This document shows positions 1-37,990 of a stretch of 37,990 nucleotides of DNA, piece after piece; position 1 is the stretch's first letter, and each line of letters begins with the position of its first letter. The translations under genes and the position numbers were made by a program. The stretch is from positions 1 through 37,990 of the forward strand of contig JAQCEJ010000048.1 of assembly GCA_027618475.1 (NCBI GenBank). Reading direction: 5' to 3'. The DNA is from Planctomycetota bacterium (GTDB lineage Bacteria; Planctomycetota; Planctomycetia; Planctomycetales; Planctomycetaceae). A model generated the notes under the pieces. That model made no database searches. It was given only the letters and a program-made list of their open reading frames with translations, and was not told the origin of the DNA.

Positions 1-8
1 TTCCAGAA

Positions 9-34
9 CGGGGGCTTCCTGCGGTGCGCCCCCG
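9..34. other. G+C-rich hairpin at the left edge of the window
   Basis: A perfect 7-bp stem (CGGGGGC at 9-15, GCCCCCG at 28-34) encloses a 12-base loop. It lies before the first recognisable gene and may be the 3' end structure of a gene left of the window. No T-run follows on the plus strand, so it is not a classical intrinsic terminator. Confidence 0.3.
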
Positions 35-158
35 CCACCCGACCCATGGTGTTAAACCCGATCCCCCTGTTTGAGAATGCCCGCCTGCTGTTCAGAAACG
101 GAATCTCTGTTATCATGATGAGGAACCGATCGTCTTCACACGACGCGAAGGAAACGTC

Positions 159-344
159 ATGGTACTCGCCGACCCTCCGCATCCGCGCTGGTGGAAAGAT
201 TGTCCCCGCTGCCATGCCCGGAAGTCGCTCGTCGTCATCCGCCAGGAACCCGACGAACAATACGGCACCCGCCGCATCTGCCGCTGCAAAAAATGCGGCG
301 AAGAAACCGACTTCGTCGACGCGTTGCCGGAAGGGTGTGTTTGA
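159..344 (+). CDS. Small zinc-ribbon protein (61 aa), function unknown
   Basis: A short cytoplasmic protein with two metal-ligand pairs: Cys15-Pro-Arg-Cys18 near the start and a Cys41/Cys43/Cys46 cluster (CRCKKCG) near residue 45. This spacing is typical of a single zinc ribbon. The start is supported by a purine-rich GAAGGAA at 147-153, five bases before the ATG. No signal peptide or membrane segment is present. The next gene (DUF4198 type) is convergent. Zinc ribbons of this size may bind nucleic acid or protein partners, but nothing here says which. Other reading frames over this stretch lack the cysteine pattern and a ribosome-binding site. That it is a real gene is fairly likely; the specific role is unknown. 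Confidence 0.6.
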   Translation: MVLADPPHPRWWKDCPRCHARKSLVVIRQEPDEQYGTRRICRCKKCGEETDFVDALPEGCV

Positions 345-413
345 AGAGCCGAGAAATGAACTTCAAGTCTGCAACCTAAACGATAACACACGACTCGCGG
401 CTTCACATATTGG

Positions 414-1142
414 CTACTTGAGCGGCAGCGTGATCTTCATTGTGGCGTGATGGCGAATCAAGACGTATTCATCGTCGCCATCTGTTCCCGTTTCATCCAA
501 TTCGACCGACGTGCGGAACAGATACGTCCCGGGTTCGGTGATGTCGAAACGGACCTTGCCATTGTCATCGGTCGTGAGGTCGGCTCTGAATTTTTTGGGA
601 CCGATAATTCGCATCGGGCGGTTCGCCGCGGGTTCTCCCTTCCAGATCACTTTCAGTTGCATCTCGTCCCCATGGTCGTGGGGAATGATGTCGAGATCGA
701 GATGCTCGGCTCGCGCCAGATCGTGCAAATCCTCGTGCGTCTCGACATCGAGGCAGCGGGCGTAGTAGTGCAGCAGCACGTTCGTTTTGCCATAGGCATA
801 CACGCCGAACTTGCCATAGGTATCGATGCTGCGCGGTCCGGCGTCGGCGAGTTCAGCCGAGAGCCAGCGCTGCTTGGGAGCGGTCGTCTCGTGTGTTTCG
901 ATTTCTTTCGGTTCGGGATGATCGGCTGTGCGAATCCATAATTTTCCGGTTTTGGCAATCGGGTCAAGATAATGTCCATCACCAGGGCTCGGCCCTTCTT
1001 CGAAATAAATGTTCGCGGTCCCGTAGTCGCCGGTCTTGCTGTCGATCGCGACCCAGAGATAATGGGCGAATGCTGAGGAGGAAAAACCGACGATGGCGAG
1101 AGATGCGACAACGATACCCAATGTCCTGAAATGACTCTTCAT
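414..1142 (-). CDS. DUF4198-type exported protein
   Basis: A 242-residue secreted protein with a clear Sec signal peptide (basic start, hydrophobic core, cleavage after Ala-Phe-Ala at about residue 26). The mature chain begins with His-Tyr-Leu-Trp, the typical start of DUF4198 proteins, where the exposed N-terminal His is thought to help bind metal. The chain is rich in His (for example HDHGDE around residue 155 and RHH near the end). It ends in a carboxypeptidase-regulatory-like beta-sandwich with a DDNGKVRFDI pattern. Related proteins occur beside metal uptake systems, but no transporter is adjacent here. The divergent/convergent neighbours are small zinc-ribbon proteins. Family assignment is from remembered pattern; a metal role is inference. 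Confidence 0.75.
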   Translation of the reverse strand: MKSHFRTLGIVVASLAIVGFSSSAFAHYLWVAIDSKTGDYGTANIYFEEGPSPGDGHYLDPIAKTGKLWIRTADHPEPKEIETHETTAPKQRWLSAELADAGPRSIDTYGKFGVYAYGKTNVLLHYYARCLDVETHEDLHDLARAEHLDLDIIPHDHGDEMQLKVIWKGEPAANRPMRIIGPKKFRADLTTDDNGKVRFDITEPGTYLFRTSVELDETGTDGDDEYVLIRHHATMKITLPLK

Positions 1143-1193
1143 CGTTTGTTCCGATCGGTTGAGGTGAATCGAACGTTACCGTTGACGATTATC

Positions 1194-1430
1194 TTACCCG
1201 ATTTTGAGTGACGCCTGCGAGTCTGCATAGAATTCGACGAACCCACACGTGGCACATACCCACGCAGAGACCTTCGTCTTGTGCTCCCCTTTGAAAAACA
1301 CGGCGTGGGGCTCGGCATACGTGGCGACATGCATATCGTGCCTCATATTGCCGTCACCGTAATCGATCGCCTTTGCATCGGCGATGATGTCACTCGATCC
1401 GCATTTGGGGCAGATGCTGGTGGATTTCAT
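1194..1430 (-). CDS. Small zinc-ribbon protein (78 aa)
   Basis: The protein has an N-terminal Cys7-Pro-Lys-Cys10 knuckle and a C-terminal Cys59-Ala-Thr-Cys62 knuckle, with a beta-rich stretch between them. This makes a complete treble-cysteine-pair ribbon. I recognise the pattern (start with SxxCPKCGSSDI, end with WVCxxCGFVEFYAD) as a conserved small protein family of planctomycetes and other bacteria with no known function. A longer start at 1478 is possible, but its 16 extra residues do not look conserved, so I chose the internal ATG at 1428-1430. It lies 51 bases upstream of the DUF4198 gene on the same strand, so the two may be cotranscribed. Confidence 0.7.
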   Translation of the reverse strand: MKSTSICPKCGSSDIIADAKAIDYGDGNMRHDMHVATYAEPHAVFFKGEHKTKVSAWVCATCGFVEFYADSQASLKIG

Positions 1431-1484
1431 CGATTGAGTTTCCCGATCAGAGTGATAACAACAGGCCACCAGTCCCATGAGATT

Positions 1485-1865
1485 TCAGTGCACGTGGAAG
1501 AACATTGTGAACTGCGGTTCGTCGCCAATGATAATGAGCGGTTCGTCAGTTCGATATTCCGGACTCTTCATCGACTTGAAATAGATCCATAAGACATACA
1601 GCCCGACGACTGCTGATATTGCAGATACGGCTGTGCTTTCAGATGGCAGCCCCTTCCAGAGAAATGAGCACGCAACAAGGGCTACAATTCCGCCACTTAC
1701 GATTCTGCCGCGTCGGTACGAGTCGGCTGGATAGACTCGCACAGAACGGTCATCGTAATCCAGGCGAGTCCAAATACCATACCTTGAGATGTCGGGCACC
1801 ATACACAATATCGGCATTGAGCCAGTCTGATAATGGTTATTCGCAGGTCGAAAGAAGAGCACCAC
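1485..1865 (-). CDS. Hypothetical membrane protein, start uncertain
   Basis: I do not recognise this protein. It has two hydrophobic segments separated by a short loop (about residues 55-72 and 78-94 of the longest version), preceded by a soluble stretch of about 50 residues and followed by a short acidic tail. The longest version begins at a GTG at 1865. Internal ATGs at 1817 and 1802 are equally plausible because none has a clear ribosome-binding site. It lies immediately upstream of the small zinc-ribbon gene on the same strand. An overlapping reading frame at 1697-1984 encodes part of the same region but has no membrane pattern and is probably a shadow. Low-complexity codon use makes a decayed gene possible. 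Confidence 0.4.
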   Translation of the reverse strand: MVLFFRPANNHYQTGSMPILCMVPDISRYGIWTRLDYDDRSVRVYPADSYRRGRIVSGGIVALVACSFLWKGLPSESTAVSAISAVVGLYVLWIYFKSMKSPEYRTDEPLIIIGDEPQFTMFFHVH

Positions 1866-1980
1866 GATGAAACAGGGAAACCACTAATCTCCACATGTGT
1901 CTGATGGGCTAATGACGGAGTGTGATTTGAATAGGCTTCATCGGCCAAGGGTGTGAAATGCGACACAACAACCTGATCGG

Positions 1981-2646
1981 TCAACGCTCGATCACTCGGC
2001 CATCTTCCCGGTTCCTCGACGAGTGAGCGCGGGAGTCAGACCAACCACGTCGTCGGTATCCTGCTAAACCAACCATCCCAATTAGAACGAGTGAGAGTGT
2101 TCCTGGTTCCGGTACACCAAATTCCGATCTGCTGGAAAAAATGCCGTTGGCCCAGCCTTTGGTTCCGCCAGATGAGGGAGCATTTGATCCAATCGTCCCA
2201 CGAAAATCGAAATTCCCTCCACCCAGATCGACGACAGAGCCCGTAATAAATGCGCCATGATTGGAGTGGTTAATAGACCAGGCTATCGCAATGATATCGT
2301 CAGGGGCGATCCCGCCCGGTCCAAATTCCACAGCGAAGTTGGTCGTATTCGGACCGACAAAAATGTCGCTGAAGTCGAAGATGATCGCCTGCGGATTAAG
2401 CCCCGATACAAATGAAAAACCGACAAGCCCAGACCCGATATTAATCGTCGTGTTGGGAGCGGCAAATGCGTCATCAATAATAACAGTACCCGTAAGTCGA
2501 GAATCGTCGAGAAATGTTGTCGGGTTCAGGTTCACGTCGTTCGTGACGATGTCTGCTGTAAACTGGTACGATATCGTACCTGCTTGCACGGGGATTCCCA
2601 AACCGAAAAGCAATATACCAGCGGCTATTCGACTCGTCAGTTTCAT
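1981..2646 (-). CDS. PEP-CTERM sorting domain protein
   Basis: A 221-residue exported protein. It has an N-terminal signal peptide (cleavage after Val-Gln-Ala, about residue 22), a Gly/Asn-rich beta-sandwich body and a PEP-CTERM signal: Pro-Glu-Pro at 179-181, a 16-residue hydrophobic helix and an Arg-Arg-Arg cluster at 198-200. Such proteins are recognised and cleaved by an exosortase and moved to the cell surface or matrix. No exosortase is in the window. The start at 2646 is chosen because GGGAG lies about eight bases upstream on the minus strand; an ATG 11 codons further up lacks this. Oddly, 21 more residues follow the Arg cluster, whereas most PEP-CTERM proteins end within a few residues of it. 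The extra tail may be a lost stop codon or a late frameshift. Confidence 0.8.
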   Translation of the reverse strand: MKLTSRIAAGILLFGLGIPVQAGTISYQFTADIVTNDVNLNPTTFLDDSRLTGTVIIDDAFAAPNTTINIGSGLVGFSFVSGLNPQAIIFDFSDIFVGPNTTNFAVEFGPGGIAPDDIIAIAWSINHSNHGAFITGSVVDLGGGNFDFRGTIGSNAPSSGGTKGWANGIFSSRSEFGVPEPGTLSLVLIGMVGLAGYRRRGWSDSRAHSSRNREDGRVIER

Positions 2647-2839
2647 GCTCACACTCCCGATTCGCAACTGCTTACACAACGTATGTTAGTAACAAAGCAA
2701 TATTCGATTTGACCAAGAAAACTTCAGATTTTCAATATATTAAACCTACAAAATGTCAAAATGGGGGAAATATTCAGGGGCCGTCATCCTGTGAAGAAAT
2801 CACTTCAAAACAGAGTACCGAGAGCGTCCGCTCACTCTC
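2647..2839. promoter_or_regulatory. A+T-rich intergenic region with probable promoter of the PEP-CTERM gene
   Basis: About 190 bases between two minus-strand genes, clearly richer in A+T than the surroundings between 2685 and 2765. On the minus strand a TTGACA (plus-strand TGTCAA near 2753) is followed by A+T-rich hexamers such as TATATT, but the spacing (about 14) is shorter than ideal. The region probably holds the promoter of the PEP-CTERM gene, but I cannot fix its exact elements. Confidence 0.3.
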
Positions 2840-3751
2840 TTAACGAAACCAGACCGTCAGCCCTGAGATCATCATGTGGAAATCCTGGCTGGCGATGTGT
2901 TGATAGTCGTAGCCGGTGAAGAGTTCCACTTCGTGGAATTGAAATCCGACCGTGCCGCGATAGTGGAAGCGGTTGGTGTGGCCGAGGGTGCCGTAGTCGA
3001 TGCCGGTTTTGATCACCCAGGGTCGGACCGGATAGACGTCGACATTGTACGTGAAATTGAAACCGCCGTTGGTTTCGTCTTTATCGGCGAGCCAGTTGGC
3101 TCCGACTCCTGCGCGAAACTGCCATGTCTCGCTCTGGGCGAATCGATACGTCAGATTGATGTCGCCAAGCCACAACGAATCGTTGCCGCCGCCGAGATTT
3201 TCACTCAGCAGGTTGAACTCGGTGTCGATGCCGAATCGCGACGCGGTGTCGAGTTGCAGCCGTCCGCCGAAACGATCGAGATCGCGGAAGTCACTCCCCG
3301 CTTCGGCGGTGAATTGCCCCATCCACGAACGGGTCTCGGGGACGTCGAATTCATTGATCACCAGCGAACCGGGGAGATCGTCGGCGTAAGGGTATTCGAG
3401 AAACGAGGTCGTGTTTTGCAGGTCATCGGCGAGTAAACGATGCGGCACCCAACCGGGGGAAGCGACCGTAAAGAGAATCGCTTCGCCGAAAAGTGCCGTA
3501 AAGAATCCACCGCCATCGTCGTCGTCACAACAGCATGTTCGCTGACCGCAGCGTTTGCATTCAGAGGATGGTTTCGCAGGAGCCGCAGCCGGAGCGTCAG
3601 GAGAATCTTTGCGGACCTTACGCCGGACTTCATCGAGTTGATTCTCGGCGAGGGTGACGGCATTGATCATCACCAGCAGCGCACACGATGTCCCCGCGAG
3701 ATAGAAAAATCGACCCGAAGAGAGGCGATGACGATGGTCGGGGTGGGACAT
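2840..3751 (-). CDS. Outer-membrane beta-barrel-type protein
   Basis: A 303-residue protein with an N-terminal hydrophobic export signal (about residues 14-34). Next comes a Pro/Ala-rich linker with a striking cysteine and aspartate cluster (Cys-Lys-Arg-Cys-Gly at 65-69, Cys-Cys-Cys-Asp-Asp-Asp-Asp at 73-79). From about residue 150 it shows alternating polar and hydrophobic strands (for example RFGGRLQLDT, LTYRFAQSETWQF, FHYRGTVGFQFH), and it ends in Trp-Phe-Arg. The strands and the aromatic C-terminus fit a porin-like barrel. This architecture is common in planctomycete genomes but has no assigned function. The Cys cluster may bind metal or form disulfides; that part is inference. The 183 bases between this gene and the next one to the right hold nothing I can identify. 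Confidence 0.65.
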   Translation of the reverse strand: MSHPDHRHRLSSGRFFYLAGTSCALLVMINAVTLAENQLDEVRRKVRKDSPDAPAAAPAKPSSECKRCGQRTCCCDDDDGGGFFTALFGEAILFTVASPGWVPHRLLADDLQNTTSFLEYPYADDLPGSLVINEFDVPETRSWMGQFTAEAGSDFRDLDRFGGRLQLDTASRFGIDTEFNLLSENLGGGNDSLWLGDINLTYRFAQSETWQFRAGVGANWLADKDETNGGFNFTYNVDVYPVRPWVIKTGIDYGTLGHTNRFHYRGTVGFQFHEVELFTGYDYQHIASQDFHMMISGLTVWFR

Positions 3752-3934
3752 CGGAAAGTCACCCGAGGGAGAAACGATTTCGAGAGCGTGTGTTCAGTTT
3801 CAGCCGGTTGATACCCGATCTTCGACGGCAGAGCAAGAGGAATTCGTTACGCTATGGCACGCGATGGGATTGCGATAAGAACAGCCTCTTGCCGCTGCTC
3901 GATACCGGTTGCGAGCAACCAGTGGTATCCGGTT

Positions 3935-4387
3935 TTAAGGGCTGTTTGTTCTATCAGCCGCTCGTTTACGTCTGAATTTACCAACACAATGCCATGTAAA
4001 ATCCAGGACCACACCACAGGCTGCGAATATGCCCAGCGCATACTCGCTCTGATAGCGAATGGCGATACCGCCGTCAACAAGCAATTCGTTAATCAACCAG
4101 AGCGGCCATGCCCAAACAGGAGCCGTAAGAAATAATACTCCTCCTATTCCTCCTTCATCGTAATCAGTTTCGCATAACCATATCAACGATAGGCCGTATA
4201 GCACAAATATCACATAGAGGGTGAAGGGGAATGCTCGAACGAACGGCGGTGATCTTCTTACAAGAGCGCACGCAGCGATAACGCCGATAATGCCAAACGC
4301 TTCTTCTCTACATATTGTCGCAAGCGCAATCGACAGGATTCCTCCGACGAGTAGGAGCAATGTGCCAGGTGCTTTGGTTGACACCAT
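3935..4387 (-). CDS. Hypothetical integral membrane protein
   Basis: A 150-residue protein with four predicted membrane helices (about residues 8-24, 26-42, 52-70 and 82-100) and a possible fifth near 120-138, ending in a basic tail (KFRRKRAADR). I do not recognise a family. The start at 4387 is chosen over the longer option at 4465 because GGGGGA lies seven bases upstream on the minus strand. The gene stands alone between the barrel gene and the divergent ABC transporter genes. Its base composition is slightly lower in G+C than the transporter genes next to it, which would fit an accessory gene. Confidence 0.5.
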   Translation of the reverse strand: MVSTKAPGTLLLLVGGILSIALATICREEAFGIIGVIAACALVRRSPPFVRAFPFTLYVIFVLYGLSLIWLCETDYDEGGIGGVLFLTAPVWAWPLWLINELLVDGGIAIRYQSEYALGIFAACGVVLDFTWHCVGKFRRKRAADRTNSP

Positions 4388-4805
4388 AAGACAATCCCCC
4401 CGAATTCTTCCAGCCACGTTTCTGTGAGCCGTGAAAATTGGCCCGAACGAATTGTACACGCACAAAAACAGGTTGGCGATATTTTTTGAGTCGACCGGGT
4501 TTACCGCTTACTTCGTGCGCGGCTCAATGTGGGGTGATGTCTTGCGTTTGCCTCTTGTCGCTGCACAACGCCGGTTGATTCATCCGATTAACGATATCGC
4601 GACGGGCACTGCTGGACAAGCCGGCAGTGGCACGCGACATCGCACGCGACACCGGTTTCGCTACCGGATATGTCGGCTGAGACGTTCGCCGGTTCGCTCT
4701 GTTTCGCGCGTTGGATCGGCTCGTTGACTTCAACTCCTGCGGCCTGTATCTTGGCGAAAGTCTCTTTTCCCTTCGATTGTTCGACACGTTTCGTCGAGGT
4801 CACCC
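4388..4805. other. Divergent intergenic region, no gene seen
   Basis: This stretch of 418 bases separates the minus-strand membrane protein gene from the plus-strand ABC-transporter lipoprotein gene, so it should hold both promoters. The frames open across it give Arg-rich, non-conserved translations and have no ribosome-binding sites. A 9-base direct repeat CACGCGACA occurs at 4631-4639 and 4643-4651 (12-base period), which could be a regulator site. A TACAAT on the minus strand (plus 4451-4456) is a weak -10 candidate for the leftward gene. Confidence 0.4.
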
Positions 4806-5999
4806 ATGATGTCTCTCGCCTCTGATCGTTGGAACGCCGTCTGGAAATTCTGGCTCTGCTGCACGGCAACGGTGTTGATCGGCTGCCCTGCCGCCGAAGT
4901 GCCGGAGGTTCCCTCTGCCGCGAGTGACAGCAGCACGACTTCGAAGGGGGAGACAGCGTCTTCCGACGATGCGACATCGACGACGTCCGACACGTCGGGG
5001 GGACGTCCGAAACGAATCATGCTGCTCACCAACGGCGACTCACCGTTTTGGGACGCCGTGAGAGCCGGGTTGCTCGATGCACAAGATGAACTCCATCTCG
5101 CCGATGCCGGATGGCAGGCCGTGCTCGAAGTCAACGACGGCACACCGCAAGGTCAGATCGACAAGCTGAGGCAGTTTGCCAGCCAGAGCGATATCGTCGC
5201 CGTCGGGGTCTCAGCACTGGATGCACAAAACGTGGCGGTAGCCGACGAACTGCGCGGCCTGCAGAAAAAGGGAGTGAAAGTGATTACCGTCGATTCAGAC
5301 GTTGATCGCGACACACTTCGCGACGCCCGGTTTGCCTTCATCGGAACCGACAATCTCGTCGCCGGCCAGGTGCTGGGGAACTGTGCGAAACATCTGAACG
5401 CCGATGGCGGTGGATACGTCACCTTCGTAGGACGGACCGGAGCACAAAACGCCATCGAACGGATCGGCGGTTTTGCGGAAGGGGCCGGCGAAAACTTCAC
5501 GTCGCTCGACAGCATGGCCGACGATACCGATCGAACGCGGGCCCGCGACAATGTCCGCAATGCGATTCGGAATCATGGCGACCAACTGACGACGCTCGTC
5601 GGTATCTGGTCGTACAATGCTCCGGCGATCGTCGACATCGTCAAAGAACTCGGTGTCCGCGACAAAACGACGGTCGTCGTCTTCGACGCCGAACCGCTGG
5701 CGATCGAAGAGATGGCGAACGGCCAGATCGATGCGATGGTGGTGCAGAACCCGTATCAGATGGGCTATCAGGGAGTCCGCCTGCTCAAGGCACTGGTTGA
5801 AGACGACAAAGAGACCCTCGCCGAAATGTTTCCAAACCACGGCGAACCGGAGGGGGACATCTTCGATACGGGATTGAAGGTCGTCGTGCCGAACGCCGAT
5901 TCGCCGCTCAAGAAAGAGCACGTCAGCGACCGGTCCGAGTATTGGCTGCTCGACGATTTCCGTACCTGGCTGAAAGAGAACGACCTGACAGGCTCGTAA
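4806..5999 (+). CDS. Sugar-type ABC transporter substrate-binding lipoprotein
   Basis: A 397-residue periplasmic binding lipoprotein. The N-terminus has a lipobox (Leu-Ile-Gly-Cys27), then a Ser/Thr/Asp-rich linker to about residue 65, then a Peripla_BP_4 / ribose-binding-like fold. This opens with a beta-strand and the DSPFWDAVRAGLLDA motif, continues with FIGTDNLVAGQVLG, and has VVFDAEPLAIEEMANGQIDAMVVQNPYQMGYQGV in the second lobe, matching the usual order. It should bind a sugar or similar small solute outside the cytoplasmic membrane and deliver it to the permease that follows at 6210. GAGGT sits six bases before the first ATG; a second ATG follows at once. The substrate cannot be told. 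It could also act as a sensor lipoprotein since no ATPase gene is nearby. Confidence 0.88.
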   Translation: MMSLASDRWNAVWKFWLCCTATVLIGCPAAEVPEVPSAASDSSTTSKGETASSDDATSTTSDTSGGRPKRIMLLTNGDSPFWDAVRAGLLDAQDELHLADAGWQAVLEVNDGTPQGQIDKLRQFASQSDIVAVGVSALDAQNVAVADELRGLQKKGVKVITVDSDVDRDTLRDARFAFIGTDNLVAGQVLGNCAKHLNADGGGYVTFVGRTGAQNAIERIGGFAEGAGENFTSLDSMADDTDRTRARDNVRNAIRNHGDQLTTLVGIWSYNAPAIVDIVKELGVRDKTTVVVFDAEPLAIEEMANGQIDAMVVQNPYQMGYQGVRLLKALVEDDKETLAEMFPNHGEPEGDIFDTGLKVVVPNADSPLKKEHVSDRSEYWLLDDFRTWLKENDLTGS

Positions 6000-6053
6000 T
6001 ATGAAGACAAGGGGACGGGGAGAGGGAGAGACGCGGAGGAATGCATAGAACTG

Positions 6054-6129
6054 GTTTCATAACCCGGTTGGCGGCAGAATAATCATCCAAATTGTCCGGG
6101 ATTATCCGCCGTCCAGAGGGTTATGAAAC
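6054..6129. repeat. 76-bp near-palindromic foldback between transporter genes
   Basis: A perfect 12-bp inverted repeat, GTTTCATAACCC (6054-6065) and GGGTTATGAAAC (6118-6129), encloses a second inner stem: GGCGG at 6070-6074 plus ATAATC at 6079-6084 pairs with GATTAT at 6100-6105 plus CCGCC at 6106-6110. The whole stretch can fold into one long imperfect hairpin in the transcript between the binding-protein and permease genes. It could be a small palindromic element, or an mRNA stability structure that makes more binding protein than permease. It is unrelated in sequence to the 164-bp repeat family further right. Confidence 0.65.
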
Positions 6130-6209
6130 TGCTTGTAGTAGATTCTTCGCCTCCCCCTCTCCTGGTCTCCCAATCTCCTCCTCTACAAAGAGAGTGCAAC
6201 GAACACGAC

Positions 6210-7796
6210 ATGCCCGCACGATGGCAACACGAGGTAAAACTGCTGGCGGCGATCGTGATCGTTGTGATCATCACCGCGCTGGCCGATACCAATCACAACT
6301 ACTGGCGTAATCCGTCGGCGAGCGTGACCGATATCGCCCGGCAGACGACCGTACTGGGAATTTTCTCGCTCGGCGCGGCGATCGTCATCGTCAGCGGCGG
6401 GATCGATCTCTCCGCCGGTTCGGTCATCTGCTTCAGCGGGACCATGTGTGCGACGCTGTTGCTCTGGCTCGCCCCCGAACGAATGCAAAGTCCCGATACG
6501 CCGTTGGGGACGGGAGTGATCGTCACAGCGATCGCGGGGACGCTGTTCATCGGGTTTTTGGTCGGCAGTCTGCATGCCTGGCTGATCACCGTCGTCGGGT
6601 TACCGCCATTCGTGGCGACGCTCGCCACGCTGGTCGGATTGCGAAGTCTGGCACGTGCCGTCTGCGAACATGCGACGGCGGTCTGGCTTGGAGGTAGCCG
6701 TTCGCAGATCAACATTTTCGATACGTCATTTCGAAACCTGACCACGTCGGTCGGCCTTCGCAGCGTGCTGTTTCTGGGGCTCGCCGGTTTGATGTGGTTG
6801 CTACTCAGCAAGACGGTCGTCGGCCGCCATCTGCATGCTCTCGGAGGAAACGAAGAAGCCGCCCGGCTGAGCGGCATTCGGACAGAACGGCTGAAGTGGT
6901 TGGCGTACTGTCTTAGCGCGATGCTCTCTTCGCTGGCAGGAATCTTATACATCGGCGAACAAAGTCTCGCCGAACCGCAGACGCTTGGTCGCGGTTACGA
7001 ACTCAACGCGATCGCCGCCGCGGTGGTTGGCGGTTGCAGTCTGCAAGGGGGGATCGGGACGATCCCCGGCACGGTCTTCGGCGCGTTGTTTCTTCGCGTC
7101 GTCATCGACGGGGTTGCCAAGATCATCAAAACCGGTGCCGATGTGTACGAGGGATTGATCGTCGGTGTGGTCGTGGTCTGTGCCGTCGCGTTCAGTCAAT
7201 CGACGGGATCAAAGAAACGGCTTCGGTTCTTCGCCGGGAATCTTGGCTGGGTGACGATTCTGAATCTCACGCTGCTGACGTGGGGCCTCTTTCTCATCAT
7301 CGGCCCCGAACTGCTCCCCGATTCGCTCGTCCTGGAGGCAACGCACGTGGCGCTGCTCGCCGGAGGGGGAATGGCGGGCCTGCTCATCGTGCTGCGCAGT
7401 TCTCTCTCGTCGACGAAACAGCGGTGGGGAATCGTCGCGATGGCAGCGGGAGTACTGGTCGCCGGTGCGACGATTCAATCGCAGCTCCCCCGATATCGTG
7501 CCGGAGCCGCCGTCAAGCAGGTTCAGGATTTCGGAGGGACGGTGACCGCCGATTCTTCGGGATTCATTGTCGATCTGACCGGTAGACCGGTCGGCGACGG
7601 CGACCTGGCTACTCTGATCCCGTTGATGAAGTTCCTTCCGAGTCGAATCGATCTTCGGCTGGCGAAAACGAACATCACCGATCGCGGCCCCCGTCTGCTG
7701 ATCGATCTCCCGAATCTGAAGCGCCTCGACGTCACCGGAACGCCAGTCACACGGCGAGGGGTCTCGGTGTTATCGGGGGTCGATGTGGTACGGTGA
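6210..7796 (+). CDS. RbsC-type ABC permease fused to extra membrane segments and an LRR tail
   Basis: A 528-residue protein. Residues about 1-332 are a complete BPD_transp_2 (ribose/galactose type) permease: many membrane helices, the GGIDLSAGS stretch near residue 72, the EAA-like loop GGNEEAARLSGI near 215, and the conserved helix AAAVVGGCSLQGGIGTIPG. Normal family members stop here. This one continues with about three more hydrophobic segments (about 340-430) and then about 85 residues of LRR-like repeats (IVDLTGRPVGDGDL, IDLRLAKTNITDRG, LKRLDVTGTPVTRRG) of the kind widespread in planctomycetes. The start at 6210 is chosen because the upstream extension translates a pyrimidine-rich tract and the foldback arm. 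The gene lies 210 bases after the binding-protein gene; no ATPase gene sits in between or beside it. The permease should move a sugar-like solute across the cytoplasmic membrane; the role of the tail is unknown. Confidence 0.85.
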   Translation: MPARWQHEVKLLAAIVIVVIITALADTNHNYWRNPSASVTDIARQTTVLGIFSLGAAIVIVSGGIDLSAGSVICFSGTMCATLLLWLAPERMQSPDTPLGTGVIVTAIAGTLFIGFLVGSLHAWLITVVGLPPFVATLATLVGLRSLARAVCEHATAVWLGGSRSQINIFDTSFRNLTTSVGLRSVLFLGLAGLMWLLLSKTVVGRHLHALGGNEEAARLSGIRTERLKWLAYCLSAMLSSLAGILYIGEQSLAEPQTLGRGYELNAIAAAVVGGCSLQGGIGTIPGTVFGALFLRVVIDGVAKIIKTGADVYEGLIVGVVVVCAVAFSQSTGSKKRLRFFAGNLGWVTILNLTLLTWGLFLIIGPELLPDSLVLEATHVALLAGGGMAGLLIVLRSSLSSTKQRWGIVAMAAGVLVAGATIQSQLPRYRAGAAVKQVQDFGGTVTADSSGFIVDLTGRPVGDGDLATLIPLMKFLPSRIDLRLAKTNITDRGPRLLIDLPNLKRLDVTGTPVTRRGVSVLSGVDVVR

Positions 7797-7940
7797 AAAA
7801 CGACCCTTGCCGCTCTGAACCGCTTTTTCGTCCCCCGCTCTCCCACTCTCCCCTTCCCCCACTCCTCTTGATGCATTTCCGCAAGCAAGCTACCATTCCC
7901 GCCCCGTAATCTATTCGACGTCAGGAAAGGAATCCGACCC

Positions 7941-8741
7941 ATGACCGTTTTGGCTGCGCGAATTCAAGGTCCGGTCGCCGTTATCGGCGATGTGCATGGA
8001 CAGGTCGATCAACTGCTCACCGTGCTCGATCAGCTCCGTTCGCTGCCGAACTTTGAACAACGCTGGATTGTGTTCATCGGCGACATCGTCGATCGCGGCC
8101 CCGACCCCAAAGGAGCGATGGAGATCATCTGCGATCTGATGATATCGCATCCGCGAACGACCATCGTCGCCGGCAACCACGATTACGCCTGTGCCGCCGC
8201 CATCGGTGTGACTCCGACTCCGGCCTACTGCGAATGGGGCAAACGCTGGCTTGACCATTACGATGCCGAGACGACGTTTCATTCGTACGGTGCCGAAGTC
8301 GGCAACTTTCAGGAACTGCACGACAACATGCCGGCCCAGCATCGCGAGTTGCTTGCGAATATGCCGTGGTGCGTCGAACATCCGCAGAATCTTTTCGTCC
8401 ATGCGGGGCTGGATGGCAATTCGCCGTTCGGGTTACAGCTTCGTATTTTGCGTCAGCGCGACACGACGCTCAATCGTCCGCAATGGCTCTGCTCGAAAGA
8501 ATATGTCAAAGGGTCGAACCCGCCCGATTGCCCTGTGACCGTCGTCTCGGGTCACGTGCAGGTTCCCCGCGTGATGTTTGCCCCGCAGCGAATTCTGCTC
8601 GACACCACCGGCGGGCGAGGGGGTTCGCTGAGCTGCGTTCTGCTCCCCGAGAAAAAGGTGATCAGCTCGGGAGGGCATTCCGCTCCACAACACGAAATGG
8701 CCGATTCGCAGGATAATAAGAGTTGGTGGAAGTTCTGGTGA
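7941..8741 (+). CDS. Metallophosphoesterase (PPP/ApaH-like)
   Basis: A 266-residue cytoplasmic calcineurin-like phosphoesterase with all core motifs in order: GDVHG (Asp17, His19), GDIVDRG (Asp48, Asp51, Arg52), GNHD (Asn79, His80, Asp81), a His in FVHAGLDG (His154) and SGHVQVP near residue 206. These bind the two catalytic metal ions. The arrangement is that of the serine/threonine phosphatase and diadenosine-tetraphosphatase (ApaH/PrpE) branch. The substrate (phosphoprotein or dinucleotide) cannot be decided. A strong AGGAAAGGA lies before the ATG. The last residues (KSWWKFW) are an aromatic-rich tail. It stands alone between the transporter and a convergent MBL-fold gene; the spacer to that gene is a polypyrimidine tract. 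Confidence 0.88.
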   Translation: MTVLAARIQGPVAVIGDVHGQVDQLLTVLDQLRSLPNFEQRWIVFIGDIVDRGPDPKGAMEIICDLMISHPRTTIVAGNHDYACAAAIGVTPTPAYCEWGKRWLDHYDAETTFHSYGAEVGNFQELHDNMPAQHRELLANMPWCVEHPQNLFVHAGLDGNSPFGLQLRILRQRDTTLNRPQWLCSKEYVKGSNPPDCPVTVVSGHVQVPRVMFAPQRILLDTTGGRGGSLSCVLLPEKKVISSGGHSAPQHEMADSQDNKSWWKFW

Positions 8742-8812
8742 TGCGTCGCCTGAAACGGGGGTAAGGGAGCGCGGCCTTAACCCCCCTTCTCCCCCTCCCC
8801 CACTCTTCTTCT

Positions 8813-9664
8813 TCACAACGCCTTCACCCCGTCGCTCATCGCAAAATCTCGTCGGTCGTCACGAACGAGCTTCCCCGCCGCGTGGTCGGGGTCGTGATCC
8901 CAGAGCGCCCACCAGCCTCGGTCGGCGATCATCCCCAGCACTTCCGGTTTCTTGCGGCGGAGTTGCAGCACGTCGAGATCGTAGGCGATGCCCCACAACG
9001 TCGGCAGGTGTCGCGACGTGGGACAGAGATCCCCCAGATAGACGGCTCCCTCATCGCCGCTTTCGATCACGATGGCCATGTGATGATAGGTGTGCCCTCC
9101 CGTCACGAGCGAGCGAATTCCCGGAACGATCTCGACATCGCCGTCGATGAAATCGATGACCTGATGCTCGGCGAGGGGCAACAGATTTTCTTGCGGATAA
9201 GCCCCGCGAAGTTCGGGCAATCCCGCCGTGGCGTACATCCATTCCCGCCGTTGGGCGATATACCGGGCGTTGGGAAACGTCGGCACCAGCTCGCCGTTTT
9301 CGTCGATGCGCGTCGCCCCCCCGGCGTGATCGAAATGCAGATGCGATAAAATCACGAGATCGATGTCGTCCGCATCGAGACCGGCCGCGTTCAGATTTTT
9401 CAGCAGCGGGTCTCCTTCGGCAGCGGCGAAAATTTTGCGTAACTTCGGCGCGAGCTTCGAACCATAACCCGTATCGATCAGAATATTCTGATCGCCGGTC
9501 TGTACGAGGACGCAGTTCGTTTCCTGCAGAATGTTATTGTGGTCGTCGGCGGGAAAGAGGCGACTCCACATGGTTTTGGGGACGACGCCGAACATCGTCC
9601 CGCCGTCGATGACGAACTGTCCGCCGGAGATCGTCGTGAGTTGAAAGTTGCCGAGCTGTTGCAT
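8813..9664 (-). CDS. MBL-fold metallo-hydrolase
   Basis: A 283-residue protein with the metallo-beta-lactamase core HLHFDH (His108, His110, Asp112, His113), a preceding strand with the loop LIDTGYGSK (about 63-70), a downstream HTYHH for a third ligand and GDLCPTSRHLP for the bridging Asp. This subfamily covers lactonases, quorum-quenching enzymes and general hydrolases. The substrate is not evident. The start at 9664 is chosen because CCGGGGA lies about six bases upstream; 15 more codons are open but unlikely. It begins only 22 bases after the acyl-CoA ligase gene ends, so the two are probably one transcript, which suggests a hydrolase acting on acyl or lactone intermediates; that link is inference. 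Confidence 0.87.
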   Translation of the reverse strand: MQQLGNFQLTTISGGQFVIDGGTMFGVVPKTMWSRLFPADDHNNILQETNCVLVQTGDQNILIDTGYGSKLAPKLRKIFAAAEGDPLLKNLNAAGLDADDIDLVILSHLHFDHAGGATRIDENGELVPTFPNARYIAQRREWMYATAGLPELRGAYPQENLLPLAEHQVIDFIDGDVEIVPGIRSLVTGGHTYHHMAIVIESGDEGAVYLGDLCPTSRHLPTLWGIAYDLDVLQLRRKKPEVLGMIADRGWWALWDHDPDHAAGKLVRDDRRDFAMSDGVKAL

Positions 9665-9686
9665 TGATGATCCCCGGAGTGAAACG

Positions 9687-11396
9687 TTACGCCATGCTGG
9701 TTTTTGCAATGTCGTCGAGACCCAGTTCGTCGATCATGATCTCGCGAATTTTGTATTTCTGAATCTTCCCCGTGACCGTCTGCGGAAACGAATCGACGAA
9801 GCGGACGAATTTCGGAATTTTGAAGTGTGCGAGCTTGTCTTTACAGTGACTGCGGAGTTCGTCTTCGGTCAGCGACACCCCCGCCTTGAGTTTGATCCAC
9901 GCTGCGATCTCTTCGACATATTTCTGATCGGGAATACCGACGACGGCGACATCTTGAATGGCTGGATGCCCCAGCAGGAATTCTTCGATCTCGCGCGGAT
10001 AAATGTTTTCGCCGCCGCGGCAGATCATGTCTTTGATGCGTCCGGTGATTTTGTAGTAACCGTTCGGCAGGCGGATCGCGAGGTCGCCCGAGTGCAGCCA
10101 GCCGTCGGCATCGATGGCGGCAGCGGTCGCTTCGGGCATGTTGTAATATCCCAGCATCACGCCATGTCCGAACGTGCAGAGTTCCCCCTGCTGATTATCG
10201 CCGAGAACGTCTCCGTTCGCGGGATCGACGAGCTTCACCTGTAAATCGGGAAGCGGTCTGCCGACCGTCGTCACGCGGAGCTCGATCGGGTCGTCGGTGC
10301 GCGTCTGCGTGATCACCGGCGAGGCTTCGGTGAGACCGTAGGCAATCGTGATTTCACTCGCCCCCATATCGTCGACAACCCGCTTCATGATTTCGATCGG
10401 ACAGGGGCTCCCCGCCATGATGCCGGTGCGCAGCGACGTCAGTTTTTCTGAATCGAACGTCGGATGATTCAGCATCGCGATGAACATCGTCGGCACACCA
10501 TAGATCACGGTCGCTTCTTCAGCCGCGATACAGCGCAGCGTCGCCTCGGCGTCGAAATGTTCGGCAGGGATCATCAACGTCGCCCCGGTAATCGCGGCAC
10601 ACAGCACGCCGAGTACGCAGCCGAAACAATGATAGAACGGTACGGGGACGCACATGCGGTCGATTTCGGAGAGTTTCATACAATCGGCGATCCAGAAGGC
10701 GTTGAGCAGCAGATTGCGATGCGTCAGTGTCGCCCCTTTGGGGAAACCGGTCGTCCCTGATGTGTATTGAATGTTGATCGCGTCGCCCGGCTTGCAGGCG
10801 GACTCGCGCTCGGCGAGTTGTTCGTCGGTCGTTTCTTGTCCGCCGTCGAGAAAATCCCGCCAGCCGATCATGCCGGCGAGCGGTTTGCCTTTCATCACGA
10901 CGATCTGCCGGAGATTGGAAAACTCAGCCGATGCGAGCGGAGCGACCATGCGTCTGGTCACCCGCACGTTGTTTTCTTCGGACGTCTTTAACTCGGCGAT
11001 GCATTCGGTCACCATCTCCAGATAGTTCGACTTGCGAAATTTGTCGATGAGAAACAGCGCGACGGCATCGGATTGTTTGAGGACGTAACTCAATTCTGAC
11101 GTGCGATACGCCGGATTGATCGTGACCATCACCGCCCCGATGCGGGCCGTCGCAAACTGCATCAGCAGCCACTCGGGCCAGTTCGTCCCCCAGACGGCGA
11201 CATGTTCGCCATGCCGAATCCCCATCGCGATCAGGCTTTTGGCGACACGGTCGACTTCGTCGTCGAACTGGCGATACGTCAGCCGATACGCTGCATCGGG
11301 AAAGACAACCGCTTCCCGATCGGCGTGAACCGCCGCCGACTTTCGCAGCATATGACCGATGGTGATGCCATCTACCCACGGAACGGTTTTGGTCAT
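9687..11396 (-). CDS. Fatty-acid-type acyl-CoA ligase (AMP-binding)
   Basis: A 569-residue adenylate-forming enzyme. It activates a carboxylic acid with ATP to an acyl-adenylate and then to the CoA thioester. Motifs in order: the phosphate-binding loop YTSGTTGFPKGATLTH (211-226), the YGLTEASP motif (about 370), the GWLHSGDLA hinge-domain Asp, GRIKDMICRGGENIYP and the C-terminal lysine motif in PQTVTGKIQKYKIRE. All catalytic elements appear intact, and the length is that of medium-to-long-chain fatty acyl-CoA synthetases. The open frame extends 116 codons further upstream, but that part is Arg-rich noise and overlaps the PQQ gene's end. The ATG at 11394-11396 has GGGG about eight bases upstream. 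It leads a likely two-gene unit with the MBL-fold gene. Confidence 0.92.
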   Translation of the reverse strand: MTKTVPWVDGITIGHMLRKSAAVHADREAVVFPDAAYRLTYRQFDDEVDRVAKSLIAMGIRHGEHVAVWGTNWPEWLLMQFATARIGAVMVTINPAYRTSELSYVLKQSDAVALFLIDKFRKSNYLEMVTECIAELKTSEENNVRVTRRMVAPLASAEFSNLRQIVVMKGKPLAGMIGWRDFLDGGQETTDEQLAERESACKPGDAINIQYTSGTTGFPKGATLTHRNLLLNAFWIADCMKLSEIDRMCVPVPFYHCFGCVLGVLCAAITGATLMIPAEHFDAEATLRCIAAEEATVIYGVPTMFIAMLNHPTFDSEKLTSLRTGIMAGSPCPIEIMKRVVDDMGASEITIAYGLTEASPVITQTRTDDPIELRVTTVGRPLPDLQVKLVDPANGDVLGDNQQGELCTFGHGVMLGYYNMPEATAAAIDADGWLHSGDLAIRLPNGYYKITGRIKDMICRGGENIYPREIEEFLLGHPAIQDVAVVGIPDQKYVEEIAAWIKLKAGVSLTEDELRSHCKDKLAHFKIPKFVRFVDSFPQTVTGKIQKYKIREIMIDELGLDDIAKTSMA

Positions 11397-11488
11397 GGCG
11401 ATGCCCCGCGTGATTCGATTGATGGAATGAAGACGCGAATCGATTACAGGAATTGTTCGGCGAACGACTTCGAATTTCAACGTAAAGA

Positions 11489-13105
11489 TTAACGGTTCGG
11501 CCTGCGATCCTCCAGCACAGGCAACCGAAAACAGGCCGCTTCGCGATCGTTGCGAACCAATAAATACGGAGCCGCGAAGGCAGGATGATTCCAGGTGCGG
11601 TCGTGAAGTCCCCGCATCCGGGCGAGTTCGCGAAATTCGTGGGGATCGGCAGCGACGAGAACGATCTCTCCTTGTTCTTCCTGAATCAGCAGTACGTCGC
11701 CGACGCAGATCAGCTGGCCGTATCCGTAACGACCGCGCTTCCACTTTCGCTCTCCAGTCGTGAGATCGACGCAGGTGAGAATGGCCTCGTCCATCCCGTA
11801 AACGTATTCACCGACCTTTACGGCGCTCGAGAATTTCGCTTTGAGATTTCGGCTATGCCAGACTTCGGCGACACTCCAGCGATCGCCGAATTTTTTAACG
11901 TCGAGCAGCGCACAACCCTGGCCGTATCCCGACGCGAGAAAAACATGGTCGGGTCGATTCGCAAAACCGGGGAGCGGAATCGGCTGGCAGACGTTGTTTC
12001 GTTCTTGCGGCTGGCTGATCCAGGTATGGTCCCATAACCGTTCGCCGGTATCAGTGTCATGTCCCGAGAGTCCCGAGGCGTGAAAGATCAGAATCTGGTC
12101 TCCGGCGGCAAACGGTGCCCACTGAGGCGAACTGTATGAGGCGTCGGCGTCTCCCCCCTGCCAGAGGATGTTGCCTGAGCCGGTGTCGTAGCTCACCAGC
12201 GTCGAATTCTTTCCGCCGGGCGAAACGATAACCTGAGTGCCGACGACCAGCGGAGAGCCCGCCATGCCAAAAATGCGATTGTCGATGCCGGCGTCGTCGA
12301 GAATGTTTCGCGACCAGAGCAGTGTGCCGTTCTTGAGATCGAGACAATTCAAGATCCCCGTGGCACCCAGCGAAAAGACGCGGCCTGCGTGAACGGTGGG
12401 GGTGGCGCGAGGTCCGTCGCCGCCGGTCACTTCGCGGAACTGAGTTCGATCACGATGACTCCAGAGTTCGCTCCCGGTCAACAGGTGGTAGCAGGCAACT
12501 ACTTCGTCGTCACCCTGCTGTTCCTGCGTGACGGCAGCGTTGTCAGCAATGGCAAATGACGACCAACCGGTGCCGACAGGCCGTCTCCAGAGGAGTTCGG
12601 GGGGATGCGTTTCCCAATCGGTTTCCAATGCGATGTTCGACACGATTCCCGAGCGATCGATGCCTCGAAATCCAGGATAGTCGGTGTGAGTTTCGGCCGT
12701 ATCGATCGGTGGTGGCGAGAGATCATCGGGAATGCGATGCGAAACCTTTGGGGAGGCCTTTGCCGCAACGGCCGAAAATCGCCAGGCAAAAACCGGCCGG
12801 CCGTCGCCATAGTAGCCTTCGACATAGACCAGCATCCACAACAGCGACTTGCACAGGCAAAACAGACAGGTCGCCTTCACACGATTTCGTGGCGAAAACG
12901 GGGAAACGACGATGATCCAGACCAGAAGTCCCAGTTCGAATGCGGCCCAGGCGTAAAGAACTTCGCGCGACGGTTTGTACGAAAGAACGATCCATCCACG
13001 GGCCAGTGCCAGCAGGCTTCCGCCACCGAGAACCAGCAGAGCGATCAAGCTCGCCCAGCGCCAGAATCGGCTTCGTGCAGTGTCAGTGGGTTGAGCGTCG
13101 AACAT
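11489..13105 (-). CDS. Membrane-anchored PQQ-type beta-propeller protein
   Basis: A 538-residue protein with about three N-terminal membrane helices (about residues 14-36, 49-66 and 76-93) followed by an extracytoplasmic domain. After the YPGFRGIDRSGI motif (about 145), which introduces this domain in many planctomycete proteins, the chain shows repeats of the PQQ-like blade pattern (LLWRRPVGTGWSSFAI, LNCLDLKNGTLLWSRNI, LVSYDTGSGNILWQGG, LTCVDLTTGERKWKRG). Such propellers usually bind proteins or act as scaffolds; there is no sign of a PQQ-dependent dehydrogenase active site. The start at 13105 excludes 25 Pro/Leu-rich codons translated from a purine-tract spacer. The region just upstream carries a G-quadruplex motif and a repeat element. 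Confidence 0.82.
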   Translation of the reverse strand: MFDAQPTDTARSRFWRWASLIALLVLGGGSLLALARGWIVLSYKPSREVLYAWAAFELGLLVWIIVVSPFSPRNRVKATCLFCLCKSLLWMLVYVEGYYGDGRPVFAWRFSAVAAKASPKVSHRIPDDLSPPPIDTAETHTDYPGFRGIDRSGIVSNIALETDWETHPPELLWRRPVGTGWSSFAIADNAAVTQEQQGDDEVVACYHLLTGSELWSHRDRTQFREVTGGDGPRATPTVHAGRVFSLGATGILNCLDLKNGTLLWSRNILDDAGIDNRIFGMAGSPLVVGTQVIVSPGGKNSTLVSYDTGSGNILWQGGDADASYSSPQWAPFAAGDQILIFHASGLSGHDTDTGERLWDHTWISQPQERNNVCQPIPLPGFANRPDHVFLASGYGQGCALLDVKKFGDRWSVAEVWHSRNLKAKFSSAVKVGEYVYGMDEAILTCVDLTTGERKWKRGRYGYGQLICVGDVLLIQEEQGEIVLVAADPHEFRELARMRGLHDRTWNHPAFAAPYLLVRNDREAACFRLPVLEDRRPNR

Positions 13106-13135
13106 GGTGACGACATTGTAGCCGACTTCTTGAGA

Positions 13136-13166
13136 GGGGGGGAGAGGGAGATGGGGAGTGGGGGGG
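13136..13166 (+). other. G-quadruplex motif upstream of the propeller gene
   Basis: Four G-runs on the plus strand (13136-13142, 13146-13148, 13153-13156, 13160-13166) are separated by loops of 3, 4 and 3 bases, which fits the canonical G-quadruplex pattern. The G-rich strand is the template strand of the minus-strand gene starting at 13105. It lies directly beside the left end of the first repeat copy. Confidence 0.5.
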
Positions 13167-13175
13167 AGCAAGAGT

Positions 13176-13339
13176 TGCATCCGTTAAATGGTGGTGGTCT
13201 ACCGGGTGGCCGGGACAGCTTTGTGTCCCGGTCGCGCAGCGATAAGAGGACTTCTCAGCCGAGGTCTTCGACCTCGATCCGGCCTCACAGAGGCCAGCGA
13301 CAGAGGCATAACGGAGGAAACCACCATTTAACGGATGCA
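13176..13339. repeat. 164-bp interspersed repeat, copy 1 (MITE-like, terminal inverted repeats)
   Basis: The element is bounded by a perfect 20-bp inverted repeat (TGCATCCGTTAAATGG... at 13176-13195 and its complement at 13320-13339). Inside are three hairpins: CCGGGACA/TGTCCCGG (13210-13217, 13224-13231), CGAGGTC/GACCTCG (13260-13266, 13270-13276) and GGCCTC/GAGGCC (13281-13286, 13290-13295). A 12-base direct repeat GGGGAGCAAGAG flanks it (13163-13174 and 13343-13354), like a target-site duplication. A second copy of identical length lies at 27085-27248 with 142 of 164 positions identical (hand count). It holds no credible gene. It fills most of the 259-base space between the propeller and sulfatase genes. 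Confidence 0.9.
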
Positions 13340-13364
13340 CCTGGGGAGCAAGAGAATATCACAA

Positions 13365-14840
13365 CTATTTTACAAAATCGTCGACCGTCGGCTTGATCGC
13401 TTGCCGAGGGAAATCTCGCACCGGTTCGTGCGCTTCGTTCATCCGTTTTTCGAGTTGCTTGACGATTTTTGGATGTGCCGCGGCGACGTTTTTGCTTTCC
13501 GATTCATCCTCTTCGAGATGGTAGAGTTCAATCGGTTTGTCGGGTGCGGGTTGAACGGCTTTCCACGGACCGAGGCGACCGGCGCGGCCGATACCGGCTT
13601 TGAGCGGGTACTCCCAATAGAAAAATCGAGGTTGTCGCGGCTGGTGTTCATGCAGCAGTGTCGGCAAAATCGATTCGCCGTCGACGAATTGCGGAAGATT
13701 TTCCCCGACCAGATCGGCAAGCGTCGGCGTCACATCCCAGAACCCGATCGGAACGTCGGAAACCGTTCCGGCAGGAATATGACCGGGCCACGATGCGATC
13801 AAGGGAATGCGAACGCCCCCTTCATAAAACGTCCCTTTGTAACCGCGTAAGTTTCCATTGGCCTGGAAATAATCGGTCATTTCGGTCCAGATGGCTTTCC
13901 CGCCACCGCCGTTCTGTCCGCCGTTGTCGGAGGTGAAAATCACAAGCGTGTCGTTCGTGAGTTCGAGTTCTTCAAGCAGCGCGACGATTTCGCCGACTTG
14001 CCGATCGGTGCGCGAGACCATTCCGGCAAAGGTGGTCAGTCCGTCGTCCGAACCGATGTAACCCGGTCGCGGATCGGGCATGGCAATCTTGGGAAACTTC
14101 CCGCGATACGGAATTTCAGAATCCTCGGGGACGACAAGTTCGACATGCGGCAGAATGTACGCCACATAGGCAAAAAAAGGTTCGTCGCGATGCTCCCGCA
14201 TGAACTTGAGGGCACGGGTGTGACATTCATCCTGGATGTACTGTTCGCGCTGTCGTCCGAGGTTGCCGCTGAGCTCGAACCGTTCGTCTCCCTGCCAGAC
14301 CCAGTAGGGATATTGAAAGTGCGCATGCACCTGCAGAAGTTGCCCGAAAAATTCATCGAAGCCCTGTTTGAGCGGATGGCCGGTCGTTCCTTCGAATCCG
14401 AGACCCCATTTGCCGAACAAGCCGTTGACGTAACCCTGACGGTGCAGCACCTCGGCGATCGTCACATCGTGCTCTTCGAGTAAGTGATCGATATTATTGG
14501 CCCGTACGGCCGAGTGCCCGGTGTGCATGCCGGTCATCAACACGCATCGCGACGGCTGACAGACATGACAACCGGCATAGGCCTGAGTGAATTTCATGCC
14601 GTTCGCCGCCAGTTTATCGATGTGCGGCGTCTTAATTTTTTGTTGACCGTAGCAGCCCAATCCGCCGTATCCGAGGTCGTCGACGAGAATCAGTACAATG
14701 TTGGGCTGGCGATCACGCGGACGTACAGACTTCTGTCGAACCGTCGCGGCGAACGACGATGACGAAACGATATACGCAACAACGACAAGCCATATCGTCG
14801 CGACGAGGGTGGCATTCCGGACAAAGCGGGAAGATGTCAT
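13365..14840 (-). CDS. Sulfatase (formylglycine type)
   Basis: A 491-residue exported arylsulfatase-family enzyme that hydrolyses sulfate esters, probably of a polysaccharide or glycoside. A signal peptide or anchor spans about residues 10-32. The metal site starts with LVDDLGYGGLG (Asp54, Asp55). The catalytic Cys94 is in the C-Q-P-S-R motif, which is converted to formylglycine by a maturase, followed by the LMTGMHTGH stretch. The second metal-site motif TSDNGGQN is present near residue 309. The family is greatly expanded in planctomycetes. I prefer the ATG at 14838-14840 over one 11 codons upstream because AGAGGT lies about eight bases before it. No anti-sulfatase maturation gene is in the window. 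Substrate cannot be predicted. Confidence 0.92.
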   Translation of the reverse strand: MTSSRFVRNATLVATIWLVVVAYIVSSSSFAATVRQKSVRPRDRQPNIVLILVDDLGYGGLGCYGQQKIKTPHIDKLAANGMKFTQAYAGCHVCQPSRCVLMTGMHTGHSAVRANNIDHLLEEHDVTIAEVLHRQGYVNGLFGKWGLGFEGTTGHPLKQGFDEFFGQLLQVHAHFQYPYWVWQGDERFELSGNLGRQREQYIQDECHTRALKFMREHRDEPFFAYVAYILPHVELVVPEDSEIPYRGKFPKIAMPDPRPGYIGSDDGLTTFAGMVSRTDRQVGEIVALLEELELTNDTLVIFTSDNGGQNGGGGKAIWTEMTDYFQANGNLRGYKGTFYEGGVRIPLIASWPGHIPAGTVSDVPIGFWDVTPTLADLVGENLPQFVDGESILPTLLHEHQPRQPRFFYWEYPLKAGIGRAGRLGPWKAVQPAPDKPIELYHLEEDESESKNVAAAHPKIVKQLEKRMNEAHEPVRDFPRQAIKPTVDDFVK

Positions 14841-14890
14841 GCGGTTGACCTCTTTGATAAAAGGGGGGTTCATCGCGCCAATCTCCGTTT

Positions 14891-14920
14891 ACCTTAAGGC
14901 CCCTTTCCCTGTCATTTCAA
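14891..14920 (-). promoter_or_regulatory. Candidate promoter of the sulfatase gene
   Basis: On the minus strand a TTGAAA hexamer (plus 14915-14920) and a TAAGGT hexamer (plus 14891-14896) are separated by 18 bases. The implied transcription start lies near 14884, giving a leader of about 44 bases before the preferred ATG at 14840. The -10 match is only moderate. Confidence 0.33.
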
Positions 14921-14974
14921 GCCCGGCGGCTCGATCAGACATTTCTTCCAACGCATCGTGCGGCTGTTGGTTGC

Positions 14975-15568
14975 TTACGTCAATTTGAACGCTTCTTCAG
15001 CGGTGACGATCATTCTTGCGATTTCGACCATCTTGACGTTCTTTTCGTTCGAGAGTTGTTGTAGACGGCGAAAGGCATCCCCTTCGACCATTTGCGTTCG
15101 CGACATGAGTATCCCTTTCGCCTTTTCGATCAATTTGCGGTCTTCGAGCGCCTGCCGCAGATCGACCGTCTGCTTGTGCAGAGCTTCGAATTCTTTGTAA
15201 CGCTGTACGGCGAGCGAGATGACCGGTTGCAGATCGGCCATTTTGATCGGCTTGACGAGATACGCCAGAATCTGTTCGTGCAACGCTCGCTGAACGTGCT
15301 GGTCGTCGTGATGAGCCGTGACGACGATCGCGGGAATCGGCCGTTCCTTGCAGATGCGATTGACGGCGGTCAACCCGTCCATGATCGGCATTTCGATGTC
15401 GGTAATGATCAAATCGGGAGTGACAGCGAGGCATTGCGTCACAAGATCTTCGCCGTTTTCCGCCTCGATGATGACCTGATACCCGAGATGTGTGAGTATC
15501 TTCTGAAAAAAATCTCGCATGTCTCGTTCGTCGTCGGCGACGGCGATTTTGAGTTTGTCGTTCGTCAT
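14975..15568 (-). CDS. Response regulator with ANTAR RNA-binding output domain
   Basis: A 197-residue two-component regulator. The receiver domain (about 5-122) has the acidic pocket Asp12-Asp13, the phosphoacceptor Asp57 in IITDIEMP, a VVTAHH switch stretch and the conserved Lys in YLVKPIK (about 107). The C-terminal part (about 138-193) is an ANTAR domain (LEDRKLIEKAKGILMSR ... AFRRLQQLSNEKNVKMVEIARMIV), which binds paired hairpins in nascent RNA and prevents termination. The start codon overlaps the stop codon of the upstream histidine kinase gene in an ATGA (15565-15568), so the two are translationally coupled and surely cognate. The target transcripts are unknown; none with an obvious twin-hairpin terminator is seen beside it. 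Confidence 0.93.
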   Translation of the reverse strand: MTNDKLKIAVADDERDMRDFFQKILTHLGYQVIIEAENGEDLVTQCLAVTPDLIITDIEMPIMDGLTAVNRICKERPIPAIVVTAHHDDQHVQRALHEQILAYLVKPIKMADLQPVISLAVQRYKEFEALHKQTVDLRQALEDRKLIEKAKGILMSRTQMVEGDAFRRLQQLSNEKNVKMVEIARMIVTAEEAFKLT

Positions 15569-17082
15569 GCTGGCTCTCGCGGTAAAAGGATATTGATTTC
15601 GGTGCCGGTTCGGATTGTATTTCCCACGAAGATCTCTCCGCCGTGCGCCTCGACGATTCGTTTGGCGATCGGCATACCGAGTCCGGTTCCTTTGGTCTTG
15701 GACGTAAAAAACGGTTCGAAAATTCCTTTAATCTGGTCCGGTTTCATACCGGTGCCGTTATCTCGAATGCAGAGGCTAACTCCCGGCTTCCCCTGGTACG
15801 CAACGGACGACACATCGACATCGATTTCACCGTGAATCGCGTGAGGGTTCTGCAAACACGCGAAAACCGAATTGTCGAAAATGTTGCGGAACACCTGCTG
15901 CATTCTCAACCAATCGACATGGCAACACACGACTTTGGGATCGCAATGAATGCGAAACTCGAACGGTTTGCCATCCGTATGATCTTGCACGTGTTCCCAC
16001 GTTTCTTTCAGAAGCTCGCTCAGTCGGCATTCGCGCCGTTCGAGTTTGAGTGGCGCGGCGTAGTTGCGAACCTCATCGTACAAACGCTGTAACTCATCGA
16101 GAGCCCTCTGGGTTCGCTGTGTCAAATCGCGCTGTTGCGGCCGGTCGTCGAGATCGAGCGAAAGCATCTCGAGACAGGCGTGAGCCCGCTGCAACGAATT
16201 GCGGCTTTCGTGGGCAAGACCCGCCATCATCTGCCCGATGGCCGCCAACCGTTCTGACTGCAACAGCCGTTGCTCGGCGTTGTGCAGTTCGGTGATATCG
16301 TTGCCGATCGACAGCACGCCCGTCATGTCACCGGCGGAGTCTTTCAAGACACGAGCCGACCAGGCGATGATGCGTTCCTGCCCGGTACGGGTGACGATGG
16401 GATTGATATTCCCCTGCACCGGTTGCCCGGTCAGGCAGTGATGAAACACCGATCGGACACGTTCTTGTTCGCGCAGCGGCAGAAAAGTCGTAAACCAGTC
16501 GTTACCGCAGACGTCGTCGAGCGTGTATCCGCTGATCTCTTCCATGAACCCGTTAAACCTGACGATTTTCCCCGCAGTGTCGAGTACCAGGATGATCGCA
16601 TGAGCCGTTTCGAACAGGCTTTCGAGAAACGCATGTTCGCGTTGGAATTTTTCTTCGGCGCGCTGGCGTTCGGTCATATCGCGCAAGACGCCGATAAAGA
16701 TTCTCTCGTCCCCCAGATGCACTTCACTGATCGAGAGATCGATCGGAACGAGCGTACCGTCGCTCTTCAACCCCTCGACGCGTCGACCGATCCCGATGAT
16801 CCGCGCCTGCCCACCCGCGAGGTACTCGTTAAGGTATCGATCGTGTTGGTCTCGATGAGGGCTCGGCATCAGACGCGAGATATTGGTGCCGATCAAATCG
16901 TGACTAGCAAAACCAAACATTTTTTCGGCGGCGGGATTGGCCGAAAATATAACCCCTCGTTCGTCGGCGATGATCACGCCGTCGACGATCGTATTCAGAA
17001 CCACCTTCAGGCTTTCGTCGGCCGTCAGCTGATTATGGAGTCGATCGAAGGGATTCGAAGAAGAGTGCATAGAATCTGTCAT
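15565..17082 (-). CDS. PAS-PAS sensor histidine kinase with FixL-like first PAS
   Basis: A 505-residue cytoplasmic sensor kinase with no membrane segment. The first PAS domain (about 22-140) closely follows the FixL pattern (SANPAAEKMFGF, RLMPSPHRDQHDRYLNEYL, ARIIGIGRRVEG). His80 and Arg100 align by spacing with the haem-ligating His200 and distal Arg220 of Bradyrhizobium FixL. A second PAS (about 150-265) follows with its linker. The kinase core has the phosphoacceptor His in LAHESRNSLQ, then the N box (FDNSVFA), DNGTGM, FEPFFTSKTKGTGLGM and the C-terminal strand. It phosphorylates the ANTAR regulator encoded next with an ATGA overlap. The start is uncertain: ATGs at 17142, 17082 and 17070 are possible and none has a good ribosome-binding site. 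The 296 bases upstream hold no gene. Confidence 0.9.
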   Translation of the reverse strand: MTDSMHSSSNPFDRLHNQLTADESLKVVLNTIVDGVIIADERGVIFSANPAAEKMFGFASHDLIGTNISRLMPSPHRDQHDRYLNEYLAGGQARIIGIGRRVEGLKSDGTLVPIDLSISEVHLGDERIFIGVLRDMTERQRAEEKFQREHAFLESLFETAHAIILVLDTAGKIVRFNGFMEEISGYTLDDVCGNDWFTTFLPLREQERVRSVFHHCLTGQPVQGNINPIVTRTGQERIIAWSARVLKDSAGDMTGVLSIGNDITELHNAEQRLLQSERLAAIGQMMAGLAHESRNSLQRAHACLEMLSLDLDDRPQQRDLTQRTQRALDELQRLYDEVRNYAAPLKLERRECRLSELLKETWEHVQDHTDGKPFEFRIHCDPKVVCCHVDWLRMQQVFRNIFDNSVFACLQNPHAIHGEIDVDVSSVAYQGKPGVSLCIRDNGTGMKPDQIKGIFEPFFTSKTKGTGLGMPIAKRIVEAHGGEIFVGNTIRTGTEINILLPREPA

Positions 17083-17378
17083 GAATGAATTCGTCGGTTT
17101 GCTGTAATGAAAACGGATTCCTTTAGGCGACGGAAAGAACATCGCAATGGCTTTGAAACATTCGGCACCCGGCGCAGAAACGAATGGCAGAGCCGCATTT
17201 CGGTTGAGAGAAGCCGCGGCAACGTGCCGCGAAGAAGTGGAGTCGGAGACCGTGCTGAGAAAATCACAACGGGATGACGCCTTCGTGACGGCATGGTAAC
17301 GATCCGATGTTCGCTAGTCATACCGAAAAAGACGCTGCACGGGAAGGGAAAACGCGAGACGGCGTATCGGTTCGCCCG

Positions 17379-18197
17379 TTACGCCGGCGGCGACCAGTCT
17401 CCCCAATGGCTGAGATAATGCTGATAGACGGGATGCGTTTCCGCCTGTTTTTCCAGCCAGCTTTTGGTATCGAGCACGATCGTATGCTCTTCTTCGAGCG
17501 ACAACTTACCCAGTAAAACCCGGCTGCGGAGAAACACGAAATAGGTATCGAGCACGTCGCAACGGCAGTAATTGTTGATCTCGTCGACCTTCCCCGCCTC
17601 GTACATTCCCTGCACTTGTGAACCGTCAACGCCCGTTTTTCCTGGTTTTCCGATCAGATTCGCCAACAGATTCAGCCCCCCGGCGACCCGCGTCGCGCCG
17701 AAGTTCGAGACCAGGTCCATCAGGTCGGTGTGGGCTTCGATGTTATATCGGTTGCGCGGCTGATCGTAGCTGCGACCGTCGACGGCAAACCATTTCGCCA
17801 GGTTAATTCCGTAACGATACGCAGCCAGTTCGAGTACCGGAAGATCATATCCGCGACCATTAAATGTGACGAACGTCGGCTGGCGGTAATGGGTCCACCC
17901 CTGCCAGAAGCGGCGTGTGATTTCGTGCGGTCGAAATTCTGGTTCGTCGAGCACCGTCAAGTCGCAGAGCCGATAGCCTGCATCGACTTTCGCGATCGCG
18001 ACCGAAATCGGCAGCATAAACGTAAACGGCAGGAAGTCGTTCCCTTTTTCCGCCATCTGTTCGTCTCGAAACCGCTTGACGGCGTCCGCCGGCAAGAGCG
18101 ATTCTTTCGGATATCGAACCCGCGAAACGAGTTCCCCGTCGGCGACCGCCTCGACGTCGAAGATTAAATAACGAATAGTGTCGTGCGATTCGGCCAC
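17379..18197 (-). CDS. Predicted 3'-5' exonuclease (PolB-like, DEDDy)
   Basis: A 272-residue nuclease of the family described as related to the proofreading domain of PolB-type DNA polymerases. Metal ligands: Asp14 and Glu16 in FDVEA, the Asp in [13 protein letters not shown] (about 119), and the final Tyr/Asp pair in [10 protein letters not shown] (about 209-214), which places it in the DEDDy class. It should remove nucleotides from 3' ends of DNA. The start codon is GTG, with AAAGGGA about eight bases upstream. It begins 13 bases after the stop of a LigD-phosphoesterase-like gene, and a PduO-type gene precedes that by 19 bases, so all three are likely one transcript. The DNA-repair link with the neighbour is inference. 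Confidence 0.85.
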
Positions 18198-18210
18198 GAT
18201 GACGTCCCTT

Positions 18211-18582
18211 TTACGATTCGTGTTGTCGACTTGTCGACGCAGTGTAGTTCAATTCCCAGTGGTTCGCGACTCCCTGTCGCGTCAGGGCAACGGTTCCCTT
18301 CAATTTTTCGCCGTGCAATTGAACGTCAATGCGATTGTCCCCGTCGACAGGGCCTTCGAAAACTCCGGCATCCCAGCGGACAACGGTTCCACGATTGTTG
18401 CTGACCGGACCTTCGTAATCGAGATACATCCGCCGATGATCGTCGAGAGCCTGGGCGATAATCGTTGCGCCATTCGTCGGTGTCGCCGACAAACGCCAGG
18501 TGCGTAGTGCTTCTTCATGTTCGAACATCAGATCCCAATGCAGCGACGGATGATCGTGAGTCAGAATTACGTACCGTGGCAT
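18211..18582 (-). CDS. LigD 3'-phosphoesterase-like domain protein
   Basis: A 123-residue stand-alone domain that resembles the N-terminal phosphoesterase (PE) module of DNA ligase D. It has the signature His9-x5-His15-x-Asp17 (HDHPSLHWD), matching the spacing of His42, His48 and Asp50 of Pseudomonas LigD. A further His lies in LDDHRR, and [11 protein letters not shown] is the conserved core strand. The Arg that follows two residues after the Asp in LigD is a Met here, so catalysis may differ or the domain may be inactive. LigD PE trims 3' phosphates and ribonucleotides at break ends. The start at 18582 excludes 49 codons that overlap the upstream gene; no strong ribosome-binding site is seen, so coupled translation is plausible. 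It lies directly upstream of a 3'-5' exonuclease gene. Confidence 0.75.
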
Positions 18583-18601
18583 GATCGGGCCGATTCTGTT
18601 G

Positions 18602-19204
18602 TCAAACGGGTTGCTCGCGATTTTGCCCGGGAATCCACAACACGTCTCCCCGGCCTTCATCGTTCGCCAGACGCGACCAGACAAACAACAAATCGGAGAG
18701 TCGATTGAGATATATCGCCACCTGCGCATTCACAGACTCGGCATCGGCAAGCGCCAGAACGGCGATTTCGGCGCGGCGACAGACGGTGCGGGCAAGATGC
18801 AAATACGCCGACGTCACGCTTCCTCCCGGAAGTACGAAACTCCGTAACGGTTCGAGACGGTCGGTCGCTTCGTCGATCCAGCGTTCGAGTGCCGTCACCT
18901 GATCGGCCGTCACACGGAGCGGTTCGGAGGGTGTCGACGTTTCGCCGGTCGATTCATTCGCACGTTTTTCGGGGACGCACAAATCGGCCCCGACGTCGAA
19001 CAAGTCGTTTTGAATCCTTTTCAGACGTAACGACATCGTTTCATCGAGCGGCGTCACGAGTACGACGCCGAGAATCGAATTTAACTCATCAACCGTTCCG
19101 TATGCGGCGATACGATTGTGTGTCTTTTTTACCCGCGTACCGTCACCGAGCGACGTTTCGCCCTCATCGCCGGTCCGCGTATAAATGCGGTTCAGATAAA
19201 CCAT
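18602..19204 (-). CDS. Cob(I)yrinic acid a,c-diamide adenosyltransferase (PduO type)
   Basis: A 200-residue enzyme that transfers the adenosyl group of ATP to reduced cobalamin, making coenzyme B12. The ATP-binding N-terminus YTRTGDEGETSLGDGTRVKK (about 8-27) is intact, followed by AAYGTVDELNSILG (34-46). The C-terminal helix motif LNRLSDLLFVWSRLAN is also typical of the PduO/EutT-unrelated family (Cob_adeno_trans). A Ser/Thr/Glu-rich insert of about 15 residues (around 82-97) is longer than usual. The start at 19204 gives the family's normal N-terminus; 28 more codons upstream are open but not conserved. The gene lies 92 bases downstream of the HEAT/TPR gene and 19 upstream of the LigD-PE-like gene. 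No B12-dependent enzyme is in the window. Confidence 0.9.
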   Translation of the reverse strand: MVYLNRIYTRTGDEGETSLGDGTRVKKTHNRIAAYGTVDELNSILGVVLVTPLDETMSLRLKRIQNDLFDVGADLCVPEKRANESTGETSTPSEPLRVTADQVTALERWIDEATDRLEPLRSFVLPGGSVTSAYLHLARTVCRRAEIAVLALADAESVNAQVAIYLNRLSDLLFVWSRLANDEGRGDVLWIPGQNREQPV

Positions 19205-19296
19205 ATCGGGAACATTGCTTTCGTTGTCGGTGACGGGGCATTTCCAGCAGACTCCTACCGATGGCAGACGTCGACGCGCGAAACACACGACTCACA

Positions 19297-22092
19297 TTAT
19301 TGTTCCAACGACATACCGCTGGCGATCTTTTCGAATTCGGGGAGTTCGTGCAACGAGTTCAAATCGGGATCTTTTTTCATCCAATCGAGATCGCCAAACC
19401 CTTGCTCTAACGACGTTCGCAACTGCTGGAGGGCAATGCGTTCGAATTCGCCGATTTTCGCATCGCGTTCGTCATCGGCTTCCTGTTTTTTGAGATATTC
19501 GATCGCACGACCGTAAACGCAGGCCGAGTTGTAGGCGTACAGTGCATCGCCGTCGAATTTCTCGCGATCGTTTTCGATCGTCTTGATTCCTTCCTCGATT
19601 TTGCCCTGCTGAACGAGAATGACCGACACGCCGGTGACGGCCTGAGAGTTATAATCGTCGATCTCCATCGCTTTTTGAAAATCGGCAAGTGCCTCGTCTT
19701 GTTTTTCCTGCTGCAGCCGCACGTGGCCCCGACCGGCGAAGGCATCGGCGAGTTGGGGATCGAGCTTGAGAGCGAGATCGTAAAACGTCAACGCTTCGTC
19801 CCATTTTTCTTCGCGAACCTGCTGCTGCGCTTGATAAATGTACTGATAACCGGGCGAACGCTGATCGATTCGGCGAAGCGCCTGATGGGCAATCTGACGT
19901 TTCGATTTGTCGGCCGTCGAACGGCGGACCTCTTTAAGCACGGCACTCGCTTCAGGAGGTGCAAGATTTGCCAAAGCGTCCGCCGTGTACGACCAGGTGT
20001 TGTTGTTCGGAGATTTTTTGAAGGCTTCGATCAGCAGTTTGACCGCTTCGGGGGAAGCATCGGTCTGCAACCCCTGACACGCCGTACTCACGAGCGATGC
20101 ATCGGTAGAGTTGAGCGCCTCGCCGGCGAGTTTTATGAAATGGGACGATTGCCCCTGCCGCAACGCGTTTAAGATGGATGCCTGATCGTGCGGCGGCAAA
20201 TCGGGATATCGCTTGACGAGAAAATCGATCGCCTGATCGTCGGCAATCTTCGCGATGATGCCGATCATGCTCGAACGCTGTTCGGGGATCTGGTCGAACT
20301 GTTTGATCAGCAGCGGCAACGCACGCGGATCTTTGGTCCGATGCAACAGTGCGAACATCTGAGCGGTCGGAGGGGCTTTCTCGAGAGAGTTGAGCGTATA
20401 ATCGATGGCGAGTTTCTCGCTCTCTGCGTCCCCTTTTTCGATCAGAATACCGAGCACGACTTCTTGCAGCTCTGAATTTCCCTTTTCGAGTTTATCTTTC
20501 AGCACGTCGTACAACTGGGGATGGCCGATACGCGTTAACGCAAGCAAGGCCGCGGCTGTGTATTCTGCCGGCGGATCGCTTGCGAATTCAAAAATCGTTT
20601 CGGACCAGATGGGCCGCGGATGGTCTGCCAGCACTTCGACGATCGTTTTTTTGGACGTCGGGGGTTCGGCCTTCAACACTTCCAGCAACGCCTGATGGGC
20701 GGCGGCGAACCGCGAATCGGCCAGACTGTCGATCGCCACGAACGAGAGGGGCTCTGCATTCTTACGGACGTACTGCAACAGTTTCTCGATCGCCTCGGGC
20801 TCGCCAAAATGACGAAGTGCCGCCAATGCCGCGGTCTGCATGTGCAATTCGTTGTCGTCGGCATATTTAAGAATCATGGGAAGTTCTTTGCTCGAAAGCC
20901 GACCGCCGCCGTTGGCCAGGGCCGCAGAACGGGTGAGCGGGTGTCCCGCATCGATCTCACGAATCAGTTCGTCGCGCGGGAGAACTTCATAGGCCGAACG
21001 GAGCGCAGCATTCACCGCCTGATTGGCGGTTTCGTGAATGCGCGTCTGTGGATCAGCCTGGTATTGATCGACCATCCCCCGCGAATCGGCCGGCAACTGA
21101 CAGAGATGAATCTCGCGCATCGACATCGGCAACGAAGGAAATCGGGGATCGACGTTGTTGTTCGACCGACCGGCTTGCACAACCGAATATTGCAGCCAGT
21201 TAAAGAGCTGATTATCGATTGCCGGTGCGCTTTCGTCGAAGGCGATCACGGCCCTGACCACGCGATTGGCCGCCAATCGGTCGAGTTCGCCGACCAGCGA
21301 ACCGACGTTGACGGTGTCGAGCGCGCCGGCGATGGTGAGAAATGCCAGACTGTTTTGAGGCCCGATCCGTTCGACGGTCAGCTGAAGCGCCCCGAGCGCA
21401 AACTGATTAACGTCGACTTCGAAGACGTTTTCGCCGAAACGCGTTTTCAACTCCATCGGCGGGATGTTGCTACCCTGGGGAAGATCCGTGAACAGCATCC
21501 ACGTCGACGTCGTTCCTCCGGGGGGAACGGTCCATTTATCAGGAGTCTTCAAATTCTGTAATTGAAACTGCTGATTGTTGGCCTGAAACGAATGATATTG
21601 CATCGCGGGGACGATCTCGCCGATCTTGTGAACGGTTCCATCGACGTCGAGTTCGATTTCCTCGCGATGGATGACGATCGGATCGACTCCCAGATTGATA
21701 TAGACCACCTTGACCGCAAAAAAACGGGCGGAATTCGAAGGGTCGTAATCGGTCGAACCGATATAAGGCGTTTCGAGCAGCGCGTATATCGAAGGTTTTT
21801 CGTCGGCATTGCCGTTCTTGGCGTTCTGCGACTTCTCGCTTTTGAGTTTGCGCAATTCTCCTTCGACTTTAGCCAGTCGCTCGAGCAGTTCCTTCAACAG
21901 AGCGGGATCGACGCTTGACGGGGGAACCTCGATGTCCGCCGACTCCGCCGCTTCCACCGGAGTCTCGACGTCCTGTTTTGCTGACGGCGCTTTGGGGACC
22001 GGCTTCTCCTGAGCCACCAGCGGCGACAGGGAAAGAGATGCCGATGAAACCAGGACTCCGATCGAAAGAATTTTCCAAATGGAGGATCGCAT
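19297..22092 (-). CDS. Exported HEAT-repeat and TPR protein (931 aa)
   Basis: A large exported protein in four parts: a signal peptide (about 1-27, ending LVAQE); a Pro/Glu-rich segment with a short coiled coil (LLKELLERLAKVEGELRKLKSEK, about 67-90); a beta-rich domain (about 105-380); then about 12 HEAT-like alpha-helical repeats (LTRSAALANGGG through IAHQALRRID, about 395-765). It ends in TPRs (EEKWDEALTFYDLALKLDP, QEKQDEALADFQKAMEIDD, about 780-860). HEAT and TPR segments bind proteins and have no catalysis of their own. The start at 22092 is favoured by an AGAGAA upstream and by the signal peptide; 22113 or 22200 would add residues without signal character. A sigma70-like promoter and a strong hairpin lie upstream. 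Probable role: periplasmic scaffold, unproven. Confidence 0.8.
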   Translation of the reverse strand: MRSSIWKILSIGVLVSSASLSLSPLVAQEKPVPKAPSAKQDVETPVEAAESADIEVPPSSVDPALLKELLERLAKVEGELRKLKSEKSQNAKNGNADEKPSIYALLETPYIGSTDYDPSNSARFFAVKVVYINLGVDPIVIHREEIELDVDGTVHKIGEIVPAMQYHSFQANNQQFQLQNLKTPDKWTVPPGGTTSTWMLFTDLPQGSNIPPMELKTRFGENVFEVDVNQFALGALQLTVERIGPQNSLAFLTIAGALDTVNVGSLVGELDRLAANRVVRAVIAFDESAPAIDNQLFNWLQYSVVQAGRSNNNVDPRFPSLPMSMREIHLCQLPADSRGMVDQYQADPQTRIHETANQAVNAALRSAYEVLPRDELIREIDAGHPLTRSAALANGGGRLSSKELPMILKYADDNELHMQTAALAALRHFGEPEAIEKLLQYVRKNAEPLSFVAIDSLADSRFAAAHQALLEVLKAEPPTSKKTIVEVLADHPRPIWSETIFEFASDPPAEYTAAALLALTRIGHPQLYDVLKDKLEKGNSELQEVVLGILIEKGDAESEKLAIDYTLNSLEKAPPTAQMFALLHRTKDPRALPLLIKQFDQIPEQRSSMIGIIAKIADDQAIDFLVKRYPDLPPHDQASILNALRQGQSSHFIKLAGEALNSTDASLVSTACQGLQTDASPEAVKLLIEAFKKSPNNNTWSYTADALANLAPPEASAVLKEVRRSTADKSKRQIAHQALRRIDQRSPGYQYIYQAQQQVREEKWDEALTFYDLALKLDPQLADAFAGRGHVRLQQEKQDEALADFQKAMEIDDYNSQAVTGVSVILVQQGKIEEGIKTIENDREKFDGDALYAYNSACVYGRAIEYLKKQEADDERDAKIGEFERIALQQLRTSLEQGFGDLDWMKKDPDLNSLHELPEFEKIASGMSLEQ

Positions 22093-22205
22093 GGCGAATG
22101 GTTCTCTTTTCATCAGCGACAGAAGAATGTACCGGTTCGGGGATACCCGCTCGCACGTTCTCGGGAACTGCGACTCCGACACCGTACGGGACATGAACAT
22201 TGTAG

Positions 22206-22236
22206 ATTATAACAGGTCTGGGGGGCAAATCGTCAA
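22206..22236 (-). promoter_or_regulatory. Sigma70-like promoter of the HEAT/TPR gene
   Basis: On the minus strand a consensus TATAAT (plus 22206-22211) lies downstream of TTGACG (plus 22231-22236) with a 19-base spacer, slightly long. Transcription would begin near 22199, giving a leader of about 105 bases to the preferred ATG. The spacer overlaps one arm of the 11-bp hairpin at 22216-22254. Confidence 0.45.
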
Positions 22237-22254
22237 AGGGTTCGCCCCCCAGAC
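22216..22254. other. Perfect 11-bp G/C hairpin in a divergent promoter region
   Basis: GTCTGGGGGGC (22216-22226) and GCCCCCCAGAC (22244-22254) form a perfect stem with a 17-base loop. It sits between the -10 and the region upstream of -35 of the leftward promoter, so it is more likely a protein-binding palindrome or a small insertion than a terminator. No T-run follows on either strand. Confidence 0.55.
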
Positions 22255-22450
22255 GGTAAAAAATAGGTGTGGAAATTGACTCCGCCGATGATCGACGTCA
22301 TTTTTTCTCGAAATTGACAACAGTTGAAACCTCGGACAGCGGGGAACAGGTAGTAAAGGGGTAACGATCGACCTTTATTGCATTTCCATCTGGTAAGTGA
22401 TCACCATCATGCAACAATTCCGACGACAACCATGCCGAGGGAACCACCGA
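22255..22450. other. Remainder of the 358-bp divergent intergenic region
   Basis: This space between divergent genes must hold the promoter of the rightward operon. TTGACT (22276-22281) and TTGACA (22314-22319) are good -35 boxes, but I find no matching -10 hexamer at the right distance. A T-run (22301-22306) is present. No gene is apparent. Confidence 0.35.
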
Positions 22451-24256
22451 ATGCTGCCCATTGTCAATCTCTCGAAGGGATTGCGTTGCTGGACATTCGG
22501 TATTTGCCTCGTTTTCGCCGTCAGCGGCACGTTTGTTCGTATCGGCTACGCCGCAGAGGGGGCCAACGCTTCCGAAACGCTCGAATCGATGGTCGCGCCA
22601 CAAAGCTGGCTGACGATTTCCCTTCATCGACCGTCGCAACTCTTCGAAAATCAGATGGTGCAGCAGCTCTACGCCGCAGCGCTGCAGAGCCGACAAGTAC
22701 AATCCGCTATAAATTCCGATCAAGCCGATCTGTATCGCAAAATGATCGAACTCGTCGAGCATTCGACCGGCGAGACCTTTAACACCGGCCTGCAGAAGTT
22801 GACCGACGGTGGTCTGTATGTGGGAGTTTCAGGCGACAATCCTCCGCGCGTCGACGTCGCGATTGGTGCTCAGGATGAAGCGGCACTCGCGACGTTCGTC
22901 ACGCAATTCGAGACCTGGGTCATCGGTCGTGTCGCGCCTCAATTGACGGGGGAGTCGCTTCCCACCATGACATACGGCAACGTAAAGTACCGCGCATTAG
23001 GACCGGCGCGTTATGCGGTCGTCGGCAATGTGTTACTGATGTCGAATCGTGAAGAAGGGCTGCATGAACTGATCGACCGCAGCCGGCATCTGAATACATC
23101 GGCGTCGGCATCAACAACCGTCGACGCTCCCCTTGCCCGTCTGGTGATCGCAGGAGATAAACTTCGCAGCACTCCGAACCTGCAAGCCGCTCTCGGCTGG
23201 CCGGCTAGCGATCCGAATCTTGTGACGTTCCTCGGCGGCTGGCTCGACGCTCTCCGGCGCTGCGAGCATTTCGACGTCTCTCTGCACGCGACAAGCAGCG
23301 AGATGAATGTTGTTGCGAGTCTGCCTTATCAATCCTCCTCTTCGGCGGCGTTTCAAGAGACCGTCGGACTCGAAGGGTATTTTGCTCCCGTCGACGGGCC
23401 CGGTATCGCGCCGCTGCTTATACCGGAAGGAACGATCTATTCGTCGAGCTGGTATCGCGATTATCGTGCGCTGTGGAATCAGCGGGCCGATTCGGTTATT
23501 CCCGATGTTCTCAAACGGGTCGAAGAGGGAAATGAGCTGACCAAAACTCAGTTTTCCCAATTCGGTGTGCAGGCAACGCTGAGCGAACTTCTCTCGACAT
23601 TGGGACCGCAATTTCGTTCGGTCGTGGCACGGCAATTCGGTTCGCCTTACAACGTCGAACTCAACGAACAGTTCCCGGCGGCAGCAATCGTCATTCGCCT
23701 GCAGGATGAAGAGGGCTTTCGACGTCATTTCATTCCACTGCTTAAGACATTGAATTTAATCGCCATGTTCTCACAGGCTCAGATGGTCACTCAGTCCGAG
23801 AAATACCGCGACGTTGATTTGAACGTGCTGATGTTTGCCGACGACGAGCAGGCCGTCTCGAAAGGAAATCGCTTTCGCTTTCATTTCAGTCCCACGTTCT
23901 GTATTTCTCACGGCCACTTTCTATCCGGGTCGTCGGTCGACCTGATCAAGCGGCTGATCGATGAACTCGACATCGAAACGACATCTGCATCCTCATCGCA
24001 ACCCGCTGCGGGAACGACCGAATTGCAAATGCTTTCTGCCGCAGAAGCCGATGTCGTCGTGCGGGAACTGCGACAACAAATCGTCTATCGGCTGCTTATC
24101 AGTCAGGGACTGGCAAAAGAAGTCGCCGAAGGGGAAGCCGATCTGTTCAGCAAAGTCTTAAAGTCGATCGGCACGGTGACGACCGCAGCGACGCGGTCCC
24201 CCGAACGTTTTGAATATCAGTTGCACATCAAACATCCGGCACACACATCCGAATAA
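22451..24256 (+). CDS. Exported protein of unknown function, first gene of a DUF1800/DUF1501 unit
   Basis: I do not recognise a named family with confidence. The 601-residue protein starts with a signal peptide (about residues 8-35, ending GYAAE), has no further membrane segment, and reads as a mixed alpha/beta soluble domain. It has a Ser/Pro-rich low-complexity stretch (about 508-523) before a helical C-terminus. The overall layout (repeated internal segments ending in VSLH, IVIRLQDEEGFRRHF) resembles the DUF3352-like exported proteins of planctomycetes, but this is only an impression. The start at 22451 is preferred because GAGGG lies about nine bases upstream; an ATG at 22397 would precede the signal peptide with a polar tail. 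The DUF1800 gene begins 46 bases downstream, so cotranscription is likely. Confidence 0.7.
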   Translation: MLPIVNLSKGLRCWTFGICLVFAVSGTFVRIGYAAEGANASETLESMVAPQSWLTISLHRPSQLFENQMVQQLYAAALQSRQVQSAINSDQADLYRKMIELVEHSTGETFNTGLQKLTDGGLYVGVSGDNPPRVDVAIGAQDEAALATFVTQFETWVIGRVAPQLTGESLPTMTYGNVKYRALGPARYAVVGNVLLMSNREEGLHELIDRSRHLNTSASASTTVDAPLARLVIAGDKLRSTPNLQAALGWPASDPNLVTFLGGWLDALRRCEHFDVSLHATSSEMNVVASLPYQSSSSAAFQETVGLEGYFAPVDGPGIAPLLIPEGTIYSSSWYRDYRALWNQRADSVIPDVLKRVEEGNELTKTQFSQFGVQATLSELLSTLGPQFRSVVARQFGSPYNVELNEQFPAAAIVIRLQDEEGFRRHFIPLLKTLNLIAMFSQAQMVTQSEKYRDVDLNVLMFADDEQAVSKGNRFRFHFSPTFCISHGHFLSGSSVDLIKRLIDELDIETTSASSSQPAAGTTELQMLSAAEADVVVRELRQQIVYRLLISQGLAKEVAEGEADLFSKVLKSIGTVTTAATRSPERFEYQLHIKHPAHTSE

Positions 24257-24302
24257 CGAGTTCGTCGCGGTGACGCCGCGTTCTGAGGGAGAGGTTTGTC
24301 CC

Positions 24303-25745
24303 ATGCCCGAAACACAATCGCCATCCGCCGCGCAAGACGCCGGTTTACAGGAATTTTTGCACATTCCTCCAGAGTTGTTATGGCAGCCGTATGTTCCGAA
24401 TGCGTCCGATCCCTGGGACGCGGTCAAGGTGGCGCATTTGTATCGCCGTACGTCGTTCGGAGCCTCGTACGCTGAAATTCAAGCCGGTCTAAAAACCGAT
24501 CCCGAATCACTTGTTCGCCAGATCCTGAATACTTCGCGAAACAAGAATGACGATGACGCCATCGCCTTCGAACACGACACCCGCCAGATGACGGCGATGG
24601 CTCTGGATAGCGGCAACTCGCGCGAATTGCAGGCCGTCTGGCTCTATCGCATGTTGCATTCTCCTCAGCCGTTGCTGGAGCGAATGACGTTGTTCTGGCA
24701 CAACCATTTCGCGACGTCGAATGCCAAAGTGCGCAATCTGCGGTTGATGCAACGTCAGCAGGATTCGCTGCGAAACCATGCGCTCGGCAGCTTCGACGAC
24801 CTGATGCAGGAAATGACGTTCGACCCCGCAATGATCATCTGGCTGGATGGAAACACCAACCAGAAAGGGAAACCGAACGAAAACTACGCCCGCGAGATTT
24901 TCGAACTCTTCAGCCTCGGCGTGGGGAACTACTCCGAAGCCGACATCCAGGAAGCGGCCCGCGCACTGACGGGCTGGAGTGTCGTAAACGACGAAGCTGT
25001 CTTTCAGTCCCCGCTGCACGACGCGGGTTCGAAATCCATTCTGGGAGAGACCGGCCGCTGGACAGCGGGAGACGTCGTCCGCATTGCGCTGGCGCAACCC
25101 GCCTGTCCGAAGTTTGTCGTCCGCAAGTTGTTCCGAGAGTTCATCAGCGATTCGCTCGAACCGACCGACGAGATGATCGCCCCGCTCGTCGAAGAGTTCC
25201 GGCAACGAAATTATGACATCGGTTGGATTGTGGGACGTATGGTGCGAAGTTGGCTCTTCTATTCACCGCTGGCGATCGGACAGAAAGTGAAGAGCCCCGT
25301 CGATTTTCTCGTCGGTTCGGTGAAATCGCTGGAAGGAACCATGTCGCTCGTGCAAATGGCAGAAACGTGTCAGACGCTCGGACAGAATCTGTACTTCCCT
25401 CCCAGCGTGAAAGGCTGGGACGGCGGATACCTGTGGCTCAACTCGACGACGCTGCTGCAACGGCAGAATATGGCGTTTTCGATTGCGGGCAACACGCGCA
25501 CAACCGATCCTGCGCAATTAACAGAAAAATACAACATCGAAGGAGACGAAACGACGGCAACGTTTTTTCTCGACCTGTTTCTGCAACAGCACGATCCCGA
25601 GATCGTCGCCGAGATGACACGCTACTTGCAGGAAGAACGACTGAAGCTCAAGACGACATTTCAATCCGACTCATCGCGAGAGGCTCAACTCGCGCGGAAA
25701 GCCGCTCACCTGACGATGACGATGCCGGAATACCAGTTAAGTTGA
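24303..25745 (+). CDS. DUF1800 domain protein
   Basis: A 480-residue protein of the DUF1800 family, nearly always encoded beside a DUF1501 gene, as here. Family landmarks: AHLYRRTSFGASYAEIQ near the start (about 45), FWHNHFATSNAKV (about 138), PNENYAREIFELFSLGVGNYSEADIQEAARALTGW (about 190-225), and KSPVDFLVGSV (about 330) with SVKGWDGGYLWLN (about 370). The function is unknown; in planctomycetes the pair is often linked with surface or polysaccharide processes, without proof. Unlike many relatives it has no evident signal peptide. The start has GAGGGAGAGG about eight bases upstream. It is followed after 87 bases by the DUF1501 gene, in the same direction. Confidence 0.88.
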   Translation: MPETQSPSAAQDAGLQEFLHIPPELLWQPYVPNASDPWDAVKVAHLYRRTSFGASYAEIQAGLKTDPESLVRQILNTSRNKNDDDAIAFEHDTRQMTAMALDSGNSRELQAVWLYRMLHSPQPLLERMTLFWHNHFATSNAKVRNLRLMQRQQDSLRNHALGSFDDLMQEMTFDPAMIIWLDGNTNQKGKPNENYAREIFELFSLGVGNYSEADIQEAARALTGWSVVNDEAVFQSPLHDAGSKSILGETGRWTAGDVVRIALAQPACPKFVVRKLFREFISDSLEPTDEMIAPLVEEFRQRNYDIGWIVGRMVRSWLFYSPLAIGQKVKSPVDFLVGSVKSLEGTMSLVQMAETCQTLGQNLYFPPSVKGWDGGYLWLNSTTLLQRQNMAFSIAGNTRTTDPAQLTEKYNIEGDETTATFFLDLFLQQHDPEIVAEMTRYLQEERLKLKTTFQSDSSREAQLARKAAHLTMTMPEYQLS

Positions 25746-25832
25746 TTCGAAAAACGGCGTTCGCGAGGGGGATAATGGCGAACCCTCACGTCGTCAAGAT
25801 GGTGAATAAACCAATTCATAAGGAGCATGGCC

Positions 25833-27077
25833 ATGCAATTGACTCGACGCGATCTTCTGCTGGGATCTACCGTGTGGGGTTGTGCCGCGGCGATGCCGTC
25901 GGTCTTTCGGCGTGCGGCGTGGGCTGCTCCCCCAGCCGATGCCGCCGGCGCGAAAGATACCATTCTGGTCGTCATTCAGCTGAGCGGCGGAAACGACGGT
26001 CTGAACACCGTCATTCCGTTTGCCGATCCGGCGTATGCCGCCGCCCGTCCGGTGCTCAAGCAAACCAAAGACAAGCTCGTATCGGTCAACGACGACGTTG
26101 GTTTGCATCCTGCACTGACGGGTTTCGGTCAATTGCTCGAAAATTCACAACTTTCGATCGTGCAGGGAGTCGGTTATCCGCAACCGAACCGTTCGCACTT
26201 CTCGTCGATGGACATCTGGCATAAAGCAAGCCGCGAAAAAGAGCAGACGTACGGCTGGCTCGGCCGCACGTCGCCGCTCGTCGGTACGTCGGGGGCATCG
26301 CTGTTTATCGGCGAAGGACAGGCCCCGCTCGCGTTGTACGGTGCCACGGGGCATCCGCCGACGATTCGTCATCTCGACGATTTTCAGCTTCGGGTTGCGG
26401 CCGGCGAGAACGACGATGTCCGCAAACGCGAACTGATTCAGCAGTTTGCCAGCCGCAACCTCAAATCGAAAAGCCCGCTCAACAAACTTGTACAGGAATC
26501 GGCTCTCGAAACGTATCGGGCGTCAGAACGCATTCGCGAAGCGACGCAAAACTACCAGACCCCCGTCGCGTATCCCGACACCGAACTGGGACAACGATTG
26601 AAGCTGATCGCACAACTGATCAACGGCGGCATTTCGGAACGTATTTTCTACACGTCTCTCGACGGCTTCGACACGCACGCCGCCCAGTTGCCGTTGCACG
26701 AAAGTCTGATGTCGACGCTTTCCGGCGCGGTTGCAGCCTTTCAGCAGGATGTGAAACATCATGGCCACGAAAAACGGGTCGTCACGATGACGTTTTCCGA
26801 ATTCGGCCGTCGGGTTAAGGAAAACGGTTCGCTCGGCACCGATCACGGGGCCGCTTCGCAGATGTTTTTCATCGGCGAAGCGATCATCCCGGGAGTGATT
26901 GGCGCCCATCCGTCGCTCACCGATCTCGATGACGGCGATCTCAAGTTTCACACCGACTTTCGTAGCATCTACGCGACCGTTCTCGAAGAATGGCTCGGCG
27001 TCGACAGTGTCCAGGTTCTCGGCGAACGATTTGCACCGGTGAAATTGTTCGCCCATCAACAGCAGTCCGTTTCGTAA
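25833..27077 (+). CDS. DUF1501 protein with Tat signal
   Basis: A 414-residue member of the DUF1501 family, which is distantly related to the alkaline phosphatase/sulfatase fold. The N-terminus carries a twin-arginine export signal (TRRDLLLGS followed by a hydrophobic Ala/Trp-rich stretch, cleavage near 32), so the folded protein crosses the membrane. Core motifs are LVVIQLSGGNDGLNTVIPF (about 46-64), SHFSSMDIWHKA, SLDGFDTHAAQ (about 280) and TFSEFGRRVKENGSLGTDHGAASQ (about 320-345), the last likely to hold the metal-binding His and Asp. The start is the second ATG: AGGAG at 25821-25825 is one base from the ATG at 25827 but seven from the ATG at 25833. It pairs with the DUF1800 gene just upstream. 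Confidence 0.9.
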   Translation: MQLTRRDLLLGSTVWGCAAAMPSVFRRAAWAAPPADAAGAKDTILVVIQLSGGNDGLNTVIPFADPAYAAARPVLKQTKDKLVSVNDDVGLHPALTGFGQLLENSQLSIVQGVGYPQPNRSHFSSMDIWHKASREKEQTYGWLGRTSPLVGTSGASLFIGEGQAPLALYGATGHPPTIRHLDDFQLRVAAGENDDVRKRELIQQFASRNLKSKSPLNKLVQESALETYRASERIREATQNYQTPVAYPDTELGQRLKLIAQLINGGISERIFYTSLDGFDTHAAQLPLHESLMSTLSGAVAAFQQDVKHHGHEKRVVTMTFSEFGRRVKENGSLGTDHGAASQMFFIGEAIIPGVIGAHPSLTDLDDGDLKFHTDFRSIYATVLEEWLGVDSVQVLGERFAPVKLFAHQQQSVS

Positions 27078-27084
27078 CCGTGGG

Positions 27085-27248
27085 TGCATCCGATAAATGG
27101 TGGAAGTTACTCGGGTGGCCAGGACAGCTTTGTGTCCCGGTCGCTTGGCGACAAGAGGTTTTCTCAGCCGAGGTCTTCGACCTCGATCCGGCCTCACAGC
27201 GGCCAGCTACAAAGGCATAACGGAAGGGACCACCAGTTAACGGAGGCA
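27085..27248. repeat. 164-bp interspersed repeat, copy 2 (MITE-like)
   Basis: It has the same length as copy 1 at 13176-13339 and aligns without gaps at 142 of 164 positions. The terminal inverted repeats are imperfect here (three mismatches over 22 bases). Hairpin 2 (CGAGGTC/GACCTCG) is fully conserved; hairpin 1 has one A-C mismatch; hairpin 3 is shortened to GGCC/GGCC. A 9-base direct repeat CGTAACCGT flanks the element (27073-27081 and 27251-27259). It sits between the DUF1501 stop codon and the LOG-family gene; the left direct repeat overlaps the end of the DUF1501 gene (its stop TAA is inside). Confidence 0.9.
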
Positions 27249-27360
27249 CCCGTAACCGTTCTCTGAACGGCTCGTCTTTGATTTGCCGCGGGCAATCTCG
27301 TACGATTCAAGATTCATCAACTTTCGAACCATCGTACGACTCAACGGCGAAACATTGTTC

Positions 27361-27942
27361 ATGAAACGCATTTGTATTTACTGCGGCTCTCAAGTGGGGA
27401 AAGACCCAACCTATCGCGAGTCGGCCCGTGAACTTGGCACGCTGATGGCCCGCCGTGGCTCGGGATTGGTCTATGGCGGGGGGAGCATCGGTCTGATGGG
27501 CGTCGTTGCCGATGCCCTGCTCGCTCAGAATGCGGAAGTGATCGGCGTCATCCCCGATGCACTGGCGACGAAGGAACTGATTCATCCCCACGTCGCAGAC
27601 ATGCGGATCGTCCGCACGATGCACGAGCGTAAGGCGCTGATGGCCGAACTTGCCGACGCGTTCATTGCCCTCCCCGGCGGGTACGGCACATTCGAAGAAC
27701 TCTTCGAAGCGATTACGTGGAACCAGCTCGGCCTGCATCGCAAGCCGATCGGCCTGCTGAATGTTGCCGGATATTTCGATCCTTTCGTGCGGGTGATCGA
27801 TCACGCCGTTCAGGAAGGGTTCGTCAAGCGTTCGCAGCGCGACCTCTTCGTCGTCGAAGAACGTCCGCTGACGTTACTCGATCGCATGCAGAACCACACG
27901 ATTCCGCCGCAGAAGCCGATCATTTCTCAGGACGAGATGTAA
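27361..27942 (+). CDS. LOG family protein (TIGR00730)
   Basis: A 193-residue Rossmann-fold enzyme of the lonely-guy family. Motifs: the N-terminal strand RICIYCGSQVG (3-13), GLVYGGGSIGLMG (35-47), the catalytic Arg90-Lys91 stretch (MHERKALM), and the hallmark PGGYGTFEE (105-113). Plant and many bacterial members cleave cytokinin riboside 5'-monophosphates or, more generally, 5'-monophosphate nucleosides to the free base and ribose 5-phosphate. Size and motifs fit the short form. The start at 27361 gives the family N-terminus; 26 upstream codons are open but have no conserved content. The preceding space carries repeat copy 2. It is convergent with the lipoprotein gene to the right, 40 bases away. 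Confidence 0.9.
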   Translation: MKRICIYCGSQVGKDPTYRESARELGTLMARRGSGLVYGGGSIGLMGVVADALLAQNAEVIGVIPDALATKELIHPHVADMRIVRTMHERKALMAELADAFIALPGGYGTFEELFEAITWNQLGLHRKPIGLLNVAGYFDPFVRVIDHAVQEGFVKRSQRDLFVVEERPLTLLDRMQNHTIPPQKPIISQDEM

Positions 27943-27982
27943 ACGTCGGCGTTCGCGGCGTACCGATGGCGGCCGAAAACCG

Positions 27983-30226
27983 TCAATCGGCGTTCGTCAC
28001 CTTTTTGGCTTCGACATTCAGATCATCGGCCGATAAGGGAATCGAAACCGCCTGCAGGATTTCTTTGGTCTTGTCGCTTTGCACGAAGGCAACGATTTGC
28101 AGGTTGTTCAAGTCCAGCGGCTTATCGGAGAACTCGACATCCTGCCCTTCTTCGAACGCCTTGAGATAATTGCCCAGCCGCGTTTTCAGTTCGTCGACGT
28201 TAATCGACTGCTGCACGTCGGGTTTATCGGCGGTGACGGCAATTCCCTCGGCCCCTCCGAGCATCGCCCGCACGACCATCTCGTGAAAGCGAATTCCATT
28301 CCCCGCCAAAAAGTGAACTTCCTTTTCGGCGAGAACGATCCGCAGGCGGAGATCGCCGACCTCAGCGGGAAGTCCACCGACATTCGCCGAAACGGAGAAA
28401 TCGGGAGCGGTTCCACTCGCTTTGAGATCGATGGTAATCTCGCTGGCGTCGCCGAGCTTTTTCACGATCTCTTCTTTTAATCGATTGTACCCGCTTAGAG
28501 TTTGGGGAAGGTAACCCCCGACACCTTCAACCGGTTTGCCATCAAGAAACGCCGCTGGGGTACCTCTGATCGGGTAATAGTTAAAGCGGGCTTCGCTGTC
28601 TTCATTCGACAGGGGATCGGGACCGGGAATATGCTGATGGTAGCGAATGACCAACAGGTCGCTGGGTGAGAAGGCGACTTCGAGTCCGCCGGTCGCGACG
28701 TCAGCAGCAACACATGGCGGGCACTCTGCTCCGGTGAACAATTCGACGAGTTGCACGCGGTTCCCGTTGAGAGTCGAATCCTCGGGCGCTTTGACAAAGC
28801 TATGAATTCGTTTTCCGTAGACTTCGTCGAGATACGCCTCCAGGCCGTCGGTATTGCCATGTTTTTCGTTCCACAATTTTTCGAGCGTTTCGCTCGGCAT
28901 GGCCTGTTGTTTGGCCGGGTCGATCTGAAGGAAGTTTTCCAGCATGGGAAGCGAAGCGAGTTCGGCATACAGTGCGATGGCGTCGTCGACTTTCCCCGAT
29001 TTTTCCATCTGTTTGGCGAGTGTAAACGTGAGATTGGGATCAAACGGGTTCTTATCGTGAAACCCCTGTAACTTGTCGTAGGCAGCCTGTTGGACCTCGG
29101 CGTCATCGCTTTCGAGATCATGCATCGCAATTTCGACGTTGGCTCGATCGCGGCCCATTTCGATTTTCGATTTTATGTCTTCCATCCCCGCCGGAACCGA
29201 ATTTTCGATTTCGTCGAAAACTTCGATGGCGTATTCGGGCAAATTGCCGGTAAACGCCAGCAGAATGGCCCCTTCGAGACGGGCATCGAATTCCATGCGA
29301 GATCCCCAGCGCTTTGCATTCTCGACGTACTCGCCGTAGATCTCCTTCACGACATCGGCTTCGAGATTACTTTCTTTGCTCGAGGCGATCAGCTGTTTAT
29401 AGACTTCGAGGCTGATCGGACTTTGATTGTATTTCTGGCAGAAGTCCCGCATGGCTCGAACAGGGTCTTCGCTCTCGACAACCTTCTGCAACACTTTACG
29501 TCCGGGAGGAGTTTCATCCGGTTTGTTGTGCGCCTTGAGGTTTTTCTCTTTCGTGGGGATCAGTCTCATTGTGTTCGTGTCGCCGCCAGGAATAAGCAGG
29601 TTGCCGTACACGATGCCATCCTGCAGCGTTCCCTCGAAATCGAGTTTCAGTTCGGCTCCTTCATCTCCCTCCGAAAACGTAAATGCAAACGAGGCCGACG
29701 TCTTGGTCAACTCTCTCACCTCGAGCGTTGAATTGCTTTCCATCTCGGGGAGACTGGCAACGACTTTCAGATCCCGCTTCTTGCCGTCGGGGGCCGAGGC
29801 ATCGTCGGTGACAACAACTTCGAGCAGCCAGAGATAGAGATCGCCTCCGCCGTTACTCATGACGGCGAACCAGCGGCCGGTCAGTTCAGGGCGTTTTTCG
29901 AGGGGAGCCTTCGGTTTGTTTTCGTCGATACGATCGGGAGAGGGAGGCACAAACGGGTTGTCCGAATCTTCATCGTCGGCCATTTCTTCGGCTGATGCTG
30001 TGGTGACGTCGTCCGGCTCGTCCGATTCGATTTCGGCTGTGGCGTTTTGTTCCCCGGATGAACCCGCTTCGTCAGACGGTGCCGCCGTCACCGGCGGATC
30101 GACTTTCCCCTTGGCGACGTCTGTACCCGCCGTGGTCGTCTTGCTTTCGTCACCCGACTGTCCACATGCCGAGATCAGGAATATCAGACCGAACGCAAGA
30201 ATCCCACGGTGAAGAATGGAAGACAT
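27983..30226 (-). CDS. Large lipoprotein with a thioredoxin-like CPPC domain
   Basis: A 747-residue protein. A lipobox (LISAC, Cys21) marks it as a lipoprotein, followed by a long acidic Ser/Thr/Asp/Glu-rich linker (about 25-110), a beta domain (about 115-225), a helical TPR-like region (about 260-430) and a C-terminal thioredoxin-like segment. The redox pair is Cys502-Pro-Pro-Cys505 in the ELFTGAECPPC stretch, which resembles the Omp28/DsbD-type layout used by exported thiol proteins; the following RYHQHIPGPDPL and the cis-Pro region RGTPAAFLDGKPV fit that fold. The start at 30226 has AAAGGT eight bases upstream. It is convergent with the LOG-family gene. Probable role: extracytoplasmic thiol-disulfide exchange; partners unknown. 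I see no convincing promoter elements in the 354 bases upstream. Confidence 0.82.
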   Translation of the reverse strand: MSSILHRGILAFGLIFLISACGQSGDESKTTTAGTDVAKGKVDPPVTAAPSDEAGSSGEQNATAEIESDEPDDVTTASAEEMADDEDSDNPFVPPSPDRIDENKPKAPLEKRPELTGRWFAVMSNGGGDLYLWLLEVVVTDDASAPDGKKRDLKVVASLPEMESNSTLEVRELTKTSASFAFTFSEGDEGAELKLDFEGTLQDGIVYGNLLIPGGDTNTMRLIPTKEKNLKAHNKPDETPPGRKVLQKVVESEDPVRAMRDFCQKYNQSPISLEVYKQLIASSKESNLEADVVKEIYGEYVENAKRWGSRMEFDARLEGAILLAFTGNLPEYAIEVFDEIENSVPAGMEDIKSKIEMGRDRANVEIAMHDLESDDAEVQQAAYDKLQGFHDKNPFDPNLTFTLAKQMEKSGKVDDAIALYAELASLPMLENFLQIDPAKQQAMPSETLEKLWNEKHGNTDGLEAYLDEVYGKRIHSFVKAPEDSTLNGNRVQLVELFTGAECPPCVAADVATGGLEVAFSPSDLLVIRYHQHIPGPDPLSNEDSEARFNYYPIRGTPAAFLDGKPVEGVGGYLPQTLSGYNRLKEEIVKKLGDASEITIDLKASGTAPDFSVSANVGGLPAEVGDLRLRIVLAEKEVHFLAGNGIRFHEMVVRAMLGGAEGIAVTADKPDVQQSINVDELKTRLGNYLKAFEEGQDVEFSDKPLDLNNLQIVAFVQSDKTKEILQAVSIPLSADDLNVEAKKVTNAD

Positions 30227-30580
30227 GAAGTTGACCTTTTTTATTGAGGACTTCGGCAATTGATTCCCACGGCATTTGATATCGTTCACAAAACGAGATT
30301 GCCGAATGATTGAGATTGTTCCGGCGATGACGATGCAATACCCGGCCGAAATTTCGGGAAACCATGTACAAACTTAACGGAGAACGATCGCGGGGTAAAC
30401 CATCAACGCCTTTTCAGATGTTCGAACGATGTCGGCCCCTCCGAATTATTCATTACAGATACAGAGGAAGTGTATAGCGTTCGCAGAATTCAGAAAAGAG
30501 GGATTCTCGAACGGGAACGATGATGGCCGTTCGATTGCCGGCATTCTCCGACGGAGAACCGATCGCAACGGTCATCCCCG
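30227..30580. other. Intergenic region upstream of the lipoprotein gene
   Basis: These 354 bases hold no convincing gene on either strand; open frames crossing it are short and lack ribosome-binding sites. It must contain the leftward promoter of the lipoprotein gene and the transcript end of the aldolase gene. The stretch at 30440-30475 is A+T-rich, but I cannot align promoter boxes with proper spacing. Confidence 0.35.
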
Positions 30581-31399
30581 TCAGATATCAGCCGAAGGTT
30601 CGGCGGACTGACCGAGAATGCGCTTTTCGTTCAACACTTTATCGAAATCCAGAGCATGTTTTTCGAGCATGACGATAGCAGCACCGAAATCGCCGCCATA
30701 ATTGAGGTAACGGGCGCCACGGTCGTAGAAATGTTTCACGAGTTCAGGGCTGGCGACGGGCAATCCCCAGTTCTTGCCATGTTTTTTCGCGGCGGCGGCA
30801 ACGCGGTCGATGGCGTCTTCAAAAGTCCATCCCAGATTCTTCGCGTGCTTGATCCGCAACTGCAAATCAGCCGGACCGATGAACAAGACGTCGACTCCCT
30901 CGACGGCGGCGATTTTCTCGACATTCTCGACCGCTTCGATCGTTTCGATCTGCACGGTGAGAAACGTTTCGCGGTTCGCCTCGTCGGTGTAGCCGGGCCC
31001 TCCCTGAATGATGAAATCGGTATCCAACCCTGCGCCATCCAAGCCGCGATCGCCGATCGGCGGAAACTTCAGCGACTGGGCCAGCATGTGGGCTTTTTCA
31101 GGAGTCGAGACATGCGGCACCATGATGCCGCTGGCCCCGTCTTCGAGATAGCGGTACAACCGTGTCTTTTCGAGTGTCGGCACGCGGACCATGCAATCGA
31201 TGTCGAAGAGGTGGAAAAAGGCTAAAATCGCCTGCACTTCGCGCTGTTCCATCGCTCGGTGTTCGAGGTCGAGCCAGATGCAATCGAACCCTTGATGGGC
31301 AGCGTGCCGCACGAACCCGGGGTTTAATAAACCGCCGAGAGCGACAGAACGAACGGGACGACCTGCACGAAGTTTGGCTAACGTCTTGCTGCGGCGCAC
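30581..31399 (-). CDS. HpcH/HpaI-family aldolase
   Basis: A 272-residue class II pyruvate-type aldolase of the family that includes 4-hydroxy-2-oxoheptanedioate aldolase. Residues aligned with the E. coli enzyme are His47 (DLEHRAM, catalytic base), Arg72 (MVRVP), Glu152 (QIETIEAVEN, metal ligand) and Asp178 (FIGPADLQ, metal ligand). All are present, so the enzyme should be active on a 2-oxo-acid aldol; the specific substrate is not clear. The start codon is GTG with AGGAG nine bases upstream. It sits alone between the lipoprotein gene and the repeat-containing spacer; no companion catabolic gene is seen. Confidence 0.88.
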   Translation of the reverse strand: MRRSKTLAKLRAGRPVRSVALGGLLNPGFVRHAAHQGFDCIWLDLEHRAMEQREVQAILAFFHLFDIDCMVRVPTLEKTRLYRYLEDGASGIMVPHVSTPEKAHMLAQSLKFPPIGDRGLDGAGLDTDFIIQGGPGYTDEANRETFLTVQIETIEAVENVEKIAAVEGVDVLFIGPADLQLRIKHAKNLGWTFEDAIDRVAAAAKKHGKNWGLPVASPELVKHFYDRGARYLNYGGDFGAAIVMLEKHALDFDKVLNEKRILGQSAEPSADI

Positions 31400-31501
31400 G
31401 AAAGAGGCTCCTCAAAAATGCCGGGATCTCACGGATTTACGATGCCCCGACATCATAGCAGCCTCTCCCCCCTGGGTGTCCAGCATGGGGCACGGTAATT
31501 T

Positions 31502-31529
31502 GGGGATTGGGGATTGGGGCTCGGGAGGG
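31502..31529 (+). other. G-quadruplex motif beside the partial repeat copy
   Basis: G-runs at 31502-31505, 31509-31512, 31516-31519, 31523-31525 and 31527-31529 have loops of 3, 3, 3 and 1 bases. The first three runs form a GGGGATT tandem repeat. It abuts the partial repeat copy at 31527-31572, mirroring the arrangement at copy 1. Confidence 0.5.
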
Positions 31530-31572
31530 TAGCCCGGACAGCTTTGTGTCCGGGTCGCGCAGCGATAAGAGG
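31527..31572. repeat. Partial copy 3 of the interspersed repeat
   Basis: It matches 43 of 46 positions of copy 1 (13204-13249). The first hairpin is CCCGGACA (31533-31540) / TGTCCGGG (31547-31554). Compared with copy 1, a G-C pair became C-G on both sides of the stem, so pairing is preserved. The terminal inverted repeats and hairpins 2 and 3 are missing. A 10-base direct repeat AATTTGGGGA lies on each side (31497-31506 and 31587-31596), though not directly abutting. Confidence 0.8.
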
Positions 31573-31603
31573 AAATCGACCGTTCGAATTTGGGGACTTC
31601 CGC

Positions 31604-31954
31604 TCACGCTGTGCGCTGTTGCCACGCTGGCCCAATGAACAAGAAAAAAATCATCCAGAACAAAATCGATGACACCATCGGCACTAAAGCCGTATGAATC
31701 CACGCTCGCAAATAGTCATGTCCCAATTCGGCAATGATTGGTTGTACCAGATCATCGCCAGGATGAATGAGGATTGCCGTCCATTCACACGATAAAAAGA
31801 CAGGAATCAAACCGAGCCATCTGTTGAAAAGCGAGACCGCGAAAATAATCCCCGCCATCACAAGAGAAAACGTGATCTGTGACGACCACATTTCTTCGAC
31901 GCTCGGCATCTTGTCGACGATTTCGGCGAGAATGGAAAACGACGAAAATGCCAT
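31604..31954 (-). CDS. Hypothetical membrane protein
   Basis: I do not recognise this 116-residue protein. It has three hydrophobic segments (about 28-44, 46-62 and 90-112), the last very strongly hydrophobic, and short polar loops with a His-containing stretch (GHDYLRAWIHT). It begins 23 bases downstream of the stop of the lnt gene, in the same direction, and so is probably cotranscribed with it. A weak GGATAAG lies upstream of its ATG. The partial repeat and a G-quadruplex motif lie just beyond its 3' end. Confidence 0.5.
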   Translation of the reverse strand: MAFSSFSILAEIVDKMPSVEEMWSSQITFSLVMAGIIFAVSLFNRWLGLIPVFLSCEWTAILIHPGDDLVQPIIAELGHDYLRAWIHTALVPMVSSILFWMIFFLFIGPAWQQRTA

Positions 31955-31977
31955 GTCATCTTATCCGCGAAAATGGT

Positions 31978-33798
31978 TCAGGATCGCTTCCGCACAATCA
32001 ACGTCCCCAGCGCGAAAAATACGGTTGCGAAGCAACAGGTACTGCCGAACCAGTCGCCGTATTTGACGTATAAGCTGGTCCGAGCATCGAGCGGCACGTC
32101 GCTGATAACCAGCGCGTTCAGCGATTTGTGCCAGCGCCCCCAACCGGGCTTTGCCAGGCTCTTGCGTCCCTTTTGATCGCCGTCGACAAACACATCGGGC
32201 TCACGAATTACGCCGTCGCCGTCGATGACGGCCGAGATGCCGGTGTTGACCGCCCGCACCATCGGCGTGCGGCATTCGACGGCACGAAACGCCGCCGTAA
32301 TCAAGTGCTGATCGAGTTCGCTCGAACCGTGAAACCAGCCGTCGTTTGTGATGTTCACCAGCATATCGACGGGCCGTTTCTCGCCCGTTGGCCCGGTCGT
32401 TCCGTCGAGGTCGTGGACGATACGGCGGACGACATGCGGGACCGTATCTTCAAAACAGATAATCGGCGCAAACCGCCATTTTTGATAATCGCAGGCGACC
32501 GGACGTTCTCCCGCTTCCAGAGAAGCTCCATCGGGGATCGGCGTCATCTGCTTCAGCCAGGGGAACTGCTCGCGCAACGGAACATATTCGCCGAACGGAA
32601 CGCGATGAATTTTGTCGTAGCGGGCCATCAGGCCAAGATCGGGGCGAACGAACGCCGCCGAGTTATACCGCCCGAATTGTTCGGGAGTCGCTCGATACGT
32701 TTCGAGGCCGATGATCAACGATGCTCCGGTCATCTGACTCATATTTCGCAGCACTTCGGGAACCGGAGAATCGTGCCAGCGTTCGACCGGGATAAACGGT
32801 GCCAGCGTTCTTAATTCCTTATCCGAAATCTTGCCGTCGATCTGCATCAAGGGCCAGCGAAACATCGTTTCGGGCCAGACGATCAAATCGGGTTGATGTT
32901 GTACTGCCACACCGGTCAACTGCTCGTGTTTCTTGAAAATTTCGGCGAATTGCCCGGGATCGTGCTTCAGCGAACTGACGAAATTGCCTTGCACCAGAGC
33001 CACGCGCGGCCCCGGTTGAAAATCGGCCTGTCCGCGACGGACATATCCATAACCGAGCACTAAAGCGAAGACCGTCATGCACACCGCGATCTGTAAGCCG
33101 GGGCGTTTCGTCGCGACAATCGCCTCATCAGCCGTCGTCAGTTGTGCGGGAGAAATCTTCCATCGTTGAAATACCGAAAACGGCACAAGACCGGCGATCC
33201 CGGCGGAGATCATCATCACGACAAAACTGACGCCGTACGCACCGGTGATATCGCTGATCTGAATCAAAGCGGTCCACCAGTATTGCGAATGCCCCAGCGA
33301 GTACCATCCGAAACCGGTCAGCAGATGCGAACGGACGAACTCAAGCCCGACGTACGTCAGCGGAGCCGCCGCGATGAGCGGCACGCGCAGCCGATGCACC
33401 GCAGTCCGTGTGATCGCCAGAAACAGCGGAAGATAAAGCGAGAGATACGTGCCGAGCGCCAGCCAGGCAAAGTACATGGCGGTATCCCCCAGCCGCATCC
33501 ATTGCAGCATAGCCATCGTCGCGACCCAACCGCAGACCGCCGTGGCGAGATACATTCGCCGGGGGACGTGCTTCAACCGCACCAGCAGCAGTAACGGCAC
33601 AGCCGCCACCCAGGCGAGCGGGCCGAAATCGAGAGGCGTGAACGAAGCCCACAACGCTCCCGCCGTCAGTCCCGAGGCGTACCATACGCCGCGAGCGGTG
33701 ACAGGTGCGATCCGCGCCTGCTGAATGATTTCGTCGATCTTGGGATCGCGAACGCGGACGACAGGTTTGGGCTGATCGATAAGCATGGCAGTTGACAT
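31978..33798 (-). CDS. lnt: Apolipoprotein N-acyltransferase
   Basis: A 606-residue cytoplasmic-membrane enzyme that adds the third acyl chain to the N-terminal Cys of lipoproteins. The N-terminal half has about seven to eight membrane helices; the C-terminal half is a nitrilase-type domain with the catalytic triad Glu310 (VWPET), Lys396 ([15 protein letters not shown]) and Cys448 (PIICFED), corresponding to Glu267, Lys335 and Cys387 of E. coli. The [14 protein letters not shown] loop and [15 protein letters not shown] are also conserved. About 90 residues longer than the E. coli enzyme, mainly from an N-terminal extension of about 35 residues and loop insertions near residues 315-350. AGGGA precedes the ATG. 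Substrates in this window include the lipoproteins at 4806 and 27983. Confidence 0.93.
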
Positions 33799-33981
33799 AC
33801 CTTCCCTCCCTGGAAGGGTGAACGGGTGCCGAGATTTGAACGACGGCGAATTATAGTCGAAGTCGGTAAACAGGTCGATTAGAGTTCTTAGGCCGTATTG
33901 ATGAAACGAAAATGTGGTATTGCAACGAACATTTGCCAGCCATTAGAATGAACTAACGTATCTCATTAAGAGGATAGATTC

Positions 33982-34233
33982 ATGGTTGAAAAAAACCTGG
34001 ACCAATTGATTCAACGGGCCGAAGCAGTTTACGCCTCGCGATTGCGTACGATTCTGGAACCCGATCATCTGAATGAATTTGTCTCCATCGAACCGGAATC
34101 TGGTGATTATTACCTGGGTAAGACTCTCAGCGATGCCATCACGGCAGCAAGAACGTCTCATCCCGGACGTCTGGTTCACACGATGCGAGTCGGCCACAAA
34201 GCCGCGGTTCATTTCGGGATGCAGTCGCGATGA
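33982..34233 (+). CDS. Small protein paired with a retropepsin-like protease
   Basis: An 83-residue soluble protein with a helical N-terminus (LDQLIQRAEAVYASRLRTIL) and the pattern EFVSIEPESGDYYLGKTLSDAI, followed by a C-terminal strand (LVHTMRVGHKAAVHFG). I recall this pattern as a widespread unnamed small domain that often lies directly upstream of a clan AA aspartic protease gene, as here. GAGGA is eight bases before the ATG. Its stop overlaps the next start codon in an ATGA (34230-34233), so the two are translationally coupled. It might be a substrate, inhibitor or targeting partner of the protease. No transmembrane segment. Confidence 0.72.
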   Translation: MVEKNLDQLIQRAEAVYASRLRTILEPDHLNEFVSIEPESGDYYLGKTLSDAITAARTSHPGRLVHTMRVGHKAAVHFGMQSR

Positions 34234-34592
34234 ACGGCCATGTCGACGAGGGAGGACGTTCGCTCGTTAAGATATCCCTATCTCCTTCAGATGTTGCCGC
34301 TCCCCACGAAATTCAGGCATGGATCGATACAGGATTTACGGGCGATCTAGTGCTTCCTGAAACTCTGGTAGAGGAATTGGCATTACCGTCATCGGGAACG
34401 GTCCATGCGATACTTGCCGATGGATCTCAAGTCGTATTGACAACGCATACGTGTTTGATCGACTGGTTCGGTGAACGACGACATTTAGAAATCCTGGCGA
34501 ATGACGGGGAATATCCGCTTTTAGGTGTTGGGTTGCTGTTGGGACACGATCTGCACATCAGCTATCGATCGGGCGAGATTTCGATCGATTGA
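34230..34592 (+). CDS. Clan AA (retropepsin-like) aspartic protease
   Basis: A 120-residue single-lobe aspartic protease of the bacterial predicted-aspartyl-protease type. The catalytic triad is Asp33-Thr34-Gly35 in AWIDTGFTGDLVLP, followed by a flap-like hairpin (GTVHAILADGSQVVL) and a C-terminal LLGVGLLLGHDLHISY resembling the hydrophobic-hydrophobic-Gly motif of the family. Like viral retropepsins it must dimerise to form an active site. It has no signal peptide and so acts in the cytoplasm. It is coupled by an ATGA overlap to the upstream small gene, so the two are probably made in fixed ratio. The function of this bacterial family is poorly known. Confidence 0.82.
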   Translation: MNGHVDEGGRSLVKISLSPSDVAAPHEIQAWIDTGFTGDLVLPETLVEELALPSSGTVHAILADGSQVVLTTHTCLIDWFGERRHLEILANDGEYPLLGVGLLLGHDLHISYRSGEISID

Positions 34593-34597
34593 TCTTC

Positions 34598-34927
34598 TCA
34601 ATCGATCTTATTTTTGACCCACAATTTCGTCAAACAGTGTTCAAACGCAGGAAACGCAACGTCCGAGAACCAATCCGTGCGTATCCCGGCAAACACCTGA
34701 GGAAGATACTCCAGTAGTTCCCGATAACCTTCATACTCTTCGTCGATTTTCAAAACGGACTTGTCACTGCTCTGAAATTCAATGCAAATGATGTCGTAAA
34801 CGAAAGCGTCGTCCTTAAATGCAACGATCTCTTTGACCTTCGTCCATGACATCGTCTCTGATAGATTTACGCCTGTTTCCGTCCACAGTCCTTGTGAATC
34901 GAAGTGTATGCGCGATATGTCGGACAT
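34598..34927 (-). CDS. Small soluble protein of unknown function
   Basis: A 109-residue protein I cannot name. It starts with SRIHFDSQGLWTETG and has the core MSWTKVKEIVAFKDD, then YDIICIEFQSSDKSVLKIDEEYEGYRELLEYLPQVF and WFSDVAFPAFEHCLTKLW. This beta-beta-alpha layout with an acidic middle resembles a conserved small family often seen beside polymorphic toxin and accessory genes, so an immunity-type role is conceivable but unproven. AAGGAAACTG precedes the ATG. It is convergent with the protease gene (6 bases apart). G+C is visibly lower than in the neighbours, consistent with an acquired gene. Confidence 0.55.
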   Translation of the reverse strand: MSDISRIHFDSQGLWTETGVNLSETMSWTKVKEIVAFKDDAFVYDIICIEFQSSDKSVLKIDEEYEGYRELLEYLPQVFAGIRTDWFSDVAFPAFEHCLTKLWVKNKID

Positions 34928-35048
34928 TCAGTTTCCTTCGTTCCGATTGACTACTCCGCCGTTCCCAGGCTCCGCTCGTGAACACCAAACGTAGAAGCTC
35001 ACGCTACTTCGAACGGCAGAGGACGACATTTTCTCGTAACGACGACCT

Positions 35049-35384
35049 TTACCGTCGAAAAATTGTCTTCCACGTTTGAACCTGTTGACGTGTCTCGTCG
35101 CCGAAACTTGCCATTTCCTCATCAGTCAGCAAACCGTATGAGTTCATGAGCGCCAAGTGTTCGATCATGCGCGAACGACTCATCCCGTCGAATGCCGCCG
35201 CGAGTTTCTTGTCGCGGTCTTGTATCAGTCCATAGATGTCGCCGTATCGTTCGTGATGGCTTTTCGACGTGTCGCATGCGATCAGTTGCAACTCGGCGAG
35301 TGTTCGCTCGCAGAAACGGTCGAGCGCAATGGGTTGGATTTTTCGGAAGACTTTCCAGTCGGCTTCAAGTATGCGGTCCCTCAT
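35049..35384 (-). CDS. Small protein of unknown function (FRKIQPIALDRFCERTL family)
   Basis: A 111-residue, mostly helical soluble protein. It has the stretch LEADWKVFRKIQPIALDRFCERTLAEL at the start and ends in SYGLLTDEEMASFGDETRQQVQTW. I recall this as a conserved family of uncharacterised short bacterial proteins. It lies 11 bases downstream of the NAD(P)-binding protein gene in the same direction, so a shared transcript is likely. No membrane segment, no metal pattern, no catalytic motif. The 121 bases between this gene and the one at 34927 hold no recognisable gene. Confidence 0.6.
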   Translation of the reverse strand: MRDRILEADWKVFRKIQPIALDRFCERTLAELQLIACDTSKSHHERYGDIYGLIQDRDKKLAAAFDGMSRSRMIEHLALMNSYGLLTDEEMASFGDETRQQVQTWKTIFRR

Positions 35385-35395
35385 CGGTTATCCAA

Positions 35396-36085
35396 TTACC
35401 TCTTCGCCTCGGCATGTGCCAGCGCCGACTCCGATCGGCATCCGACAATCGCGGGGGCTTCGTGTATCAGTTCCTCATTTTTCAGTGCTTCGACCATAAA
35501 CAACGCGAAGTCGACCCGGCGGGTGAGGTTGCTGCGGAGTATCGGATCACCTACATGGCGGCTCCAGACGGGAAGACCCTGGCTTTCTCCCTCTTCGAGG
35601 TTGCTGCCGCGAACCACGGTCCACTTCGTTTTACTCGCGAATATCCGCCGGCAGGCTTCGACCTGATCGTTCAAATCGGCAAATCGAAGCAGTCGGGCCA
35701 GCCAACCGAAGAGGGCGACCAACGTCAGAAACATCTTCGAATAGACATCTTTCCCGTCACGCGTGATGTGCCAGCCGCACGAGAAAATCAGCCGCGCACC
35801 CGGCTCGGCGTAATCGAGCACCGCCTGAGCCGTTCCCGAGGCGTAATTCTTCATGCCCCACGGCACCAACACGACGAGCACTCCATCGCACCCGGCGACC
35901 CCCTGCGCGATCACCCGGCGATCATCGGTTGCCCCCGGAATGATGGTCATTCGATCTTTGAACTCATCGAGTTTCGGCACGCTCTTTTCACGACAGACGC
36001 CGACCACTTCATAGCCTCGATCGAGTCCGTGCCGGATCATGTATCTTCCCAGTTTGCCGGAAGCACCGACGATACAGACTTTCAT
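35396..36085 (-). CDS. NAD(P)-binding protein (atypical SDR / NmrA-like)
   Basis: A 229-residue Rossmann-fold protein. The dinucleotide-binding loop is VGASGKLGR (about 6-14), typical of atypical short-chain dehydrogenases such as NAD(P)H-binding and NmrA-like proteins. Beta-alpha units continue through CDGVLVVLVPWG, ARLIFSCGWHI and TKWTVVRGSNLEEGE. The usual Tyr-x3-Lys of classical SDRs is absent, so it may be a redox sensor or an isomerase-like enzyme instead of a dehydrogenase. The ATG at 36083-36085 has AGAGAAC upstream. The gene leads a possible pair with the small gene downstream. No substrate is evident. Confidence 0.8.
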   Translation of the reverse strand: MKVCIVGASGKLGRYMIRHGLDRGYEVVGVCREKSVPKLDEFKDRMTIIPGATDDRRVIAQGVAGCDGVLVVLVPWGMKNYASGTAQAVLDYAEPGARLIFSCGWHITRDGKDVYSKMFLTLVALFGWLARLLRFADLNDQVEACRRIFASKTKWTVVRGSNLEEGESQGLPVWSRHVGDPILRSNLTRRVDFALFMVEALKNEELIHEAPAIVGCRSESALAHAEAKR

Positions 36086-36242
36086 AAAAATTCACTGTTC
36101 TCTCTTGAAGCCATACTTATCGTACCTTCAAAGGATGATACGCTCCTCATTGTATGTCACTGCTCGAACACACTGGTCGATATCGGTCGCATCAAAGGGG
36201 AACATCCCTCCGAATTTAGCATGACTGTGCGAGAGATTCATC

Positions 36243-37475
36243 TCAATCGCGGCAAACGGCCATCGCTTCGATCTCGATCAAGAGTTCTTCGAAGGCGAAG
36301 CCCGAGACGCGAATCGCCGTCGCCGCCGGGCCCGGTTCGGGATAGAACTCTCGCGTAATGCGATCGACGGTCGCCGACGTTTCGGCGATCTGTGCCCAGT
36401 CACCGGGAGCATAATAATAGATGTAAAGTTTCGCGACGTCGCTTTCGTCGAGACCCGCCTCGGCGAGTGTGTTGTGGATGAAGCGGTAGACGTTTCGCGT
36501 TTGCGTCGCCATGTCTTTACCGACCGCTTTGGCCTTATTGTCGGCGGAGATCTGCCCGCCGATGAAAGCAAGATTGTTGATCCGCCACCCCTGCGTGAAC
36601 TGGGAATTGGGAATACTCCAGTCCCAGTGATTTTTGGGATCCAGCCGCAACTTGTTCTTATCGCCGAGCATGCCGATTCCTTCGACCTGAATCAACTCTT
36701 CCGAATTCGGGAAACCGGTAATCCGCAAGCCTGCTCCAGCGGCAGAGGGGACCGACATATAACGCCGGCGGACGTTCGTCATTTTCTCCCAGTAGTCGGT
36801 GACATCGCGTCCCTCGCCGAAAAAGCGAAAGTACGTGTTCTGCCGCATCAAACTGTGCCGGTCTCCCCCGGCGGCCTGCAACATCGTATCGAGATTGCGA
36901 AACGCATGATCGGTCTGGATCTCGATGTCGCCAACGCCGAGTACGCGGCCTTGTTCATCGAGCGAACGCTGTCCGCCGACGAACACCATGTCGCCGACTT
37001 TCCAGCCATGCACGAACGGGAGTTTCTTGTTCCACGACCAATGCCCGTCAACCGTCAGGAGTTCTTTTTTCTCATCGACCACGGCCCAGGCGTCAATCTG
37101 AATGAGAGCCCCCTCGCGATTGAGGCCAACTCGCGTTTCGGTGGTCGTCGGTCCGGGATCGGTGAAATATCCGACGCGAACGGCGTTGAGTTCATCGAGA
37201 AACGTCGCGACGGCGGCATCGTCGCCGTCGCAGCTGAAATAGACATTATGCTTAACGACATCGTTCATACTCGCGCCCGCCTCGGCGAGCACACGTTTCA
37301 GCGAATCAAAGGCATTTCGTGCCTGTGTTGTAATGTCGGACCCGACGACGTTGCCGTCGGCGTCGAGAGACATCTGCGCTCCGACGAAAATCAGATTTCC
37401 GGCTCGCACGGCCTGCGTCGCCGTTCCACCGGCACCGCCGATGTGGTTTTGGGGAATGATGAGATCTTTTTTCAC
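36243..37475 (-). CDS. Triple RidA (YjgF/YER057c/UK114) domain protein
   Basis: A 410-residue protein made of three tandem RidA domains: about 15-133, 152-270 and 292-408. Each keeps the barrel strands (FVGAQMSLD, FVGGQRSLDEQG, FIGGQISADN) and the Arg that binds the imine substrate's carboxylate in active RidA (Arg115, Arg251, Arg389), plus the acidic residue that follows (Asp128, Glu265, Glu403). A normal RidA is a trimer of about 130-residue subunits that hydrolyses 2-aminoacrylate and other enamines; this chain could form a built-in trimer. Domains are joined by His-Trp-x-Trp linkers. The start codon is GTG with AAAGGG about eight bases upstream. It stands alone, 157 bases from the NAD(P)-binding gene. 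Confidence 0.9.
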   Translation of the reverse strand: MKKDLIIPQNHIGGAGGTATQAVRAGNLIFVGAQMSLDADGNVVGSDITTQARNAFDSLKRVLAEAGASMNDVVKHNVYFSCDGDDAAVATFLDELNAVRVGYFTDPGPTTTETRVGLNREGALIQIDAWAVVDEKKELLTVDGHWSWNKKLPFVHGWKVGDMVFVGGQRSLDEQGRVLGVGDIEIQTDHAFRNLDTMLQAAGGDRHSLMRQNTYFRFFGEGRDVTDYWEKMTNVRRRYMSVPSAAGAGLRITGFPNSEELIQVEGIGMLGDKNKLRLDPKNHWDWSIPNSQFTQGWRINNLAFIGGQISADNKAKAVGKDMATQTRNVYRFIHNTLAEAGLDESDVAKLYIYYYAPGDWAQIAETSATVDRITREFYPEPGPAATAIRVSGFAFEELLIEIEAMAVCRD

Positions 37476-37627
37476 AACAGGAACCCTTTGACGAAAGAAT
37501 GGAGTGACAACAACTCGCGGCGGGGAACTATATCAAACCCCCGTTCAGAATCGCCAGCGAGCAGATGAGAGGCCGATCGTCAGTCGTGTTCGGGATGCGC
37601 CGATTGTTCGTCAATCAGGTCGATCTG

Positions 37628-37900
37628 CTATGACTGACTCTTCGTTGTCACTGATGACGTCTTCGTCCGAGTTCCGGGCAATATTCGCAACCATGCACCA
37701 ACGACGCCGATTAGAAGGGCTCCAAGCAATAGATAAGGGCGAGCCGCAAAAACTGCACTTTCTCCGGCCCTCGCTCCCACTGCTGAGGCATACTCCGGAT
37801 CGTTTGCTCCAGCGATTGCACCTGCGACAGCTCCTACGACAACACAGGCACCGATGTAAAAGACGGCCATCCACATAAGAGCAATTAGAATACTTCTCAT
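37628..37900 (-). CDS. Small membrane protein of unknown function
   Basis: A 90-residue protein with two strongly hydrophobic segments (about 3-31, with a Gly/Ala/Val-rich end, and 52-72) joined by an acidic loop (DPEYASAVGARAGES), and a basic polar tail. The gene is intact within the window. The nearest recognisable neighbour is the RidA-fusion gene 150 bases downstream on the same strand. The last 90 bases of the window hold nothing I can identify. GGGATTCGGAACC precedes the ATG. Confidence 0.55.
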   Translation of the reverse strand: MRSILIALMWMAVFYIGACVVVGAVAGAIAGANDPEYASAVGARAGESAVFAARPYLLLGALLIGVVGAWLRILPGTRTKTSSVTTKSQS

Positions 37901-37990
37901 GGTTCCGAATCCCGTTTATAGAGGCTCCGTCAAAACCTCTTAAGAATAGTGAATAGGCAGGCGAGTTGAGTCCACCCCAGGAAAATATCG

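Follow-up and report, generated by a model that had tools for sequence, protein, structure and literature searches.

REP-type hairpins within a probable ISKra4-type miniature element family of a planctomycete genome

A short non-coding unit with terminal inverted repeats occurs twice in the window, a stretch of 37,990 nucleotides that is the entire contig C78 of its planctomycete genome (G000; 5.93 Mb in 218 contigs). The locus raises the question of which enzyme moved the unit, and of what the hairpins between its ends are. ISKra4-family enzymes are Mutator-like DDE transposases, and RAYT/Y1 proteins are HUH enzymes of a transposase system that acts on single-stranded DNA. Comparison of sequences makes it very probable that the unit is a non-autonomous ISKra4-family MITE whose interior is filled with REP/REPIN hairpins of RAYT/Y1 (HUH) transposases encoded in the same genome. 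A preliminary description of this DNA had read the unit as a transposed MITE. Further copies with unrelated 9-bp duplications support transposition, but the description missed both a second subfamily with the same ends and the RAYT-associated REP nature of the hairpins.

Limits, target sites and copies of the element

The preliminary description gave a 164-bp unit at two sites. Its sequence is as described, but the limits fall 2-4 bp short at the ends. The perfect 20-bp inverted repeat proposed for copy 1 is present at 13176-13195 and 13320-13339, with GGGGAGCAAGAG flanking both sides, and the genome-wide consensus of the terminal repeat starts GGGTGCATCCGTTAAATGGTGG, 3-4 bases outside this core. 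The complete element, which we call family A, is 170 bp long in consensus. Copy 1 has 171 bp and starts GAGTTGCAT, one base longer than the consensus, and copy 2 has 169 bp. The three internal hairpins noted in copy 1 are also present and correspond to modules that we term REP1, REP2 and REP3. The features of the two copies are as follows.

13163-13171, no strand: left target-site duplication GGGGAGCAA (9 bp) of copy 1, assigned from the sequence and the genome-wide 9-bp statistic
13172-13342, plus strand: MITE family A, copy 1 (171 bp)
13176-13195, plus strand: left terminal inverted repeat core, perfect over 20 bp with 13320-13339
13204-13249, plus strand: REP1 unit, a GT(A/G)G-headed hairpin with the tail TCGCGCAGCGATAAGAGG
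13259-13276, minus strand: REP3 hairpin (CCGAGGTCTTCGACCTCG), which forms a REPIN-like head-to-head doublet with REP2
13279-13301, minus strand: REP2 hairpin (GTCGCTGGCCTCTGTGAGGCCGG), with relatives on both sides of the RAYT gene at G000:C172
13320-13339, minus strand: right terminal inverted repeat core
13343-13351, no strand: right target-site duplication GGGGAGCAA of copy 1
27073-27081, no strand: left target-site duplication CGTAACCGT of copy 2
27082-27250, plus strand: MITE family A, copy 2 (169 bp)
27115-27140, plus strand: REP1 core in copy 2
27188-27210, minus strand: REP2 core in copy 2
27251-27259, no strand: right target-site duplication CGTAACCGT of copy 2

The length of the duplication was determined by pairing facing terminal repeats 120-460 bp apart in loci fetched from the same genome. 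This yielded 28 elements with at most 6 mismatches of 19 at each end, at most 9 in sum, and 25 bp of flank present; the set excludes copies with a lost or damaged end and retains a 457-bp pairing at L021 that is probably false. Identity between the flanks is 0.718 at 9 bp versus 0.254-0.315 at lengths of 4-8 and 10-14, and 2000 permutations gave a maximum of 0.413 at 9 bp. In 19 of the 28 elements at least seven of the nine positions match in exact register. The other nine, which include both window copies, carry no in-register 9-bp duplication. In each window copy one end is longer or shorter by a base, which shifts the register, and once a one-base offset is allowed both have a perfect 9-bp duplication (GGGGAGCAA and CGTAACCGT), the second of which had already been recognized as the duplication belonging to copy 2. 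The 12-base flanking repeat earlier proposed for copy 1 does lie on both sides of it, but flank identity over 12 bp is at background among the 28 elements. A 12-bp duplication is therefore rejected, and the GAG that follows both copies of GGGGAGCAA, stretching 9 bp to 12, is taken as a coincidence of sequence.

A search of the same genome with the unit returned more copies, with at least 43 DNA matches, many of them partial (40 of 102 candidates scored). Its terminal 22 bases occur with no more than three mismatches at 70 sites, compared with none for a reversed control. Two subfamilies have these ends in common: family A and the 291-bp family B, for which at least 77 DNA matches were found in this genome, many partial or overlapping (40 of 69 candidates scored). 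The elements are thus short (170 or 291 bp), non-coding and multi-copy, with terminal inverted repeats and a duplication of constant length (9 bp), as is typical of MITEs. The consensus sequences were built from 14 near-complete A copies and 4 B copies. Those of A are 84.1-96.5% identical to their consensus and those of B 93.8-95.5%, which indicates that they are no longer fresh. Six contigs (C4, C12, C59, C60, C136 and C138) terminate within an element, C59 on both sides, which suggests that near-identical copies broke the assembly. C59 (L124), 8.3 kb long, starts and stops about 70 bp inside family A elements. No match to the element was found among plasmids, and viral contigs gave 0 matches.

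A 421-bp chimera of the two families, A::B, lies at L118:744-1164 (G000:C50:93643-94063) and is bounded by an exact 9-bp duplication, GTGACTACC. This composite unit therefore moved by its outer ends. At another locus (L123:785-1008; G000:C203:50784-51007) about 12 bp separate a family B element from a family A element that comes after it, and the B element has no in-register duplication around it.

Insertions appear in spaces between genes. For the 19 elements with at least seven of nine duplicated positions, a set that contains neither window copy, the median length of the longest ORF spanning the joined site is 96 amino acids, versus 285 at random places in the same loci. Insertions thus avoid genes, with 9 of the 19 still having a longest ORF of at least 100 amino acids across the joined site. 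By eye, the longest empty-site ORFs at five loci look like leader regions before a TolB-like and a PadR-like gene, or like unlikely ORFs, and no clear case of gene interruption was seen among these five. Copy 1 follows the end of a sulfatase gene at a distance of 22 bp and precedes a PQQ-repeat gene. The longest reading of the latter starts inside the element, and by eye a start near 13105 looks likelier. Copy 2 sits at the stop codon of a DUF1501 gene and precedes a lysine-decarboxylase-family (LOG-like) gene; its left duplication CGTAACCGT contains the TAA stop (27075-27077) of the DUF1501 gene.

As DNA, the element is predicted to fold into one long hairpin at -51.7 kcal/mol versus a shuffle mean of -25.3 (z -8.2). 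A strong fold and an intergenic placement are what might be expected of a host-made structural repeat, such as an ERIC-like terminator or an RNA element, that is kept by selection and is not mobile. However, the copies carry unrelated 9-bp duplications, Rfam gives nothing at gathering score (one match, 17.7 bits versus 55), and the ends are common to insertion sequences, which leaves this explanation hardly credible. Under the MITE explanation, an element that is read through could still fold into one long hairpin, which between genes would probably be tolerated as a spacer or a 3'-end structure. It is a plausible prediction that it acts as a folded 3' end.

Terminal repeats and ISKra4 insertion sequences in relatives

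The terminal repeat leads to insertion sequences in other genera. When 397 genomes of the class were surveyed with a 19-base end, a single genome, G024, was listed in which two ends face each other, 1452 bp apart. The ORF between them encodes a protein (P0001) that scores 221.8 bits with the NCBIfam ISKra4 model NF033572 (cut-off 205). Insertion sequences with both ends, 1385-1454 bp long, are present in G024, G311, G340, G029 and G103 (two copies). The proteins of G311, G340, G103 and G029 are 53-69% identical to P0001, to which the NF033572 scan was confined, and the G029 reading frame is broken in two. Further P0001-like genes in G319 and G015 have more divergent ends (6-7 mismatches of 22). 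In all, 17 of 170 genomes of the family encode P0001-like proteins (E 1e-20 or better). Thus the full-length transposon with matching ends that the preliminary description proposed to look for exists in relatives, with an ISKra4-family transposase inside.

The target sites of these six full-length insertion sequences are less uniform. Both G103 copies have an exact 9-bp duplication and the G029 element has one matching at eight of nine positions. The other three (G024, G311 and G340) lack an in-register 9-bp duplication; the G340 element has a 10-bp repeat out of register, and those of G024 and G311 have no duplication. Families A and B have little in common with the insertion sequences of four of the five genomes except the ends, which match over 22-26 bp at 87-96% identity. 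The G103 ends match A and B over 11 bp only.

ISKra4 ends begin GGG. The group to which they belong (p-MULT 4, Mutator-like DDE) is described as having terminal repeats of 18-39 bp, duplications of 8 or 9 bp and hosts that include Planctomycetes (PMC3942029). Families A and B resemble ISKra4 insertion sequences in their imperfect end repeats of about 20 bp, their 9-bp duplication and the occurrence of the same ends in relatives. Unlike them, they are MITEs that lack a transposase gene and have interiors unrelated to those of the insertion sequences compared. Both the ISKra4-family assignment of the partner transposase and a duplication of 8 or 9 bp point to derivation from this group.

A more conventional derivative is found in G311, where a 262-bp MITE (L169:1228-1489) matches the insertion sequence of the same genome over 211 bp (98.1% identity) and 45 bp (100%). 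By this comparison it is an internal-deletion derivative of that insertion sequence, so ends of the ISKra4 type do make MITEs. Families A and B are likewise short and non-coding with insertion-sequence terminal repeats. Whereas the G311 MITE keeps long end stretches of the insertion sequence (98-100% identical), A and B keep only the terminal repeat, together with REP arrays.

An autonomous element with common ends was thus found only in relatives of other genera, and the genomes searched included none of the same genus. Neither the family model nor a protein search with P0001 detected an ISKra4 transposase in the 218 contigs of the genome itself. Family A copies therefore look orphaned, the supply of transposase has probably ended in this lineage, and supply in trans is inferred from relatives of other genera. 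The transposase may since have been lost from the lineage, or it may be hidden in assembly gaps. When present, it would have recognized the roughly 22-bp ends in trans, mobilized the whole segment that they enclose and inserted it at 9-bp staggered cuts in intergenic DNA.

Isolated matches to the terminal repeat carry little information. Single matches with two mismatches occur in 32 of the 397 genomes, our own included, and are near chance level because a reversed control matches 22 genomes (by eye). The relatives used here are confined to genomes in which several copies are present or an insertion sequence was checked. A scan of named genomes with the terminal repeat gave nine stretches in two MAGs of Planctomycetaceae, eight in OFTM354 and one in S139_18, which correspond to G319 and G029.

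Interior hairpins and the RAYT/Y1 genes of the genome

The interior of family A contains a 46-bp unit, made up of a hairpin and its tail, and two further hairpins placed head to head. The first hairpin, REP1, has 45 sites in the genome and the second, REP2, has 37, versus 0 each for controls; some of these sites lie outside any MITE. The window itself holds a solitary REP1 hairpin with the tail TCGCGCAGCGATAAGAGG at 31529-31554 (plus strand), which matches the outside form GTAGCCCGGACAGCTTTGTGTCCGGG perfectly. The head of REP1 is GTAG, mostly GTGG inside MITEs, and that of REP2 is GTAG, with GTCG in copy 1. In most cases, what distinguishes the MITE and solitary forms of REP1 is a change on both paired arms of the stem (CCGGG / CCCGG versus CCCGG / CCGGG), which preserves the hairpin; the solitary REP1 at C182:23478 has the MITE form.

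There are 14 matches to Y1 transposases (PF01797) in the genome, and the hairpins of family A lie beside two of the genes. The REP1 unit at 13204-13249 is 95.7% identical over 46 bp to one side of a RAYT gene on C44. The whole 46-bp unit lies on that side and an inverted hairpin on the other (scores of 82 and 59). The Y1 gene of C172 has REP2 on both sides, inverted. The proteins of C44 and C172 pass the RAYT model NF047646 with 108 and 92.5 bits (cut-off 80). Both genes are thus RAYT genes with the same GTAG-headed palindrome inverted on their two sides. The C44 locus (L217:549-1100), a complete RAYT gene between inverted REP1 hairpins, is well suited as a model of this genome's REP system.

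Family B resembles the flanks of other Y1 genes, on C57, C95 and C109. Its left half is similar to the C57 left flank (score 89) and its right half to the C95 right flank (69), over about 100 bp each. Alignments in the opposite orientation exist as well, one of them better (74 versus 51 at the C57 right flank), because the arrays are palindromic and inverted. The Y1 proteins of C57 and C95 are PF01797 members that fall below the cut-offs of NF047646 and NF033573. At these two loci (L187 and L188) the Y1 genes, which are below the RAYT and IS200 cut-offs, lie between arrays of three GC-rich hairpins, and their transposases may belong to the Planctomycetes-type Y1 class 3, as that class is outlined in PMC6006769.

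Alignment scores of at least 40 are reached for family A by 4 of the 28 Y1 flanks (both of C44 and both of C172) and for family B by 5 of 28 (both of C57, both of C95 and the left of C109), compared with 0 of 313 control windows in each case. Shuffled interiors, 200 for each family, reach at most 31 (A) and 32 (B). The control windows are mostly coding DNA, taken from beside MITEs and from the window; they exclude at least 60 bp beside elements, window positions 31301-31700 (the known solitary REP) and loci L023, L027 and L028. The shuffles do not keep palindromes.

Could the Y1 enzymes have moved the whole unit? TIRtrons, associated with TIRYT transposases in the account given in PMC3733652, are Y1 genes set between long inverted repeats, and a RAYT/TIRYT-type element of this kind would be mobilized as a unit by the HUH (Y1) transposases of its internal REPs. 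The resemblance is real, as this genome combines inverted repeats with 14 Y1 matches, and the MITE interiors match the flanks of five Y1 genes. However, the terminal repeat is absent from the 14 Y1 loci, searched mostly within 1.5 kb, where the best matches have 7-10 mismatches of 22. The inverted repeats therefore do not flank Y1 genes, unlike those of TIRtrons as described in PMC3733652, and they are of ISKra4 type; the same ends also bound ISKra4 insertion sequences. Single-strand HUH transposition is not known to make a 9-bp duplication. With a 9-bp duplication present and no terminal repeat at Y1 genes, mobilization of the whole unit by RAYTs is rejected as a very improbable explanation.

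In the ISKra4 MITE model, RAYTs would not move the whole unit, and the REP arrays would be passengers. They would have been captured either when REP DNA came to lie between two terminal repeats or by entry of REPs into an older MITE. The latter route, in which RAYT activity inserted REP modules into pre-existing ISKra4 MITEs, is a variant of the same model that concerns only how the cargo entered, and we regard it as possible but rather unlikely. In its favor, the REP1 unit and the REP2-REP3 doublet each occur free-standing, also in G013 and G051, as modules in their own right, and modules from more than one Y1 system come together in each family. Nevertheless, both halves of family B (about 100 bp with three hairpins each) resemble Y1 flanks, as does a 230-bp stretch of an element in G319. 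Stretches of this size make the capture of blocks look likelier than single REP insertions. Moreover, a shortened copy (L018) lacks 15 bp, and by eye this deletion interrupts REP3 instead of taking out a complete module.

Other genera and known systems

In G013 and G051 the REP modules are free-standing, as single REPs or GTAG doublets, with free doublets of the REP2-REP3 type in G051, and neither genome has a match to the terminal repeat. None of the 18 loci with free modules (in G013, G051 and G047) contains a RAYT like that of C44 or C172.

Six MITEs with ISKra4-type ends from three genomes of other genera (G319, G015 and G311; two are of one family) were compared with 30 Y1 loci there. One of them, a 367-bp element of G319 (L158:1185-1551), has an exact 9-bp duplication, GGTTCCGTT, and its positions 85-314 align to hairpin arrays beside G319 Y1 genes (scores of 146 at L234, 106 at L240 and 63 at L238). 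Its interior also scores 50 with one G311 Y1 locus, and other comparisons give at most 37. Because the L158 hairpins and those of A and B have different sequences, the association of ISKra4 ends with REPs probably arose at least twice or was remade, as far as these sequences indicate. The arrangement at the L234 Y1 gene is similar to the hairpin-array flanks of C57 and C95.

The other five of the six MITEs show no similarity to the Y1 loci, and REP cargo as a general rule is rejected on these grounds. They include further families with ISKra4 ends and interiors unrelated to Y1 loci, namely L163 and L165 of G015 (about 200 bp) and L155 and L161 of G319 (about 372 bp).

GTAG REPs are reported from Planctomycetes, with Y1 genes flanked by REPs or inverted repeats (PMC3733652). 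The hairpins described here are like the REP/REPIN and RAYT systems presented in PMC3733652 and PMC6006769 in being GTAG palindromes, in forming doublets and in lying inverted around RAYT genes. They are unlike those systems in that the REPs here are enclosed in a unit with DDE-type ends and a 9-bp duplication. ISKra4-type elements and REP/RAYT systems are both known; what seems new is the placement of DDE-transposon ends around the repeats of HUH transposases. Among the open-licence PMC papers returned by literature searches, no title or abstract reports ISKra4 MITEs with REP cargo.

A bolder proposal is that the two enzymes are allied, such that ISKra4 ends in Planctomycetaceae repeatedly acquire RAYT/Y1 REP arrays because the arrays help the MITE. 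We consider this doubtful. If it is true, the arrays may, for example, make insertions tolerable as folded 3' ends or provide a second route of movement or repair through RAYT, and the spread of REP arrays would rely both on their own HUH enzyme and on double-strand transposition by a DDE enzyme.

The elements described here bear on the way in which REP sequences spread. At the level of sequence they reveal a second vehicle, in which DDE-type ends with a 9-bp duplication take REP/REPIN modules to new sites in two genera, with different modules in each. They also show that unrelated cargo can be built into MITEs whose ends are the same. Finally, the ISKra4 transposases of relatives give a name to the enzyme that likely acted in trans on the orphan copies.
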